Assembly (NCBI GenBank): GCA_032595675.1
Contig: JAVQMD010000001.1
Location: 2,264,640 to 2,328,639 of the forward strand
Origin: Candidatus Electrothrix rattekaaiensis
GTDB lineage: Bacteria; Desulfobacterota; Desulfobulbia; Desulfobulbales; Desulfobulbaceae
Length of the DNA stretch: 64,000 nt
Direction: 5' to 3'
The translations under genes were made by a program, and so were the position numbers. The notes beneath the pieces were generated by a model, which saw only the letters and a program-made list of their open reading frames with translations, had not been told where the DNA came from and ran no database searches. The stretch's first letter is position 1; each line of letters begins with the position of its first letter. Shown here one piece after another: positions 1 through 64,000 of the stretch.

Positions 1-132
1 GTACCGACCTGCTCGGAATATGCTGTTGAGGCTATTGCCCGATACGGTGCTCTGCGTGGGAGCTGGCTTTCCCTGGGGCGACTTCTACGTTGCCATCCCT
101 TTGCCGCTGGTGGCTATGATCCGGTTGAATAG
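1..132 (+). CDS. yidD: YidD membrane protein insertion factor, 3' end only
   Basis: This is the C-terminal 43 codons of a gene whose start lies before the window. The frame beginning at base 1 reads [20 protein letters not shown] and continues with [16 protein letters not shown] before TAG at 130-132. The PTCSEYA and RCHPF..GGYDPV motifs are diagnostic of YidD, a small amphipathic inner-membrane-associated protein that assists insertion of membrane proteins. It stands directly upstream of yidC, the usual order in the rpmH-rnpA-yidD-yidC-jag-mnmE cluster. Confidence 0.93.
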
Positions 133-216
133 TTTCCTGTACGGTTTTTTTTATACGCACCGTTCTCAAAAGTTTCCTCTCCCGGAGACCCCCACCAATT
201 TAAGGAAAAGATTTTC

Positions 217-1947
217 ATGGACATGCAACGGGCCTTTCTGGCTATAATTATTTCATTTGCCATCCTCATAGGGTATCAATATTATTTTGTGCCCGCTGCA
301 CCCCCGGTGGCTCCGGGACAGGTTGAGCAGATGGGGGGAACAATAACCGGTACCTCGGTACAACAAGAAGGAGGTGCAGTCGCACCGCAAACCTTATCAA
401 AGACCTCAACCCAAGCCAGCCAAGTTGGACAAGCTTCGGCCATGCAGGCTCAGGCGATACAACCTGTGGCTGTGGATCCCAATGCCCGTGAGATTACGGT
501 TGATACTCCTCTTTATACAGCTATTTTTTTGGAACAGGGCGGTGGTCTGAAAAGTTTTGTCCTGAAAAAATATCGGACGGCGAAAGAGGATGATGCGCCG
601 TCTATGGAGATGATCACTACCACGAATCCGGCAGAGCTCCCCATGCTTTTTTCTCTTGATAACGGTGCCAGGGCAGATCTCCCGTTTTTTCAGGCGGAGG
701 CGACTTCGGTTCAAGTGAAGGAGGGAGGAACGGGCGAGCTGACCATGACCGCAGTCCAGGCGGATGGAGTACGGATTGAACGGTATCTTACCTTTACCTC
801 GAATACCTATCTGATAGACAGTAGGTATGCGGTGAGCAATACCGGTGCTGTTCCCTTGCAGATAAGCCCGACCTTGGTGATGACCAATGGTCCTTTTGCC
901 TTTGGGGCGGCTGGCGGGGGCTACTTGTCAGGCGGGGCTACAGGGATGTTCAGCGGGCCTGCCGCATACGTGAACGGAAAGCTGGAAGAAGTCAAAGTGA
1001 AAAAATTGGCGGACGGTCCTTTTATACTGCAAGGTGCAGTCCGGTGGGCCGCCCATGTGGACAATTATTTTATGTGTGCTCTGATTCCCGGCAAAGGAAA
1101 CACCGGTACTTTCAGCGCGGTCGGGGACAATAAGGTCCGTACGGTTTTGACTGGCGGTCTTCTGAAGCTGGCTCCGGGGGAAACCAAGGAGTTTCGCTAT
1201 GAGGGCTTTTTCGGCCCCAAAAAATTGGCCTATTTAAAGGAAACCGGCTATGATCTTGCTGAGGCGATTAACTTTGGCTGGTTCGATATCCTGGCCAAGC
1301 CTATGTTGTACCTGCTCAACTTTTTTTATTCTGTGCTGGGCAACTACGGTGTCGCCATCATTCTTCTGACCTGTTTGATCAAGGGTTCGTTTTGGCCGAT
1401 TACCCAAAAGGGTATGAAGTCCATGAAGAATATGCAAAAGCTGCAACCTAAGGTCACAAAACTTAGGGAGAAATATAAAGAAGATCCGGTAAAAATGAAT
1501 CAGGAGATGATGGCCTTGTATAAGACCTATAAGGTCAATCCTGTGGGAGGCTGTCTTCCTATGCTGATTCAAATTCCTTTCTTTTTTGCTTTGTACCGGG
1601 TTCTCATGGCGGCTATTGAGCTCCGTCATGCCCCATTTATGCTCTGGATCAATGATTTGTCCGCGCCGGATCGTTTAATGATCGGCTTTGATATTCCGGT
1701 GCTGCACGGAATTCCAGTGCTGACGGTTCTGATGGGTGCGTCTATGTATTTTCAGCAGAAGATGACCCCGACAACGGCAGATCCGACCCAGGCCAAGGTC
1801 ATGCAATTTCTGCCGATTATTTTTACAGTGATGTTTGTTAACTTTGCATCCGGGCTGGTTCTATACTGGTTTGTTAACAACCTGCTCTCTATTCTTCAGC
1901 AGCAGCTTATCAATCGGCAGACAGGCAAAGGAGCTGCAACTGCCTGA
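217..1947 (+). CDS. yidC: Membrane protein insertase YidC
   Basis: 576 aa, normal for a Gram-negative YidC. It inserts and folds inner-membrane proteins, alone or with Sec. The N-terminus has one membrane segment (about residues 4-24) after MDMQRAF, followed by a low-complexity A/Q/T-rich linker and the large periplasmic beta domain (about 90-350). The C-terminal core has the expected membrane helices, with KVNPVGGCLPMLIQIPFF as the most conserved stretch. The conserved groove arginine of E. coli YidC (R366, in the VRGIMYPLT segment) appears as Lys here (IKGSFWPIT), a conservative swap. AAGGAAAAG lies upstream of the ATG. The gene sits between yidD and jag. Confidence 0.97.
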   Translation: MDMQRAFLAIIISFAILIGYQYYFVPAAPPVAPGQVEQMGGTITGTSVQQEGGAVAPQTLSKTSTQASQVGQASAMQAQAIQPVAVDPNAREITVDTPLYTAIFLEQGGGLKSFVLKKYRTAKEDDAPSMEMITTTNPAELPMLFSLDNGARADLPFFQAEATSVQVKEGGTGELTMTAVQADGVRIERYLTFTSNTYLIDSRYAVSNTGAVPLQISPTLVMTNGPFAFGAAGGGYLSGGATGMFSGPAAYVNGKLEEVKVKKLADGPFILQGAVRWAAHVDNYFMCALIPGKGNTGTFSAVGDNKVRTVLTGGLLKLAPGETKEFRYEGFFGPKKLAYLKETGYDLAEAINFGWFDILAKPMLYLLNFFYSVLGNYGVAIILLTCLIKGSFWPITQKGMKSMKNMQKLQPKVTKLREKYKEDPVKMNQEMMALYKTYKVNPVGGCLPMLIQIPFFFALYRVLMAAIELRHAPFMLWINDLSAPDRLMIGFDIPVLHGIPVLTVLMGASMYFQQKMTPTTADPTQAKVMQFLPIIFTVMFVNFASGLVLYWFVNNLLSILQQQLINRQTGKGAATA

Positions 1948-2060
1948 GAGAATATTATATTTCACTCCCATATCCCCGCAAATCGGGATAACAGCAAATG
2001 AAGTTGGCGGGTGACTTGGTCGGGTTCCCCGGCCATCTTTATATAAGAGGAACCGTTTAC

Positions 2061-3050
2061 ATGGTAAAAGGAAAAGATTTTTACGGCGGCACCGTTACCG
2101 ATGCCATTGCCGAAGCTTGTCAAAAATTCTCGACTTCACAGCAGGGTCTGGATATTGAAATTCTGGAGACCGGGTCGTCGGGTATTTTCGGGTTATGTCG
2201 CAAGAAAGCGCATATCCGAGTAACAAAAAAAGAAGGGGAAGGCTGTTCTGCCGAGGGACAGCGCGAAACAGAAGAAATTGCTCAACGCGGCAAAAAGACT
2301 GAGGTTGAGAAAAAGGCGGCAGTACCTGAAAACGATAACGCTGATACAGCGGGAAAAGTAGCAGAAAAGGCGGCGGAACATACTGAAACATCTATCAAAC
2401 CTGTCCGGAAGAACAGCGGGCGGAAAAGCGTGGCAAAAGCAGCACCGAAAACTGAACGACGAACTGCACAACGATCTGATCGACGTACAGAGGCGGAGCT
2501 TCCCCCGCCAGAAGCCCCTTCTGACGAAGTGGTGGCGGAAGTTCGGAGCGATATCAATGCCATGCTTGATATTATGGGTTTTCCCTCAACCGTGACAGTT
2601 ACGTTGAAGAATCATACGGTTGCTTGCCATATCAGTGGCGAATACGAAGAAGAGCTTGTCGGCAGAGAGGGGAGAACCTTGGACAGCCTGCAATACCTGC
2701 TGCGCAAAATCACCTCAAGGCGTCTGCCAGACCGGATCATGCTTTCTCTTGACGTGGGCACTTACCGGGAACGGCGAGCTGAGGAACTGAAAGAACTCGC
2801 TCTGGAGCTTGCCGCCCGAGTCAGAGAAGAGGGGAAAACCCAGGCGATTCCGGCCTTGAACCCCTCGGAGCGTCGGGTAGTTCATATGATTTTGCAGGAT
2901 GACAACACCATCCGCAGCCGTTCTGTAGGAGCAGGTTTATTTAAGAAGGTTCTGATTTATAAACCGGGCAAAAAGAAACCCTATGCACGCAAGGGAAAGG
3001 GGAAAAAGGAACCACAGACTGACAGTGTTGACAGTGCTTCCGACAGCTGA
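2061..3050 (+). CDS. jag: Jag (SpoIIIJ-associated) RNA-binding protein, KH-R3H
   Basis: 329 aa from the ATG at 2061, chosen because AAGAGGA precedes it and the Jag_N domain begins there (MVKGKDFYGGTVTDAIAEAC). An in-frame upstream start at 1998 would add 21 unlikely residues. Domains in order: Jag_N (about 1-52), a long charged Lys/Glu/Ala-rich linker (about 55-165), a KH domain with the VGREGRTLDSLQYL loop, and a C-terminal R3H domain with the RRVVH (RxxxH) signature. It binds RNA and is linked to cell envelope and division control in other bacteria. The stop overlaps the mnmE start by one base, so the two are translationally coupled. Confidence 0.92.
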   Translation: MVKGKDFYGGTVTDAIAEACQKFSTSQQGLDIEILETGSSGIFGLCRKKAHIRVTKKEGEGCSAEGQRETEEIAQRGKKTEVEKKAAVPENDNADTAGKVAEKAAEHTETSIKPVRKNSGRKSVAKAAPKTERRTAQRSDRRTEAELPPPEAPSDEVVAEVRSDINAMLDIMGFPSTVTVTLKNHTVACHISGEYEEELVGREGRTLDSLQYLLRKITSRRLPDRIMLSLDVGTYRERRAEELKELALELAARVREEGKTQAIPALNPSERRVVHMILQDDNTIRSRSVGAGLFKKVLIYKPGKKKPYARKGKGKKEPQTDSVDSASDS

Positions 3051-4495
3051 TGATTGATACCCCTGATGACACCATAGCCGCTATTGCCACAGCTCCGGGT
3101 ATCGGCGGCATCGGCGTTATCCGTATCAGCGGTTCCGATGCTGCTGTTGTTCTGCGCAGGCTTTTTATGCCGCATAGACCGGAAAGCCTGCATCCAGACG
3201 GTTCCCTGCCAAGTCATAGGCTCTGCTACGGCACGGTGAGGAATCGTCACGGGGCTGTCCTTGACGAGGTCATGGCCGTGTTTATGCGGGCTCCGTATAC
3301 CTATACCCGGGAAGACGTGGCTGAAATACAGTGTCACGGCAGTTATCTGGTGCTGCAGGCAATTTTAGCGGAGATTCTCGCTGTCGGAGCTCGGGCTGCT
3401 GAGCCCGGCGAATTCACCAAGCGGGCCTTTCTGGCCGGTCGTATTGATTTGACGCAGGCCGAGGCTGTTATCGACCTTCTTCAAGCTCAAAGTATGGGTG
3501 GGGTTGAATTGGCTGTGGGGCAGTTGCGGGGTGAGCTGTACGAGCGTATTGCCGCGATCCGGGATGCGCTTGTCGAATTGCTGGCAATCGTTGAATTGGC
3601 CCTTGATTTTCCTGATGATGAAACGGATATCCTTGTTGCTGACCATCTCATCGGACAAGTACAGGAGCAGGTCGTGGATCCCCTCCAGCTCCTCCTCGCT
3701 TTAGCGGATCAGGGCAGGGTGATTCGCGAGGGAGTAAAGGCGGTTATTGCCGGACGTCCTAATGTGGGGAAATCAAGCCTGCTGAATCAGCTACTTCAGG
3801 AAGAACGTGCTCTCGTTACCGAGGTTCCCGGAACAACACGGGATACCATTGAGGAACTTATTTCTGTGCATGGAATTCCTGTCCATCTTGTTGATACCGC
3901 AGGTATTCGGGATCATGAGGATGTGGTTGAGGAGCTGGGGATTGAGCGGGCCCGTCAGAAAATGCGGGAAGCAGACTTGGTTCTCTTTGTGGTTGATGTG
4001 AGTCAAGGGCTGACTGAGATTGACCAACGTTTATACGCCTCGCTGGATGATCGCAAGAGGATCGTGATCCTCAATAAGATTGATAAAATAGATAAGATAG
4101 ATATCGCGGATAAGAGTACGGATGAAAATTCGAATGAGAATCTGTTGCATGAATTGAACGGCTTTTTCGGCGCAGTCCCTCTGGTGCGGACGGCGGCGAA
4201 CAAGGGTGTCGGGATCGCGGAATTGCGGGAAACGCTCTATCAGACCATAATCGGTGAAGAAGAAGAGATGAGCGAGCGGATTTCCTGTGCGCCGAATCTA
4301 CGCCATAAAATGATTTTGGAAAAGACGCTGACTGCCTGTTCCCAAGTCAAGGAAAGCTTACTGGCCGGAGCCCCTGCTGATCTGTTGGCTGTTGATCTGC
4401 GGGTTGCCTTGGATCATCTTTCTGATATTGTCGGGTTAACTACGCCGGATGATGTTCTTGATGTCCTTTTTAGTCGATTTTGTCTTGGGAAATAA
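3050..4495 (+). CDS. mnmE: tRNA modification GTPase MnmE
   Basis: 481 aa. With MnmG it makes the 5-carboxymethylaminomethyl modification of wobble uridine 34 in tRNA. The N-terminal folate-binding TrmE domain begins near residue 5 (DTIAAIATAPGIGGIGVIR). The GTPase core has G1 GRPNVGKS (235-242), switch TTRD, DTAG (G3) and NKID (G4). The C-terminal FCLGK holds the catalytic Cys of the family. A small oddity is a KIDKIDKID micro-repeat immediately after NKID, followed by a Ser/Asn/Asp-rich stretch; it looks like slippage inside a loop of the G domain. The ATG overlaps the jag stop (TGATG). Confidence 0.96.
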   Translation: MIDTPDDTIAAIATAPGIGGIGVIRISGSDAAVVLRRLFMPHRPESLHPDGSLPSHRLCYGTVRNRHGAVLDEVMAVFMRAPYTYTREDVAEIQCHGSYLVLQAILAEILAVGARAAEPGEFTKRAFLAGRIDLTQAEAVIDLLQAQSMGGVELAVGQLRGELYERIAAIRDALVELLAIVELALDFPDDETDILVADHLIGQVQEQVVDPLQLLLALADQGRVIREGVKAVIAGRPNVGKSSLLNQLLQEERALVTEVPGTTRDTIEELISVHGIPVHLVDTAGIRDHEDVVEELGIERARQKMREADLVLFVVDVSQGLTEIDQRLYASLDDRKRIVILNKIDKIDKIDIADKSTDENSNENLLHELNGFFGAVPLVRTAANKGVGIAELRETLYQTIIGEEEEMSERISCAPNLRHKMILEKTLTACSQVKESLLAGAPADLLAVDLRVALDHLSDIVGLTTPDDVLDVLFSRFCLGK

Positions 4496-4574
4496 CTCTG
4501 GCAGGTTTCCTTTGAAGCATTGTCTTAGAAGTAAAAAAAGTTGAACTGACACAGGGCAGGAAGTGCTTTTCTGC

Positions 4575-4604
4575 TTGACATTTATACCTGACACATTGTA
4601 GTAA
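4575..4604 (+). promoter_or_regulatory. Putative sigma-70 promoter ahead of the sulfur-carrier genes
   Basis: A perfect -35 hexamer TTGACA (4575-4580) is followed after 18 bases by TAGTAA (4599-4604), a fair -10. The position, about 100 bases before the ATG at 4709, fits a leader for the thiS-like gene. The intervening leader (4605-4696) shows no riboswitch that I recognise. This is by motif only. Confidence 0.45.
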
Positions 4605-4708
4605 GTATTATGTGGTTCTGTGTAGGCGTAAAGTTAACTGCTTTGTAATTATACGGAAAAATGGGTTGGATTTTGAGATAAAACCATAAGTTTTTTGGAG
4701 GAGAAATT

Positions 4709-4918
4709 ATGGAGATCAGATTAAACGGAGAGTCTCGTTTTATCGATCAGATAACGAAAATGAGCGTTGCCGGTCTGCTTGAAATGGAACAGGTGGCATC
4801 CCCTGAAATGGTAGCTGTGCAGCTGAACGGTGAGATCGTTGATCGGGGAACCTACCATAACACCATGATTGTGGATAGGAACGAGGTTGATTTCTTGTAT
4901 TTTATGGCAGGAGGTTGA
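4709..4918 (+). CDS. ThiS/MoaD-like sulfur carrier protein
   Basis: 69 aa ubiquitin-like sulfur carrier. The protein starts MEIRLNGE and ends FMAGG, so the activatable Gly-Gly is already the C-terminus and needs no trimming. A strong site TTGGAGGAGA lies 8 or so bases before the ATG. In this family the C-terminal glycine is adenylated by a ThiF/MoeB-type enzyme and turned into a thiocarboxylate that donates sulfide. The next genes encode an E1-like enzyme, a JAMM peptidase and a sulfite reductase. That resembles the CysO and HcyS type sulfur-assimilation clusters more than a thiamine operon, since no thiG or thiH is present. Thiamine synthesis is not excluded. Confidence 0.85.
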   Translation: MEIRLNGESRFIDQITKMSVAGLLEMEQVASPEMVAVQLNGEIVDRGTYHNTMIVDRNEVDFLYFMAGG

Positions 4919-4936
4919 TTGGCTCCTTGGCACGAA

Positions 4937-5001
4937 TTGTAGGGGCGAACCTATGTGTTTGCCCTCTTATATCGGGCAGACACGCAGGTCTGCCCCTACA
5001 A
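4937..5001. repeat. REP-like large inverted repeat
   Basis: Arms at 4937-4964 and 4974-5001 pair at 23 of 28 positions around a 9-base loop. Both ends carry the TTGTAGGGGC / GCCCCTACAA sequence. It lies between the sulfur-carrier gene and its E1-like enzyme. Related short palindromes with GTAGGGGC or GGCAGAC..GTCTGCC occur at 13449, 17831 and 24088. It could act as a processing or attenuation hairpin inside the operon. Confidence 0.7.
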
Positions 5002-5072
5002 GCTCCAATTGAAAAAAGGAGGGCTTGTTTTTTGAGAAACCCTGCGTCATTAACTCATGATCTCTATGTATT

Positions 5073-5894
5073 ATGCTGCAATTAACCGACAAACAACAGG
5101 AACGGTACAGTCGTCATATCCTTCTTCAGGAAGTAGGTCCGGAAGGACAAGAAAAATTACTGAATGCCAAGGTATTGGTTGTCGGCACAGGAGGACTGGG
5201 TTCTCCTAATTCGCTGTATCTGACTGCTGCCGGAGTCGGCACTGTCGGTATTGTTGATGCTGATGTGGTTGATGTCTCCAACCTGCAACGGCAGATAGCT
5301 CATTCAACCAATGACTTGGACCGCGCTAAGGTTGAATCGGCGGCCGAGAAAATGCGTGCGCTCAACCCTGATGTCGAGGTGAGGCCGTACCGACTCTATT
5401 TGGATGCCTCGAATATTGATGAAATTATACGGGAATATGATTTTGTCATAGATGGTAGTGATAATTTTGCAACCAAATTTCTTGTGAACGATGCCTGTGT
5501 TTTGGCAGGTATTCCCTTTTCCCATGGTGGTATTCTCCGCTTTAACGGCCAGACCATGACTGTACTGCCCGGTCAGACTGCCTGTTATCGTTGTTCCTTT
5601 AGAGAGCCTCCGCCGAATCCGGTGGGGTGTTCACGGGCCGGTGTACTGGGTGCGGTTGCTGGCATGCTGGGTACGATTCAGGCTGCTGAAGCCCTTAAAT
5701 TTATAACCGGTGCCGGAACCCTGCTTACTGATGCCCTGCTGACCTTTGATGCAGCAACCATGAATTTCAGGCGGGTGGCCCTGAAGAAACGTTCGGACTG
5801 CCCTGTCTGCGGAGAAAATCCCACGATCCGCAGTCTTGAAGATCTTGAGGGGCTTGAGGAGAATGTACAGGCCCCCTGCAATCTTTCCGTCTAA
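5073..5894 (+). CDS. ThiF/MoeB/HesA-family E1-like adenylyltransferase
   Basis: 273 aa, adenylates the C-terminal glycine of a ubiquitin-like sulfur carrier, presumably the carrier encoded just upstream. Visible features are the N-terminal RYSRHILLQEVG signature, the nucleotide-binding GTGGLGS (about residues 38-44), DVVDVSNLQRQ, the Zn-binding pairs CYRC and CPVC, and a Cys in NPVGCSRAG in the crossover-loop region. It has no C-terminal rhodanese domain, so sulfur must be delivered by another donor. The TusA domain on the sulfite reductase two genes downstream is a candidate. It lies in a cluster with the carrier, JAMM and sulfite reductase genes. Confidence 0.9.
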   Translation: MLQLTDKQQERYSRHILLQEVGPEGQEKLLNAKVLVVGTGGLGSPNSLYLTAAGVGTVGIVDADVVDVSNLQRQIAHSTNDLDRAKVESAAEKMRALNPDVEVRPYRLYLDASNIDEIIREYDFVIDGSDNFATKFLVNDACVLAGIPFSHGGILRFNGQTMTVLPGQTACYRCSFREPPPNPVGCSRAGVLGAVAGMLGTIQAAEALKFITGAGTLLTDALLTFDAATMNFRRVALKKRSDCPVCGENPTIRSLEDLEGLEENVQAPCNLSV

Positions 5895-5945
5895 ATATTT
5901 TTAGTTTTTTAAGCAGGGTCTGTCGAACCTGCACGTCTTTCTTAT

Positions 5946-6344
5946 ATGAAATTAAAAATAACCCAGCAGGTTCTCTCTGGAATGGTGGCACACAGTAGAG
6001 AGGCTGCCCCCTATGAGGCCTGTGGGTATTTAGCTGAGCGGAATGGTCTGGCGGAGAAGATGTTCCGCCTGACCAATGTGGATCAGGCTCCTGACCACTT
6101 CAGTATGGATCCGGCGGAGCAGTTCAGTGCTATCAGGGAAATGCGAGACCAAGGCCTGAAACTTCGGGCTGTCTATCATTCACACCCTGAGACCCCGGCC
6201 CGTCCTTCAGCGGAAGATATTCGTCATGCCGTTGATCCTCATATCAGTTATCTTATTCTCTCTCTTTTGGCCTGCAAGCGATCAGTCCGTTCTTTTCGTA
6301 TTCAACAGGGGATATTAAAAGAGGAGACAATAGTTATCGTTTAA
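5946..6344 (+). CDS. JAMM/MPN+ (Mov34, M67) metallopeptidase, Mec/HcyD type
   Basis: 132 aa single-domain Zn peptidase. The JAMM ligands are all visible: Glu24 (PYEACGYL), His78 and His80 (YHSHPE) and Asp91 in the PSAED segment. Such peptidases either trim the tail of a sulfur carrier or cut the carrier from its sulfur-amino-acid adduct, as Mec does with CysO-cysteine. Because the carrier here already ends in Gly-Gly, the second role is favoured (inference). It begins about 50 bases after the E1-like gene. Confidence 0.9.
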   Translation: MKLKITQQVLSGMVAHSREAAPYEACGYLAERNGLAEKMFRLTNVDQAPDHFSMDPAEQFSAIREMRDQGLKLRAVYHSHPETPARPSAEDIRHAVDPHISYLILSLLACKRSVRSFRIQQGILKEETIVIV

Positions 6345-6459
6345 GATTATCGTTTGAAATTATCGCCCAAACAGCGAAATAAAAGGATCTTACCGGAAGG
6401 GAGCCACAGTAATGACCTTGAATGCATGAGAATACATCATACATCAATATGAGGAAATC

Positions 6460-8883
6460 ATGATACATTATGCGTTGCCGCCGTCCTTGGAGAACGATAT
6501 CTTTCGTTTTGAACAGGAGTTTGTAGAGTTTAGGGCAGGACGATTACATGAAACCGCATTCACGGCCAAGCGAGTGAAAATGGGGGTTTACCTTGAAAGG
6601 AATCGGTCAACCTACATGTGCCGTATTCGCTGTAGCGGAAATATAATTACCCCTAAGCAGCTCGCCAGTGTTGCGTCCCTTGCCAAAACATATGGCAACG
6701 GCAAGGTCCATGTGACCACAAGGGCAGAAATGCAATTGTATAGGATTGAGGAAGGAGACGTTATCCCTGTCCTGCGAAAACTGAAAGAGATCGGCCTATC
6801 CTGTAAAGGTGGTGGCGGGAACTCTGTCCGCAATCTTATTGCCAATTATGATTCTGGAATCAGCACCAAGGAAGTATTTGATGTGCAGCCCTGCCTTCTG
6901 GCTCTGACGGAACGTTTGCTCAGAGAGTCTGACAGCTGGGAACTTCCGAGAAAAATGAAGATAGCCTTCAGTTCCCTTTCCGAGGGGGAAGCTTTTGGAT
7001 TTATTCAGGATATCTGTTTTATGGCCCAGCTGAATGCCGAAGGGAAACAGGGGTTCAGGGTCTATGTCGGGGGCGGCTTAGGGGCATACCCAAAGGTCGG
7101 CGTGCAGTTGCATGAATTTGTTCATCAGGAAGAAGTGTATAATGTGGTGAGAGCGGTTAAAAATATGTTCCATCTTTATGGAAACCGCAGAAATAAGCAT
7201 CGCAACCGTATAAAATTTCTACTTCATGATGATCTTGGCACCTCTGCCTTTCGTACCTATTATCGCCAGGAATTGAATAAGGTGCTTGAGCATGGGTATG
7301 CGAAGTTGAATGTTGGGACTGTCGATAACACGGAAAATGTAAAGAAAGACATTTCGTTAGTTCCTGAGAGCGAGGAGTCAGACGATTTTCGAATCTGGAA
7401 AAAAAGGCATGTTGTCAGGCAGCGGCAGAAGGGATTATGTCAGATTAAATTATCGCTTTTTTCAGGAGATCTGTCTGCGGAAGATTGCAATGCGCTGGAA
7501 GAATTTCTTCGCCCTTTTGGTGACAATACCTTGCGCCTTGGTACGGATCAGAATCTGTACCTTATTAATATTCCAGAGAGGTTCTTGGCTAATGTGTACA
7601 AAGAAATAATGGGGTACAATACCTTGAGCGATAGACCTAGGCTCTATGGTAATCTGGTAGCCTGTGCTGGCAGTCAGGGCTGTCAGGTCGGTCTTACAGC
7701 ACCCAAAGCGGTTTCAGAGGTTTTTTTAAACTATCTGGATACAGTTGCTGCTGCTGATTTCTGTCCTCCCGCTGATATGATGATACGTATCAGCGGTTGT
7801 CCGAATGCATGTACCAATCACTGGATAGCTGATCTCGGTTTTTACGGCAAGGTGCGGAGGGTGGCTGGCTATCTGATTCCTACGTATAATGTCCTTGGTA
7901 ACGGAGGCGTGTACGGGGGAACGCTGAGAATCGCTGAGAAAGTGGGCTGGGTACATTCCTATGATCTTCCTCGGTTTATCACTGAAGTGATGCGTCGTTA
8001 TGCCAACTTTAAGGAGAAGTCTGAAAGCGTTGTCGATTTTCACGATTATTGGCGCAGCGGCGGCAAAGATATTATTACGGAGTTATGCGTTTCCGGATAT
8101 AATGATATTCCTACCTTTGCCGAAGATAAGAATTATTATTTTGATCATGGGGCTGACCAACTTTTTTCCCTGAAGGGTGTCGGTCATGAGGAATGTTCTG
8201 CCGGGATCTATGACATCATTAATGTTGATGACAAGATTGTCAGGAAAAATCTCCTCCAGCTGGTAGCTGAGAAAGAGTTAGATGATAATTCGTTAGATAT
8301 CTTGCTCCGCAGTACCTTGTTCCATGCCGCTCGAATGCTTCTCGTAACTCGGGGCGAAGAACCGAAAGCAGAGGCAGAGGTCTACAGCTTATTCACCCAG
8401 CATTTCTTGGATACCGGCCTTGTTGCAGAGGTTCATCGTCCTCTTATTGTGTCAGCCAGCCAGGCCAATAAGGTTCAGGCTGGTGTTGATTCTTTCTTCG
8501 AACATAAGGAGCAAATTATCGCTTTTGGCGAGGAGCTTACAGCACTGTATGGGAACATGGATAATACCATGCGGTTTCCTGGCGAGCGCGAAAATATGGT
8601 GATCAAGGTCGCCAATCAGAAGGATGAGTCAAGTTTTACCTCTGTTGCGCAAAAGGGGCGACCGGACAGGTTTAAGGATTTGAGCGGTGTCAAATGTCCA
8701 GTGAATTTTGCGCAGATTAAGATGCAGCTCTTTGCTATGAGCTCCGGTGAAACCCTGGAGGTTATTTTAGATGACGGTGCGCCTATTGAGAATGTTCCTA
8801 TATCGATTACATCAGAGGGACATAACATACTTTGCCAAGAAAAAAACGGAGAGCAGTGGACGGTTTTGATCCAAAAATCCTGA
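6460..8883 (+). CDS. Siroheme sulfite (nitrite) reductase fused to a C-terminal TusA domain
   Basis: 807 aa. Two NIR_SIR ferredoxin-like half-domains and two siroheme/[4Fe-4S] domains fill residues 1-560. The cluster ligands are Cys402, Cys408 (CAGSQGC), Cys447 and Cys451 (SGCPNAC). A linker of about 150 residues follows, then a TusA-type domain at about 732-807 with its sulfur-carrying Cys746 in SGVKCPV. The ATG is preceded by GAGGAAATC. The likely reaction is six-electron reduction of sulfite to sulfide for assimilation, with the TusA domain receiving or passing on the sulfur. Assimilatory nitrite reduction is the alternative. It is distinct from DsrAB. The sulfur-carrier neighbours support sulfite. 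Confidence 0.87.
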   Translation: MIHYALPPSLENDIFRFEQEFVEFRAGRLHETAFTAKRVKMGVYLERNRSTYMCRIRCSGNIITPKQLASVASLAKTYGNGKVHVTTRAEMQLYRIEEGDVIPVLRKLKEIGLSCKGGGGNSVRNLIANYDSGISTKEVFDVQPCLLALTERLLRESDSWELPRKMKIAFSSLSEGEAFGFIQDICFMAQLNAEGKQGFRVYVGGGLGAYPKVGVQLHEFVHQEEVYNVVRAVKNMFHLYGNRRNKHRNRIKFLLHDDLGTSAFRTYYRQELNKVLEHGYAKLNVGTVDNTENVKKDISLVPESEESDDFRIWKKRHVVRQRQKGLCQIKLSLFSGDLSAEDCNALEEFLRPFGDNTLRLGTDQNLYLINIPERFLANVYKEIMGYNTLSDRPRLYGNLVACAGSQGCQVGLTAPKAVSEVFLNYLDTVAAADFCPPADMMIRISGCPNACTNHWIADLGFYGKVRRVAGYLIPTYNVLGNGGVYGGTLRIAEKVGWVHSYDLPRFITEVMRRYANFKEKSESVVDFHDYWRSGGKDIITELCVSGYNDIPTFAEDKNYYFDHGADQLFSLKGVGHEECSAGIYDIINVDDKIVRKNLLQLVAEKELDDNSLDILLRSTLFHAARMLLVTRGEEPKAEAEVYSLFTQHFLDTGLVAEVHRPLIVSASQANKVQAGVDSFFEHKEQIIAFGEELTALYGNMDNTMRFPGERENMVIKVANQKDESSFTSVAQKGRPDRFKDLSGVKCPVNFAQIKMQLFAMSSGETLEVILDDGAPIENVPISITSEGHNILCQEKNGEQWTVLIQKS

Positions 8884-8991
8884 CAATTTTACCTGGAAAT
8901 GAAATAATATGTCAAATATATCAAGAAGATCAACTTGCGGAGATGAAAAAGTAAACACTTCTCCCTTCCCCTCATTGAGAATCAACACGTT

Positions 8992-10173
8992 ATGAAGCTG
9001 CATGAATATCAGGCAAAAAAATTGTTTAGCCGCTATGATCTTCCTATCCCTGAAGGCCGGTTGGTACACACGCCGGAAAAGGCTATGGAACATGTGGGGA
9101 AGCGCGGTTTTCCCATCGCCATCAAGGCACAGGTGCATGCCGGTGGCCGGGGAAAATCCGGCGGTATTCTTATTGCGATGAATATGGATGACGCCCATGA
9201 GGCAGTTTACGCGATTCATGGTATGACCCTGAATACCCCGCAGACTCAAGGGAACGGTACGAAAGTGACCAAGCTCCTTTTGGAGAAGGGTGTTGATATC
9301 GCTCGCGAATTTTATCTTTCCATCCTGCCTGATCCGTCAACAGTCTCCTTCCTCATTATCGCCTCAGCAGAAGGGGGGATGGATATTGAGGAGGTGGCGG
9401 CAACGCATCCTGAAAAAATTATTAAGGTACGGGTTGATCCTCTGCTCGGACTCCAGGCATATCAGCAGCGTCGAATCGCTTATGCCCTTGGTTTGACCGG
9501 TGAGTTCTACAAGCCTTTTTCTTCTCTGCTTGCAGGGCTGTATCAGGCAGTGCTGGAGAATGATCTCCTGTTGGCTGAGATTAACCCCCTCGCCTTAACC
9601 ACAGACGATGAGTTTTTTTTGATTGATGCCAAGGCAGAGGTGGATTCCAATGCCTTGTTTCGTCAAAAGGAGCTGCTTGCTCTTTATGACAGCTCCGAGG
9701 ATGATCCTCTGGAAGTGGAGGCCCGTAAACATGGGCTCAACTACATCAGGTTACACGGCAACATCGGGACCATCGTTAACGGTGCTGGTCTGGCTATGGC
9801 AAGCATGGATATTATTCAGCAGGCCGGAGCTGAACCAGCCAACTTTCTTGATGTGGGAGGCGGGGCCAACGAGGTCATGATTGCAAACGGTTTTCGCATC
9901 CTGCTTTCAGACCCACAGGTGGAGGCGATCCTCATTAATATTTTTGGTGGAATCCTGCGTTGCGACATCTTGGCTACCGGTGTGGTGGAAGCGGCCCGAG
10001 CAACGGGCCTGCAACTCCCTGTGGTTGTTCGTATGGAAGGAACCAATGCTGAGCAAGGGAGAAAAATATTGGCCGAATCCGGGCTTGATTTGATAACAGC
10101 GAAAGACCTTGATGATGCTGTCAGGAAATTACGAGAGATGACAGGAAAGATCACAGGGAGGGCAAGTAAATGA
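8992..10173 (+). CDS. sucC: Succinyl-CoA synthetase beta subunit (ADP-forming)
   Basis: 393 aa, the usual SucC length. The N-terminal ATP-grasp domain starts [12 protein letters not shown] and has the [13 protein letters not shown] loop. The C-terminal CoA-ligase half has [11 protein letters not shown], the nucleotide power-helix region. It works in the TCA cycle with SucD, converting succinyl-CoA, ADP and phosphate to succinate, CoA and ATP. Its ATGA overlaps the sucD start by four bases. No strong ribosome binding site is seen before the ATG at 8992. Confidence 0.95.
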
Positions 10174-11051
10174 GTATTTTTGTCAATCAGGACACTCGAC
10201 TTCTTGTCCAAGGAATCACCGGCAAAGAAGGACAGTTTCATGCCCTGCAATGCATGGAATACGGTACTCAGGTGGTGGCGGGCGTCACGCCGGGAAAGGC
10301 GGGCCAGGAGGTTGCAGGCATTCCGGTCTTCAACACAGTACATGATGCGGTGCAGGCAACAGGGGCCAATGCCACGATGATTTTTGTCCCGCCTGCGTTT
10401 GCCTCGGATGCGATCATGGAGGCTGTGGATGCCGATATTCCGCTGATCGTCTGCATCACCGAAGGAATACCGATTCATGATATGTTGCGGGTGCGTACTG
10501 CTCTTCAGGGAAGCCTGGGAAGATCAAGCAGATTGATCGGTCCTAACTGTCCGGGCATCATCACGCCTGGAGCCTGTAAGATTGGTATCATGCCCGGTGC
10601 CATCCACGCCCCGGGTTCCATCGGGGTTATTTCCCGCTCTGGTACCTTGACCTACGAGCTGGTTGATCAGCTCACTAAGGCCGGGCTGGGCCAGTCCACC
10701 TGCATAGGAATTGGTGGCGATCCTGTGAACGGCACTGGTTTTATTGACTGCCTTGCCGCCTTTGTCGAGGATGAACAGACCACCGGGATTGTCATGCTGG
10801 GGGAGATTGGTGGTACTGCTGAGGAAGAGGCTGCCGCCTTTATCCGGGAAAAAGTTGATAAACCGGTGGTGGGTTTTATTGCCGGGCTGACAGCTCCGCC
10901 GGGACGGCATATGGGACATGCCGGTGCTATTGTTTCTGGCTCTCGGGGCAGTGCGGTCGCAAAGATCAAGGCCTTGGAAGAGGGCGGTGTTCATGTCTGT
11001 CAGGATTTGGGGCGACTGGGGCGGTTTTGTGCAGATATTTTTTCCAGCTGA
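10170..11051 (+). CDS. sucD: Succinyl-CoA synthetase alpha subunit
   Basis: 293 aa. It has the CoA-binding Rossmann start ([16 protein letters not shown]), IGPNCPGI, the SRSGTLTYE loop and the phosphohistidine His250 in [10 protein letters not shown]. It forms the enzyme with SucC, whose gene overlaps it by four bases. The rhomboid gene begins three bases after its stop, so the three genes are probably co-transcribed. Confidence 0.96.
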
Positions 11052-11054
11052 GTA

Positions 11055-11996
11055 ATGCCAGAGGGAACGGAAGAGGCTTGGGTCCTTGTGGCTAAGGCCG
11101 GAGCAAGGGATAGAGCAGACTTGGCGGACTTGTCCTTGGTGCTCAGTGCTGTGGGCATTGACCAGCAAATTGATCGTTATAACGGAGTGATCCTGACCAG
11201 AAAAAGGGATGCTGATCAGGCCATGAAGGAACTCCAGGCCTTTCGTGAAGAAAATCGTTCCTGGCCTCCTCCGCCCTCTGTGGTTCGTTCGGCAGTGCCC
11301 ACGGATAATCCTCCGACCCTGCTCATGTTCGGCGGTCTGATTATTTTTTATTGGCTGACCGGCCCTTGGGTGGCTGCTCATCCTTGGTTTGAGGCCGGTG
11401 CAGTGGACAGCCGTGCCATATTGGAGCAGGGCGAGTGGTGGCGCCTGATTACAGCCTTGACCCTGCATGCCGACCAGATGCATCTTGTCGGTAACTGTGT
11501 TATCGGCGGAGTGGTCGTCCATCTGCTCTGCAAGGCCACAGGCTATGGCATGGGTTGGCTGACCCTGCTGCTGGCTGCCATGACCGGGAATTTCCTGAAC
11601 ATCATTTTCCGTGACACACCCCATTATTCGGTGGGTTTTTCAACAGCCGTGTTTGCCGCAGTCGGTATCCTCTGCGGGCGCCAATTAAATAATAAGGCCT
11701 CCACTATTGTGAGGCAGGTGGTTCTTCCCCTTGGGGCCGGAGTGGGCCTGCTGGCTATGCTGGGCAGCGAGGGAGAACGAACCGATCTGGGCGCCCATCT
11801 GTTTGGTCTGGCTTGCGGACTGATCTACGGCCTGCTTCTTCAGCTGACAGATTTTGATCTGCTCGGCAGCAGACGCGGACTCCAGTTGGCCTTATTTCTT
11901 GCTGCTCTTTTCCTGATTGTCCTCTGCTGGCTCTTGGCAACCGGCGGAGAATATCCGGTTTTTCCCGTTGATGCCCTGTCCAGGATTTCGCGTTGA
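11055..11996 (+). CDS. Rhomboid family intramembrane serine protease
   Basis: 313 aa. Residues 1-80 form a soluble N-terminal domain, followed by about six or seven membrane helices. The catalytic pair is Ser196 in GFSTAVF and His248 in GAHLFGLACG. The oxyanion motif is HLVGN (His143, Asn147), so the active site is intact. Rhomboids cut membrane-anchored substrates within the bilayer; the substrate here is unknown. The N-terminal domain recalls the small cytosolic domain of GlpG in position, but I cannot show similarity. The gene starts three bases after sucD, and no functional link to succinyl-CoA synthetase is known to me. Confidence 0.88.
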   Translation: MPEGTEEAWVLVAKAGARDRADLADLSLVLSAVGIDQQIDRYNGVILTRKRDADQAMKELQAFREENRSWPPPPSVVRSAVPTDNPPTLLMFGGLIIFYWLTGPWVAAHPWFEAGAVDSRAILEQGEWWRLITALTLHADQMHLVGNCVIGGVVVHLLCKATGYGMGWLTLLLAAMTGNFLNIIFRDTPHYSVGFSTAVFAAVGILCGRQLNNKASTIVRQVVLPLGAGVGLLAMLGSEGERTDLGAHLFGLACGLIYGLLLQLTDFDLLGSRRGLQLALFLAALFLIVLCWLLATGGEYPVFPVDALSRISR

Positions 11997-12137
11997 GTTT
12001 CCCGCCCTGAGGGGGTATTTTTTAGTTTCGATCCCCCATAAGAAAAAGAAAAGAAAAAATACTTGTAAGACAATCCATTACGGTTTTAAATACCGAAATA
12101 CTATGTAAACGGCGATGAAATATCAGAAGGTATTCTG

Positions 12138-12165
12138 TTGACGGTATATGCGCTTAACGTATAGT
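12138..12165 (+). promoter_or_regulatory. Putative sigma-70 promoter for hflKC
   Basis: TTGACG (12138-12143), a 16-base spacer and TATAGT (12160-12165) lie 130 bases before the preferred hflK ATG. The rest of the 298-base gap between the rhomboid gene and hflK is AT-rich and shows nothing else I can name. Confidence 0.5.
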
Positions 12166-12294
12166 ACGTCGTTGTGTTAAGGTTAAGGGAGCGTGCAATT
12201 AATAATCATCCATCTCCCTAAATGTGCAATTTCGGCGATTCATCGTACACCCTTATATCTCTCCATCCGCAAAGGTAAACGCAAAGGTAAATCT

Positions 12295-13377
12295 ATGCCC
12301 ATGAACGACCAATCCCCCTGGGGAAAAAAGAAGAAGCCGGGAACCCCGGAAGATTTTCTGGCTGCCTTAATCCAGAAGATCAGAGATTCATTTAATGAAG
12401 AGAAAAAAGAAAGACCGCCCTCGCAAAAGGGAGAAGAGCCGGATCCGGGCAGCTTTCTTGCCGGAATCGGTAAAATGGTTTTGATTGTGCTGGCGATTAT
12501 AGGCTTTCAGATTGTTTACTCCTCTTTTTACACCATAGAACCTGGTGAACAGGGCATCGTTATGCGATTCGGGCAGTACCACCGGACCACTGAGCCCGGA
12601 CTTCGTTTTAAGCTACCCTATATCGAAGATATGGAAAAGGTGGATGTCAAGACAGTGCGCAAGGAGGAGTTTGGTTTTCGGACCAGAACACCGGGCCAGA
12701 ACAGCACCTTCAGTAAAGAGGGTTTTGATCGGGAATCGTTGATGCTCACTGGCGACAAAAACGTTATTGATGTGGCCTGGATTGTCCAGTTCACGGTCAA
12801 CGATCCGGTTCGCTTTCTCTTTAGGGTTCGCAATGTCCGGCAAGCGGTCCGTGATAATTCAGAGACCGTTATCCGTCGCATTGTCGGTAATATGGATTTT
12901 GATTATGTACTGGGGAATCGTTCTGTTCTGGCGGAAATGGCCAAACAGGAATTGCAGAAGGATCTGGATAAACTGGAAAGCGGGATCTATATAAGCACCC
13001 TCCAGCTCCTGGATATCACCCCCACTGATGCCGTTAAACCGGCATTTAATGAGGTGAATGAGGCGGATCAAGATATGAAACGTTTGGTCAATGAGGCGGA
13101 AGAAACCTATAACAGGGTGATTCCCAAGGCCCGAGGTTCTGCAAAGCAGATCATTGAAGAGTCGCACGGCTATGCTGTCCAGCGTATCAATAATGCAAGG
13201 GGTGAGACCGCTCGTTTTAACGCCATTGTTACGGAATACATGAAGGCGAAAGAAGTAACCCGAAGGCGTATGTATCTTGAAACCATGCAGGATGTTTTGC
13301 CCAAGGTAAAGCAGATTTATGTGATGGATGGCAAAGAGCAGACAGTGCTTCCTTTGCTGAATTTGACCGGTAACTAA
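12295..13377 (+). CDS. hflK: HflK, SPFH/band-7 membrane protease modulator
   Basis: 360 aa from the ATG at 12295 (MPMNDQSPWGKKKK), which matches the typical HflK N-terminus. An in-frame GTG at 12193 would add 34 residues without family resemblance, though AAGGGAG lies just before it. It has a charged cytoplasmic tail, one membrane segment (VLIVLAIIGFQIVYSSF), then the band-7 domain beginning YTIEPGEQGIVMRFG, and a long helical region rich in Glu/Arg. HflK and HflC form a large cage that surrounds and regulates FtsH. hflC follows 151 bases downstream. Confidence 0.93.
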   Translation: MPMNDQSPWGKKKKPGTPEDFLAALIQKIRDSFNEEKKERPPSQKGEEPDPGSFLAGIGKMVLIVLAIIGFQIVYSSFYTIEPGEQGIVMRFGQYHRTTEPGLRFKLPYIEDMEKVDVKTVRKEEFGFRTRTPGQNSTFSKEGFDRESLMLTGDKNVIDVAWIVQFTVNDPVRFLFRVRNVRQAVRDNSETVIRRIVGNMDFDYVLGNRSVLAEMAKQELQKDLDKLESGIYISTLQLLDITPTDAVKPAFNEVNEADQDMKRLVNEAEETYNRVIPKARGSAKQIIEESHGYAVQRINNARGETARFNAIVTEYMKAKEVTRRRMYLETMQDVLPKVKQIYVMDGKEQTVLPLLNLTGN

Positions 13378-13448
13378 CCGACTGTGTAGTAGATTATCGT
13401 TTTTGCGGATGCTGCCGGGGTAGTTTGTGAACTTCCTTGGTGCATCTG

Positions 13449-13470
13449 GGCAGACACACACAGGTCTGCC
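13449..13470. repeat. Small hairpin, REP-like
   Basis: GGCAGAC (13449-13455) pairs with GTCTGCC (13464-13470), around an 8-base loop, in the hflK-hflC gap. The same GGCAGAC..GTCTGCC pairing forms part of the larger palindrome at 4937-5001. It may modulate the ratio of the two messages. Confidence 0.5.
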
Positions 13471-13528
13471 GCTACCGAGACGGAAGAATACCTATCTCCT
13501 TTCAATAAACAGCAGGATGCAATAGATT

Positions 13529-14467
13529 ATGAAACAGGCAATACAAATACTCACTCTTGTGCTCATTGTCGCCGTTATAGCCACGGTCTGGGATGGATTT
13601 TATATCCTTCCGGAAGGTAAACAGGCGGTTATCACCCAATTCGGTGCTCCGGTGGGTGAATCGGAGACCGCTGCCGGTTTGAAATTCAAGGTTCCGTTTA
13701 TCCAGCATGTGCGCTATTTTGAAAAACGTATTCTGATCTGGGACGGAGATCCCAATCAGATTGCCACCAATGACAAGACCTTTATCTTTATGGATAATAC
13801 GGCGCGTTGGCGGATTACTGACGCTCTTCGTTTCCTCCAGGCTGTAGGGGCTGAAATGCGTGCTCAGACCTTGCTTGATGATATTATCAACGGTGCGGTC
13901 CGGGACTTGGTCAACCAGAATGACCTGATTGAAATTATTCGTTCTTCTGATTGGGATAAGGAGTACAGCTTTGCCCGTTCCAGGGAGGAAGAGATGAACA
14001 GGGCTCCAGAAAAAGGGCGTGATAAGATCAGTGAGATGGTCCTGCAACAGGCCTCCAAGGATACTCAGAAGTATGGCATTGAGCTGATTGATGTCATGTT
14101 TAAACGGGTCAATTATATTCAGAGCGTTCGGGAAAAGGTGTACAGCCGGATGATCTCGGAGCGCAAGCGAATTGCGGCGGAAAAGCGGTCGCTGGGTGAG
14201 GGGCGCAAGGCCGAGATTCTCGGTAAGGTGGATCGCGAGCTCAAGGAGATCACCTCGGAGGCCAAACGAGAGGCCACTGAGATTCGAGGTCAGGCCGATG
14301 CTGAGGCGACCAAGCTGTACGGTGAGTCGTACAATAAAAATGTGGAATTTTATTTTTTCCAGAAAAGTTTGGAAAGCTATCGCAATATCATCGGGGAAAA
14401 TACCTCGCTGATCCTTTCGCCCAAATCCGAGTTATTGCAGTATCTGGAATCGACCGGGGTGCAGTAG
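13529..14467 (+). CDS. hflC: HflC, SPFH/band-7 membrane protease modulator
   Basis: 312 aa. It has an N-terminal membrane anchor (ILTLVLIVAVIATVWDGFY), then the band-7 domain starting ILPEGKQAVITQFG, and a C-terminal helical region with AEKRSLGEGRKAEILGK. It partners HflK in the FtsH-regulating complex at the inner membrane. The pair is closed by a hairpin terminator 46 bases after the stop. Confidence 0.95.
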   Translation: MKQAIQILTLVLIVAVIATVWDGFYILPEGKQAVITQFGAPVGESETAAGLKFKVPFIQHVRYFEKRILIWDGDPNQIATNDKTFIFMDNTARWRITDALRFLQAVGAEMRAQTLLDDIINGAVRDLVNQNDLIEIIRSSDWDKEYSFARSREEEMNRAPEKGRDKISEMVLQQASKDTQKYGIELIDVMFKRVNYIQSVREKVYSRMISERKRIAAEKRSLGEGRKAEILGKVDRELKEITSEAKREATEIRGQADAEATKLYGESYNKNVEFYFFQKSLESYRNIIGENTSLILSPKSELLQYLESTGVQ

Positions 14468-14512
14468 GAGAGAGGTCAAACGGGATAATGAACGTGTAGC
14501 GTAAGCAAAAAG

Positions 14513-14544
14513 AAGAAGCCTGTCATTTATGACGGGCTTCTTTT
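14513..14544 (+). terminator. Rho-independent terminator after hflC
   Basis: AAGAAGCCTGTCAT pairs with ATGACGGGCTTCTT around a TT loop, with one G-T pair, and is followed by a short T run. On the other strand the stem is preceded by A residues and could also stop the convergent elbB transcript. Confidence 0.8.
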
Positions 14545-14646
14545 GGTTGGAGGGGATGAAAGCAATGAACGTTGGCTCATGTTGGGTTCTGGGATATTTT
14601 TCATCTCTTCCATGATCAGCAGTGTCGAAGGCTGCTTGGCTGCTGA

Positions 14647-15300
14647 TCAAAGAAACCCCAATAAGGTCTGAATAAGTGCATCTGCGCCATCAGCGATTTG
14701 ATCAACCCGTGAATCGAGCATATAACAGGGGGTGGAGACGATCTTATTCTTCTGATCAACCGCTATTTCCCCAATCCCGGTGGGTGCATGGGTAGCTCCC
14801 ATCTCCCGGATTGCGGCAGCTGTTGCCTCATCGTGCCCTATGGTCAGGGTGATATCACCGAGGACTTTGGCAAGCAGAACCGGAGCAATACAGAGAGCAC
14901 CAATGGGTTTCCCTGCCTGATGCACAGTTTTGACTGCCTGTTCCACATCCTTATTCACCGTGCATCGCGGGCCGTCAAATGCATAGCTACAAAGATTCTT
15001 AGCAGCACCCACACCACCTGGAATAACCAGGGCATCTACTGCTGCTGCATCAAACAGGGCAAGATCCTCGACCTTTCCTCGGGCAATCCTGGCTGATTCG
15101 ATCAGCACATTCCGTTGTTCATCCATCTCCTCACCGGTCAGATGATTCAAGACATGATGCTGCATGATATTTGGGGCAAAGCATTGATACTCTGCTCCGT
15201 GCTTATGAATCGCCCACAAGGTCAAGGTTGCCTCGTGAATTTCAGCCCCATCCTGATGACCGCAACCGGAAAGGATAACGGCTATTGTTTTCTTGCTCAT
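14647..15300 (-). CDS. elbB: ElbB, DJ-1/PfpI-family glyoxalase-like protein
   Basis: 217 aa, the usual length for ElbB (isoprenoid biosynthesis protein with amidotransferase-like fold). It begins KKTIAVILSGCGHQDGAEI, and the nucleophile Cys is in GKPIGALCIAP. Glu in the GAEIHE segment and the TIGHD element complete the pattern. E. coli ElbB shows glyoxalase activity and was first noted for raising lycopene yield. It converges on hflC. A biotin ligase gene lies just upstream on the same strand, 26 bases away. Confidence 0.9.
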   Translation of the reverse strand: MSKKTIAVILSGCGHQDGAEIHEATLTLWAIHKHGAEYQCFAPNIMQHHVLNHLTGEEMDEQRNVLIESARIARGKVEDLALFDAAAVDALVIPGGVGAAKNLCSYAFDGPRCTVNKDVEQAVKTVHQAGKPIGALCIAPVLLAKVLGDITLTIGHDEATAAAIREMGATHAPTGIGEIAVDQKNKIVSTPCYMLDSRVDQIADGADALIQTLLGFL

Positions 15301-15326
15301 GTGGATTTCTCCTGTGCTCTATCGTT

Positions 15327-16238
15327 TCAAAGATAAACTATTTCCCCGGAATATTCCGTGACCCTACTTCCATCCTCCAATTCCATAACTAGGCCGCCGC
15401 AGGGATCAATTGCTCGCGCAAGGGCCCGGTAAAGCGGCTTCTGCTGAATATCAAAACCATACTCGACCCGTTGGCCAACAGTATCACAGAGTTCCTGCCA
15501 GACAGGCAAGAGCAACCCATCCCTGCCCTGTTCACAGCTCCCTCCCTCGGCCAAAGCCTGCTCCTCGTCATAATGGAGCAGCCCGAGGGACCAACGTAAC
15601 TCAGCCAGCAAACAGCCGGTCAGTTCTGCAAGATCTATTTCTCGGGACAGCTCAGAACGGAGACTTGTTGCACTGGTCTGGAATTCCATTGGGAAGACCT
15701 GATTATTCCCGTTGATCCCTACCCCGAGGAGGTGATAGCGATCACCGCCTGAGCTCTGTAGCGTTGTGCAGAGAATACCGGCGAGCTTTTTTCCGGTCAC
15801 CAGCACATCGTTGACCCATTTCAGACGGGCATCGACCCCGCACTGTCTAACAGCCCGGCAGCAGGCCGCGCCCACAGCAAAAGGCAGCATTCGGGTGAAC
15901 TCCGGCAGCAGGATATCGGGCCAAGCTATGGACAGCCAAAGCCCCCCTTCCGGGGCATACCAAACACGGTCGAAACGTCCGCTGGAGTTAGTCAGGGTAT
16001 CGGCGAGCACAACAGTGCCAGCAGCCAGCACCCGGCCTTGTTTTTCTTGTTCCTGTATTAATTGCTGTAAGCGATCCATGCAGCGGTCAAGTCGAGTATG
16101 GTGTTCGAGTGCTGCCCCGACCGGGGCACCATAGGCAAGGATTTTTTCTACAGCCGAGGGAGAAAAGGCGTGCGTGTCCAACCGACCAAGGAAGGCCTGC
16201 TGGTGTGTACGAATGTATTGCAAGGGGGAAGACAACAA
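15327..16238 (-). CDS. BirA/LplA-fold biotin--protein ligase, atypical
   Basis: 303 aa. The catalytic-fold markers are KWVNDVLVTGKKLAGIL and LLGVGINGN, both characteristic of biotin protein ligase. The usual biotinyl-AMP loop GRGRRGRxW is altered to SSGRFDRVW: the final Gly-Arg and Trp remain but the first Gly-Arg is lost. About 75 N-terminal residues precede the core and do not look like a helix-turn-helix repressor domain. The next gene upstream encodes a protein with biotinyl/lipoyl-like domains, a likely substrate. It could instead transfer another acyl group. Confidence 0.8.
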   Translation of the reverse strand: MLSSPLQYIRTHQQAFLGRLDTHAFSPSAVEKILAYGAPVGAALEHHTRLDRCMDRLQQLIQEQEKQGRVLAAGTVVLADTLTNSSGRFDRVWYAPEGGLWLSIAWPDILLPEFTRMLPFAVGAACCRAVRQCGVDARLKWVNDVLVTGKKLAGILCTTLQSSGGDRYHLLGVGINGNNQVFPMEFQTSATSLRSELSREIDLAELTGCLLAELRWSLGLLHYDEEQALAEGGSCEQGRDGLLLPVWQELCDTVGQRVEYGFDIQQKPLYRALARAIDPCGGLVMELEDGSRVTEYSGEIVYL

Positions 16239-16267
16239 AGAGGCTGTGTATGGGAAAGATTACAGGA

Positions 16268-16921
16268 TTATTCCCACTCAGCCTTGACTCTGGTGATGAC
16301 CTTCTGCACAACAGGGAGTTTGTCTTCTGCACAGACACCTATCAGGGGTTGGCCCTGATCAATGCTGTCACCGGGAGTGAAGTACACAGAATGAATAATG
16401 CCAGGCTCACCGGTATAATAGACAGGGGTGTCCCGCTTCATCAAAGACATGGTGATAATTTCGTCTCCAGGCTGGATAAAAACCGACCGGGCACCTTTTT
16501 GGTCAATCCTAGACTGGATATCCAGAGAAAAATAATACCGCGCTCGCTCCGGGGCCTCAAACAAAAACAATACTTCCTGAAGAATGCCCTCTATAATCTC
16601 TTTTTTCTTGAGTGGATGACGGATAGTGAGCAACTTTTCTCCAGCCTCAACAAATTGACCATCCAGCTCAGAACGGACAGAGGAAATCGTCCCGTTGGTT
16701 TTGGAGGTTATTATCTTGGCATTCCGTTCTCGATTTATTTCGTACAGCCTCGTTCCTCGTTTATGCATCCATTCCCCGGAAGCTCCTTCAACCTCGGCAC
16801 CTTCTTCGACCAGAAATCGGACCGTTCCGGTATGGACAGAATGCATATCTACATAATTATAGGGATCAGACCTGTATTGCCCGAGAATCTTATCAAAATG
16901 TATTTCTTGATTAGAAGACAT
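16268..16921 (-). CDS. Biotinyl/lipoyl-like carrier domain protein
   Basis: 217 aa. The C-terminal ~60 residues follow the biotin carrier pattern: TMSLMKRDTP takes the place of EAMKM, then GEPGIIHSVYFTPGDSIDQG and QPLIGV. The middle (TNGTISSVRSELDGQFVEAG) looks like a second, degenerate copy of the same hammerhead fold. The candidate modified Lys is in SLMK. It is encoded just upstream of the atypical biotin ligase, so the two probably work as carrier and ligase. The enzyme complex it serves is not in the window. It could also be a swivelling domain of a carboxylase or an unmodified structural relative. Confidence 0.72.
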   Translation of the reverse strand: MSSNQEIHFDKILGQYRSDPYNYVDMHSVHTGTVRFLVEEGAEVEGASGEWMHKRGTRLYEINRERNAKIITSKTNGTISSVRSELDGQFVEAGEKLLTIRHPLKKKEIIEGILQEVLFLFEAPERARYYFSLDIQSRIDQKGARSVFIQPGDEIITMSLMKRDTPVYYTGEPGIIHSVYFTPGDSIDQGQPLIGVCAEDKLPVVQKVITRVKAEWE

Positions 16922-17054
16922 AGCTGTCGAATTGCGTAAAAATTAAATAAGTATGAGCGATAATTACATGCATTTTATACTTTCAGTTTGACAAGATAGC
17001 AAGGCTATTTTACAAATTGCAAAAACTGTTTTTTAGGGAGCAACAGAAAAAAGG

Positions 17055-17801
17055 ATGAACAACGACAAGTTATACCGTAGCGGCAAAGTGACAGAGGATT
17101 TTTCCTTTAACGATAAGGTGGCCGAGGTTTTTGACGACATGCTTGATCGCTCTGTGCCCCATTATCGCACGGTGATCACGGCCATAGCTGCCATGATTCG
17201 CCGCTTGGCAAAACCGGAAAGCGTGATTTATGATTTGGGCTGCTCCACAGGTTCCACCCTGCTGGAACTCGCACGCCTATTACCAGACATGAACCTGCGT
17301 TTTATCGGGCTGGATAATGCCCCAGCTATGCTGGACAAGGCTCAACGAAAGGCGGCAATGTTCGGCAAAAGCGCGGTGATTGAATTTCACCAACGGGATA
17401 TCACGGATGTCGGGCTCTCCACAACACTTGAAGGAGCGAATATCATTCTCTGCAATTATACCCTACAGTTTATCCGCCCCATGCTTCGTCAAAAATTCAT
17501 CAACCGCCTCTCTGCCTCTCTCCCGGCTGACGGATTACTCTTTGTCAGTGAAAAAATCATCAGCAACCACAGCCGCCTGAACAGAACCTTTATCGACCTG
17601 TACCATGATTTTAAAAGAGATCAGGGATATTCCGAGTTAGAGATTGCTGCCAAACGGGAGGCCCTGGAAAATATCCTGATCCCCTTTACCCCGGAAGAAA
17701 ACATCAGCCTGCTCAAAAAAAGCGGTTTCCAAGAGGTAGAGATGTTTTTTCGCTGGATCAACTTTGCCTCTTTTGTGGCTCTGAAAAAAAAAGCTGAGTA
17801 A
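17055..17801 (+). CDS. cmoA: Carboxy-S-adenosylmethionine synthase CmoA
   Basis: 248 aa. It matches the CmoA pattern along its length: DFSFNDKVAEVFDDMLDRSVPHY, written here only as the F.FN..VA.VFDDM..RSVP motif, then YDLGCSTG (SAM-binding motif I), NYTLQFI, SEKI, HDFKRDQGYSELEI and the closing NFASFVALK. CmoA turns SAM and prephenate into carboxy-SAM, which CmoB uses to make cmo5U34 in tRNA. No cmoB is seen nearby. Confidence 0.93.
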   Translation: MNNDKLYRSGKVTEDFSFNDKVAEVFDDMLDRSVPHYRTVITAIAAMIRRLAKPESVIYDLGCSTGSTLLELARLLPDMNLRFIGLDNAPAMLDKAQRKAAMFGKSAVIEFHQRDITDVGLSTTLEGANIILCNYTLQFIRPMLRQKFINRLSASLPADGLLFVSEKIISNHSRLNRTFIDLYHDFKRDQGYSELEIAAKREALENILIPFTPEENISLLKKSGFQEVEMFFRWINFASFVALKKKAE

Positions 17802-17834
17802 AAGGAACTCTTCCTTTTCGATGCAGGGTCTGTA

Positions 17835-17866
17835 GGGGCACAGCGTGCCGTGCCCCAACGTTTTTT
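17835..17866 (+). terminator. Hairpin and T run after cmoA
   Basis: GGGGCAC pairs with GTGCCCC around a GC-rich loop (17835-17856), and TTTTTT follows four bases later at 17861. The hairpin shares the TGTAGGGGCAC..GTGCCCC sequence with other REP-like elements in the window. It separates the convergent cmoA and ppk2 genes. Confidence 0.6.
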
Positions 17867-18953
17867 AACCGATAAAGCGTCCCAGTTTCAAGAGCTGGGC
17901 ATCCATCAACTCCTTCTCCCGAGCCCCAGAGATCACCACGTCAGGTTCCGGCACATAATCAAGATCTTTATTCCCCCGATCATACGGTACCGCATTAAGG
18001 ATGATCTTCATAGCGTTCAGTCGGGCCCCATGCTTATCATTGGACCGGATAATCGTCCAAGGTGCCACATTGGTATGCGTACGCTTCAGCATTTCGTATT
18101 TTTGCCGGGTAAAATCATCCCAGCGATTTTGGGCCTGAACATCAATTTCTGATAATTTCCACTGGCGCAGCGGGTCGGTCTTGCGCCGCTTAAAACGTTT
18201 AGCCTGTTCCTCTTTCGTCACGGAAAAGTAAAGTTTAACCAGAACAGTACCTTGACGTACCAAATCTTTTTCAAAACCGGTAACACCCCGCATGAAGTCA
18301 TTATATTCTTCATGAGTACAGAAGCCGAACACCGGCTCTACAACCGCCCGATTATACCAACTGCGGTCAAAGAGCACCACTTCACCGCCACGAGGAAACT
18401 CGGTGACATATTTTTGAAAAAACCACTGGGTTTTCTGATGTTCTGTGGGCTTACCAAGTGCAACAATTCGGTAATGTTTTTCATTCATATACCGGGTTAC
18501 CCGCCGAATAGTACCGCCTTTACCGGCAGCATCCCGTCCTTCAAACAGGATGACCATACGTCGTTTGTTCAGCTCAAGATACTTCTGCAACCTGATCAAC
18601 TCCGCCTGATAGGGCTTTAAGGCTTCTTCTCTGTGATAACGTCTGATCGCCTTACGTTGAAATTTATTCAGCTTGGGCACTCCGTCAACCAGCTCTTTAT
18701 ATTCTTTGATAAACCCCTTGAGAGAGACATGGTTACCGTCAACAGTAATTGTTTTTGGATTGGATTTTTTGTTTTTCTTTTTCTTTCTTTTTTCTTTCTT
18801 ATCATCCGCAGCGTTACTTTTGTGTACCTCCTGACTATCATGGCTATCAGCAACATTTTCCTCGGGATTATTTTTCTGTTCGTCCACAGGAGCTGAGGCA
18901 GCATCCTGAAGATCCTTTTCCTGATTTTTTTTATCCAATCTCGGTTCAGCCAT
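17865..18953 (-). CDS. ppk2: Polyphosphate kinase 2
   Basis: 362 aa. The PPK2 core has Walker A EGRDAAGKGG, lid-region Arg residues (TRYMNEKHYR) and Walker B FDRSWYNRA, and ends in the usual RWDDFTRQKYEML and IRSNDKHGARLN segments. It transfers phosphate between polyphosphate and nucleoside diphosphates. About 70 N-terminal residues are low-complexity, acidic then very lysine-rich (KKEKRKKKKNKKS), and are probably disordered; they may bind polyphosphate or nucleic acid. Single-domain class I enzyme by length. Confidence 0.94.
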   Translation of the reverse strand: MAEPRLDKKNQEKDLQDAASAPVDEQKNNPEENVADSHDSQEVHKSNAADDKKEKRKKKKNKKSNPKTITVDGNHVSLKGFIKEYKELVDGVPKLNKFQRKAIRRYHREEALKPYQAELIRLQKYLELNKRRMVILFEGRDAAGKGGTIRRVTRYMNEKHYRIVALGKPTEHQKTQWFFQKYVTEFPRGGEVVLFDRSWYNRAVVEPVFGFCTHEEYNDFMRGVTGFEKDLVRQGTVLVKLYFSVTKEEQAKRFKRRKTDPLRQWKLSEIDVQAQNRWDDFTRQKYEMLKRTHTNVAPWTIIRSNDKHGARLNAMKIILNAVPYDRGNKDLDYVPEPDVVISGAREKELMDAQLLKLGRFIG

Positions 18954-19105
18954 TTGTTACGTCCTGTCGTTTAAAGTTCACTGAGACAATTTTTAAAAAA
19001 TTACACCTATCAAAAAAACTTCTAAAGATAATAAGTAAAAATTATATCATTTCTTTCCCGGCCCTGTCAATGCGCGAAGAAGTCAATCTTCAAAAAAACC
19101 AGATC

Positions 19106-20305
19106 TTAACTACCAATAAAGACAGGCTGTCCTTCTTGTCTTTTTTCGGTCAGGCTCTGATGGAGAACTATTTTTTTACCGGCAATAACAGCATCCTCAT
19201 AGGACTGCCTGTCAATTCGCACCCCTCGGGTTGTGCTGGTTCGCAGGCGAGGAAAATGAAATCCCACAAATTCCTGCAATACAGTATCCCCGCTGACAAT
19301 AAGTGCTCCGGTCATCTCGCTGCCTTCGTTCCCCTGAGGCCTTGCCCCCTGCGATATATTTTGAGCCTGTTTACCCTGCTCAGCCATTTTTTGAGAAAAT
19401 CCATGCAGCAGGCCAAGGTAATAGCTATTTTTCGCTGTCCGCGTATTTCCCTTAAACCGCTGTCGATTTTTTACCCAGAGAGACTCCAGCTGCTGTTCAA
19501 GAAAATAATAGCAATGTTCGGCAACAGGCACGTTTTCCGAACGCCCCAACAGCTCGATGGTCCTGTAGGAATCTTGGCGTTGCGCATCATAGAGCGAAGA
19601 AAAAATCACCTCAACAAAAAAATAATCGTTCAGGATCCGGCAGACGGCTTTCCGCCAAGACGGAATCTGTTTTTTTCCGGTCTTGATCACTAAGCGAACA
19701 CAGCCAGAGGGATTACCCGAAGGATTATCTCCAGCATCTCCAGCATCTCCAGCTGTGGTCATTTCCAAATTATGCCGACGCAGAAGCTGCGTAGCCCGCT
19801 GCATAGCAAGGGCGGCCTCATGCTCATTCTCTGATCCGGCAAGAGCGAGTAACTTGTTCACCCGACGAATAATATTTCGTCCAGCCTCTGTCTTCTCATC
19901 CTTGGCCGGTTCAGCAAGTACATCCGGCAGATCACCAGTGGAACGGTTATAAGGCGCGGGAACACCGAGCAGTTGACAGGCATCCTGAAACGCCTTGCCG
20001 TGCCCGGCACTAGGCAGGCCGAAATACTCGCTGCATACCTGGTGCGCCATCTCATGCTTGAGCACCATCAGGACCACATCCCAGCAAGATGAGGCAATAA
20101 GATGCTGACTTATTCGAATAATGCGCTGGTCCGGAACCCAGCAGCCAAGCTGCTGCTTTGCTGCTGACAGCTCAAAAATTGGGGTACGGAGTTGGACACG
20201 ATAATAAGAGCAAATATAATTGAACTCATGGATCAATTGCTCAAGCCAGGCCTGTTGCGCATGACAGGTAAAACTCGCACTTCTGCTTTCAGTACTCATG
20301 ATCAC
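19106..20305 (-). CDS. SprT-like zinc metalloprotein with DUF2786
   Basis: 399 aa. The N-terminal part has the zincin motif VLKHEMAHQVC, with HGKAFQDAC as the likely third-ligand region, typical of SprT-like domains. The middle has the DUF2786 pattern (IIRRVNKLLALAGSENEHEA, ALAMQRATQLLRRHNL). A short GDAGDAGDNPSGNPSG repeat separates it from a C-terminal region I do not recognise. Function unknown; SprT-like proteins can be DNA-protein crosslink proteases. The ATG overlaps the stop of the upstream M48 gene by four bases. Confidence 0.8.
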   Translation of the reverse strand: MIMSTESRSASFTCHAQQAWLEQLIHEFNYICSYYRVQLRTPIFELSAAKQQLGCWVPDQRIIRISQHLIASSCWDVVLMVLKHEMAHQVCSEYFGLPSAGHGKAFQDACQLLGVPAPYNRSTGDLPDVLAEPAKDEKTEAGRNIIRRVNKLLALAGSENEHEAALAMQRATQLLRRHNLEMTTAGDAGDAGDNPSGNPSGCVRLVIKTGKKQIPSWRKAVCRILNDYFFVEVIFSSLYDAQRQDSYRTIELLGRSENVPVAEHCYYFLEQQLESLWVKNRQRFKGNTRTAKNSYYLGLLHGFSQKMAEQGKQAQNISQGARPQGNEGSEMTGALIVSGDTVLQEFVGFHFPRLRTSTTRGVRIDRQSYEDAVIAGKKIVLHQSLTEKRQEGQPVFIGS

Positions 20306-21552
20306 TCGTCCTCCTGAGCAAGCCGTCGGATCGCCCGAATTCGTTGCAGAATAGGCGGATGAGAATAGTTAATAAAGACATTAAAGGGATGCGGGGTCAA
20401 ATTGGACAGGTTATGGACACAGAGTTTTTTCAACCCGTTGATCAGCCCTTCTCCCTGATCCTCTGTTGTGTTCACGGCCCAAGCATCGGCTTGGTATTCA
20501 TGTTTCCTGGAATACATATGAAACAAGATGGAAAGCAACATGGAAACCGGCGCATACAGAAAACCGAAAAAAATGAGACCAGCGTAAACCGAAACATGCT
20601 CCATACCAAAAGCGGCAAAGAGCTGCCTATTACCGAGAAACAGCGAAAGGATAAAAAACATACAACCTGTTTGCAGAACAGAGATCCCCATCATTTTTAA
20701 AATATGCTTCTGCTTAAAATGGCCCATCTCATGTGCCAGAACAGCTATTATTTCATGAGGTCGTAATTTTTCAACCAAGGTATCAAAAAAAACAATCCGA
20801 CGAAAGGGACCAAAGCCGGTAAAAAAGGCATTCAACCGGGTAGAACGTTTAGAGCCGTCCATAGTGTAGATACCCTGGATGGCGAAATCCTGCTGAGCTG
20901 CGTACTCGGTAATGCCCTCTTTTAATTCCCCGTCTTCCAAAGGGGTGAATTTGTTAAACAGCGGCATGATCAGGACCGGGGCCAGAAATTGCAGCACAAG
21001 CGTGAACAGGGTAACAGCCAGCCAGCAATAAAGCCAAGCCATGCTTCCTGTGATCTCGAAAAACCAAAGCACCGCAGCAAGGAGCGGTCCCCCGATAACA
21101 GCTGCCAGCACCATCCCCTTGAGCAGATCAAGAACAAAGGTCTTTGCCGTGGTCTTGTTAAAACCAAAGCGCTCTTCAATAACAAAGGTGGAGTACAGGG
21201 AAAACGGGAGCCCGAGAAGAAAGGACAGCAAGATCAAAGCCCCTGTAAACAAGAGGCCAGTGCTGATTGACCCCCAGCCGACACTGCGTGCCAGCAGATC
21301 AACAGCGTTAAATCCGCCTGCCAGAATAAAAATAAGGGTGAAAACCAAAGTGACAGTATCCTGTATCACGGAGAATCCTGTGGTGACCTTGGTGTACTCC
21401 TGTGATTTACGATATTTCTCCTCATCATAGACATCCCTAAACTCCGCCGGTAGCTCAGGTTGCAAAGAACGTATCTCAAAAAAAGAAACTACCAAGTCCA
21501 ACAAATACCCGACCATAAGGACGGTAAGAATAAAAATAAGGTATGGATTCAT
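20302..21552 (-). CDS. M48-family (Ste24/CAAX prenyl protease 1-like) membrane metalloprotease
   Basis: 416 aa with several membrane segments. The zinc site is AVLAHEMGHFKQKH, with the third ligand Glu in the RKHEYQADAWAV segment. The N-terminal half matches the peptidase M48_N region (the PFSLYSTFVIEERFGFN motif). In bacteria this type acts in membrane protein quality control. It is translated just ahead of the SprT/DUF2786 gene, with a four-base overlap, so the two metalloproteins are coupled. Confidence 0.92.
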   Translation of the reverse strand: MNPYLIFILTVLMVGYLLDLVVSFFEIRSLQPELPAEFRDVYDEEKYRKSQEYTKVTTGFSVIQDTVTLVFTLIFILAGGFNAVDLLARSVGWGSISTGLLFTGALILLSFLLGLPFSLYSTFVIEERFGFNKTTAKTFVLDLLKGMVLAAVIGGPLLAAVLWFFEITGSMAWLYCWLAVTLFTLVLQFLAPVLIMPLFNKFTPLEDGELKEGITEYAAQQDFAIQGIYTMDGSKRSTRLNAFFTGFGPFRRIVFFDTLVEKLRPHEIIAVLAHEMGHFKQKHILKMMGISVLQTGCMFFILSLFLGNRQLFAAFGMEHVSVYAGLIFFGFLYAPVSMLLSILFHMYSRKHEYQADAWAVNTTEDQGEGLINGLKKLCVHNLSNLTPHPFNVFINYSHPPILQRIRAIRRLAQEDE

Positions 21553-21803
21553 AAATCTTCTGTTCAGTGTTAACGGATGGTTTCCAATTGCAAGGAAGGA
21601 AAAGAAAATCTTTTCCCGTTGCTGTTTTTCCTGTTTGACATCTCCCCTTTCCCCCTATACCATAATGATATCAGGAAAGAAAGCGAATCTCTTTTCTTTA
21701 TCCGACAGGATCCCCACTTTCTGCTAACGGAACATGCAGCTACCGGTCCCGAGATTACGCCTAGAAATCCCCTTTATGATATATTGACCACATAATAATT
21801 TGT

Positions 21804-24077
21804 ATGCAGAATAGTACAAGTGTCGGGCTCAAACAACTTCGTCTCTGGTGCGCGGCAGCATTAATATTCTGGTCGCTTCTCCTTAACGGCTCCCTCTGCC
21901 TTTATGTCAAACATGAATGGCAAAGTGTAGAATTTATAGGAAAAAAAATAGGACTAACTGCCCTCAACAAAGACTATGTCTACGAATTATGGAATGCCCA
22001 TAACGGCGGTGTCTACGCCCCGGTGAATAACAGGAATCAACCGAATCCCTATTTGAGCGGTGTTGCGGACAGGGATATTGTCACGCCAAGCGGAAAACAG
22101 CTCACCTTAATCAACCCCGCCCATATGACCCGTCAGGCATACCAACTCGAACAGGAAATATATGGGGTCGGCGGCCATACCACCAGTCTTGATACGGTTC
22201 GACCGGAAAACGCACCGGATGACTGGGAGCGAGAAGCCCTGCTTTCTTTTACTCTGGGTAAGAAAGATGCTTCAAAACTGATCACAAAAGGCGATAAGAC
22301 CTTTATGCGGGTTATAATGCCAGCAATCACCCAGGAAAGCTGCCTCCAATGCCATATGCGAAAGGGCGATCAGGTCGGTGACATTCGCGGTGGGATCAGT
22401 ATAACCTTCCCTATCGACGGCATCGTGGAGCTCTTTCAACAGCAATTCAAAACAACTGCTCTGTATCATTTGTTAATTTATCTTATAGGGATAACCGGCC
22501 TAGTGGTCTTTTATGTGCAAACCAGCAGGCAGATGAAAAAACGAACAGCTATTGAGAAGCAGTTACGGCGGCAAACAGAAGAATGGCAAAACACCTTTGA
22601 TGCTATTCCGGATATTATCACTCTTCAGGATAGTGAAATGCGTATCATCCGGGCGAACAAGGCAACATATGAGTTTTTCCAGGCAAGCCCTGATGAACTT
22701 GTCGGCTCCGCCTGCCACAGTCTGTTTCAGGAAGAAACGACGGCCTGCCCCGGCTGCCCGGGAATACGCTCAATCGTTGACGGACACCAACATTGCGGCA
22801 CGGTTGAACATGAAATTTTGGACAAATTCTTTCATATCTGCTCAGCCCCTGTTCTGGACGAACAGGATAAATTTCAGTACATTGTCTATATCGCCCGTGA
22901 TATAACGGATAAAAAAAAGCTGGAAGAAGAACTTTTTCAGTCCCGGAAGATGGAAGCCATTGGCACCCTTGCCGGAGGAATTGCCCATGACTTCAATAAT
23001 ATTCTTGCTGCAATCCTGGGATACAGCGAAATAATCCAGCTGTCTCTGCCAGAGGGAAGTCCTCTTGAACATGATTTAAACCAGATCATTCTTGCAGGCA
23101 ATCGGGCAAGCGATCTCATTAAACAAATCCTCACCTTTAGCAGGAAAAAGAAACAGCAGAAAGAAGAGCTCCATATCGACAGGACCGTTCAAGAGGCTGT
23201 CAAGATGATGCGCTCTTCCTTGCCAACAAGCATTGATATCCAGGAAAATATCGACGAGAAATGCGGCGTTGTGCTTGCCGACCCGACCAATATCCATCAA
23301 ATTATTTTAAATCTCTTCACAAACGGTTTTCATGCCATCGGCAATAAACAGGGCACCTTGCAACTCAACCTGAAACCGATGGAGCTTCCCCCAGAACGTG
23401 TCGCTGATAAGCCGGGGGTAAAATCAGGTTCCTTTGTTCGACTGACTGTGCAGGACAGCGGCCAAGGAATGGATGAAATCACCATGAACCGCATCTTTGA
23501 TCCCTATTTTACAACCAAGGAGCAGGGTACCGGGACTGGATTAGGTTTGGCGGTTATCCACGGTATCGTGGAGGATTACAAAGGATTTATCGAGGTTGAA
23601 AGCGTTACCGGGCAGGGAACAGCCTTTCATGTCTATTTGCCGACCGTGCATAAAAAAAGCAAGGAAAAGCCCAGCACAGCTCCTCGCAGGCCGCTTCAAG
23701 GGGGCAACGAACGAATCCTCTTTGTTGATGATGAGGTGGACATCACCCGTATCAGTCATTCCTTGCTGAGCAATCTCGGCTACAGGGTCACTGTTGAAAC
23801 GCAGAGCCTCAAGGCACTCAAAAAAATTCAAAAAGATCCCAGTGCCTTTGACCTGCTGATCACAGACCACACCATGCCAGGACTCACGGGAGCTGATCTT
23901 GCCCGTTCCGTCCTGCAACTCAGGCCGGACCTGCCTATCATCCTCTGCACAGGGTACACCGCCGCCTTTTCCAAACAAGAGGCCCACAAAATCGGCATTA
24001 AGAAGTATGTTATCAAACCATTATCCACAAAAGAACTGACCGATATTGTGCGGGACGTTCTTGACGAACAGGCGTGA
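21804..24077 (+). CDS. Hybrid histidine kinase with periplasmic c-type haem sensor
   Basis: 757 aa. Order: membrane helix (about 13-34); periplasmic Tll0287-like (DUF3365) domain (about 40-215) ending in the haem motif CLQCH (Cys180, Cys183, His184); second helix (about 220-239); PAS domain (about 260-370) with a Cys-rich insert (CPGCPG); HisKA with phospho-His395 in GGIAHDFNN; HATPase with DSGQGMD and GTGTGLGLAV; and a C-terminal receiver with Asp688 (LLITDHTMPG). The haem probably senses redox state or a gas such as NO, CO or oxygen. No dedicated output gene is adjacent, although the next genes on the opposite strand are also kinases. Confidence 0.9.
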   Translation: MQNSTSVGLKQLRLWCAAALIFWSLLLNGSLCLYVKHEWQSVEFIGKKIGLTALNKDYVYELWNAHNGGVYAPVNNRNQPNPYLSGVADRDIVTPSGKQLTLINPAHMTRQAYQLEQEIYGVGGHTTSLDTVRPENAPDDWEREALLSFTLGKKDASKLITKGDKTFMRVIMPAITQESCLQCHMRKGDQVGDIRGGISITFPIDGIVELFQQQFKTTALYHLLIYLIGITGLVVFYVQTSRQMKKRTAIEKQLRRQTEEWQNTFDAIPDIITLQDSEMRIIRANKATYEFFQASPDELVGSACHSLFQEETTACPGCPGIRSIVDGHQHCGTVEHEILDKFFHICSAPVLDEQDKFQYIVYIARDITDKKKLEEELFQSRKMEAIGTLAGGIAHDFNNILAAILGYSEIIQLSLPEGSPLEHDLNQIILAGNRASDLIKQILTFSRKKKQQKEELHIDRTVQEAVKMMRSSLPTSIDIQENIDEKCGVVLADPTNIHQIILNLFTNGFHAIGNKQGTLQLNLKPMELPPERVADKPGVKSGSFVRLTVQDSGQGMDEITMNRIFDPYFTTKEQGTGTGLGLAVIHGIVEDYKGFIEVESVTGQGTAFHVYLPTVHKKSKEKPSTAPRRPLQGGNERILFVDDEVDITRISHSLLSNLGYRVTVETQSLKALKKIQKDPSAFDLLITDHTMPGLTGADLARSVLQLRPDLPIILCTGYTAAFSKQEAHKIGIKKYVIKPLSTKELTDIVRDVLDEQA

Positions 24078-24089
24078 TGAACATGGTAG

Positions 24090-24119
24090 GGGCACGGCGT
24101 GCCGTGCCATGCCGTGCCC
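24090..24119. terminator. GC-rich hairpin between convergent kinase genes
   Basis: GGGCACGGC (24090-24098) pairs with GCCGTGCCC (24111-24119) around a 12-base loop. There is no long T run on either side, so it may be a bidirectional transcript end or a REP-like element. It shares GTAGGGGCAC with the element at 17831. Confidence 0.5.
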
Positions 24120-24138
24120 TTACGGTATATCCTTTCAG

Positions 24139-25932
24139 TTATTCTTCCGTTGCAGCAGGAAGCTCTATGTAAACGGTTGTACCCTCTCCCTTTGTCGATT
24201 CAATATCTATATATCCCTGATGCTGATGTATGATTGAAGAGGCGATGGTCAACCCCAGTCCCATCCCTTTACCGTTTCCTCGTACTTTACTTGAGAAATA
24301 CGGGTCAAAAACATTGGCAAGATCCTTGCGATCTATACCGCCACCTTGATCCTGAATGGTTATCCTGATGTATTGTCCTTGATTCCGCTCAGGATGGTTC
24401 TGCCCTGAACGGGTTATATTTTCAGCGGTCAAGGTGATTATCCCCTCAGTACCCATCGCTTCGTGAGCATTAAGAAACAATTCACGCAGGGCCAAATCCA
24501 GCTGACCGGGATCAATATATCCCATCCATAAATCCGGTGAAAAATGAAACTCTGGAACGATATCAGAACCTGCAAGAACAGCAGTGCAGCTGGCGGCGAC
24601 AAGGTCACCAAGAGGAACTGCTTGGCGTGCAGGCGGATCAAAATTAGAAAAAAGCAAAAACTTATGGGTCAGATCCTTTGCCTGAACAGAGGCCTCAATT
24701 GCATAATCAAGAAATCTTGAAGCCCTGTGCCCCGACGGTATGTTCATGGCGGCAAGCTCAACATTACCGACAATGGCCATCAGTAGATTATTGAAGTCAT
24801 GGGCTATACCTCCTGCCAAGGTTGCGACCAATCCCATCTTGCTGTTTTTCAGAGAGCTTGCCTCCAATTTCTTCCGACGGGTGATATCAATACAGTACTC
24901 TATGATCTGTGTCTTTTGCTCATCCCCCTGTTGAGTCGCCACCGGATGGGTATGCACTTCCAGGATCTGTTTATTTCCCCGGCTATCAAAAATGCTATGC
25001 TCAAGCAGGCCCGGTTCATTATGATACAGGGCATCCTGCAAAGGACAGGGAAGGCCCTTTTCATGACAGGGTTGATTCAACCCGTGCAAATATTGATAAC
25101 ATTTTTCGCCTTCAGGTACAGAGGAGCCCCCCTCCCGTGTCGCCTTATTGGCAATGGCAACCGTATAATCAGCAATGTTCACCACCATGAAAGGATGGGG
25201 AAGAGAATTGATGACAGTGTGGAGAAAACTATTCTGCTCAACAATGCGGGCACTTCGTCGAGCCACCTCTTCTTCCAGCATATCCCGGTGCTGCCGTATC
25301 TGTTCTTCGGCTTTTTTCCGTTCCTCAACTTCTTTTTGCAGGAGGATATTTTTTTGATCCAGCTCCGCTGTCCGCTCTTTCACCTTATCTTCCAGCATAT
25401 CCCGCTGCATGGCCAAGGCCGCTAAAATATGCTCCCGTTCCATAGCAATATGCCATTTTTGAATAAGGGCACTGGCACTCTGCCGTATTTCTATGGATTC
25501 AAAAGGTTTTTTTATAACAAGAAGGTTATCTTTGGAGACCAAGGAATTACTGATATCCTGCCAGGAATAATCCGAATATGCTGTTATAATAACATATTGA
25601 AGCCGATCATCCTCCATCTGCATTTTTTTGATGGTCTGCAGCCCGTCAAGACCCGGAGGTATCCGCATGTCAACAAAGGCAAGGGCATACGGTTGTTCTT
25701 CCACTCTGGCCTGACGAACCATCCTGATTCCCTCGTCGCCCTGAAAGGCCGAATCCACCCGGATCATCGCATGGTGAGCCTGTGCAGCAGGCTTGCCGAT
25801 AATATCCGAAAGCAGGTCGTCAAAATCATCAGGCGCGGTTGTCGGTCGCAGAATTTTTTTAATATCGTTGTGAATCTCCGGGTTATCGTCAATCACCAAA
25901 ACCCGCCGAACCCTGTGTGCTATCGCTGTCAC
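24139..25932 (-). CDS. Receiver-PAS-histidine kinase (soluble)
   Basis: 597 aa with no membrane segment. An N-terminal receiver (about 10-150) has VLVIDDNPEI and the phospho-Asp88 in FVDMRIPPG, with an atypically long alpha1-beta2 stretch. A coiled coil with KERTAELDQKN and a second EEQIRQHRDMLEEEV helix (about 170-240) follows. Next come a PAS domain with Cys-rich insert (CYQYLHGLNQPC), HisKA with GGIAHDFNN, and HATPase with DQGGGID and GMGLGLTIAS. A kinase with a receiver at its N-terminus fits the second step of a phosphorelay. Its ATG overlaps the stop of the DUF1638-like kinase by four bases, so that kinase is the likely partner. Confidence 0.88.
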   Translation of the reverse strand: MTAIAHRVRRVLVIDDNPEIHNDIKKILRPTTAPDDFDDLLSDIIGKPAAQAHHAMIRVDSAFQGDEGIRMVRQARVEEQPYALAFVDMRIPPGLDGLQTIKKMQMEDDRLQYVIITAYSDYSWQDISNSLVSKDNLLVIKKPFESIEIRQSASALIQKWHIAMEREHILAALAMQRDMLEDKVKERTAELDQKNILLQKEVEERKKAEEQIRQHRDMLEEEVARRSARIVEQNSFLHTVINSLPHPFMVVNIADYTVAIANKATREGGSSVPEGEKCYQYLHGLNQPCHEKGLPCPLQDALYHNEPGLLEHSIFDSRGNKQILEVHTHPVATQQGDEQKTQIIEYCIDITRRKKLEASSLKNSKMGLVATLAGGIAHDFNNLLMAIVGNVELAAMNIPSGHRASRFLDYAIEASVQAKDLTHKFLLFSNFDPPARQAVPLGDLVAASCTAVLAGSDIVPEFHFSPDLWMGYIDPGQLDLALRELFLNAHEAMGTEGIITLTAENITRSGQNHPERNQGQYIRITIQDQGGGIDRKDLANVFDPYFSSKVRGNGKGMGLGLTIASSIIHQHQGYIDIESTKGEGTTVYIELPAATEE

Positions 25933-27818
25933 TCTGTTTCCCCCTGTTTTGCTACTGTTACAGGAAGCCGCATTCTGAACCTTGCCCCCTGTTCCAAACC
26001 TGCGCTTTCCCCTGTCAGGCTTCCGCCCATTTCCACCGTCAGATTGGCGGCATTATGGAGACCGAAGCCATGCCCTCCTTTTTTCGTTGTAAAACCAAAG
26101 GTAAACGCCTGTTGTAAAATATTCCCCTGCATTCCCTTTCCGTTATCGCTTACCTCGACAACCACCTCCTCTTGATCGGCAATCGGATATATGCGCAACA
26201 AAATCTTCTTCTGTTCAACCGAGATCCCGTCAAAGGCATCCACCGCATTTCGAATAAGATTATTCACAACCTGTAAGATTTTATGCGGTTCTCCATAGAT
26301 ATTCTGTTCAAAATCGTAATGACGCTCTACAACAATCTCTTGTTCCTTCAAATCCTTCTGAAAAAGTTCCAGACTCTCTTCAAGCAGGGATGTCAGATTT
26401 ATCTGCTCTGTAAAATTAATACGTTTTGCTGTATCCTGCTGGGCCCGGATAATCTCGGCAACGCGGTGGATATGGTGCAGTTGACGGGTCGCTTCATTCA
26501 TCACAACATTCCGTTCCCCGATCAATTTCTCCGAAAGCTTCGCAAGGTAGGCTGGTAGCCTTTTCCCCCTGGGATCGTGAGCGAAAAAATTCTCTTGATC
26601 ATCCTCATGGTCCTGTATCAACGCGACAATATCAGGCAGACTGGTACAGCTACTCTGTTGGACAATTTCCCGGATCTGTTCCGAAGAAACCGAAATACTG
26701 TTCAGGGTGTTCCCCACATTATGCAACACCTCGGTGGCGACCTCGGCCTTCCCGGCAAGGTGCGATGTGCGCACCAGTTCCCGCAAGGTACGCACATGCT
26801 TAATAGACAGAGCACAGACTTCCGAAACAGCAAGGGCTGTATTAATATACTGGTTAATATACAGAGGATGGGCGACCTGAGAAATAAGAAGTAAGGCAGA
26901 GGCTCTCTCTCTTCCGCCTATACGCAAGAAAAAGCTCCCCTGCTCTTTGTTCAGCAAAAAATATCTTTCCTGCCCGGCATAAAATTGCTCTGTCTGAAGT
27001 TGCTCTTCAGTGGTCAGACCAGGGGCCTGATCAAAATCCACCCCTGCTTTGCTCACCGGTATAAAGTATATTTTTTTCGGATCAAACAGCATGGTGAAGA
27101 GTTCAATAATGGCGGAAACAACTTCCGGTTTTGATTTTACTCTGGTCACCATACGGATGAGGTCCAAGGTCATTGCCGCTTCGGCAGCTTGGCGTGCAAC
27201 CTCTTCTTTTTGGCGTGTCAGTTCCTGCTGTTGATGATCCGCTATAATGTTCGACAGGGCAAGACCGAGAAATTCCAAACCAATGGGCAATGTCTCAGCA
27301 GGCAGCCGGAGAAAAGCACTGAACTCAGCAAGATGCCGCTCAGACTCCTGATCTATGCCTGTATCAAGCAAAAGCAGTTTTCGCAAAGATTCTCCGAAAA
27401 ATTTAATCGCTGTGGGCCGGTCAAACCCCCAAGCCGAGACATGTGTCCGCCAGCGACAAAGCCAGCCCGGACTCAAGAGATAAGTTCCGTTCTGCTGGAC
27501 AGCATCGACAAGGGTCGAGCTACACAACAGGTGGTGGCATTGCTCCTTTCGATAAACCCGACATCGGGGAGATTCCTCCGGCGGTACAACCAGCTCACGC
27601 AAACAATAGCTGCCAAACACCGCCACGATATCAGCCTCTGAACAGTTTACGATATCAGCGATTTCCGGCCAAGTCATGGGAGCGGAACAGCAATGCGAAG
27701 GAAATGATCGCACTTCTGCTTGCGTAAGCCCCTGCTGCTGCACAGCCGCCTCTATTTCAGGGAAAAAATTTTCACATGCAATAAAGCAGCACGTCGATTT
27801 CAAAGCTCTTCTCCTCAT
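25929..27818 (-). CDS. Histidine kinase with N-terminal DUF1638-like domain and GAF-like middle
   Basis: 629 aa, soluble. Residues 1-190 follow the DUF1638 outline: CFIACENFFPEI at the start, FGSYCLREL, several Cys/His pairs (SHCC, CRVYRKEQCHHLLC), LLSPGWLCRW, WGFDRPTAIKFFGE, LLLLDTGID and RLPAETLPIGLEFL. DUF1638 proteins are known from corrinoid-dependent methyl-transfer loci. A GAF-like region (about 220-345) comes next, then a kinase core with phospho-His366 in ATEVLHNVGN and an ATPase with SDNGKGMQGN and GHGFGLHNAAN. The ATG overlaps the upstream UroD-like gene by four bases and the stop overlaps the next kinase. That packing ties the sensor to the corrinoid genes. The DUF1638 assignment is by eye. 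Confidence 0.78.
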   Translation of the reverse strand: MRRRALKSTCCFIACENFFPEIEAAVQQQGLTQAEVRSFPSHCCSAPMTWPEIADIVNCSEADIVAVFGSYCLRELVVPPEESPRCRVYRKEQCHHLLCSSTLVDAVQQNGTYLLSPGWLCRWRTHVSAWGFDRPTAIKFFGESLRKLLLLDTGIDQESERHLAEFSAFLRLPAETLPIGLEFLGLALSNIIADHQQQELTRQKEEVARQAAEAAMTLDLIRMVTRVKSKPEVVSAIIELFTMLFDPKKIYFIPVSKAGVDFDQAPGLTTEEQLQTEQFYAGQERYFLLNKEQGSFFLRIGGRERASALLLISQVAHPLYINQYINTALAVSEVCALSIKHVRTLRELVRTSHLAGKAEVATEVLHNVGNTLNSISVSSEQIREIVQQSSCTSLPDIVALIQDHEDDQENFFAHDPRGKRLPAYLAKLSEKLIGERNVVMNEATRQLHHIHRVAEIIRAQQDTAKRINFTEQINLTSLLEESLELFQKDLKEQEIVVERHYDFEQNIYGEPHKILQVVNNLIRNAVDAFDGISVEQKKILLRIYPIADQEEVVVEVSDNGKGMQGNILQQAFTFGFTTKKGGHGFGLHNAANLTVEMGGSLTGESAGLEQGARFRMRLPVTVAKQGETE

Positions 27819-28873
27819 TCGTTATGGAAAACAAGAGGATACCTCCCCCATTTATGCACGGCATCCGAGACGGCTGTTAATACTTCTTCGCCGACCTGCC
27901 AGGGAATCTCACCGTTGTCGGCAAGGATAAAACCACCGCCCGGCGCGGCTACGGCAATGATTTCTTTCACGGTCTTCTCAACCTGTTCCGGTGTCCAACG
28001 ACGCATCTCAACCCCGTTCAGATTGCCCAGGATCGTCAGTCTGCCCTGACAGGAAGCCTTTAACTCGGCCAGATCATCCATGATACTCACGCCGATTATC
28101 GACGTTCCGGTAGCGATAACGTCCTCAATAACAGGCAGGGTGGCGGCTGTTGCCATGTGGATTGCCGACGGGCCGTTGATCCGGGCCAAGGTGTTTCGTG
28201 CTATCCTAAAGCCTGTCTCACGATGCACCCCGGCGGTTATCGTGGGCGAAAGCAGGGCGTCAAAATAACAGACAACCGTTGCTCCGGCCCGAATTTGGGC
28301 ATTGGCCCAAGCAACACAAAACTCCTGATTCACCTCCATAAGCCGATTGAACAATTCTGGTCGCTCATGCATCAGCTCAATATAGGCGGAAAAGCCCATC
28401 TGCATGACAGGCAGAGAAAAGGGAGAGACTACTATGCCCATAATCGGCACTTCATCTCTTACTTTTTCTTTCAGCATCAAAATACTCTCCAGCATCCTGA
28501 CAAGACAAGGAGTGTCGGACAGTTCCGGAACCTGTAAGGAGAGAATATCTTTTTCCGTTTTGATAATTGGTTCGCCGCTGTTCGGGGGGCCAGCCTCATA
28601 CCAGATGACCTCACCGCCAAAGGCCTTTACGGCCATTGCCGCAGCACAAAAAGGATTCACGCAGTCGTGCCGATATTTCTTCAGCATCCGTAACTGTCCT
28701 TCCGCCACGTACTCGGCTTTGGAAAAATACTCTTTGATACTCAAGCCCAGTTCTCGGGCACCGTGGATGGTCAGCAGCAGAGAGAGAGGAACTCTGTCCG
28801 GTTCCTGATGCCCCAAGGTTGTCAGGACGCGCTCCATTGAAGTCATTGCTGATTTTTCGTTTCCGGCGATCAT
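27815..28873 (-). CDS. UroD/MtaA-family corrinoid methyltransferase-like protein, copy 1
   Basis: 352 aa. It has the uroporphyrinogen decarboxylase fold pattern of MtaA/CmuA methyltransferases: TSMERVLTTLGHQEPDRVP at the start, PFSLPVMQMGF, and EIPWQVGEEVL near the end. The zinc site of active MtaA-type enzymes (His-x-Cys plus a later Cys) appears changed: His239-Met-Ala241 replaces H-x-C, and ADNGEIP stands where a GCG-type Cys is expected. It may bind a methylated substrate without catalysis, or use other ligands. It ends overlapping the DUF1638-kinase start and follows the corrinoid gene by 22 bases. Copy 2 at 29677-30741 is a close paralogue. Confidence 0.82.
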   Translation of the reverse strand: MIAGNEKSAMTSMERVLTTLGHQEPDRVPLSLLLTIHGARELGLSIKEYFSKAEYVAEGQLRMLKKYRHDCVNPFCAAAMAVKAFGGEVIWYEAGPPNSGEPIIKTEKDILSLQVPELSDTPCLVRMLESILMLKEKVRDEVPIMGIVVSPFSLPVMQMGFSAYIELMHERPELFNRLMEVNQEFCVAWANAQIRAGATVVCYFDALLSPTITAGVHRETGFRIARNTLARINGPSAIHMATAATLPVIEDVIATGTSIIGVSIMDDLAELKASCQGRLTILGNLNGVEMRRWTPEQVEKTVKEIIAVAAPGGGFILADNGEIPWQVGEEVLTAVSDAVHKWGRYPLVFHNE

Positions 28874-28895
28874 ATGCTCATATTATCTGGTCATA

Positions 28896-29540
28896 TTACT
28901 TAGTGTTTCCTTTCACACAGGAGGTAATCGCAGCAATCGCTTCCACAGCATTTGCCCCCATGGCATCGGCCCCCACTTCTTTCCAGAGCAACGGATCAAA
29001 ACGGAACGGTGCTCCGCCGACAACAATCCGGGTCGAAGAGCCAGCTTCCACAAGCAAGCGTTTTACTTCCTTAACCTGCAGCGCGGAGCGAAGCATGAGG
29101 GTGGAGATAAGAACGATCTCTATAGAATCGTCGCGGACCTTCTTGGCCAGCTCATGAGGAGTTACCCGGCCATAGTCATGAAAAACATACCCGCCAGCCC
29201 GCAAACAGGAGGAGATAATAATTTTTCCCAAAAGATGATAGTCTTCAAGAACGGCTATCGCCATAGGCGGGTGGTCGGGATGTTTCAGAGAAGAGGACGG
29301 TGGCGCATGGGCCATCAGTTCTTCACAGATTCTGCTGCTCATATATACCTGAGCCAAGGCAACCGTGCCTTCTTCCCATCCCCTGCCGATTATCTCCAAA
29401 GCCGGGAGGATGAGATGATCAACTGTTCGGGACATTGACGTCTGTTCCCGGACCGCGTTGAATATCTTTTCCGCTCCTAACCGATCAACCCTGACAAGTT
29501 GATCGACTAACTCCAGGACTTCCTTGTTTTCCGATATCAC
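28896..29540 (-). CDS. Cobalamin (corrinoid)-binding methyltransferase protein
   Basis: 214 aa, the two-domain length of MtaC/MtbC-type corrinoid proteins. The N-terminal helical cap (about 1-85) has the GRGWEEGTVALAQVYMSSR segment. The Rossmann-like B12 domain has the base-off/His-on motif Asp100-x-His102-x2-Gly105 (LEDYHLLGK), LISTLMLRSALQ and IVVGGAPF. It would carry a methyl group on cobalt between methyltransferases. It lies between two UroD-like genes and heads the block that runs into two histidine kinases. Confidence 0.9.
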   Translation of the reverse strand: MISENKEVLELVDQLVRVDRLGAEKIFNAVREQTSMSRTVDHLILPALEIIGRGWEEGTVALAQVYMSSRICEELMAHAPPSSSLKHPDHPPMAIAVLEDYHLLGKIIISSCLRAGGYVFHDYGRVTPHELAKKVRDDSIEIVLISTLMLRSALQVKEVKRLLVEAGSSTRIVVGGAPFRFDPLLWKEVGADAMGANAVEAIAAITSCVKGNTK

Positions 29541-29676
29541 GGACTAATATCTCCAACAAATCGTTCATTTACGGCTACGCCGCCAAGTGTAAGCTTTTTT
29601 GTACCCGCTGTACAAATTTTTCAACCATCGCATATTATACAGGTAACTCAAAGCTGTCAACTAATGATCGTGATAT

Positions 29677-30741
29677 TCACGTGTAAAGATCGCGGAGCGG
29701 ATAAGTCCCCCATCTATGCACGACCTCTGAAATTGCCATCAACACCTCTTCACTGACCTGCCAGGGAATCTCGCCATGGTTATCAGCAAGGATAAATCCG
29801 CCCCCGGCTCCAGCCTTACGTATGGCCTCTCTGACCTTGTCCTCAGTCTGTTGCGGAGTCCAGCGACGCATTTCAACTCCGTTGAGATTACCCAGTACCG
29901 TCAATCTGCCTCGGCATGCCTGTTTTAACTCGGCCAGATCTTCCATAACGCTCACCCCGATGGCTGCTGTCCCGGTGGCGGCTATATCGTCAAGAACAGC
30001 CAAGGTTTTCCCTGAAGCCATATGGATAGCTGTCGGCGACTGAATTCGCGCCAAGGTCTCCCGCGCTATCCTGAAGCCTGCTGTAAGATGCGTTCCCGGC
30101 GCGGTCATAGTCGGCGAGGTCAGGGGGTCAAAATAACAGACAGCGGTTACTCCGGCCCGGATCTGGGCATTGGCCCAGGCAACGCAGAACTCCTGATTCA
30201 CCTTCATGAGATGCTGAAAAAGATCAGGTCGTTCATGCATCAGCTCAATATAGGCAGGAAAGCCCATCTGCATAATCGGCAGGGAAAAAGGAGAAACCAC
30301 CGTGCCCATAACCGGTACTGCGCCCTTTGCTTTTTCTTTCAAGGACTGAATAATGTCCAACATTCTGACAAGACAGGGCGTGCTGTATATTTCCGGTGCT
30401 TGCAGAGAGAGGATATCCTGTTCCGTTTTGATGATCGGTTCTCCGCAGTTGGGCGGCCCGTCCTCAAACCAGATGACCTCTCCGCCAAAGGCTTCCGGTT
30501 CCATTGCTGTATAACCAAAAGGATTCAGGCAGTCGTGGCCGTATTTTCGTCGCATGCGCAACTGGCCTTCCACCACATACTCGGCTTTGGAAAAATACTC
30601 CTGAATAGTCAAGCCCAGCTCTTTGGCACCGTGCATGGTCAATAAAAGGAAAAAAGGAACCCGATCCGGTTCCTGATGTCCCATGGTCGTGAACACGCGT
30701 TCCATAGAAGTCATTGTCACGCTCGGTTGTTCGTCTGTCAT
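29677..30741 (-). CDS. UroD/MtaA-family corrinoid methyltransferase-like protein, copy 2
   Basis: 354 aa, clearly a paralogue of copy 1 (shared TSMERVFTTMGHQEPDRVPF, ELGL.I.EYFSKAEYV and SPFSLPIMQMGF elements). Again the usual H-x-C is H-M-A (IHMASGKT). The late ligand region reads ADNHGEIP, with a His where copy 1 has none. The corrinoid gene follows after 136 bases on the same strand. The duplication could provide two substrates or one active and one regulatory subunit. Confidence 0.82.
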   Translation of the reverse strand: MTDEQPSVTMTSMERVFTTMGHQEPDRVPFFLLLTMHGAKELGLTIQEYFSKAEYVVEGQLRMRRKYGHDCLNPFGYTAMEPEAFGGEVIWFEDGPPNCGEPIIKTEQDILSLQAPEIYSTPCLVRMLDIIQSLKEKAKGAVPVMGTVVSPFSLPIMQMGFPAYIELMHERPDLFQHLMKVNQEFCVAWANAQIRAGVTAVCYFDPLTSPTMTAPGTHLTAGFRIARETLARIQSPTAIHMASGKTLAVLDDIAATGTAAIGVSVMEDLAELKQACRGRLTVLGNLNGVEMRRWTPQQTEDKVREAIRKAGAGGGFILADNHGEIPWQVSEEVLMAISEVVHRWGTYPLRDLYT

Positions 30742-30895
30742 TTCCTCCCCCTTTCAATGAAAATAGCACATCATTGTATGTTTTTTTTCAAGACAGCAAG
30801 CGAGATAACAACCTGCCTTATCAGTCAGCCACAATCTCTTAATAAAGACTGCGCACAACGACTGCGTCAATATCGTATCATTCCCGTATCATTCC

Positions 30896-33268
30896 CTATT
30901 GATTAAACCCAATGGCCCGAAACAGCCAGAACTCCTTGCCAATCATATCCGCCAACAAAGGCATGACCTGATCCGGTTCAGCATGGAGATCATGATTTTG
31001 GATATCCGAGATAATCTGATGCACTAACTCAAAATGTATCCGCTGCGGGCGATCCATAAGAATGAATCGGCCATTCTCGGTGCTGTTGAGTTTTTCGATC
31101 TCCCCCTTACTCACCTTGCTTATTATCTCCGGCTCCCGAATATCTCGAAACAGGGCAAAGCCGATATCCTTATGATCAACAACCAGCTGGTTAAAATTTT
31201 TGATTCTCGGGGCAAAGGTGTAAGCATCCGTGTGGAGAAAGGCCACAGCTGCTTTTTTAGGGGCAGCATGCTGCGCCCCCTGCTGTTTGCTCTGAATAAC
31301 CACATGCTCAGGCAGGCGTCTCCTTCCCAGACGCAGGTAATCGAGACGAAACCCGTACAACGGCTGGAGGGCATCAAGAATCAGGCGCAGTTTTCCCAGG
31401 TCATCAGTATCGCTAATAATATTCTTTCGACTATAGGCAGCGGCCAACTGTCCCTGTTTCTGCTCAATATAGCCCACAACCTCCGTGGGCACCGGATTGA
31501 GCGGTACGACATCAGGCTTCTTTTCCAGGTGCAGATGCTTCCGTAACTCGGCAATTTCCTGCCGCAGTTCCTGCAAAGTCCGATCAACCCTTGCCTCAAA
31601 ACTCAAGGTATTAGTCGGCAGAGGAATTCCTTCTACTTTATAGCGGTAATAATCTGCTGCACAATTCAGGACACTGCGGATGGAACGATGACTGAGGATA
31701 TTGTCCAATTCATCCGGGTCAAACAGGGCCTCGCTTTCCAGATCAACCTCAGCCAGTTTGAGGGTCAGCATTTTTGCCAGCACCTCCTTATCCGGTAATT
31801 CCAGAGCCATCTGATACTGGCCCATCCGTTCCGTGACCGAGGCATCAAAAAGCTGCCGGAAATAACGCCAGCGATCAGGAAAGAGGTTAAACAGCATCAG
31901 GCAGTTGGGCACATGGGTGAACAGTTCCTTGACAGCCTCCCCAAAACGCAGTAACAGGGCCTGATTATACTTAAGTCCTTCCAGCTGATCAAAAACAATG
32001 ATCAGGGGTTCATCCACAACCGAGAGCCTGCCAAACACCACCATAGCCTGAAGGGCAAAGTCTTCCCGGCTGAGTTCCTCTTCCCAGTTGCTCAGGCGGA
32101 CTGCCTGAAGTTCACTCTCCAGCAGATGCTGACCAGCCAGCCAACGACGGACCAGCTCTTTTTTATTGGCATCGGAATAACGACAAAAACGAATCAGGCC
32201 GGTGATGATATTGCAGGCATAATCGCTGAATCCGTAGCTTTCCTGCCACCATTGTAGGGTCTGGCGTTCGATATAATCCCAGTTACGCCGCTTGGTTTCC
32301 GAGCCCTCTTTCCCCAATACCTTGTAGATATTCAATTGGCCCTGCGACAAACCGTGCAGAATATTCTGATCCTTTTTACTCAGGTTCTTCCTTCCCCTGA
32401 GAGTCTTCATCACAATTTTTGAAAAACTGCGACCCAGGAGATATTCCAGCTGCGAGTACTCGGTATCCGGGATCGGCTCGACAAAGGACTCCAGCATTCG
32501 ACTGTAAATATGATAGAAAACCGCCTCCTCATGATTGGGCTGGCGAATAAAGAAGAGGCGATTGGTCTTCATGGTATGGCGAGCCAAACGCATCATAAGA
32601 TGGGTCTTGCCGTTGCCTGCCACGCCCAGCACTACTGCACCCCGGCTCTGCTGGTTACTGTCTCCCCTGATTTCTTCGATCAGATTGGTGATGCGGATAA
32701 AGGCATCACAGTGGATATCATCCAGATCAATATGCTGCTGAAAGGGGCTGTCGACCCGGGTATTGCTAAAGGGATTTGTGAGGACTCCTTTGCTGTTTTT
32801 ACTGTGCATCTCGTGCTGCATCTTGCGATAAAGTTGATGGGTGAACAGGGCATCATAACGGGCACTGTGGGCAGCTTGGATATTAAAATACCGTTTTTTC
32901 ACCCTCAGGCGCAAGGATTTACTGAGATATTCGAGAGAATACGATGACAGGCCTGGGAAAAAACTCTTTGCTGATTCCCAGGTGCAGACGAAATGAAAAT
33001 CCGGCCAAGACAGCTCTGCTGCTACAAAACTCTTACGCAGAACCTGTTCATCATGGTGGGCATAATGACAGACAAGCATCTTGTTTTCCGCAAATCTAAT
33101 CAGGTGTTGCAAGAGCCCGGCAAGCGGATAGAGATCATGCCTGACAGACTCGTGTCCTTGAACAAAGCCCTCAAAGAGCAGCTTTCCCTGGGCATCAAGG
33201 ATGGCGATTTCGTTCAGAGTATCAAAACCTTCTGTATCAATAACAATAAAGTCAGAGGAAGAGAACAT
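30896..33268 (-). CDS. DEDDh exonuclease fused to a P-loop ATPase
   Basis: 790 aa from the ATG at 33268; an in-frame TTG at 33355 would extend it by 29 residues, and neither has a clear ribosome binding site. The N-terminal third is a DnaQ-like 3'-5' exonuclease: IVIDTEG (Asp11, Glu13), CHYAHHDEQ (Asp73) and HSARYD (His134, Asp139). The middle has an ATPase with Walker A GVAGNGKTH (about 215-222) and Walker B LIIVFDQLEG (about 422-430), in a STAND/AAA-like layout. The C-terminal third has a short coiled coil (VDRTLQELRQEIAELRKHL) and no domain I know. I do not recognise the whole protein. Single-gene, stand-alone nuclease-ATPase fusions often act in antiphage defence or DNA repair. Confidence 0.75.
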   Translation of the reverse strand: MFSSSDFIVIDTEGFDTLNEIAILDAQGKLLFEGFVQGHESVRHDLYPLAGLLQHLIRFAENKMLVCHYAHHDEQVLRKSFVAAELSWPDFHFVCTWESAKSFFPGLSSYSLEYLSKSLRLRVKKRYFNIQAAHSARYDALFTHQLYRKMQHEMHSKNSKGVLTNPFSNTRVDSPFQQHIDLDDIHCDAFIRITNLIEEIRGDSNQQSRGAVVLGVAGNGKTHLMMRLARHTMKTNRLFFIRQPNHEEAVFYHIYSRMLESFVEPIPDTEYSQLEYLLGRSFSKIVMKTLRGRKNLSKKDQNILHGLSQGQLNIYKVLGKEGSETKRRNWDYIERQTLQWWQESYGFSDYACNIITGLIRFCRYSDANKKELVRRWLAGQHLLESELQAVRLSNWEEELSREDFALQAMVVFGRLSVVDEPLIIVFDQLEGLKYNQALLLRFGEAVKELFTHVPNCLMLFNLFPDRWRYFRQLFDASVTERMGQYQMALELPDKEVLAKMLTLKLAEVDLESEALFDPDELDNILSHRSIRSVLNCAADYYRYKVEGIPLPTNTLSFEARVDRTLQELRQEIAELRKHLHLEKKPDVVPLNPVPTEVVGYIEQKQGQLAAAYSRKNIISDTDDLGKLRLILDALQPLYGFRLDYLRLGRRRLPEHVVIQSKQQGAQHAAPKKAAVAFLHTDAYTFAPRIKNFNQLVVDHKDIGFALFRDIREPEIISKVSKGEIEKLNSTENGRFILMDRPQRIHFELVHQIISDIQNHDLHAEPDQVMPLLADMIGKEFWLFRAIGFNQ

Positions 33269-33601
33269 TGAAGAACCGAGGAGGAGGGAGAAATGGGTAC
33301 TTTTTTGGCAGGTATCCTTATTCCATAAAAGGAGTTTATTTTTCAAGGATACCAATCGCTATCAATACTTATTCTTCTTTGTTGACTTATTTCCACAAGC
33401 ATGTTCTGTATATTTTTTATACAGAAAATTATTCTAAAATGATCAGTTTAACAGTACAGGCAATCTTTGAAATACGTTCTCAATTGAGCCTAGCAAATTC
33501 ATTACCTTAGGCCAAAAAATCTCAACCAATCAACCTAAATAATTGTAAACAATTAGCGCCAGGAAAGTATCCAAAGCTAAAAAAATACCGAACCATTCAT
33601 T

Positions 33602-34222
33602 ATGAACAACAAAGAAATACAACAGGCTCGTATCAACGAGTTAAGGGTAAAGATCTATTACACCGAAACGGTACGAGATAATTATAAAAATACCCATCCA
33701 CAACTTTACCAAACAAATTCTTATTATTTAGAAAAGCTAAAGCAAGAGCTTGGAGATCTAGAGACGTCATGTGCAGACATGAATGATAGTAATCAGCGTA
33801 AATTTTCTCGAGTAGAAATTCAAGGGGCTGTACGCCTTGATTTCAACTCAGAGCAATATCACGGTGCTCTTGATAATCTGAGTCTCTGTGGTTCTTTTGT
33901 TAAAGGATCGTTCAAACAGTCAAAAGGCGATATCTGCAAAATAGAGCTCAAAAAATCCGATTTAGATGCAGAGGCTGCTGTTCGCGCCATCGGCTCAATA
34001 GTCAGGGTCGATGATAGCGGCGTCGCGATTGAGTTCATCGCGATGAGAACAGATAGCTATAATTGGTTAGAAACAGAGCTCTTAACTCAAGCTGATGATC
34101 CTTCGGTTTTGGAAGATGAAATTTTCCAGCGGAGTATCTTTGAATTTGATGATGATTTAGTGTACAGCAGTACTTTTAATTGTAACAAAAACAAATTGAA
34201 AAAATTGCTCAATCTTCTTTAG
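33602..34222 (+). CDS. PilZ-domain protein (c-di-GMP binding)
   Basis: 206 aa. A helical N-terminus (about 1-65) precedes a PilZ domain with RKFSRVE (RxxxR) and the second motif NLSLCGSFV in place of D/NxSxxG. Both c-di-GMP contact motifs are present. The C-terminal ~45 residues are acidic (SVLEDEIFQRSIFEFDDD) then basic. Flanking genes give no clear output. The region upstream (33356-33601) is AT-rich and probably holds divergent promoters. Confidence 0.8.
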   Translation: MNNKEIQQARINELRVKIYYTETVRDNYKNTHPQLYQTNSYYLEKLKQELGDLETSCADMNDSNQRKFSRVEIQGAVRLDFNSEQYHGALDNLSLCGSFVKGSFKQSKGDICKIELKKSDLDAEAAVRAIGSIVRVDDSGVAIEFIAMRTDSYNWLETELLTQADDPSVLEDEIFQRSIFEFDDDLVYSSTFNCNKNKLKKLLNLL

Positions 34223-34286
34223 CAGGCAATAATACGCTGACATCAACGAGCAGGTACAACGGAAAACCACCACCTGCTGGATCAAA

Positions 34287-35645
34287 TTATCCCACAAACA
34301 AGCGTTCCACCACCTCATGCACGCTCCGAACCGGCTGGATCTGAATCCCTTTGGCTACCCCGGCCTCCAGTTGGCGACTGCTGGATTCCGGCATAAGAAA
34401 GGTTTTGAAGCCCAGCCGCTGGGCCTCGCGCAGACGCTGCTCCATCTGCCCCACCGCCCGGATCTCCCCGGCCAAGCCGACCTCGCCGCAGACCACGGTG
34501 GTGGGATCAACCACCTTCTCATACAGGCTGGAGAGCAGGGCCACGATCACGCCCAGATCCAAGGCTGGCTCGTCAATACGGATGCCGCCAGCAATATTAA
34601 GGAAGATATCATGATCAAACAGGGTGACCCCAATTTTCTTTTCCAAAACTGCGGTCAGCAGGGCTAAACGCTGGGGATCAGCACCAATGGCAGTCCGTCG
34701 GGCCGATCCTGGACTGGACGGACTGACCAAGGCCTGTACCTCCACCAAAATAGGCCGGGTGCCCTCTATGCTGGGCATGACCACGGAACCCGGAACATTA
34801 ACCGGGCGTTCCGCAAGGAACAAGGCCGAGGGATTATCCACCTCAGCCAGCCCGCTCTCCTTCATCTCAAACACGCCGATTTCGTTGGTAGAACCAAAGC
34901 GGTTTTTCACCGTGCGCAGAACCCGGAAGACTTGGCCGCTATCGCCTTCAAAATAAAGCACCGTGTCCACCATGTGCTCCAGGACACGAGGACCGGCAAT
35001 GGAGCCGTCCTTGGTTACATGGCCGATCAGGATAATAGGCAGGTCGGTGCGTTTGGCCAGATTGACAAAGAGGGAGGCGGATTCCCGCACCTGGGTAACG
35101 GAACCGGGGGCCGAGCTGACCTCTTCGCTGAACATAGTCTGGATAGAATCCACAGCAAGAAAGGCAGGCCGCACCTCATGGGTCAGCTCGATAATGGCCT
35201 GAACCGAGTTTTCCGCAGCAAGAAGAATATGCTCACTGCGCACGTTCAGCCGCTCCGCCCGCATCCGAATCTGCCCCACAGACTCCTCACCGCTGGCATA
35301 AAGCACCTTATGCTTTTGACCTGCCAAAGCAGCAAGCAACTGAAGGATCAGGGTTGATTTGCCGATGCCAGGATCTCCGCCGATCAGCACCATTGAGCCG
35401 GGCACGATACCGCCGCCTAAAGTACGGTCAAGCTCGCTGATGCCGGTCACCAAACGGACCGGCTCTTCACCGCCCTCCCCGGTCAGGGGAAAGACTTCGG
35501 CAGTCGACCGACCTGTACGGAGCTTTAGCTTTTTCTGCTCGTTCAGGCTGTCCCATTCGCCGCATTTCGGGCAACGGCCCAGCCATTTCCGGCTTTCATG
35601 GCCGCAGGCGGTGCAGAGGTATATTTTTTGTTCTTTTGGGGGCAT
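34287..35645 (-). CDS. radA: DNA repair protein RadA
   Basis: 452 aa. It has an N-terminal zinc finger (CTACGHES and CPKCGEW), a RecA-like core with Walker A GGDPGIGKST, the RadA signature KNRFGSTNEIG, and a C-terminal Lon-like domain (about 280-452). RadA drives branch migration during recombination repair. It ends 64 bases from the PilZ gene in convergent orientation. Confidence 0.96.
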   Translation of the reverse strand: MPPKEQKIYLCTACGHESRKWLGRCPKCGEWDSLNEQKKLKLRTGRSTAEVFPLTGEGGEEPVRLVTGISELDRTLGGGIVPGSMVLIGGDPGIGKSTLILQLLAALAGQKHKVLYASGEESVGQIRMRAERLNVRSEHILLAAENSVQAIIELTHEVRPAFLAVDSIQTMFSEEVSSAPGSVTQVRESASLFVNLAKRTDLPIILIGHVTKDGSIAGPRVLEHMVDTVLYFEGDSGQVFRVLRTVKNRFGSTNEIGVFEMKESGLAEVDNPSALFLAERPVNVPGSVVMPSIEGTRPILVEVQALVSPSSPGSARRTAIGADPQRLALLTAVLEKKIGVTLFDHDIFLNIAGGIRIDEPALDLGVIVALLSSLYEKVVDPTTVVCGEVGLAGEIRAVGQMEQRLREAQRLGFKTFLMPESSSRQLEAGVAKGIQIQPVRSVHEVVERLFVG

Positions 35646-35708
35646 GGGGGAGCCAACCCCGGCCTTGAAAGACCGGGCTATTTTCGACAGTCCCTTCGGG
35701 ACGCTGTT

Positions 35709-35979
35709 TTAACGGTGGGTAGCGAGACCGGAAAGCTCAAATTCTTTCGGTGCTGAGTATACTTCGACGCGCTGAGTCAGTAAAAACTCGTGCAGCTCGT
35801 CAAAGACCGCCAGATAACTGCTATGAACATCAGTAATTACCTGTTCGCGAATCTCCGTGGTCGTGTTTGCTCATCAACTTTTTCCTTCTGAAACCCTGCG
35901 GCGTAACTCATCCGCTGATATATGCAACAGTTTCTCAATCAATCCGGGTCCGGCTAGGCTTTTTCCAGCCAAAGTGCCC
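35709..35979 (-). pseudogene. Two gene remnants in a 334-base gap
   Basis: One minus-strand frame reads LIEKLLHISADELRRRVSEG then two TGA stops (35871-35876), and continues in the same frame as a 53-residue piece with AVFDELHEFLLTQRVEVYS, ending at TAA (35709-35711). Neither piece has a start or ribosome binding site. Both look like real protein sequence, possibly the end of one gene broken by stops or of two genes. Family not recognised. Bases 35646-35708 hold nothing I can name. Confidence 0.35.
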
Positions 35980-36372
35980 TCAGTCCTTGTCCTTCCTCTG
36001 AATATATAATGTATCGCCTTGGTCGGGAAGCTGCGAAAAGATACGGTTAGCTATCTTCACCTTGCCGGAGAACAGCATCCTGGTCTGGCTCTCGTCTATG
36101 CCACACTTTTTGCCATACTCCAACGCTTTCTGCAGTTGCTGACAGAACTCCTCCCAAGCGGCCTGCTCCTTCTTTCTGGCCTGCTTTTCCCTCTCCTTGG
36201 CAAGGTCTCTTCTATGTTTTATCCTGAGAGTCTCATCAAGCATCCTCTGTAACTCTTCCAGTGGAACCGCCAGTTCCACAGAATCCGGGTCGTCGGTTGC
36301 TTTCTTAATAATATTCTTGACCAGCTCAATTACCTCATCTACGTCCATGGGGAGTTCGTCTTCCTGATCCAT
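35980..36372 (-). CDS. Small coiled-coil protein, copy 1
   Basis: 130 aa, family unknown to me. The N-terminal part is acidic. The middle (about 55-90) is a strongly charged helix with KEREKQARKKEQAAWEEF. The end is FSQLPDQGDTLYIQRKDKD. The gene just upstream encodes a paralogue with the same ELQ.ML, QAR.K..AAWE and FFSQL.DQ..TL..Q.KDK pattern. No membrane segment. They lie beside Rpn genes and their remnants, in an accessory region. Confidence 0.55.
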   Translation of the reverse strand: MDQEDELPMDVDEVIELVKNIIKKATDDPDSVELAVPLEELQRMLDETLRIKHRRDLAKEREKQARKKEQAAWEEFCQQLQKALEYGKKCGIDESQTRMLFSGKVKIANRIFSQLPDQGDTLYIQRKDKD

Positions 36373-36416
36373 TGCAACCTCTTTGTATCCTGCTGTTCGT
36401 TCCGGACAACACGCTA

Positions 36417-36701
36417 TCAGCCCTTGTCCTTCTTCTGCACCTGTAATGTATTGTCTTCTTGGTCAGCAAGCTGCGAAAAAAAACGGTCAGCCAGTCCTGC
36501 CCTGCCCGATGCCACCAAAGGGGTATCGTTGTCGCGTATGCCATGCTTCCTGTTGTACTCCCGCATACTCTGCTGCGCTGAACACAGTTTCTCCCAAGCG
36601 GCCTCTGCTTTTTCCCTGGCCTGCCTCTCCACTTCCCAGGCAGCAGCTTCAGCCTCTCTTGCCTTGATAACCTGATCAAGCATCTTCTGCAATTTTGACA
36701 T
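36417..36701 (-). CDS. Small coiled-coil protein, copy 2, N-terminally cut by an rpn fragment
   Basis: 94 aa from the ATG at 36701 (MSKLQKMLDQVIKAREAEAA). It is a paralogue of the 35980-36372 protein over its whole length but lacks that protein's acidic N-terminal ~45 residues. Upstream of the ATG, the sequence runs into a broken piece of an Rpn gene (36752-36939), so this copy has probably lost its original 5' end. Expression is uncertain. Confidence 0.45.
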   Translation of the reverse strand: MSKLQKMLDQVIKAREAEAAAWEVERQAREKAEAAWEKLCSAQQSMREYNRKHGIRDNDTPLVASGRAGLADRFFSQLADQEDNTLQVQKKDKG

Positions 36702-36751
36702 GCAAGCTTTGAAATTTTTTTTCTGGCTACCCTGGATTTTGGAGAGAATAC

Positions 36752-36939
36752 AGAAGATCCGATACTGACGGGTGCAGCTCAGGATCGACAAAGCTGTCCT
36801 GCACGCGCTCAAGGGTCGCGAGATCAAGATGATCCAGCAGATCTTTTGGCAGGTTGTGCCGGAAATATCCCGCCGCCACCTCTGGTCATCCCAAAGTCTG
36901 CCTGACTACGCTGTCATAAGGGTTGTCCATTGTGCTCAT
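36752..36939 (-). pseudogene. 5' fragment of an Rpn nuclease gene with a nonsense mutation
   Basis: Near-identical to the start of the full Rpn gene (compare 37804-37991). It begins at the ATG at 36939 and reads MSTMDNPYDSVVRQTLG, then TGA where the intact gene has CGA (Arg), a single transition. Similarity stops after the SDLL codons near 36752. The fragment lies 11 bases from the stop codon of the intact gene, which suggests a tandem duplication followed by deletion. Confidence 0.8.
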
Positions 36940-36950
36940 ACGGAAAAAAA

Positions 36951-37232
36951 TCAGCTCCTCGTTTTGCCTTGCTCGGAAAATACCTCGTCCAGAGTGGAAG
37001 CGGTCAGAATCCGTTCCGACCAAGTCTCCAGCATTGCGGAAGAAGCCTGTCGCAGCCGCTCCTCTGTCCAGCCGGGTAGCTGGCCGAAACGTCTGCGTAA
37101 TTGCCGGAGCAGCAGCCGAATTTCTCCTTCAAGGCGTCCTTCCTGTCGTCCTTCTTGTCGTCCTTCCTGCCGTCCTTCCTGATGCCCTTCCTGCCGCCCC
37201 TGATCAAAATATTTTTTCAGAAATGATTTCAT
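36951..37232 (-). CDS. Predicted nested C-terminal protein of the rpn gene (RpnS-like)
   Basis: 93 aa in the same frame as the nuclease, starting MKSFLKKYFDQGRQEG. An ideal ribosome binding site AGGAGGTGA lies in the coding region (complement of 37237-37245), seven bases from this ATG. That strength is unusual inside a gene. Paralogous fragments at 44628 and 63467 begin at exactly the same Met and keep the site. By analogy with E. coli Rpn genes, the short product may inhibit the full nuclease. Translation from this ATG is a prediction. Confidence 0.6.
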   Translation of the reverse strand: MKSFLKKYFDQGRQEGHQEGRQEGRQEGRQEGRLEGEIRLLLRQLRRRFGQLPGWTEERLRQASSAMLETWSERILTASTLDEVFSEQGKTRS

Positions 37233-37991
37233 TGTGTCACCTCCTGGCACAGCTTGGTCAAGGGCTGTGCTCAGTGTTTTTTCATCCACCTTCCCAGTAC
37301 CTTCGGTGAGATAGTACAGCAGGGTGAACATGATTTCGCGACCGTTTTCATCGGTCAGCAGTGTTTGCGCCTGAACCAGCAGATCGGGCAGCCGTTCCGC
37401 CAGATCCGGGCGGAAGATGTATTTGAGCACGAGCAGCAGGGTACGGGCCGCTGTTTCCCCGCTGATTTCCTGATCGTCACTCCGGGCTACGTCGTGCAGC
37501 ACAGGCGAGAATTCCGGTAAATGCCGCAACACCGTCTGCTCCTGTACGCTGAACAGCGACTGAAAATTCAGGGGATACGGCCAAGACCGTCTGCCGTGGT
37601 ACAGGATCATTGGGTACACGGGCGGCAGCATGGAAGTCTTCCGATTTTCCATGCAATGTCGTTCCCAGATTCGCACCATGTAGCGGAGCAACTGAAACAG
37701 GGTCAGCCGATCGGGATAGCTCTTGTGCTCAAGCAGCAGATAGAGCAGGAGTTTTTTCTGCTCGTCCTCTGCATCGCCTTGGGAAAGATAATCCACGGTA
37801 AAAAGAAGATCCGATGCTGACGGGTGCAGCTCAGGATCGACAAAGCTGTCCTGCACGCGCTCAAGGGTCGCGAGATCAAGATGATCCAGCAGATCTTTTG
37901 GCAGGTTGTACCGGAAATATCCCGCCGCCACCTCTGGTCGTCCCAAAGTCTGCCTGACCACGCTGTCATGAGGGTTGTCCACTGTACTCAT
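36951..37991 (-). CDS. Rpn-family (PF04754) PD-(D/E)XK nuclease, full length
   Basis: 346 aa from the ATG at 37991 (MSTVDNPHDSVVRQ), preferred over a further in-frame start at 38054 because paralogous fragments share this start. The nuclease core has SDLLFTVDYL (Asp) and LLYLLLEHKSYPD (the ExK motif). A 12-base repeat encodes RQEG units near residues 263-285. A C-terminal helical region ends in ERILTASTLDEVFSEQ. Rpn proteins are DNA nucleases first annotated as transposases; in E. coli they are toxic and antiphage, and are restrained by a shorter protein made from the 3' part of the same gene. The same arrangement is seen here (internal start at 37232). Confidence 0.85.
   Translation of the reverse strand: MSTVDNPHDSVVRQTLGRPEVAAGYFRYNLPKDLLDHLDLATLERVQDSFVDPELHPSASDLLFTVDYLSQGDAEDEQKKLLLYLLLEHKSYPDRLTLFQLLRYMVRIWERHCMENRKTSMLPPVYPMILYHGRRSWPYPLNFQSLFSVQEQTVLRHLPEFSPVLHDVARSDDQEISGETAARTLLLVLKYIFRPDLAERLPDLLVQAQTLLTDENGREIMFTLLYYLTEGTGKVDEKTLSTALDQAVPGGDTMKSFLKKYFDQGRQEGHQEGRQEGRQEGRQEGRLEGEIRLLLRQLRRRFGQLPGWTEERLRQASSAMLETWSERILTASTLDEVFSEQGKTRS
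37133..37203. repeat. 12-bp tandem repeat inside the rpn gene
   Basis: About six copies of a 12-base unit encode (R/H)QEG on the minus strand. The paralogous copies at 44.8 kb and 63.5 kb have only two units. The unit is a multiple of three, so changes in copy number keep the frame and alter only linker length. Confidence 0.8.
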
Positions 37992-38105
37992 ACGGAAAAT
38001 ATAACCGTTGTGGTGGGATTGCGCAACGAGCAATAATGAGAACAATGTTGGCAACGTGGCAGCTTGTACATCAGAATAGGTTGGGAGGAACCAAAATATT
38101 TCCCG
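37992..38105 (-). repeat. Rpn leader repeat, copy A
   Basis: The 114 bases before the full Rpn ATG match, with a few changes and one gap, the plus-strand segments 63240-63411 and 63690-63802. Shared landmarks on the coding strand are TTTCGGTTCCTCCC or TTTTGGTTCCTCCC, AAGCTG(T/C)CACGTTGCC and, next to the ATG, ACGGTTATATTTTCCGT. It probably carries the promoter and travels with these genes. Confidence 0.75.
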
Positions 38106-38152
38106 CCCTGTCAGGATAATTACCCAATAAATACAAATTATTGCCCTCCCCC

Positions 38153-39887
38153 CTCACATTGAGCGGGTTGTCTTTTTTGAAAAATAGATTAAAATTCACC
38201 ATAATTCCATACTGTTCGCTGTAAACATCTTACAATACTGTAATAATGGAAAAATACTCGATTGAACGACTTGATCATTTAGGCATAGTAGCCGGAACAA
38301 TTAAAGATCTCGGGCTGGTAGAATTTATTGACTCCCACTTGGGCCATTATGAAAATGAAACTTTGTCCGCTGGGGAAACCGTAGCTGGAATGATATTGAA
38401 CGGATTAGGTTTTTCCAATAAGCCCCTGTCATTGACCCCTTTATTTTTTCAAAACTGTCCTCTTTCTTTGCTGTTTAGGGACGGAGTGAATGCCGATGAT
38501 TTTAATCGTTTCAAACTCGGGCGCGTCCTCGACCGTCTGCACAATTTTGGAACCGAAGCACTTTTCAGTCACATAGCTGTCGATGTCTGTGAAAAAGAAA
38601 ACATTGACTTTCGTTTCAATCATTTGGATACAAGTGCTTTCAGTCTGACGGGTGAATATCTTCCAGATGTTGATGAGCAGGCGATTTCTATCACCCACGG
38701 ACATTCTAAAGACCATCGCCCTGATTTAAAACAGGTCATGCTTGAAATGATGGTTACTCAGGATGGCGGAATTCCAATTTTATTTAAAAGCTTAGACGGT
38801 AACAGTTCAGACAACACTGTCTTTAAGGATCGTGCGGCAGCTCTGATCAAAGAGTTTGAACAGTCTGAAACCCCTCGGTATATTGTAGCCGACTGCAAGA
38901 TGTATACTCGGAAGAATGCCCCAAATTTAAGTAAACTGCTTTTTGTCACCCGTATTCCTCAAAATATAAAAGAAGTTGAAGAAGTTATCACTCAGGCCTT
39001 GGACAACACAGATGACTGGCTGGAATTCGATGGCGGACCTAACGTCAAGATGTTCAATGTGGAACATTATGGAATCAGGCAGAGGTGGCATGTTGTTTCT
39101 TCTGAAGCTTCTCGTCAAAAATCCGTCAAAAAAATCGAAAAAAAGGCAAAAAAAGAAAGAGTTAAGATCCAGAAAGCAATTTTTCACCTGCAAGCGGATC
39201 GCTTTCACTGCGTAGAAGATGCAATCAAAGCGGGCGAGAAATTAGCCGGCAGATGGAAGACCCACAGCCTATCATCGTATGAAATCATAGAACATAAACA
39301 GTACAAAGGGAAAGGACGTCCGAAAAAAGGTGAACAACCTGTCGCAATTGATTATCAGATAGTTTTAGCAGCACAGCTTGACAGCGACAAAGTGGATCGA
39401 CTGCAAAAAGTAGCTGCATGTTATATCATAGGCACTAATATCCATGAAGAACATCTGTCTGTACAGGAAGTTCTCTATGCCTATAAGGAACAAAACCATG
39501 CGGAACAAGGGTTCCGTTTTCTGAAGGATCCTTTATTTTTTGCTTCCTCCTTATTTTTAAAAAAACCGTCTCGAATTTCTGCATTACTTATGGTCATGGT
39601 GCTTTCACTGTTAGTTTACGGGATAGCAGAAAGACGAATGCGTAATCGGTTAGCTGAACAGCAGGAAACCGTTCCTAATCAAATTAACCAGCCTACTCAG
39701 ACACCTACTTTGCGCTGGATTTTTCAGTTAATGGGCGGAATCAGTCGTATCAAAATCACTGTTGGAAACCGGGTTAAATATGTTTTTGACGGTATTACCA
39801 AGCTGAAACAACGAATACTGTTACTCTTTGGTGATGGTGTGGCTAATATATATCAAATTTCATAAAACTGCACCCGCTCAATGTGAG
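38153..39887 (+). mobile_element. Complete IS1634-family type insertion sequence
   Basis: 1735 bp. The 16-base terminal inverted repeats CTCACATTGAGCGGGT are perfect (38153-38168 and the complement of 39872-39887). TCCCCC lies directly outside both ends (38147-38152 and 39888-39893), a 6-bp target duplication. One intact transposase gene fills the element. Perfect ends, intact gene and intact duplication suggest recent insertion into a C-rich site between the rpn leader and the exported protein gene. Confidence 0.9.
38246..39865 (+). CDS. IS1634-family (IS4-like DDE) transposase
   Basis: 539 aa. The N-terminal DUF4277-like region reads YSIERLDHLGIVAGTIKDLGL. The RNase H-like core has FNHLDTSAF (first Asp), then YIVADCKMY (second Asp) and the Glu in the YKEQNHAEQGFRFLKDP segment, which is the YREK-like signature of IS4-group enzymes. 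A basic stretch (KKIEKKAKKERVKIQK) lies mid-protein. The gene is complete and stops 22 bases before the right inverted repeat ends. Confidence 0.92.
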   Translation: MEKYSIERLDHLGIVAGTIKDLGLVEFIDSHLGHYENETLSAGETVAGMILNGLGFSNKPLSLTPLFFQNCPLSLLFRDGVNADDFNRFKLGRVLDRLHNFGTEALFSHIAVDVCEKENIDFRFNHLDTSAFSLTGEYLPDVDEQAISITHGHSKDHRPDLKQVMLEMMVTQDGGIPILFKSLDGNSSDNTVFKDRAAALIKEFEQSETPRYIVADCKMYTRKNAPNLSKLLFVTRIPQNIKEVEEVITQALDNTDDWLEFDGGPNVKMFNVEHYGIRQRWHVVSSEASRQKSVKKIEKKAKKERVKIQKAIFHLQADRFHCVEDAIKAGEKLAGRWKTHSLSSYEIIEHKQYKGKGRPKKGEQPVAIDYQIVLAAQLDSDKVDRLQKVAACYIIGTNIHEEHLSVQEVLYAYKEQNHAEQGFRFLKDPLFFASSLFLKKPSRISALLMVMVLSLLVYGIAERRMRNRLAEQQETVPNQINQPTQTPTLRWIFQLMGGISRIKITVGNRVKYVFDGITKLKQRILLLFGDGVANIYQIS

Positions 39888-40031
39888 TCCCCCCCTCTCT
39901 TTCTCCCCATTTTCCCCCTCTAAAAACTTTTTGCTTTTGGAAAAGTCAGGCCATATAATCTTATACATATACAATAGACATGCACATTTTCAAGAAGATG
40001 TTGTTGTTGAACAAACAAAAAGGATGAATAT

Positions 40032-40949
40032 ATGAAGGAAAAACTCGACCGAGATAAGAGTGCCCCTGAAAGCCAGGAGCGGCGTACAACCATCAAGAAA
40101 ATCGCGGTCGGGGTTGGTGCTCTGGCTGGAATCAGCAGCCTGCCGGAGCAGTGGACAAGACCGGTTGTGGAAGGCATTGTTCTACCCGCCCATGCCCAGA
40201 CCAGCGCGAATTTGGTGATCTGCCCGGAAATTTTTCTTACCCTGCTGAGCGGTACGCAGGCGAGCGGGACCGTGGTTGTGCGGGTACAGGGCTGCGTGAC
40301 CCCGCCGACAGACGGCGTGCAGATTCTTCTCGCGGTGCAGGGTTCACAGGCGGCGGCTGTGGCCGGGACAGCACCGCTGAAACCGGCGGGTTTGCTTGAG
40401 CGGGCTTTGGCCGCAGCAGGTGATTTGCTGGTCAGCGAGGCTGTGGCAGCGGACTGCGTTGAGATTCCTGGTTGGGCGGTGACCGATGCGCAGGGAATTT
40501 TTACTGCGGACTTCAAAATCCTCTGCGGCCCAGGAATTCAATCGGTGTATGCCTATGCGGCCTTGGCAGCTGATCGGACAAACGGAGGCTACGGGTACGG
40601 TGTGTTTTCTGTGCCTGGGGGGACAAAGGCAGAGCCGGTCGATCCGCCTAAGCCGGTTGATCCGGTTGATCCGCCAGCGGAGCCGATCTCTCCCTGTTCT
40701 CCGGGGATAGCCAACCCGTTGCCCGATGATATCACCTTGATTCACGGCGGAACTGAGTACATCATTCCGGGGAACACTCTCTTTATGAGTGTCGATCTGA
40801 CCGTGTACGAAGAACCCTTTAGCCTGACCTTCAGAGCGTCCACGGACAGCAAAAAAGTATTGGCGTATAAAGACACCAAAATTCCGTTTACCAATGAAGT
40901 CACGATTGACGACGCGGTCTGCGGCGGTCGCTACACCATAGGAACTTAG
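40032..40949 (+). CDS. Exported protein with Tat-like signal, unknown function
   Basis: 305 aa. The N-terminus has ERRTTIKKIAVGVGALAGI (twin Arg at 17-18 and a hydrophobic stretch) and a cleavage-like site AHAQTS near residue 55, preceded by WTRPVVEGIVLPAHAQ. The mature part has two Ig-like-sized blocks joined by a Pro-rich linker (EPVDPPKPVDPVDPP). Several Cys residues could form disulfides. I do not recognise the family. The next gene, 62 bases on, encodes a collagen-like protein, and the two probably form one operon for a surface structure. Confidence 0.6.
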   Translation: MKEKLDRDKSAPESQERRTTIKKIAVGVGALAGISSLPEQWTRPVVEGIVLPAHAQTSANLVICPEIFLTLLSGTQASGTVVVRVQGCVTPPTDGVQILLAVQGSQAAAVAGTAPLKPAGLLERALAAAGDLLVSEAVAADCVEIPGWAVTDAQGIFTADFKILCGPGIQSVYAYAALAADRTNGGYGYGVFSVPGGTKAEPVDPPKPVDPVDPPAEPISPCSPGIANPLPDDITLIHGGTEYIIPGNTLFMSVDLTVYEEPFSLTFRASTDSKKVLAYKDTKIPFTNEVTIDDAVCGGRYTIGT

Positions 40950-41011
40950 CATTGAACAGTAAACAATAAAAAATATCGACGGACCGTCCGTCGAAAAAAG
41001 AGGGTATCATA

Positions 41012-42682
41012 ATGAAAGAAAATAGAACAGGCAGTACCGGAAAAAAGCAGATACTCGCAGCCCTGTGTCTGGCCTCCCTGATGCTCACCGCGCCTGCGAC
41101 GCAGGCGGCGAACAAAGTGGTCGTGATCCCGCTGGGCGGCAGTACAACCTATATCGGTGCGTCCATCTTCTGGACCGGGGCTTGGAGGGATCATTTCCAG
41201 TATGTGCTCGGGGACGGCATGCAGTACGGGGGTAGCTCGTATATCTGCGTAAAGGATCATGTGTCTTCGTCCGCGAATCTGCCGCCCAATGAAACGTATT
41301 GGAGCTTGATGGCGGATAAGGGTGGGGTAAAGGGTGACACTGGACCTCAAGGTCCGCAGGGCTTTCAGGGTGCTGAAGGTCCGCAGGGAGTAGCAGGACC
41401 ACAAGGAGCGCAGGGTGCTCAGGGTGCTCAGGGAGTCGATGGAACTGATGGTGTCCAAGGTGCTCAAGGAGCGCAGGGTGCTCAGGGAGTCGATGGAACT
41501 GATGGTGTCCAAGGTGCTCAAGGAGCGCAGGGTGCTCAGGGTGCTCAGGGAGTCGATGGAACTGATGGTGTCCAAGGTGCTCAAGGAGCGCAGGGTGCTC
41601 AGGGAGCCGATGGAACTGATGGTGTTCAGGGTGCAGAAGGTCCGCAGGGAGTAGCAGGTCCACAAGGTGCTCAAGGTGCTCAGGGAGTTCAGGGTGCTGA
41701 AGGTCCGCAGGGCGTAGCAGGTCCACAAGGTGCGCAAGGAGCTCAGGGAGTCGATGGAACTGATGGTGTCCAAGGTGCTCAAGGAGCGCAGGGTGCTCAG
41801 GGAGCCGATGGAACTGATGGAGCCCAAGGTGCTCAAGGAGCGCAGGGTGCTCAGGGGCCCACAGGCCCCGCTGGCACCAGCTCCTGGACAGACGATACAG
41901 ACCAGGTTACTGCGACTGTCAACGTAGGTATAGGTACGGGTGCAGCCACTCCCGGTGCGAAGCTGCACGTTGATGGTGAGATAAAAATGGAGGCAACTAC
42001 TGCCGCTTGTGATACGGCGTCCGCAGGGAAGATCCGTTGGAGCGGGTCGGATTTTGAGGGGTGCGATGGCATGGCATGGGTGTCGCTCACTAAAGCATAT
42101 GAATTGTCGGTGCCCACCGTTACCTCCGCCTCCGGGCAGGTATGGATGGATCGCAATCTCGGCGCGAGCCGTGTCGCGACATCGATAGACGACACCTTGG
42201 CGATGGGCGACCTATACCAATGGGGTCGACCGAGCGATGGTCACCAGAGCCGGACCAGTCCGACCGAGCCAACCCAGTGGACACAAACGGAGCCCCAACC
42301 GGACCATGGCAAGTTCATTATAGGCTTTAATGATTGGTTGTCCCCCTCGCGGAGTGGCCTGTGGCAGCCCGACACGAATGTGAACGATCCGTGTCCGAGT
42401 GGGTTCAGGATACCCAACACTCTTGAATGGGGAGCGGAGTTGGGCACTTATGGATACAATGATACTGCACTTTTTGACTCACCGCTTAAAGTGGTCCACA
42501 CCGGGGTTCGTATAGTTACGGGTGCGATTATCGGTACGAACACCCGCTCAATGTATTGGACATCATCTTATGGCGGAGTCAGCGAAGTGGCCCTCCGTAT
42601 GGAGGCGAATTCTGGTGGAGCCACACGGGATGCCAACACACCGCGCGCAGAAGGCTTAGCAATCCGTTGTATAAAGAAATGA
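41012..42682 (+). CDS. Collagen-like surface protein with carbohydrate-binding and FISUMP-like ends
   Basis: 556 aa. A Sec signal peptide (about 1-33, ending ATQAAN) is followed by a small domain resembling carbohydrate-binding or tail-fibre modules (YGGSSYICVKDH, PPNETYWSLMA). A collagen-like Gly-x-y tract of about 60 triplets follows (residues about 107-288), rich in Gly-Ala-Gln and poor in proline, built from an 18-residue unit with GVDGTDGVQ. Next is a tail-fibre-like segment (VGIGTGAATPGAKLHVDG, GKIRWSGSDFEGCDG). The C-terminus has the FISUMP pattern (GQVWMDRNLGASR, DPCPSGFRIP, YWTSS, AIRCIKK). Probably a trimeric surface adhesin or fibre. Confidence 0.82.
   Translation: MKENRTGSTGKKQILAALCLASLMLTAPATQAANKVVVIPLGGSTTYIGASIFWTGAWRDHFQYVLGDGMQYGGSSYICVKDHVSSSANLPPNETYWSLMADKGGVKGDTGPQGPQGFQGAEGPQGVAGPQGAQGAQGAQGVDGTDGVQGAQGAQGAQGVDGTDGVQGAQGAQGAQGAQGVDGTDGVQGAQGAQGAQGADGTDGVQGAEGPQGVAGPQGAQGAQGVQGAEGPQGVAGPQGAQGAQGVDGTDGVQGAQGAQGAQGADGTDGAQGAQGAQGAQGPTGPAGTSSWTDDTDQVTATVNVGIGTGAATPGAKLHVDGEIKMEATTAACDTASAGKIRWSGSDFEGCDGMAWVSLTKAYELSVPTVTSASGQVWMDRNLGASRVATSIDDTLAMGDLYQWGRPSDGHQSRTSPTEPTQWTQTEPQPDHGKFIIGFNDWLSPSRSGLWQPDTNVNDPCPSGFRIPNTLEWGAELGTYGYNDTALFDSPLKVVHTGVRIVTGAIIGTNTRSMYWTSSYGGVSEVALRMEANSGGATRDANTPRAEGLAIRCIKK
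41337..41872 (+). repeat. Tandem repeat region encoding the Gly-x-y tract
   Basis: A 54-base unit (18 residues, six triplets) with GGTGCTCAAGGAGCGCAGGG recurs several times, mixed with a second unit containing GGTCCGCAGGGAGTAGCAGG. Copies are nearly identical at the DNA level, so recent expansion or conversion is likely and copy number may vary between strains. The minus strand is also open across it, an artefact of the repeat. Confidence 0.85.
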
Positions 42683-42720
42683 TGGAGCCAGTTGATGCAT
42701 TTGTCATCTTTGTCCCTTTA

Positions 42721-42746
42721 CGACCGCATCGCGTAGCGTGCGGTCG
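42721..42746. repeat. Hairpin after the collagen-like gene
   Basis: CGACCGCA (42721-42728) pairs with TGCGGTCG (42739-42746) about 40 bases after the stop codon. No T run follows, so it is at best a weak transcript end. The 197 bases from 42747 to 42943 hold no gene that I can support. Confidence 0.45.
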
Positions 42747-42943
42747 CCGGGTCAGGCGTGGGTGAGAAAGGCAGGTGCCACCGCCCTCCAAGGCATAATC
42801 CGCATTGACACCGCCTCATCCCCCAATCCCGCCCTTACCCAGCGCAACCACCGTTCAACGTATTCCCCAAACCGAGAGGAGCCGCTAGGCTCCCCCGGTT
42901 CCTGCTCCTCGCCCGATTCACGTTCTGCAAATCCTAACCCCAA

Positions 42944-43297
42944 GGGGATTATCGTTATCCCCTATGTACGCAAGGCAGTCCCCAGGGGGATCATCGTTAT
43001 CCCCCATATACGCAAGGAAGTCCCCAAGGGGATCATCATTATCCCCCATGTACGCAAGGAAGTCCCCAAGGGGATGATCATTATCCCCCATGTACGCAAG
43101 ACAATCCCCAAGGGGATGATCATTATCCCCCATGTACGCAAGGCAATCCCCAAGGGGATTATCGTTATCCCCCATGTACGCAAGGCAATCCCCAAGGGGA
43201 TTATCGTTATCCCCCATGTACGCAAGGCAATCCCCAAGGGGATTATCGTTATCCCCTATGTACGCAAGGCAGTCCCCAAGGGGATTATCGTTTATCC
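42944..43297. repeat. 42-bp tandem repeat array, eight units
   Basis: Eight direct copies of 42 bases (42944-43279) and a partial ninth. Each unit runs from GGGGATTATCGTTATCCCC through TATGTACGCAAGGCAGTCCCCAA. Units contain a GGGGAT..ATCCCC inverted pair, and the junctions form CCCC-AA-GGGG. Because 42 is a multiple of three, frames on both strands stay open. On the plus strand the unit would encode GIIVIPHVRKAIPK. There is no start with a ribosome binding site, and substitutions fall at all codon positions, so I do not call a gene. Confidence 0.9.
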
Positions 43298-43371
43298 TCG
43301 TTCCTAAGCCCTTGCTTAGAACTTGCCCTATATAACTACGGCTGTTACATTGTAACTATGATATATCGTAG

Positions 43372-43388
43372 GGTGCGCCCTGCGCACC
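43372..43388. repeat. Short palindrome before the glycosyltransferase gene
   Basis: GGTGCG (43372-43377) pairs with CGCACC (43383-43388) in the sequence CGTAGGGTGCGCCCTGCGC, a REP-like form. It lies 62 bases before the GTG start. Confidence 0.4.
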
Positions 43389-43449
43389 GTCTGTTCTGGA
43401 GAAAATGAAATAACAATCTGTCAATGTTGGAATGCAGGAGGAATGTTCA

Positions 43450-44571
43450 GTGCCAACAGCAGGGATAAAAGTGCTCTTTATCGGCAAGAGCTGGGCCGTA
43501 CCCTATGAAGTAAAAGTCTGCGAAAACATCAGCGGATTGTTCCAGGATATTGCCTCATTTGCCCCGGATGTCCTTGTCACCAGCGAGTTTGCTCCAGGGG
43601 CTTTAAATATTGCCGGGCTGGAGTTACGGAAAAAGTGGATACATGTTAATCCCGATGCCTCGGATGACGAGGTGACCCTTGCTATTGACAGCTGCTATAT
43701 CGGCACTCTCTTCGGCCCCCATCATCTGGACGAGTCCCTGCCACTGATCAGCATCTATACCCCAACCTATAATACCGGAGATTTTCTCAGAGACACCTAT
43801 CAGTCCCTGCGGGAACAAACGTATCCGAACTGGGAATGGTGCGTGGTGGACGATGAGTCCAGCGACGGTACTTGGCAGAAGCTGCTTGAGCTGGCAAAAG
43901 AAGATTATCGGGTTCGTCCGATGCAGATAAAACACAGCGGCAAGATCGGGCATCTGAAGGATATCGCCACCCGGATGGCAAACGGCAGGTATGTAATCGA
44001 ACTTGACCACGATGATATGCTCACCGATAATGCGGTGGAGGAGGTTCGCCAAGCATTTGATGCCAACCCGGATGTCGGTATGGTCTACTCAAATTGTGCC
44101 AGTTTTTTCTCTGACGGAAGCCCGCAGATGTTCGGCGATGATTTTTGGAAGGATCGCTACCGGGACACGGAGTACCGGGGAAAGATATACCGAGAATGCC
44201 TCAATCCTGATATTTATGACAGCTTTGGCCCGGAGCATCATCAGCTTTTTGGCTGGTTTCTGACCGTCGGACCAAATCATGTCCGGGCCTACAGGGCGGA
44301 AACCTTGCGTAGCCTGGGAGGGTATAACCGGAATTTCCCGGTTGCCGACGACTGGGAACTGTACGCCAGATTCTTCCTCTCTTCCAAATGCCTGCATCTG
44401 GACAAGATGCTCTACCTTTACCGCTTCCATGATGCGGCCTCCAACACGACTTTTACGCGCAATAAATCCATTCAGGATCATCTTGAGCTTGGACGCCGTC
44501 ATCATGCCGCAGCCTTTATCGCATATAATAAGCGACGTCAGGCAATGTCGGAAGATTCCGAGAATGTTTAA
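43450..44571 (+). CDS. Family 2 glycosyltransferase
   Basis: 373 aa from a GTG at 43450, chosen because AGGAGG ends eight bases before it; the ATG at 43432 overlaps that site. Residues about 1-95 form an N-terminal domain. The GT-A fold begins PLISIYTPTYNTGDFLRDTY, then VVDDESSDGTW and the metal-binding ELDHDDML. It transfers an activated sugar to a surface polymer or protein; donor and acceptor are unknown. It could decorate the nearby collagen-like protein, but this is only suggested by location. Confidence 0.85.
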   Translation: MPTAGIKVLFIGKSWAVPYEVKVCENISGLFQDIASFAPDVLVTSEFAPGALNIAGLELRKKWIHVNPDASDDEVTLAIDSCYIGTLFGPHHLDESLPLISIYTPTYNTGDFLRDTYQSLREQTYPNWEWCVVDDESSDGTWQKLLELAKEDYRVRPMQIKHSGKIGHLKDIATRMANGRYVIELDHDDMLTDNAVEEVRQAFDANPDVGMVYSNCASFFSDGSPQMFGDDFWKDRYRDTEYRGKIYRECLNPDIYDSFGPEHHQLFGWFLTVGPNHVRAYRAETLRSLGGYNRNFPVADDWELYARFFLSSKCLHLDKMLYLYRFHDAASNTTFTRNKSIQDHLELGRRHHAAAFIAYNKRRQAMSEDSENV

Positions 44572-44627
44572 TGAGCCGTGTAGGGTGTCCTATAGCGCAG
44601 TAGTCTGCTTTGATGTGGAGCCGTATT

Positions 44628-44855
44628 CTATTCTACGCCTTGCTCGGAAAACACCTCCTCCAAGGTGGAGGCTGTCAGAATCCGTTCCGACCAAGTCTCC
44701 AGCATTGCGGAAGAAGCCTGTCGCAGCCGTTCCTCTGTCCAGCCGGGTAGCTGGCCGAAACGTCTGCGTAATTGCCGGAGCAGCAGCCGAATTTCTCCTT
44801 CAAGGCGTCCTTCCTGACGCCCCTGATCAAAATATTTTTTCAAAAATGATTTCAT
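44628..44855 (-). CDS. Orphan C-terminal Rpn protein (RpnS-like), copy 1
   Basis: 75 aa starting MKSFLKKYFDQGRQEGRLEG at the same internal Met as in the intact Rpn gene. AGGAGG lies seven bases upstream (complement of 44863-44868). The frame is intact to its stop, and the C-terminal RILTASTLEEVFSEQ is conserved even though the nuclease part is deleted. If translated, it would be a free-standing version of the predicted short inhibitor. The deletion may equally be plain decay. Confidence 0.55.
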   Translation of the reverse strand: MKSFLKKYFDQGRQEGRLEGEIRLLLRQLRRRFGQLPGWTEERLRQASSAMLETWSERILTASTLEEVFSEQGVE

Positions 44856-44998
44856 TGTGTCACCTCCTGGCACAGCTTGGTCAAGAGCTGTGCTCAGTGT
44901 TTTTTCATCCACTTGTACCGAAAATATCCTGCTGCTACCTCGGGGCGTCCCAGAGTCTGTCTGACTACGCTGTCATGAGGATTATCTGCTGTGTTCAT
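44628..44998 (-). pseudogene. Internally deleted rpn gene
   Basis: The ATG at 44998 starts MNTADNPHDSVVRQTLGRPE and continues to GYFRYK, matching the intact gene. The sequence then jumps to the codons before VDEKTLSTALDQ, about 200 codons later, with a frame change, so the nuclease core is gone. The upstream bases keep ACGGTTATATTTT before the ATG. Only the 3' part remains open (see the 44628-44855 entry). Confidence 0.85.
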
Positions 44999-45052
44999 AG
45001 AAAAAATATAACCGTTGCTGTGGAATTACGCAACCCGCGATATACCTGTCTG

Positions 45053-46276
45053 TTAATGGGTTTTCCGATACAGAGCTGCAATCAGCGTCCTGCTATTCTT
45101 CACTACAATCACTATATCCCGCAACTTCATCGGAACAGAGATGTTTTCCTCCGGCAAGGTCTCTTTTAAAAAGATCGCCCAATACAGCTTGATCCACCAG
45201 AACACATGAAGAGGATGTTGAACAATGAGGCTCCACAGCCTACCAATCTGTCCTTTGGGAGCGTAATAAATCCGTAGCCACCAGTCCGGCGGCAGAAAGG
45301 TATCCCGTAAGATCGGCCCAATCCCCCTTCCTTTTTGCTTTGCCAACTTACGTCTTGGCCAACCAGTAAAGGACTTCCCTACACCAGAAGGCCTGCGTTC
45401 TGTGCCAAATTCTAAGCGTTCTTGCACAGCCTCATTCCACGGGCTGAGATGATGGAACTGCGGGAGGGCCGCAAGCAGAGGGGGATAGTGCGATGTGATC
45501 CGATTCCAGTCAATGACATCCAACCTCGCCTCAACAAAGCCGATGATATCAGCAGCTGAAATTAGCTTGAAAGGGTCATAGGGGAGCGGGGCATGAAAGC
45601 CGTGTTGGTAGAGATGCCAGAGCATGTCTTCATTGCCTAATGTGCCTAATGTGAAGGCTGGCATCTCATTGACCTCAAAGGCCTTAGCACGTTCGTACAG
45701 CTTTGAAAAATCAATCCTCTTGGGGCAGGGCGGGCAATCGGGAAAAAGACTGCGGTGCAGCTCAAGGCAGACTTGGATACCGTCTACTTCCTGATACAGC
45801 GCAGCAAGATGGAGATGGTCCTCCGGGGTGAACACAGCAGGATCATGAAAACCATGCTGTTGCAAGAGGGTATGGGCAGGCAGGGCCTGATCCCAGGGCA
45901 CGAGCAGGTCGATATCCCGCATGGGTCGTAAGCCAGGGTCCGGGTACAGGGTCTGACAAAGGGCAGCACCTTTCAGGACCAAAACAGGAATACCTGCTGA
46001 CTCCAAGATGGTGAGCACCTTGGCCAAGGTCTTGCTTAACAGTCCGTTGCTCTGCCTATGCCTGAGGGCCAGTAATCTGAGGCTGCGGAGGATATGATCA
46101 GGGGGATTGATTTCTGCAAGAAGAAGATGGCGGAGGAGCAGAGGAGCCATACCCTGTACTTCTGCCTGCTGGAGAAGGCCGTCCCATGCCTGGAAACGGG
46201 CACAGGCGTGGACAAGAAGCTTCTGCTGAAGTGGATGCGGTTCTATTCTGGCGCAGAGGTGGAGGAGAGGAAACAT
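45053..46276 (-). CDS. Nucleotidyltransferase family protein (PF14907-like)
   Basis: 407 aa. The core has VLVLKGAALCQTLYPDPGLR followed by PMRDIDLLVP, where the two Asp residues are the metal ligands of the Pol-beta-like fold, and a later LELHRSLFPD segment. This family (NTP_transf_5) is often found with PqqD-type proteins, as here: a PqqD gene lies 32 bases upstream on the same strand. Role unknown, possibly peptide or polysaccharide maturation. Confidence 0.8.
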   Translation of the reverse strand: MFPLLHLCARIEPHPLQQKLLVHACARFQAWDGLLQQAEVQGMAPLLLRHLLLAEINPPDHILRSLRLLALRHRQSNGLLSKTLAKVLTILESAGIPVLVLKGAALCQTLYPDPGLRPMRDIDLLVPWDQALPAHTLLQQHGFHDPAVFTPEDHLHLAALYQEVDGIQVCLELHRSLFPDCPPCPKRIDFSKLYERAKAFEVNEMPAFTLGTLGNEDMLWHLYQHGFHAPLPYDPFKLISAADIIGFVEARLDVIDWNRITSHYPPLLAALPQFHHLSPWNEAVQERLEFGTERRPSGVGKSFTGWPRRKLAKQKGRGIGPILRDTFLPPDWWLRIYYAPKGQIGRLWSLIVQHPLHVFWWIKLYWAIFLKETLPEENISVPMKLRDIVIVVKNSRTLIAALYRKTH

Positions 46277-46308
46277 CGGATTACCTTATTCCATCCGGGC
46301 CGGTAATT

Positions 46309-46599
46309 TTATGTATCGTGCTGCTCATCAGCACGCAGCAAGGCTCCATGATCCAGCAATGTCTTGACGGCAACTTCGACATCAGGCCGAATATCGTTTT
46401 TCTGCTCAGGAAAAACATCTTCAAGCAGGGTGATGATCTCTTCGACTGTCTGCCCGTTGCCGCACATCTCTCGGACCAGCCCGGCAGTCTTGTTGAGATA
46501 AACCCCCTTGCCGGTAGCAACGGCGTAGAGCAGGATCTCGTTCTCAAAAATCTCTGTTGCGAAGTCAGGATTCAGGGTGAATTGTTGCGTATTTTTCAT
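46309..46599 (-). CDS. PqqD-family peptide-binding protein
   Basis: 96 aa with the PqqD outline: an N-terminal strand region (ENEILLYAVATGKGVYLNKT), then AGLVREMCGNGQTVEEIITLL and a C-terminal winged helix ending in HGALL. PqqD-like proteins present peptide substrates to maturation enzymes. No radical SAM enzyme or precursor peptide is visible nearby; the next gene is a nucleotidyltransferase. Confidence 0.78.
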   Translation of the reverse strand: MKNTQQFTLNPDFATEIFENEILLYAVATGKGVYLNKTAGLVREMCGNGQTVEEIITLLEDVFPEQKNDIRPDVEVAVKTLLDHGALLRADEQHDT

Positions 46600-46637
46600 G
46601 CAATTTTAGGATGTTTTCGGATATTGAATGCCCGCAC

Positions 46638-47177
46638 TTACCACCTTCTCGAATACACCGGTACACAATCCAAGCAGAGTTTTTTTCCGTCATGTAGGCG
46701 TATCTTGGCTTCGGCTGCTGTTTCTCCGCACTGTTCACAGGTCACGGTTTTGAAAATACGTGCCTTGGCAGGCAGGTCATAAGACGGTTCACTGAAGGAA
46801 AAAATTTCTTCGTCCGGCAGAGACAGAATTTCCTGCTGATAGGCGTTTCGGTCACTGGTTTCCTTCTTAAAGGCATGAATGAGTCGAATACGGAGTTTTT
46901 TGCCCTGTTCCCGGAGGAAAAAACTAAAGGCCTGCTTGCCCCGGTCTCGATAGAGAAGGTTGCCTTTTCCAAGGGTACAGCTGAGCAGGAGTTGGATCGC
47001 GTCCACGCTACAGGAATCATTTTCCGCGACGCACACCAGTTCTTCGTCTCCAGCAGAGGTTACTCCCAAACCTTTTCGAGCCGCCATTGCTACCCGAAAA
47101 CCAATTGCGAGGCCAGGGCATTGATGTCCATGAAAATCAATGCATCGTTCCCAGTCCTTTTGCAGTGCGTCGTTCAT
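46638..47177 (-). CDS. FmdE-family protein with C-terminal zinc finger
   Basis: 179 aa. The FmdE signature is FHGHQCPGLAIGFR, and Cys residues in AENDSCSVDAIQ belong to the same site. The C-terminal part has CEQCGE and CLDCVP, a dksA-type zinc ribbon. FmdE-like proteins are common in anaerobes and are linked to molybdenum/tungsten or formylmethanofuran enzymes, but the function in bacteria is unknown. It lies 38 bases upstream of the PqqD gene. Confidence 0.85.
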   Translation of the reverse strand: MNDALQKDWERCIDFHGHQCPGLAIGFRVAMAARKGLGVTSAGDEELVCVAENDSCSVDAIQLLLSCTLGKGNLLYRDRGKQAFSFFLREQGKKLRIRLIHAFKKETSDRNAYQQEILSLPDEEIFSFSEPSYDLPAKARIFKTVTCEQCGETAAEAKIRLHDGKKLCLDCVPVYSRRW

Positions 47178-47290
47178 TTTTTCTCCGTTTGATAGAGCGT
47201 AGTGAGAGCCAGATGGGATTGCGGCTCAGTGTGACAGCTTTTTTGTTCGTAGCAAAGAAGCAGATGCTGTGCAAGACAAAAAAGCAGCGT

Positions 47291-47947
47291 TTACGTGATA
47301 TCTTCCAGCAAGCCGAGCTTTGCTGCATAGCGAACCAGATCAACTGTACTGTGCAGGTCCAGCTTGCTCAGGATATTGGCTCGATGGTTGGTCACGGTTT
47401 TGGAACTGATGCAGAGTTTATCCGCGATATCCGCTGTTGCCGTGCCTTGGGCTAGCAACCGGAAGATTTCCTGCTCCCGTGCGGTCAGATTGCCATAGCT
47501 TGAATCAGAGAGATCTGAGGACTCAGCTGCTTCCAGCAGGCGACCGACGATCTCACGGGAAAGGGCTGAATCCAGGTAGTACTCGTCCTGCATGGCAGCT
47601 TCCAGCGCATTGTGCAGACAGTCGGAAACCGACTCTTTGACGATATAACCGATGGCTCCGGCCCGAAGTGCGCCGAGAATATAATCGATCTTTGAATGCA
47701 TACTGACAATGATAATACGGGTTTCTGGCACTACTCCCTTTAAAATCCTGGTCAGCTGAATACCGCTCTTGTCCGGTAGGGACAGGTCAACCACGGCGAT
47801 ATCTGGCTTAATGGTACGGACAGCCTCCTCTCCTTGTCGGGCATCAGCACCTTCGCCTGCAACTTCAAAGTCAGAAAATTTTTCAATGAGCTGCCTGACT
47901 CCAGCCCGAAAGGTATCGTGGTCGTCAATAAGAACTATTTTTTTCAT
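47291..47947 (-). CDS. NarL/FixJ-type response regulator
   Basis: 218 aa. The receiver has IVLIDDHDTFRAG and the phospho-Asp in IAVVDLSLPDKSG. The LuxR-type helix-turn-helix reads LTAREQEIFRLLAQGTATAD followed by KTVTNHRANILSKL. It is encoded 34 bases downstream of a NarX-like kinase and is surely its partner. Target genes are unknown. Confidence 0.93.
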   Translation of the reverse strand: MKKIVLIDDHDTFRAGVRQLIEKFSDFEVAGEGADARQGEEAVRTIKPDIAVVDLSLPDKSGIQLTRILKGVVPETRIIIVSMHSKIDYILGALRAGAIGYIVKESVSDCLHNALEAAMQDEYYLDSALSREIVGRLLEAAESSDLSDSSYGNLTAREQEIFRLLAQGTATADIADKLCISSKTVTNHRANILSKLDLHSTVDLVRYAAKLGLLEDIT

Positions 47948-47981
47948 GGCTTGTGCTGTTGCTGAGATTCAGAGTAGTGTT

Positions 47982-49517
47982 TTAACGTACTGTTTCCTCG
48001 GCCTCATGTGCTACCGGACCGGGGAATTCAATGATAATCTTTGTGCCTTGTTGCAGGGCGGAAAGGATCTTAAAGGTTCCTTGCATCATCCGAACCCGTT
48101 CTTCCATACCGAGTAAACCAAAGCGTTTGTTTTCCAGGGCCTTGCGAACGCCCTGTTCAGGATCAAAGCCGCAGCCGTTATCTTCCACCCGGAGAATAAT
48201 ATTCGGATGAGAGGCAATCAGGCGTATTTCAACCTTGGTTGCCTGGGCATGTTTTTCAATATTATTCAACGCCTCCTGAACGAGACGGTAAATATTGATT
48301 GCATGATCAAAGGGGAAGTCTAGGGTATCGACTCCGGCCTTGGAGAACTGGACGAATATGCCGGTCTGTTTGGTGAAGTCGCGACTATAATCAGCTATGG
48401 CACTGGGGAGCCCAATCTGCTCAAGTCCGGGAGGACGCAGGTTATAGGAAAGCTCACGCACGGTCTTGATGCAGTGATTAAGGAGTTTGGCCCAATCAGC
48501 CCTTTCTTCTTGGCTGGGCAGGTGTCCCTGTGCTGCGTCTTGCAGTAGGCTTTCACCGGTAATTTTCAGCGAAGAAAGGTTTTGCGCCACATTATCATGG
48601 AGGTAGAGCGAGATCTGCTGGCGTTCGGTCTCCTGCACAGTCAGAAGCTTATGGGATAAATTATGCACCTGCTCTTCCACCTTTCTAAGTTCGTCATTGG
48701 CATGCAGCAATTCCTTGGTTCTTTCCTGGACCTTGAGGTCGAACTCGTTATGATATCCAGCCAGCTGTTCCGCCATCTTACTAAATTCTTTTGCCAGAAA
48801 TTCAAATTCATCACCGGAGCTGATGTTTACCTGATGGTTGAGGTTGCCCATGCCGATCTGTCTGGTGCCTTCCTGAAGGCTTTTCATCGGTTCGAGCACG
48901 GAGCGCATCATCAAAAAAACAACAATGAGGGTCAGGAAGATAACTGCAAGGCCGGTCAGGGCGACAACGGCCAAGGTCTGGCGGTATTGCTTACCGATAA
49001 AGGCCTCGGTTTTGTCGATCTGTTGCAGATGAAGCTGGAGATGTTTGTCAATGGCGTTTTCCAAATGCGTGAGCTCTTCTTTGATGGCCTCGGAGATTTT
49101 TGCAAGATCCTCCTCATTGGTCGGCCAGCCCTTCTCAGATTGTTCTAGGAGGTATTGGGAGAGCGTTGTCGCAAAAATAACATGGTGGAGCATTTTGTGG
49201 GCTGCGAGATCCTCCAGGGTCAATGACTTATGCTTATGCTTGGCATGGGTTTCTATCATAACGCTGAGCTGCTTTGCTTTCTCTCTGATTAGGTCGCGGT
49301 CAAACCGCTGCTCCCGAATTCCTGTTTCCAAAGAAAGGAGCAGCTTTTTGAGATCCAGCATGGCGGAGGCATTCATTGTTGCCTCCTGTTGCAACTGCAT
49401 AAAATGATTATGTACGGTTGAAAAAGTCCAGACGCACCACCCTCCTTGAATGAGGATGACGAGGAGCAGGGGGAGGAAATAGAGAAGGAATTTGTTGCGT
49501 AGGCCGATTTTCAGCAT
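47982..49517 (-). CDS. NarX-type sensor histidine kinase (HisKA_3)
   Basis: 511 aa. First membrane helix about 10-32, periplasmic helical sensor (about 33-185), second helix about 187-210, HAMP (LEPMKSLQEGTRQIGMGNL), coiled coil, then HisKA_3 with the phospho-His in LYLHDNVAQNLSS and HATPase with VEDNGCGFD and FGLLGMEERV. The sensor domain is all-helical, like four-helix-bundle sensors. Signal unknown. Confidence 0.92.
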   Translation of the reverse strand: MLKIGLRNKFLLYFLPLLLVILIQGGWCVWTFSTVHNHFMQLQQEATMNASAMLDLKKLLLSLETGIREQRFDRDLIREKAKQLSVMIETHAKHKHKSLTLEDLAAHKMLHHVIFATTLSQYLLEQSEKGWPTNEEDLAKISEAIKEELTHLENAIDKHLQLHLQQIDKTEAFIGKQYRQTLAVVALTGLAVIFLTLIVVFLMMRSVLEPMKSLQEGTRQIGMGNLNHQVNISSGDEFEFLAKEFSKMAEQLAGYHNEFDLKVQERTKELLHANDELRKVEEQVHNLSHKLLTVQETERQQISLYLHDNVAQNLSSLKITGESLLQDAAQGHLPSQEERADWAKLLNHCIKTVRELSYNLRPPGLEQIGLPSAIADYSRDFTKQTGIFVQFSKAGVDTLDFPFDHAINIYRLVQEALNNIEKHAQATKVEIRLIASHPNIILRVEDNGCGFDPEQGVRKALENKRFGLLGMEERVRMMQGTFKILSALQQGTKIIIEFPGPVAHEAEETVR

Positions 49518-50007
49518 ATCTTCGTTAAGTGGTTACATCTGGAGCCTGTTTCAGAGGTTGTATGAGACTCTCTATGAGACGGTGATTATAACGGATTATG
49601 TCCGCTTCGCCAAAGCATATGAAAAAATAGTTTGTCGTTGTCTTGCGGACCGGCATTTTGAATGAATTTTGAACAGAAAAAGAGAGGGGTGAATCTGATT
49701 TTTTGATTTGGGGAATGGTTGTAAAAAGGTTGTAAGAAAAAGGCTTTTTTTTGGGGGGGGCAGATAGTGAATAGAACAGAAAAAGAACAGATGACAGAAT
49801 TTTATCGTCCTGTCTCTTCGTTATTTCGATCTTTTAATCATATTGAATATGAGATAACCACTTGTTTTGTGACATGCATCGCAACGTTAGTCACGAAAAC
49901 AAGTGATATCTCTCGTAGAAGCCTGTGTACCTTGTACGAAAAAAGTGTTTCGTGTAAAGATCGGACTTCTACGACTTGCGGACTGTGGTATAATTCCCGA
50001 TCAGGAA
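49518..50007. other. 490-base gap with two inverted repeats, no gene
   Basis: Bases 49859-49873 (CACTTGTTTTGTGAC) pair with 49890-49905 (GTCACGAAAACAAGTG), with one bulge. A second pair, TCGTAGAAGCC and GGACTTCTACGA, brackets about 50 bases just after it (about 49913-49980). A third, TAATTCC/GGAATTA (49991-50010), overlaps the end of the csp gene and may end its message. The first two could fold as one structured RNA. A run of eight or more G occurs near 49755. No protein gene is supported. Confidence 0.5.
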
Positions 50008-50214
50008 TTACTGACCAACGACGTTATCCGCTGCCGGTCCTTTAGGACCGTCAACAACGTCAAAGCTCACTCGCTGTCCTTCCTGCAGGCTTTTAAACCC
50101 TTGGGCCTGAATAGCTGAATGGTGGACAAAAACATCTTTGCCGCCGTCCTGCTCGATAAAACCAAAACCCTTGGAATCGTTAAACCATTTTACTGTACCT
50201 TCTACCATTTTCAT
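50008..50214 (-). CDS. Cold shock protein (CspA family)
   Basis: 68 aa single cold-shock domain. It has [15 protein letters not shown] with RNP1 (KGFGFI) and RNP2 (VFVHH), then the [19 protein letters not shown] tail. It binds single-stranded RNA and melts structure at low temperature. The next two minus-strand genes are a DEAD-box helicase and an RRM protein, so this is a small RNA-remodelling group. Confidence 0.95.
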
Positions 50215-50319
50215 GCTCCTTAAAGCTGATTTCTTTGTGAAATCTTTATGTTAATACGGATTGCAAGAGTTGCGATCCATTGTGCAGGCTGCGTACACGC
50301 GGACTGCGGGTTGTTTTGT

Positions 50320-51591
50320 CTAGTTTGCAGATAAACCGAAATCAAACGAGCTTGAACGCTGCTTTCTTGGCTTACCTTGTGTTTTGCGGCGGGGAGCGGA
50401 TATACCCCTCTTTTTCTCATCAATACCGGCTGAGCCAGCTGAGGGTGCTACTGTTGCGGCGTTATGGTTCTTCGTGTTGAGCGGCACGCTCACTGTTTTG
50501 CGGGTGATGTTTTGTCCTAAGCTGCGTTCAACCGACAGGATCATTCTTGCGTCTTCTCGGGTTGCAAAGGTGTATGCATCACCGGTCTGTAGTGCTCTGC
50601 CGGTTCGTCCGACTCTATGCGTGTATGTCTCGACAGTATCGGGCACATCGTAATTCACAACATGAGAAATGCCTGAGACATCTATGCCCCGTGCAGCGAT
50701 ATCCGTAGCAACCATAATGTTGAATGTACCGGTTCTGAAGCCGTCCATAGCCTTTTTGCGTTGGTTCTGGGACAGATTACCTTGAAGCGAAGTCGCTTTG
50801 AACCCGAATTGTTGCAGTTGTCTGGCCAGATTTTTTGCCTTATGCTTAGTCCGAGTAAAGACGAGGGTGGTCGTCATTGGTTCACTCTGCAGAATATGTT
50901 TCAACAAAGCTGTTTTCTGCGTCTGTGCTACCTGGAAAAGCGCGTGCTTGATGGTTGCTGTCGGTTTCTCATGATTAACCCGAACCGTGACCGGATTGGA
51001 GAGAATCTCTTCAACAAAGCGGCGTATCTCTTTCGGCATTGTTGCTGAAAAAACCATACTTTGCCTTTGTCGCGGTACCTGCTTGAGGATACGGCGAATG
51101 TCCGGCAGGAAACCCTTGTCGCACATTTGATCGGCCTCGTCCAGGATCAGAACTTCAACCGAGGAAAGATCAACGGTTTTTGAGTTGAGATGATCAAGGA
51201 GGCGACCGGGGCAGGCCACGACGATATCCACGCCTTGTCTGAGTTTCTGTATCTGGCTTGCTTTACTCACACCGCCGTAGAGCGTACAGCTTTGCAGGCG
51301 GGTACCCTGGCCCAGCAGTTGAATATTCTCATGAACCTGTTCTGAAAGTTCTCGGGTCGGGGTCAAAATCAATGCTTTTACTTTTTTTCCTGCTTCGCTG
51401 GTAAGGCGTTGCAGGGTCGGCAGAACAAATGCAGCTGTTTTACCGGTACCTGTTTGGGCAAGTCCTAGTAAATCGCGACCTTGTATAAGATGCGGCATGG
51501 CCTGCTGTTGAATGTCCGTAGGGATGCTGTAACCACATTTTTTAATAGCAGCTACTATAGCCGGTTTGAAATCGAATTCTGTAAAATTCAT
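50320..51591 (-). CDS. DEAD-box RNA helicase, RhlE type
   Basis: 423 aa. Motifs in order: Q motif, AQTGTGKTAAF (I), PTRELSEQ (Ia), LDEADQM (II, DEAD), SATMP (III), ATDIAARGIDV (V) and HRVGRTGR (VI). A basic low-complexity tail (about 375-423, ARG/LYS/SER-rich) follows, as in RhlE/CsdA-like helicases. It unwinds RNA duplexes, probably in ribosome assembly or at low temperature. Encoded 105 bases upstream of csp on the same strand. Confidence 0.94.
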   Translation of the reverse strand: MNFTEFDFKPAIVAAIKKCGYSIPTDIQQQAMPHLIQGRDLLGLAQTGTGKTAAFVLPTLQRLTSEAGKKVKALILTPTRELSEQVHENIQLLGQGTRLQSCTLYGGVSKASQIQKLRQGVDIVVACPGRLLDHLNSKTVDLSSVEVLILDEADQMCDKGFLPDIRRILKQVPRQRQSMVFSATMPKEIRRFVEEILSNPVTVRVNHEKPTATIKHALFQVAQTQKTALLKHILQSEPMTTTLVFTRTKHKAKNLARQLQQFGFKATSLQGNLSQNQRKKAMDGFRTGTFNIMVATDIAARGIDVSGISHVVNYDVPDTVETYTHRVGRTGRALQTGDAYTFATREDARMILSVERSLGQNITRKTVSVPLNTKNHNAATVAPSAGSAGIDEKKRGISAPRRKTQGKPRKQRSSSFDFGLSAN

Positions 51592-51783
51592 GTAACCTCT
51601 TGATATAAGCTCAATGAGCTTTTAAGTCCCTGCCTTTTTTTATTGCAAAAAAGCAATCGAGGCAGAAAGAAAGTGCTGGTAACCTGTGAAAGAGAGTGAC
51701 CAAGGGAAAGGAGCGAGCGCATACTTCAAAATATTGGCTGCTTCTTCCGAATGAAATGTTTTTACAATGTATCTAGGAAAGGC

Positions 51784-52050
51784 TTATCCGCGACGAAATT
51801 TTTTCTTCTTGGCCGGTTTGGCCTCATTGCAGACAAGTTGCCGATGCTTATATTCTTTTCCGTTCAGATCTTCCATTGCCTTGTGGCCCGCGCTCCTGGT
51901 TTCCATTTCCACAAAGGCAAAGCCTTTTGTTTGCCCGGTAAAATGGTCTTTCACAAGGTTTGTGTCGACAACGCTTCCGTATTGACCAAACAGATCAGTT
52001 AATTCAGTTTCAGTCGTGTTATAAGGAAGACTACCGATAAAAAGTTTCAT
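51784..52050 (-). CDS. RRM-domain RNA-binding protein
   Basis: 88 aa from the ATG at 52050, which has AGGAGAAGAAGT directly before it; an in-frame start at 52113 is less likely. One RRM with RNP2 (LFIGSLPY) and RNP1 (KGFAFVEM), plus a basic tail (KPAKKKKFRRG). These small bacterial RRM proteins are often cold-induced. It stands alone upstream of the helicase gene. Confidence 0.92.
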   Translation of the reverse strand: MKLFIGSLPYNTTETELTDLFGQYGSVVDTNLVKDHFTGQTKGFAFVEMETRSAGHKAMEDLNGKEYKHRQLVCNEAKPAKKKKFRRG

Positions 52051-52503
52051 ACTTCTTCTCCTGAAAAGATGCTCACGTAAAAAAACGTCGGTAGAAACAA
52101 CCCGATGTATCAAAATGGGTTACGAAGTAAACAAGCATCTCTCGTGCAATACTTGCAGTCTTATCTCAATATGGTAATAAGCGGAAACTTTAAAGGTACC
52201 AGGATGTGTACTGGAGTCACCGTGTCAGACGATGATGAAAAAGAAAGTGCTGAGAATTGCCAAGTGATATATTTTTAGCAATTATACTCTTGTTTAGATT
52301 AATTGCAACATAAAAAGCAGGAGTGTAACAAGGAAAATATTATCTGTTTTAATTCGGGGCGTTACAGGAGGTGGTATTCGCTTTCAGCGCATCATTACAC
52401 CAAAAGGCTCTGTCGAGTTACCCGGTGGGGGGAAATGCCTTGCACGGTTCTTCAATTGGATTAGTCTGAAATATCTTTTTTTTCGTCATTTATCCTCAGA
52501 TAT
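52051..52503. other. Gap of about 450 bases, no gene seen
   Basis: Divergent region between the RRM gene and a methyltransferase. It is AT-rich near 52200-52350. The part nearest the RRM gene could be a long 5' leader, as many cold-induced messages have, but no defined structure was found. Confidence 0.4.
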
Positions 52504-52536
52504 TTGGCTGAGCCTCTTCTTCTGACCAGGATAACT

Positions 52537-53196
52537 ATGACTCTCCCCCTGCGCATTCGTTATCAAACCATCGAAGTCGGTAACGTCGACATTCACTTAT
52601 GCACGCTTCGCGACAGACAACAATTCAGCGACCCAGATAGTGCGGCCCATGATCTTGGCATTTCATCTGCGGCTTGGCCTATCTTCGGTGTGGTTTGGCC
52701 ATCAAGTCTCGTGCTTGCTCACTATATGCTGGACTATAAAACTGAGGGAAAGAGAATTCTGGAAATAGGCTGCGGGATAGCACTGTCCAGCTTACTGCTC
52801 AATGAGCGACTGGCTGATATTACCGCCACCGACTATCACCCTGAAGTTGAACATTTCCTTGCTCGAAATACGCTGCTCAATAACGGAAAAAGCATTGCCT
52901 TTGAGCGGGTGGACTGGGCTGATGACCGGAGCGAACTTGGGCTCTTTGATGTCATTATAGGCAGTGATTTACTCTATGAAGACGAACATGTACAATTATT
53001 ATCTGATTTTATTGAAAACCATGCCAGTCCTCAATGTGACGTTATTATTGTTGATCCCGGCAGAGGCAGAAAAGCCAAGCTCAGCACCAAAATGAGTGGC
53101 TATGGTTTTGTAAGCAGTCATGTTCAGCCGGTAGATACTGATTATTTAGAACAGCAGTTTAAAGGGTATATTCTTGAATTTTCTCGGGAGAGCTGA
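52537..53196 (+). CDS. SAM-dependent methyltransferase (METTL/PF10294-like)
   Basis: 219 aa from the ATG at 52537 (MTLPLRIRYQ), preceded by AGGA; a TTG at 52504 would extend it. Motif I is RILEIGCGIALSSLL, then ITATDYHPEV, and DVIIGSDLLYE replaces the acidic/NPP motif, as in the lysine methyltransferase-like group. It probably methylates a protein side chain. Stands alone, convergent with the next gene. Confidence 0.82.
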   Translation: MTLPLRIRYQTIEVGNVDIHLCTLRDRQQFSDPDSAAHDLGISSAAWPIFGVVWPSSLVLAHYMLDYKTEGKRILEIGCGIALSSLLLNERLADITATDYHPEVEHFLARNTLLNNGKSIAFERVDWADDRSELGLFDVIIGSDLLYEDEHVQLLSDFIENHASPQCDVIIVDPGRGRKAKLSTKMSGYGFVSSHVQPVDTDYLEQQFKGYILEFSRES

Positions 53197-53215
53197 GTAA
53201 CTTATCTTGCTTGGT

Positions 53216-54040
53216 CTAATATGCCACAGATATATGCGGGGTGCCTAAGGTTACGGTTACGCCTTCAGGGAGTATGGTTCCAATTTCTTTATGGAATTGT
53301 CGGGTAAAATCATCTCTAAGTGCTAGTCTGGGACTATAGCTTCTGCTTCGATGGCGGTACTCATAATCCACCTTTTCTCCACTCATAATACTGAGCTTTC
53401 CTCTACAGATCAGTTGGTTGCTCTTTCTGTCCATAATAATGAGCCATCCATTGAATTGACCTGTCGCAAATGTTGTAAATCCATCAATGAACAAATTTGC
53501 TTCTTTCCTGCGCAGGAGTGTTCTCTTGGTTGGCGAGAGAAGTTTTTCGAGTGTGGGAAATCGTTCTGGGTTGGGTGCGTAAGGGAGATGGTTTAAATCC
53601 TCATTCACTGGTTGAAACACCGCTACTATTGGAGAAAGGGAATCTAGAGCTTTTTTGATGGAAGTGTCAGAGTATTTTTTAAAACTATCTGTTTCTTCAA
53701 GAAATATCGGTGGGATCAACCACGACCAATCAGCGTATTTCTTGCTCCATTCATTGGGGTCTTTTGTTGAAAAGCGATTGAGATAAGGTCCGTAAAGCGG
53801 GGATAATGACTGTTCTTGGTGAAATTTATCTGGAGGACACACGATTTCTTCAGTCGATGGCGTGATACCGGAAGTAGCTACGTGGTGAAGCTTTGCCAGT
53901 GACTGGTAATGCTGCTTTACGATGGCCTCGTGTTTAAGCCACTCCTCTTCTGGTACTTTGTTGACTTGATAGAGAAAGACAAAAAAGGAGAGCATGAGGA
54001 GAGCGAATCCAGTGAGGATTATTTTGAATGCTAATTTCAC
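53216..54040 (-). CDS. Hypothetical membrane-anchored protein
   Basis: 274 aa, family not recognised. One N-terminal hydrophobic helix (KIILTGFALLMLSFFVFLYQ) acts as signal anchor, leaving a large periplasmic part. It has a single Cys pair spaced far apart (IVCPPDKFHQ and QLICRGKLS) and a basic stretch (EYRHRSRSYSPRLALRDD). It is a lone gene between a methyltransferase and a kinase operon. Confidence 0.6.
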   Translation of the reverse strand: MKLAFKIILTGFALLMLSFFVFLYQVNKVPEEEWLKHEAIVKQHYQSLAKLHHVATSGITPSTEEIVCPPDKFHQEQSLSPLYGPYLNRFSTKDPNEWSKKYADWSWLIPPIFLEETDSFKKYSDTSIKKALDSLSPIVAVFQPVNEDLNHLPYAPNPERFPTLEKLLSPTKRTLLRRKEANLFIDGFTTFATGQFNGWLIIMDRKSNQLICRGKLSIMSGEKVDYEYRHRSRSYSPRLALRDDFTRQFHKEIGTILPEGVTVTLGTPHISVAY

Positions 54041-54130
54041 AGGAAGATTAGGGAGGGGGAAAGTAATATTTATCCAATTGGCCTGGATGATTATTTTCTT
54101 CTGGCCCCCTCAAGAGAAAAACCCTACTAT

Positions 54131-54838
54131 TTACGCGACAGGCAACGAAGGCACCAATAACCTGAATCCTGAAGAATCAGCAGCTCCCTCCCCTGTTCTC
54201 CCCGACCCTTCCAGTTGAGCCCCCAGCGAGGCAACCGCTGCTGACACCGTTGCAGACAGCTCTACCAAATCCAATTCCGCCACACCACCCAAACGAAAAC
54301 TAATTGCGACTCCTCCCTTTGTCTGCGCGGTACTGATGGCTGTACTGATGATCAAGGTCTGCCCGTTACTCAACAGCTCTAACGAAAAGGCATATAGCTG
54401 ATAGAGCACATGCTGCACCAAGGCAGGCTCATTATATATGGGAGCAATCCCCTGCCCCGGCTCAAGCTGCAAGGCAACCTGCCCGGAACGGGCGGAACGC
54501 TCCAGAAACACAACCAGCTCCGCCAAAAGATCATTCACCTGAAAGGAGGAACGCGGGGTATCGGAACGATGAGCCATCCCGCTGAGACATCGACAAAGAT
54601 CCGCAGAACGCCGGACCCGTTGCCCGATCTGGGCAGCTGTCTCCTCCAACAGGGCCGGAACCGAATTGCCCTTGGTTACCTCCATTGCCAGGATATCTTC
54701 CAACAGACCGTTCGCCTCCTGGATAACCGCAAGATGATTGCGCATCTCATGAGAAAAATCCGCAAGCAAGCAACCGAAAGAGGCCATCTGTTGCTGCCGT
54801 ATTGCCTGTTCCTGCTCTCCTGTCATCTCTGCTGTCAT
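54131..54838 (-). CDS. Degenerate histidine-kinase-like protein (DHp domain, no clear ATPase)
   Basis: 235 aa. An H-box with phospho-His is clear: LLADFSHEMRNHLAVIQEAN. The C-terminal half has the length of a HATPase domain but shows no N, G1 or G2 box (a DxGxG is missing). It may be an Hpt-like phosphotransfer or phosphatase unit. Its ATG overlaps the receiver gene's stop by four bases, placing it third in a kinase-receiver-this gene operon. Confidence 0.72.
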   Translation of the reverse strand: MTAEMTGEQEQAIRQQQMASFGCLLADFSHEMRNHLAVIQEANGLLEDILAMEVTKGNSVPALLEETAAQIGQRVRRSADLCRCLSGMAHRSDTPRSSFQVNDLLAELVVFLERSARSGQVALQLEPGQGIAPIYNEPALVQHVLYQLYAFSLELLSNGQTLIISTAISTAQTKGGVAISFRLGGVAELDLVELSATVSAAVASLGAQLEGSGRTGEGAADSSGFRLLVPSLPVA

Positions 54839-55254
54839 GTTTTACCCTCATCGCCCTCATTGCCCTCATTGCCATCAGCCTGTTTCTTTACAGCCTCGGC
54901 AATCTTGATTAAGAGATCAGACAGGTCAACCGGCTTGATCATATAACCAAAAGCCCCTTTTTCCCGAGCCTCAATCCCGGCGCGAGCTGAACCGTGCCCA
55001 GTCAGCATAATCACCTCAATACTCGCATCATAGTCCTTGATCTTTTCCAGTACATCTAGGCCGTTCATATCATGCATCTTCAGATCAAGGATAACGATAT
55101 TCGGATTCACCTCGGACAATCGCGCCAACCCTTCTTCACCGCTATGGGCATCAACCGCGTCAATACTGCGCAAGTGCAGACGCCGACACAGGGTTGCGGC
55201 AAACTCGGCCTCATCATCAATGATCAACAGTTTGATCCCCTCCATCTCCTTCAT
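54835..55254 (-). CDS. Stand-alone receiver protein
   Basis: 139 aa. One CheY-like domain with LLIIDDEAEFAATL, phospho-Asp in NIVILDLKMHDMNG, Thr in MLTGHGS and Lys in GYMIKPVD. A GNEGNEGDEG tail encodes a short repeat. It overlaps the upstream kinase by four bases and the downstream kinase-like gene by four bases, so it is probably the shuttle between them. Confidence 0.92.
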   Translation of the reverse strand: MKEMEGIKLLIIDDEAEFAATLCRRLHLRSIDAVDAHSGEEGLARLSEVNPNIVILDLKMHDMNGLDVLEKIKDYDASIEVIMLTGHGSARAGIEAREKGAFGYMIKPVDLSDLLIKIAEAVKKQADGNEGNEGDEGKT

Positions 55255-56255
55255 TCCTCCTCCTGATGGACCGGCAGGTCAATCTCAAATTCCGTACCCT
55301 TTCCCACAACGGAAACCACATTAACCGTGCCGCCCAGCTTTCTGGTCAGGCCGTAGACAATGGACAGTCCTAGCCCGGTTCCCCGCCCTGTTTCTTTGGT
55401 GGTGAAAAAGGGATCAAAAATATGCTGCTGCACCTCGGCTGTCATACCGGGCCCGTTATCCGCAATGCAGACACGCAGGTTTTTTCGGTCAACCTGTTTA
55501 CTGCTCAGGGTGACAGTCCCGCCGCTTTCCGCCAGAGCATCTATAGCATTCCCAATGATATTGAGAAAAATCTGTAAAAGTTCTCCGTGATCGCTCCAAG
55601 GATGCCGGATATCCTCATCCAGGATGAATTCCATACCGATCTGATTATAGGATGCCTCTTTGGCCAGAAAACCAACCGCCTCATGGAGGAGGGCGTTGAT
55701 ATCAACCTCTTCTATATTCACCCTGGTCTGATGGGCAAAACCGAGCAAACGATGGGTGATGACCTTGCAGCGTTTCACACTCTTCTGAATGCCCGCAAGG
55801 GATTCCGCCACCATATCCTTATGCGGAAAATCAGGCGACATCTCCTGGATATCCTGAATCAGGCCAGCCTGCTGATTGATAATCGACAAGGGATTGTTGA
55901 TTTCATGGGCCACCCCAGCGGCCAGCCTGCCGATGGAGGCCAGCTTATTGGGCTGCTCAGCCCTAGCCAGAAACTGTTCCCGCTTTAAACCGGCCTCACG
56001 CAGATGATCAGTGATGGCCTCACTGAGCTGAAAAACCACCAGCACAGCAACAACGGCGCAAGAAAGAAAAATAGTGATCTGCTGATAATGGGAAACAATG
56101 GCGATAAAGGTCATAGGCACCAACACCAGAACGGTCAGGATCAGCGAGAGTCCGCGAGAAAAACGACGATAGCCCTTATCAAGATCTGCCCGGATCATAA
56201 AATTGCCCCGAGGCGGCGGCAGGATCTTTTCCAGCCAGAGAGAACATTTTTTCAT
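55251..56255 (-). CDS. Membrane sensor histidine kinase
   Basis: 334 aa. Two adjacent membrane helices (about 36-56 and 61-78) with almost no periplasmic loop. DHp has [13 protein letters not shown], and the ATPase has [17 protein letters not shown] and [11 protein letters not shown]. With no separate sensor domain, the signal may be in the membrane or come from a partner. First gene of the three-gene phosphorelay. An alternative start is Met20 ([11 protein letters not shown]). Confidence 0.92.
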
Positions 56256-56289
56256 GGTGGATCAGCCTTTTTCCGCTCGTCTGTCTGCG

Positions 56290-56562
56290 TTATTTTTTAA
56301 ACAAATCAGCGTGTGATCCTGTTCGAGCAAGCCACAGATCACTTCCGTCAATGCGATATATCAATAACCAGTCCGGTTCCACATGACACTCCCGGCAGTC
56401 CTTCATGGTGCCTTTTAAGGCATGATCTTTATTCGCGACAGGGAGTTTTTCTCCATTCGCCAACAGCCTGATAATCTTTTTAATTTTTGAAAGATCCCGG
56501 CCCTGTTTTTTTATCCGCTTAACATCTCTTTTAAATTGAGATGTTCGTTGAACAGAACGCAT
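56290..56562 (-). CDS. YafQ/RelE-type mRNA interferase toxin
   Basis: 90 aa. RelE/YafQ fold with FKRDVKRIKKQGRD, then ALKGTMKDCRECHVEPDWLL and the final RTGSHADLFKK, whose basic and His residues are the family's active-site type. It would cut mRNA at the ribosome. Paired with the antitoxin gene two bases upstream. Confidence 0.92.
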   Translation of the reverse strand: MRSVQRTSQFKRDVKRIKKQGRDLSKIKKIIRLLANGEKLPVANKDHALKGTMKDCRECHVEPDWLLIYRIDGSDLWLARTGSHADLFKK

Positions 56563-56564
56563 GG

Positions 56565-56828
56565 TTATATACCAAGATCATCAAAAAGGTCCTCCGAACT
56601 GGCAAAAGATTTTCCTTTTCCTGTCCGAGCGTCTTCAATGGCTTTCATGGTAGTCTCTGTAGGAACACGCAGTTCAAAAGGAAGACCCTTTTGCGCAATA
56701 ACCTGACGGTAAAAAAGTTCTATAGAGGTTGATATATTAAGACCAAGACTCTTTAAGATGGTTTCAGCTTCTTTTTTTACCTGAGGATCTATAAGTGCCC
56801 TGGCTGTGGCTGTTTTATTTGTTCTCAT
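56565..56828 (-). CDS. DinJ/RelB-type antitoxin
   Basis: 87 aa. Ribbon-helix-helix start (TATARALIDPQVKKEAETIL), then SLGLNISTSIELFYRQVI, the RelB/DinJ signature. Its C-terminal part wraps the toxin. The toxin start follows its stop after two bases. The pair likely represses its own promoter at 56829-56900. Confidence 0.92.
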   Translation of the reverse strand: MRTNKTATARALIDPQVKKEAETILKSLGLNISTSIELFYRQVIAQKGLPFELRVPTETTMKAIEDARTGKGKSFASSEDLFDDLGI

Positions 56829-56962
56829 TGCAATCTCCCGCCTGTTAATCTGTTAAAACATATAGCATATAATATGCCATGAAAAACTACCGGTCAAGAG
56901 TCATATATTTTGACTGACACTTCCGTTTGGATTGATCAGCGGCATCAGCGAAAAAACTCCTC

Positions 56963-58459
56963 TCACCCCGCCACAGGCACAAAAACCTCCATCCCCATGA
57001 GCGGCCAGATAACAGCCACAGCCAGCCAGACCACCAGCATCAACAGGATACTAGCCGGAATCCCCCACAGAAAAAACTCTCCGGTGCTGAATTGCCTGGA
57101 GTTATAAGCGATGGCATTGGGAGCAGCACCGACCAGCAGGAGAAAAGGCATCCCTGCAACCACGAGAGAAGAAAAGAGGATAACCTCGCCGCTGACCCCG
57201 AGATACGGAGCAATAACCAAGGCCACAGGCAGGGAAATAGCAATGGCAGCCACATTCATAATGAAGTTGGTCATCATCATGACAAAGAAGGCCATGCCGA
57301 GAATGAAGACCAGCGGCGGAGAATTCTGAAAAAGGACCAGCCAATTGACGGCCAGCCAACGGGCGGCCCCGGTCTCCCATAAGCAGAAGCCGATGGACAT
57401 GGCCCCAGCAAAGAGGAGGATAATATTCCAAGGCACCTCTTCAAGATCATCAATAGTAAGAATGTTGAAGAGAAAAAAGGAAATAGTGGAGCAAAGCAGG
57501 ATACCGGTTTTATGGATATCGGCCAAGGCGGGAATAAAATTCTTCAGCGCGATGATCAGGATGGTTCCGAACACGATCCCGGTGGTAAGGAGTTCCTTCT
57601 GACTCCAGCGGCCCAAATCCTTGTACATCCTCCCCGCTTTTTCTTTCAGGCCGAGAATCCGCGCATGTTCCGGCTTGAAAAAGAGGAGGATAAATCCCCA
57701 GAGCAGGAAAATCATGAGCCAGCCAATGGGGAACATGTACCAGCTCAACTGAAAAAAGCTGATATCCACCTTCATGATGTCCTTATAAAACCCCAGGGCC
57801 ACAGCCCCTCTGGCCGCACCCAGCAGAGTAATGATACTACCTGCGCCCGCCACATAGGCCATGCCGATGAACAGACCTTTGCCGAAGCGAGTGGGTTTTT
57901 CCTCATCAGCATACAGGGAATGAATGGCCATGAGCAGGGGAAACATGGTGGCGGCCACGGCGGTATGGGCCATGAAATGGGTCAAAACCCCGGTCATGGC
58001 AAAGCAGCCCAGATAGATCATGCTGGTCCGTTCCCCAACAATGGAGAGCATCTTATAGGCCATCCGCCGGGTCAGACCGGTTTTGGTGAACACCATACCG
58101 ATCATGATGGAACCGAAGATAAAGAGTACAGAGGGATCCATAAAATCCCGAAAGGCCGTACCGGGATCACGGATCATAAAGAGGGCTTGCAGAACACCGA
58201 TGGTCAGACTGGTCACGCCAATGGGCACCACTTCAAACACCCACCAAGTTGCAGCCAGCAGAAAAACAGCCAAGGCCCCCTTCCCTTCTCTGGTCAAGAC
58301 AAAATGCGCTCCTGTCGGATCAACAGCATCCGGCCAAGGCGGGAAGAAATACACAAGAACAAAAAGGCCGATTCCGGTGAAAATAAAGAGCAATCGTTTC
58401 CAATCAAATCGCTTTTTCTTTCTGGACAAAGCAAGTACCTGAGGGCCTGAAGACTGCAT
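56963..58459 (-). CDS. SLC13/DASS-type anion or dicarboxylate transporter
   Basis: 498 aa with about 11-12 membrane segments. Landmarks are WWVFEVVPIGVTSL near the N-terminus, THFMAHTAVAATMFPLL (equivalent to a SNT-like hairpin region) and NFIMNVAAIAISLPVAL in the second repeat. This fold carries C4-dicarboxylates, citrate or sulfate with sodium. The substrate is not clear from sequence. A CBS-domain protein and a receiver are encoded next upstream on the same strand and may regulate it. Confidence 0.82.
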   Translation of the reverse strand: MQSSGPQVLALSRKKKRFDWKRLLFIFTGIGLFVLVYFFPPWPDAVDPTGAHFVLTREGKGALAVFLLAATWWVFEVVPIGVTSLTIGVLQALFMIRDPGTAFRDFMDPSVLFIFGSIMIGMVFTKTGLTRRMAYKMLSIVGERTSMIYLGCFAMTGVLTHFMAHTAVAATMFPLLMAIHSLYADEEKPTRFGKGLFIGMAYVAGAGSIITLLGAARGAVALGFYKDIMKVDISFFQLSWYMFPIGWLMIFLLWGFILLFFKPEHARILGLKEKAGRMYKDLGRWSQKELLTTGIVFGTILIIALKNFIPALADIHKTGILLCSTISFFLFNILTIDDLEEVPWNIILLFAGAMSIGFCLWETGAARWLAVNWLVLFQNSPPLVFILGMAFFVMMMTNFIMNVAAIAISLPVALVIAPYLGVSGEVILFSSLVVAGMPFLLLVGAAPNAIAYNSRQFSTGEFFLWGIPASILLMLVVWLAVAVIWPLMGMEVFVPVAG

Positions 58460-58516
58460 CGTATCTTTCCGTCGTGTTATTATTTCTTTTACTTTCCTTG
58501 TATCCTCGGAAAATTT

Positions 58517-59056
58517 TCAATCCTTCGGCAACGTACACCAAGTATTGCACATGACGTGAAAAAGTTCTTCAAAACGAAGGAGACCGATAACGGCTCCGTT
58601 ATCAAGCACCGGGACACAGGAGGTATTATGACGGTGCAGCACCACAATAGCCTCCAGAATATGCGTATCCGCCGATAAAGTGAAGTCAACAGGACGCATC
58701 AAGGGACGAATAGGTCGCATCCGGTTACCTCCGCACTCGGCAAGGGCGTGGTCTTCATAAAGAAAAGTCAGGTGCGGATCGTCATCAGCATTGCTCCAAG
58801 AAAATCTACTCCCCCCTCTCCCTGTTCCCAACAGAGTCGGCACTAAACCTCGTAGAATGTCGGCCCGTGAGAGCCTGCCCACCAGATTATTTTGTTGATC
58901 AAGCACAAGCAGGAGAGGCAGATCAACAGGATTTTCCACAGAAGGGCTCAGGGCGAACAGGGCTATGGCCTCGTCCAGGGTCTGATAATCGTACAGCCGG
59001 GGACAACGCTCAAGAGGGATGACCATCTCTCGTATATCCTTTGTTTGTTCCGACAT
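58517..59056 (-). CDS. CBS-domain protein
   Basis: 179 aa. Two CBS motifs: one at about 15-75 (DLPLLLVLDQQNNLVGRLSR, ADIL) and one at about 120-170 (TSCVPVLDNGAVIGLLRFEE). The linker is long (TGRGGSRFSWSNADDD). CBS pairs bind adenosyl ligands and control partner activity. The adjacent SLC13 transporter and receiver are the natural candidates. Confidence 0.85.
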   Translation of the reverse strand: MSEQTKDIREMVIPLERCPRLYDYQTLDEAIALFALSPSVENPVDLPLLLVLDQQNNLVGRLSRADILRGLVPTLLGTGRGGSRFSWSNADDDPHLTFLYEDHALAECGGNRMRPIRPLMRPVDFTLSADTHILEAIVVLHRHNTSCVPVLDNGAVIGLLRFEELFHVMCNTWCTLPKD

Positions 59057-59113
59057 AGCTGCTCTCCCTCAGAAGAAAAAATTTCTTTGATATTTCCTGA
59101 TATCTTTCTGATG

Positions 59114-59554
59114 CTACCAGCTTTTTCGTTTAAGAATATCCTGCATCTCGGCATCCGCTTTCCGATGCACGGCTGTCAGATGAGCTTTCCTTGCAGTCTT
59201 AATCTTTTCCAGCAACTCATCAATATCCACAGGCTTCTGCAAAAAATCATGAGCCCCCTGCTTCATGGCCTCAATACCGCCAGCGACCGTGGCATGACCG
59301 GTCAGCATCAGGACTTCAAGATCAGGCCTTCTGGTCTTAATTTGTTTCAGCGTTTCAATACCGTCAATGCCCGGCATGGAAAGATCAATAACAGCCACAT
59401 CAAAGACCCGCTTATCCACCAATGCCACCGCCTCCTCGCCGCAGGTAACAGCAGCAACCTTCATCCCTCTGGTTTCAAGACGGGTGGCCAGCAGCTGCGC
59501 AAACTCCTCTTCGTCATCAACAAGGAGTACCTTTGTCGAGAGATGCCTATCCAT
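59114..59554 (-). CDS. Stand-alone receiver protein
   Basis: 146 aa CheY-like domain with VLLVDDEEEFAQLL, phospho-Asp in VAVIDLSMPGIDG, MLTGHAT and LQKPVDIDEL, plus a basic helical tail. The receiver resembles the one at 54835-55254. No DNA-binding domain. It may accept phosphate from one of the neighbouring kinases. Confidence 0.92.
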   Translation of the reverse strand: MDRHLSTKVLLVDDEEEFAQLLATRLETRGMKVAAVTCGEEAVALVDKRVFDVAVIDLSMPGIDGIETLKQIKTRRPDLEVLMLTGHATVAGGIEAMKQGAHDFLQKPVDIDELLEKIKTARKAHLTAVHRKADAEMQDILKRKSW

Positions 59555-59585
59555 GATCCCCTTCCCTTGTATTACGATTCATCTT

Positions 59586-60761
59586 CTATCTCCTAAGGAA
59601 TTCATTACGCCGTGCGATTTCTTCCCGTGCAATCTCCCGTGCCCGGCCATCTGCGACTAAAATAGCAGCCAGATCCAGGTCATCCCCCGGTGCAAAACGA
59701 TCCAGAGTCGCGGCAACAATGGCGGTAATATCCGTAAAACCGATCTGCTCATCCAGAAAGGCGGCAACAGCAACCTCATTGGCCGCATTGAGCACTGCCG
59801 GTTTTACTCCGCCCTCTTCCATCACGTTAACGGCAAGGGCAAGGGCCGGAAAACGATCATAATCCGGCTTTTCAAAACTGAGATTACCGCAGTCGGAAAG
59901 ACTGAGACGAGAAAGATTAAGAGGCATGCGTTCAGGGTAGGACAGAGCATAGGCAATGGGAATACGCATATCAGGAATGCCCAGCTGGGCCATCACAGAG
60001 CCGTCAATATACTCCACCAAAGAATGAACAATGGATTCCGGATGCACAACCACCCGAATCTTCTCCACCGGCACATCAAAGAGCCAGCAGGCCTCAATCA
60101 CCTCCAGGCCCTTATTCATCATGGTTGCCGAATCAATGGAGATCTTGCGTCCCATATCCCAGTTGGGATGGGCAAGAGCCTGTTCCGGGGTAGCCCGATG
60201 CAATTCCTCTTTTTCCAAAGTACGAAAAGGTCCGCCTGATGCGGTCAGGATAATCATGCCCACATCATCGCGGCGTCCAGCCTCCAAGGCCTGAAAAATA
60301 GCCGAATGCTCCGAATCTATAGGAAGGAGAGCAACCTTATACTTTCGTGCTGCCTCCATAACCAGTCGCCCGGCCATGACGAGGGTTTCCTTATTGGCCA
60401 GCCCGATATCCTTGCCCTCAGCGATTGCCGCCAGGGTGGGTAAAAGTCCGACTGCTCCGACCACAGCGGAGACAACCATCTCCGCTGACGGAACCGTGGC
60501 GACTTTTTGATTGCCCTCATCGCCCCAGAAAACCTTTTCTTGGTACTTCTCCGGTAACAGAGTAATGAGCTGAGAAGCCAAATCCTGATCAGCAACCGAG
60601 ATGCAGTCAGGCTGAAATTCCCGCACCTGGGCGGCAAGCTCCGCAATATTTCTGCCTGCGGAGAGGCCGACAATGCGAAAACGATCCGGGAAGGAACGCA
60701 CCACATTGAGGACATTTTTACCAATGGAACCGGTGGAGCCGAGCAGGGAAAGGGATTTCAT
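59586..60761 (-). CDS. dxr: 1-deoxy-D-xylulose 5-phosphate reductoisomerase
   Basis: 391 aa, normal length. NADPH site [15 protein letters not shown]; active-site elements [25 protein letters not shown] and [18 protein letters not shown]. It converts DXP to MEP in the non-mevalonate isoprenoid pathway. The ATG overlaps the cdsA stop by four bases. Gene order frr-uppS-cdsA-dxr is the common bacterial cluster. Confidence 0.97.
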
Positions 60762-61555
60762 CGGAGAACTCCGGTGGAAAGCAGCAGATAAAGAAGAGGA
60801 GCCGTCAGGAGCAGACTGTCAATCCGATCCAGTAATCCGCCGTGCCCGCCCAGCAGGGTACCAGAATCCTTGATCCCGGTACCGCGCTTAATAATGGACT
60901 CAGCCAGATCTCCGGCAATGCCTACAAGGGCAAGTAAGGCTGCGGCCAAGGCGAGCCGAAGAATGCCGACTTCAGGGAGAAGAAAGGCACCTATGAGCAT
61001 AGCCGCAAACATAGCTGTCAGGATCCCCCCGATGGCTCCGTTCATCGTTTTGGCAGGACTGATACTCGGACAGAGTTTCTTCTTGCCAAAGGCGCGACCG
61101 CTATAATAGGCACCGGTGTCGGACCCGGCAGTAATGGCGGCCAGCAGCAGCAACCAGACATTGCCTGCTGGCAGAAACCGGAGCAAAACCAGAAAGGAAG
61201 AGCAGATGCCTATATAAAAGACAGCAAAGCCGGACTGCATGAGAAAGGCCAAGGGATCGGTAAAGCGGGTATAACAAAAAATGGTCAGCATGACCAAACC
61301 CAACAGAGCAAGATAGCTGCCGATCAGTACCTCTGACGGGCTGCCGTCAGCAGCAGTCAGGACCGGGATCAGACAGGCCAACAGGGACAGGATGAAAATG
61401 CCTGTTCCGGGTGTTTTGTCGATCATCCGAAAAAATTCATACAGAGCGATAGCTGTACCGATGGTGAGAGCGCACCAAAACATAAAAGGAGGAGCCGACA
61501 ACAGCAATATCCACAGTACAACCATGAATATTCCAGGGAGCAGACGTTGTTTCAT
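60758..61555 (-). CDS. cdsA: Phosphatidate cytidylyltransferase CdsA
   Basis: 265 aa with about seven membrane segments. The family signature is near the C-terminus: [20 protein letters not shown] followed by [23 protein letters not shown] is also conserved. It makes CDP-diacylglycerol for phospholipid synthesis at the inner membrane. Confidence 0.95.
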
Positions 61556-61664
61556 AACATCGTATAGTTATTTTATATGAAACCGGTCGACTGTCAGCCC
61601 ACCATTTTCATTTTTTTATTATCCCGGCCCGACAGGTCAGGAGAAGGGTGAAAAAAAAGAATGA

Positions 61665-62426
61665 TCACGAAGCGGCACAGGCAGTTCCTGCCTGCTCACC
61701 GGTTTTCCCGAAACGTCGTTGACGCCCCGCATATTCCTCCAAGGCCTCAAGAAACTGGTCCCTGCGAAAATCCGGCCACTTAATATCTGTAAAATAGAGC
61801 TCCGCATAGGATAACTGCCAAAGCAGAAAATTGGACAGCCGCTGTTCGCCGCTGGTCCTGATCAGCAAATCCGGGTCAGGCTGACCTGTGGAGTAGAGAT
61901 GGTCACTGAACAGCTGATCATCAATCTCCTCCGGCTTCAGCTCACCGGATACACATTTCCGACTGATCTCCTGCATAGCCCCGATCATTTCAGCCCGCGA
62001 ACCATAGCTGAGGCAAAGATTCAGGCGCAGTTCGGAACAGTGCTCTGTCTCGGCAATGACTCTATCGAGCATCTTGCGCACATCATCAGGCAGGCGATCT
62101 TTCTGGCCAAAACATGCCAGACGAACTCCGTTTTTCTTCATAGTATCCAGCTCAGACTGCAAATAGGTCTTGAGCAGGGTCATGAGGCCCTTGACCTCCA
62201 GACCAGGACGCTGCCAATTTTCCGTGGAAAAGGCATACAGGGAAAGATGCCTGATCCCGACCTCGCGAGCTGTTTCCACCGCCTCACGCACGGAATCGGC
62301 TCCGGCCTTATGACCGAAGAGTCTGGGACGACGACGCTGTTGAGCCCAACGGCCATTACCGTCCATGATAATAGCCACATGCCGAGGAAGCGGGTCCGGG
62401 TAACGAGTTACATCCATAGTCTTCAA
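61665..62426 (-). CDS. uppS: Undecaprenyl pyrophosphate synthase
   Basis: 253 aa. The N-terminal signature is HVAIIMDGNGRWAQQRR, followed by HKAGADSVRE, SLYAFSTENW and the C-terminal LLIRTSGEQRLSNFLLWQ. It makes the lipid carrier for peptidoglycan and O-antigen. It starts six bases after frr. Confidence 0.97.
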   Translation of the reverse strand: MKTMDVTRYPDPLPRHVAIIMDGNGRWAQQRRRPRLFGHKAGADSVREAVETAREVGIRHLSLYAFSTENWQRPGLEVKGLMTLLKTYLQSELDTMKKNGVRLACFGQKDRLPDDVRKMLDRVIAETEHCSELRLNLCLSYGSRAEMIGAMQEISRKCVSGELKPEEIDDQLFSDHLYSTGQPDPDLLIRTSGEQRLSNFLLWQLSYAELYFTDIKWPDFRRDQFLEALEEYAGRQRRFGKTGEQAGTACAAS

Positions 62427-62431
62427 AGAGG

Positions 62432-62989
62432 CTAAACCTCCATAACCTCTTTTTCTTTACCAGCAGCTATCTCATCAATCCGGGTGATGAATTCATCCGT
62501 CACCTTCTGCACCTCTTCCTGATAGCGAAACATATCGTCTTCAGAAATTTCCTTGTCGTTCTTTTGTGCTTTAAAGGTATCGTTGGCATCACGTCGATCA
62601 TTACGCACACCGACCTTGTACTCTTCAGAAATTTTCTTTACCTGCTTGACCAACTCCTTGCGCCGATCTTCGGTCAACTGAGGAATATTCAGCCGGATAA
62701 CCTTGCCGTCATTGGCTGGTGTCAGGCCGAGATCAGAGGTCATGATCGCCTTTTCCAGCACAGCCAGCATCTGGGGGTCCCAAGGCTGGATTACAATCAT
62801 TCGACTTTCAGGAACAGTGATCGTCCCTACCTGATCAACAGGCAGGTTGGAACCGTAGGCATTCACTTTAATTCTTTCCAGCAGGCTTCGGGAAGCACGA
62901 CCGGTTCGGATACTGGTCAGCTCTCGTTTCAGCGCCTCAACCCTTTCCTCCATACTCTCTCTTGCCAGCTCTACAACCTCGTTTGCCAT
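62432..62989 (-). CDS. frr: Ribosome recycling factor
   Basis: 185 aa, the standard length. Recognisable segments are LTSIRTGRASRSLLERI, VPESRMIVIQPWD, LTEDRRKELVKQVKK and VRNDRRDAND. It splits terminated ribosomes with EF-G. First gene of the frr-uppS-cdsA-dxr run within the window; upstream tsf/pyrH would be expected but the strand is empty of genes there. Confidence 0.97.
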   Translation of the reverse strand: MANEVVELARESMEERVEALKRELTSIRTGRASRSLLERIKVNAYGSNLPVDQVGTITVPESRMIVIQPWDPQMLAVLEKAIMTSDLGLTPANDGKVIRLNIPQLTEDRRKELVKQVKKISEEYKVGVRNDRRDANDTFKAQKNDKEISEDDMFRYQEEVQKVTDEFITRIDEIAAGKEKEVMEV

Positions 62990-63228
62990 AACATCCTCCG
63001 GTGATATATCTTGTCCAATCTTTTATAGGCTACAAACACTCCTGTTGTACGACAACGTTGTGTGAAACCAGGAAGTATAATCAATTTTCATGATTTGCAA
63101 AGTTCATTTTTCTCTGTTGGTGTAAAAGAAGGGAGAGGACGCAACTATATCCTGAAAGTATACCGCAGAATAGGTAAAATGGAATGGAAAAGAGAATGCC
63201 GCAGGATACGGCTCTATTTTGAAGCCCG

Positions 63229-63411
63229 GTAGCCCGGTAGCCCGATAGGGTTGGGCAATATTTCGGTTCCTCCCAACCTGTTCTGATTTAAAAGCTGTCA
63301 CGTTGCCAATGTTGTTCACGTTATTGCCCGTTGCCCACTCTACTGGCTGCCATTTCATTCTGACCGCCGGGGCTGGTTGCGCAATTCCGCAGAAACGGTT
63401 ATATTTTCCGT
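63229..63411 (+). repeat. Rpn leader repeat, copy B
   Basis: It begins AGCCCGGTAGCCCGATAGGG and includes TTTCGGTTCCTCCCAACCTG and ACGGTTATATTTTCCGT next to an ATG at 63412. It matches the region upstream of the full Rpn gene (37992-38105, other strand), with a longer insert before the last element. The ATG at 63412 opens a frame of nine codons only. Confidence 0.75.
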
Positions 63412-63691
63412 ATGAAAAACAACACTTGCGGCAGCCCTTGATCGGGCTGTTCCCGGAGGCGACACTATGAAATCATTTCTGAAAAAATATTTTGATCAGG
63501 GACGGCAGGAAGGACGTCAGGAAGGAGAGGTCCGGCTGCTGCTCCGGCTGCTGCGCAAACGTTTCGGCGATCTGCCCGGCTGGGCCGAGGAGCGGCTGCG
63601 CCTCGCTTCTTCCGCGATGCTGGAAACCTGGTCGGAACGGATTCTGACGGCCTCCACTCTGGACGAGGTGTTTTCCGAACAGAACCGATAA
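63412..63691 (+). pseudogene. Internally deleted rpn gene, second case
   Basis: After the leader and the ATG at 63412 the sequence jumps at once to codons for KTTLAAALDRAVPGGDT, which lie about 240 codons into the intact gene (EKTLSTALDQAVPGGDT). The ATG and this segment are in different frames. The nuclease domain is therefore gone, but the 3' frame from 63467 is intact. Confidence 0.85.
63467..63691 (+). CDS. Orphan C-terminal Rpn protein (RpnS-like), copy 2
   Basis: 74 aa, MKSFLKKYFDQGRQEGRQEG to DEVFSEQNR. GGAGG lies seven bases before the ATG (63455-63459). It is diverged from the 37 kb copy at several residues (LLRLLRKRFGDLPGWAEERL) yet has no stop or frameshift, so selection to keep the frame is plausible. 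Its nuclease partner is absent at this locus. Confidence 0.6.
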   Translation: MKSFLKKYFDQGRQEGRQEGEVRLLLRLLRKRFGDLPGWAEERLRLASSAMLETWSERILTASTLDEVFSEQNR

Positions 63692-63802
63692 GCCCGGTAG
63701 GGTGGGCAATGTTTCGGTTCCTCCCGACCTATTTTAATTTAGAAGCTGTCACTTTGCTGACTTTGTTCACGTTATCGCCCGTTGTCTACTCTACTAGCTG
63801 AT
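63690..63802 (+). repeat. Rpn leader repeat, copy C
   Basis: AGCCCGGTAGGGTGGGCAAT onward aligns with copy B for about 110 bases, including TTTCGGTTCCTCCC and AAGCTGTCACTTTGCTGAC. It ends just before the ATG of a gene that does not look like Rpn, so the leader lies upstream of unrelated genes too. Confidence 0.75.
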
Positions 63803-64000
63803 ATGCATCAAATTACGACCATGAAAAAAAAACTTTCAGAAAAAGAAGAGAAGGAATTTCAAGAGTGGCTTAAGAGGGATGATGATTCGACCTGTGAAAC
63901 CTATCACGATTATGCCACCTACGTTCTTCCTGATTTAGATTATAAATATCAACTGATTGCAATAAAAAACTTAGTGGCTGTTCATAAAGATATTTCCGAT
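63803..64000 (+). CDS. Hypothetical protein, cut by the window end
   Basis: An open frame of 66 codons to the last base, from ATG 63803 or 63821. It is hydrophilic and highly charged at the start (KKKLSEKEEKEFQEWLKRDD) and continues SDYATYVL-like sequence (CETYHDYATYVLPDLDYKYQ). I do not recognise it. There is no clear ribosome binding site. It follows leader repeat copy C directly. Confidence 0.5.
   Translation, partial: MHQITTMKKKLSEKEEKEFQEWLKRDDDSTCETYHDYATYVLPDLDYKYQLIAIKNLVAVHKDISD

Follow-up and report, generated by a model that had tools for sequence, protein, structure and literature searches.

Organization of the locus

Five open reading frames, called on the minus strand between positions 30741 and 24139, make up the locus in the 64,000-nucleotide stretch of Candidatus Electrothrix rattekaaiensis DNA analysed here (the window). 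Their order, UroA, COR, UroB, DHK, RHK, and their coordinates match what an earlier note on this DNA had claimed. Three components constitute the conserved core (the trio): the corrinoid protein COR, a URO-D-like protein, and a DUF1638-GAF signalling protein, represented here by DHK. A sixth gene, absent from the earlier note, lies convergently at 21804-24077 on the plus strand and encodes a Tll0287-type hybrid kinase. Both of the four-base overlaps that had been reported as ATGA are present, at 27815-27818 and 25929-25932, but the second reads GTGA, because the start codon of RHK is GTG (as is that of COR). UroA and COR are separated by 136 bp, COR and UroB by 22 bp. Since the 136-bp gap holds the best promoter-like match (TTGACA-17-TAATAT, 29632-29660 on the minus strand, upstream of COR, with 10/12 consensus positions), the five genes need not share a single transcript; a σ70 scan of the region yields 8 promoter-like sites against 8.4 in shuffled sequence, so that the promoter before COR is a candidate only. 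PADLOC profiles, run on UroA, COR, DHK and RHK, match none of the four.

The corrinoid protein

COR (28896-29540, minus strand) is a 214-residue protein composed of a helical cap (containing Trp55) and a B12-binding domain with the DxHxxG, SxL and GG motifs; Pfam calls B12-binding and B12-binding_2 and nothing else. The motif residues are retained across 67 COR rows (D 67/67, H 66/67, G 67/67; S 67/67, L 66/67; G 67/67, G 67/67), a set from which identical ORFs alone were removed and in which some rows represent the same gene with different boundaries (W_COR/L042, L024/L140 and L112/L182, for example).

The nearest solved relative of the cap is CarH (E 5e-5), the adenosylcobalamin photoreceptor, for which a Wx9EH motif is described as necessary (PMC9304148). 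The position of the motif's Trp is Trp in 67/67 COR rows, as against Phe or Tyr in three aligned methyltransferase corrinoid proteins. This resemblance of the cap makes corrinoid signals other than methylation possible, and it is what speaks for a CarH-like sensor, that is, for a COR that binds adenosylcobalamin and reports light, or the supply of adenosylcobalamin or cobamide, to the kinase. Yet the rest of Wx9EH is not preserved: the Glu position is V in 35, E in 23, I in 8 and N in 1 of the 67 rows, and the His position is Y in 66 and L in 1, and never His. A CarH-type N-terminal DNA-binding domain, sought in COR with Pfam, was not found. Such a sensor would, moreover, leave the URO-D-like protein and DUF1638 unexplained, and we consider it the least likely of the explanations discussed here.

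The URO-D-like proteins

UroA (29677-30741) and UroB (27815-28873), both on the minus strand, match the URO-D profile PF01208 with E ~1e-51. Their matches to TIGR01463 (NCBIfam mtaA_cmuA) are near full-length and score 104 and 97 bits, respectively, below the cut-off of 235.4 bits. (Control UroDs with the zinc motif score 192-200 bits, likewise under that cut-off, and are for this reason referred to as MtaA/CmuA-like.) Where MtaA has H-x-C ... C, UroA has the signature H-x-A ... DNHGEIP; UroB lacks the signature His of DNHGEIP. The His-x-Cys ... Cys positions were read from MtaA structure 4ay7, and we take them to be the zinc site of MtaA. Cys is absent from both of these positions in 51/51 distinct trio UroDs, while the His of H-x-C is retained in 48/51. 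For the control loci (15 in all, L154-L168), six MtaA-like rows were aligned, and the His and both Cys are retained in 6/6; both Cys also occur in 4ay7. Retention of the His together with the gain of DNHGE leaves room for a different metal site and for residual catalysis.

The earlier note counted two UroDs as members of the set. Both are present in the window, but the second is a lineage-specific duplicate of UroA and not part of the core: comparison of UroD sequences (with rows longer than 400 aa cut to their last 352 residues, and with five rows left out whose genomes were already represented: L042 twice, L048 twice, L049) confines UroB to Electrothrix, and two genomes of the window's own genus (L172, L173) do not have a second UroD.

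The signalling proteins

DHK (25929-27818, minus strand) starts with DUF1638 (residues ~1-185), followed by a GAF domain (~205-345), and a histidine-kinase core that includes the HATPase domain (511-621). DUF1638 (PF07796) scores 35.5 bits against a cut-off of 27 (E 1e-8), and DHK is the only PF07796 match in the genome. Pfam calls HATPase_c in DHK; HisKA and GAF are not called. The putative phospho-acceptor, His366, is taken from a weak alignment to FixL. The GAF domain between DUF1638 and the kinase was not named in the earlier note; its predicted model (pLDDT 89.9) superimposes on the GAF domain 3ibj of PDE2A with Z 14.1 and rmsd 2.3 over 133 aligned residues. Cys15 and Cys72 of DUF1638 are invariant in 28/28 rows, including members that are encoded as separate ORFs. 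Across 14 genomes the Pfam scores of trio DUF1638 domains are 31-54 bits, against 82-158 bits for other DUF1638 domains. DUF1638 by itself also yields a model (pLDDT 94.5), the best fold match of which is a PrpR domain (2pju; E 9e-5, TM 0.42); since this and all other fold matches are weak, no fold relative is claimed. The report that ties DUF1638 genetically to corrinoid function describes it as needed for corrinoid-dependent methionine synthesis and as linked with RamA-like activases; in its account of the domain, the discoverers make no specific proposal (PMC5764234).

RHK (24139-25932, minus strand) consists of a receiver (Asp88) followed by a histidine kinase (His378). The description of this protein as receiver-PAS-kinase stands for the receiver and the kinase (Pfam: Response_reg, HisKA, HATPase_c; receiver residues Asp15, Asp88, Thr117 and Lys142 are all present) but not for the middle PAS domain, which Pfam does not call at E<=0.01. 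Its inclusion in the set holds for Desulfobulbaceae-type loci, in which RHK is the next gene after the trio, but not elsewhere, where it is outside the core. The convergent hybrid kinase combines a Tll0287-like domain (heme-c, CxxCH at 180) with PAS, HisKA, HATPase and a C-terminal receiver. It adjoins the set in 10/10 testable Desulfobulbaceae-type relatives, and this third kinase belongs to the locus.

Tll0287 domains fused to signalling modules are reported to bind NO (PMC12889525). This neighbour therefore counts in favor of a redox or gas sensor, one that responds to the Co(I)/Co(II) couple of the corrinoid or to its binding of NO or O2, with DUF1638 recognising one of the forms. The RamA-like activases linked with the DUF1638 family, which bear on corrinoid reactivation (PMC5764234), point the same way, as does the gene for a RACo-type corrinoid activase at the head of a distant variant locus (L190; order RACo, COR, UroD, DUF1638, PAS-kinase-receiver, receiver-kinase). 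However, among the loci compared, two of the same family (L179, L180) have no Tll0287 neighbour, and a redox or gas signal gives no reason why nearly all loci keep a URO-D protein whose pocket signature is conserved. We regard this explanation as unlikely, if slightly less so than the CarH-like one.

Conservation of the core and exchange of outputs

The trio is complete in 29 of the 38 loci retrieved by searching with COR, DUF1638 being confirmed by profile in each; the domain profile was applied to every third gene because phmmer or Pfam alone missed DUF1638 at L039, L135, L149 and L150. A search with the UroD DNA signature alone leads to the same arrangement: 18/18 sites outside the window's genome fall in the trio (at least 4 of its 16 methanogen sites being loci already known from the COR search). 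By record titles, the same core order is found in eight phyla, among bacteria and methane-producing archaea alike, and the five-gene observation is thus more than chance. Linkage of kinase or cyclase to the corrinoid and UroD genes is conserved, the opposite of the separation that the earlier note had named as telling against it. In Brocadia COR and UroD are naturally fused (L008; the same protein in two genomes). Departures from the trio are L031, which has COR-UroD and no DUF1638, and L007, in which COR and DHK are present and UroD is not adjacent.

The output of the third gene is interchangeable: among 22 scanned, 16 end in a histidine kinase and two (L026, L180) in GGDEF; three (L014, L034, L179) have no output domain in the ORF. 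Pairwise distances over 22 loci correlate most strongly for COR and DHK (r 0.86; COR-UroD 0.64, UroD-DHK 0.61), and 0/2000 permutations reached any of the three values; linked genes share a genealogy, however, and the correlation is thus no proof of contact. (Searching the phylum with the whole kinase is uninformative: 297/297 genomes match, most of them through the common kinase core.)

These loci might instead encode a functional methyltransferase system, in which the methyl group travels from a donor by way of the corrinoid to an acceptor, with the kinases acting as ordinary operon regulators and not as readers of COR. The URO-D and COR families are, after all, enzymes elsewhere, the trio UroDs keep a conserved pocket signature, in the mec cassette a kinase stands together with a corrinoid protein and a protein of CmuA/MtaA type (PMC9768040), and the genome has three RACo homologues, although none at the window's locus. 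Against this stand the missing zinc-site Cys and the fusion of DUF1638 to the signalling protein itself, GGDEF included. Nor did clustering of 408 ORFs, which come from the 38 loci and include the trio genes, find a shared metabolic neighbour: other families occurring in more than 3 loci mainly reflect the surroundings that the four Methanolobus loci have in common, and the three recurrent families scanned are housekeeping ones (an elongation factor, MoaE, NadA). Furthermore, 15/15 MtaA/CmuA-like control loci have COR and two UroDs and, within flanks of ~1.5 kb, no DUF1638 kinase. An enzyme set with incidental regulators is an improbable explanation, though marginally less so than a redox or gas sensor.

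A proposed corrinoid-based sensory module

The preferred reading, to which we assign a probability of roughly 0.6, is that a corrinoid methyltransferase gave rise to the trio, which now acts as a corrinoid-based sensory module. Retention of the B12 motif in COR together with loss of the zinc-site Cys in the UroDs favors sensing over catabolism, as the earlier note had proposed, and the conserved kinase or cyclase adjacency and the interchangeable output domain argue in the same direction. The Brocadia fusion, the genetic tie of DUF1638 to corrinoid function (PMC5764234), the distance correlations and the L190 variant also count in favor of the module. Weighing against it are the lack of RACo at the window's locus, the His that most trio UroDs retain, the CarH-like cap, and the exceptional loci L031, L007, L014, L034 and L179. 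COR would carry the corrinoid. The URO-D-like protein, with its conserved pocket signature, may bind a small molecule, for which a donor of methyl or alkyl groups is the likeliest candidate, and set the state of the corrinoid as alkyl-Co, Co(II) or Co(I). DUF1638, at the front of the kinase, would dock on COR and read that state, and the signal would pass through GAF to the output domain, at the window's locus the histidine kinase. In Desulfobulbaceae it would probably go onward to the RHK receiver and probably be integrated with the convergent heme-c (Tll0287) hybrid kinase.

Chances are slightly better than even that this is a previously undescribed class of B12-cofactor receptor: a methyltransferase pair turned sensor, read by DUF1638, shared by archaea and bacteria, and with interchangeable kinase and diguanylate cyclase outputs. 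A search of titles and abstract openings in the open PMC literature, a scope outside which most subscription papers fall, found no description of the trio. If the reading is correct, two-component and c-di-GMP signalling have a corrinoid-cofactor input, and the trio illustrates the conversion of a methyl-transfer enzyme into a receptor. DUF1638 would then have a testable function, the recognition of corrinoid proteins, and the module would hint at what is being tracked in sediments by cable bacteria and by methanogens.

Relation to known systems

Like the trio, the MtaA/CmuA methyltransferases with their MtbC/MtaC-type corrinoid proteins pair a URO-D family member with a corrinoid partner; the trio UroDs differ in lacking the zinc-site Cys and in their linkage to signalling outputs, and UroA also in scoring below the TIGR01463 cut-off. 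The Phaeobacter DUF1638 proteins likewise lie beside a corrinoid protein, as described (PMC5764234), whereas in the trio DUF1638 forms the N-terminal part of a kinase or cyclase. CarH, like COR, is a B12 protein in signalling, and its cap is the nearest solved relative of COR's, but COR has no DNA-binding domain, departs from Wx9EH and has kinases as outputs. Methanosarcina MsmS, RdmS and MA4376 are kinases tied to corrinoid methyl transfer, with heme/corrinoid or a surface cysteine as the proposed sensing site; the description, which cites a title on heme-binding GAF domains, mentions, in the parts that concern them, neither DUF1638 nor a URO-D partner or a corrinoid protein of their own (PMC11619418). 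The mec cassette (dichloromethane) resembles the trio locus in having a histidine kinase, a corrinoid protein and a CmuA/MtaA-family protein; as described, it is proposed to be catabolic and its kinase has a PocR domain, with DUF1638 unmentioned in that description (PMC9768040). Finally, the Tll0287/DUF3365 heme-c sensor domains, one of which is carried by the sixth gene of the locus, are known as a separate family; their pairing with a corrinoid module was not found in the open literature searched.

The five-gene locus

The set lies on the minus strand from 30741 to 24139 in the order UroA, COR, UroB, DHK, RHK; the order claimed in the earlier note is borne out by ORF calls. Pfam assigns a URO-D domain to each of UroA and UroB, two B12-binding domains to the corrinoid protein COR, DUF1638 and a kinase ATPase to DHK, and receiver, HisKA and HATPase domains to RHK. 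An extra domain sits between the DUF1638 and kinase parts of DHK and, in a model of residues 1-345 (pLDDT 89.9), matches a GAF domain on structure comparison (Z 14.1, rmsd 2.3, 133 residues). The two claimed ATGA overlaps both exist as 4-base overlaps, only one of which is ATGA, the other reading GTGA; 136 bp separate UroA from COR, and 22 bp COR from UroB. It is uncertain that the five genes share a single transcript. A phosphorelay, which would run from DHK to RHK, is suggested by the order of the genes and by the intact state of the residues concerned, the putative phospho-acceptor of DHK being placed through a weak alignment. The closest named relative, as judged by COR, is Candidatus Electrothrix marina, a cable bacterium (82% identity).

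The product of a separate minus-strand gene at 30896-33355 is 819 aa long; one region of it resembles an exonuclease, and it matches AAA/STAND NTPases weakly. It also matches DEDDh and PDC-S48 in PADLOC, and is therefore possibly a defence protein.

Conservation and linkage of the trio

A COR search of genome contigs yielded 38 loci, whose ORFs were called and compared with the window's proteins, DUF1638 being rechecked by profile. COR, a UroD (URO-D-like protein) and a DUF1638 signalling protein (the trio) occur together in 29 of them. The nine others comprise three loci cut by contig ends (L033, L035 and L036, the last also with a frame-broken COR), L007 (COR and DHK, no adjacent UroD), L031 (COR and UroD, then a TPR protein), and L037, L038, L040 and L041, where the COR is distant and nothing in the locus matches UroD or DUF1638. 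(The Parabeggiatoa genome of L007 holds a second set, L183, 5023-10221, here with a UroD.) Distant corrinoid proteins share L037, L038 and L040 with kinase-group ORFs, and B12-kinase pairings besides the trio may exist.

Judged by the titles of their records, the hosts include Methanolobus, Methanomicrobiales, Chloroflexi, Bacteroidota, Gammaproteobacteria, Brocadia, Nitrospinota, Myxococcales and Desulfobacterota. COR and UroD are fused in one Brocadia protein (L008; this protein is identical in two genomes). Within the window's family the COR search matches 42 of 73 genomes, only 15 with E below 1e-30; the other 27 matches are weak.

Linkage was also tested from a starting point independent of COR and the kinases: a degenerate DNA pattern for DNHGEIP, a motif common to most trio UroDs. 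It matches 3 of 395 Desulfobacterota genomes, one of which is that of the window, and a wider pattern matches 15 of 149 genomes of the Methanolobus order (16 sites). Apart from the window's own genome, the patterns mark 18 sites, and every one has the order COR-UroD-DUF1638, with DUF1638 confirmed by profile (39 to 200 bits); at least four methanogen sites were already among the COR-search loci, with matching COR rows (L140/L024, L141/L025, L142/L030, L143/L028). The trio is thus uncommon but tightly linked.

Residues retained and lost

COR retains DxHxxG, SxL and GG, and the axial His in 66 of 67 rows. (The exception, with Phe for His, is a degenerate second COR copy at 8308-8967 of L185, upstream of the trio.) The zinc in MtaA holds the acceptor thiol. 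In the UroDs, the HIC of MtaA 4ay7 has become H-x-A/G/S and its later Cys is replaced by the His of DNHGEIP; none of 51 distinct UroDs has Cys at either zinc-site position, and 48 retain the first His of H-x-C. The new His is present in 44 of 45 non-UroB rows and in none of six UroB rows, of which one is truncated where its contig stops. Control UroDs, taken from Brocadia's class but lying outside the trio clade, have HIC and GC intact in 6 of 6 rows compared and score 192-200 bits against an MtaA/CmuA cut-off of 235, UroA scoring 104. In all 15 control loci COR is accompanied by a second UroD, and the flanks covered, roughly 1.5 kb, contain no DUF1638 kinase.

Cys15 and Cys72 of DUF1638 are invariant in 28 rows. 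In 14 genomes the trio domains score 31-54 bits with Pfam DUF1638 and other DUF1638 domains 82-158, and the trio form is therefore a distinct branch. In Phaeobacter, according to PMC5764234, a DUF1638 gene shares the fitness pattern of corrinoid methionine synthase genes, as does a RamA-like protein, and the authors made no specific proposal for DUF1638. Across 22 loci, distances correlate between COR and DHK (r 0.86) and less so with UroD (0.64 for COR, 0.61 for DHK); because linked genes share ancestry, this is only consistent with COR-DHK contact.

Outputs and variants

The third gene carries HATPase in 16 of the 22 loci scanned (that of L009 lies in the next ORF), GGDEF in two (L026, L180) and HisKA in L011, where the ORF is cut; no output domain was found within the third-gene ORF of L014, L034 or L179. 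The kinases of L007 and L009 carry receivers of their own. The simplest reading is that the trio supplies the sensory input and that its output domains can be swapped.

Two distant sets have UroDs lacking H-x-C (rows L127, L153). L184 (199-6158, in the Desulfuromonadales genome of L021) runs PocR-PAS kinase (a histidine kinase), COR, UroD, DUF1638, GAF kinase; L190 (2233-10144) runs RACo, COR, UroD, DUF1638, PAS kinase with receiver, receiver-kinase. The corrinoid activase heading L190 suggests that the corrinoid goes through a Co(I) state, as it does when methyl groups are transferred. RACo is absent from the window's locus, where the earlier note had seen no redox activator, yet three homologues lie elsewhere in the genome.

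In Electrothrix, UroA and UroB form one clade in a quick tree (14 rows, SH-aLRT 99), with UroB a sub-clade within it (6 rows, SH-aLRT 100); UroB thus arose there by duplication. It is absent from two Electrothrix genomes (L172, L173). In L173, COR (4312-4964) and RHK (6937-8732) are each in two frames, through either sequencing error or decay. RHK follows DHK in cable bacteria and kin, and a convergent kinase lies beyond it in 10 of 10 loci reaching that far (L006, L169-L173, L175-L178). The six scanned all have Tll0287, PAS, HisKA, HATPase and receiver domains, as does the window's (21804-24077), which has CxxCH at residue 180. By similarity, neither RHK nor a convergent kinase of this type is present in L179 and L180, which belong to other genera in the family.

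Signal and comparison with known sensors

The favoured reading is a corrinoid-state sensor: a UroD-bound donor would set the corrinoid state of COR, and DUF1638 would read it. The main doubt concerns the identity of the signal. Redox or NO is possible; Tll0287-type domains fused to signalling modules bind NO, according to a 2026 preprint (PMC12889525). An adenosyl or light signal, as in the photoreceptor CarH, is suggested by the COR cap, whose best solved relative is CarH and which shares its Trp (67 of 67 rows), but is unlikely because the rest of the CarH motif Wx9EH (as defined in PMC9304148) fails in COR, with Glu in 23 of 67 rows and His in none. Searches of the open-access PMC literature aimed at this combination, which omits most subscription papers, listed no title or abstract opening that describes the trio. 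Corrinoid sensing by a kinase is not new as an idea, since PMC11619418 mentions proposals that the methanogen kinases MsmS, RdmS and MA4376 sense through either a heme/corrinoid or a cysteine at the surface.
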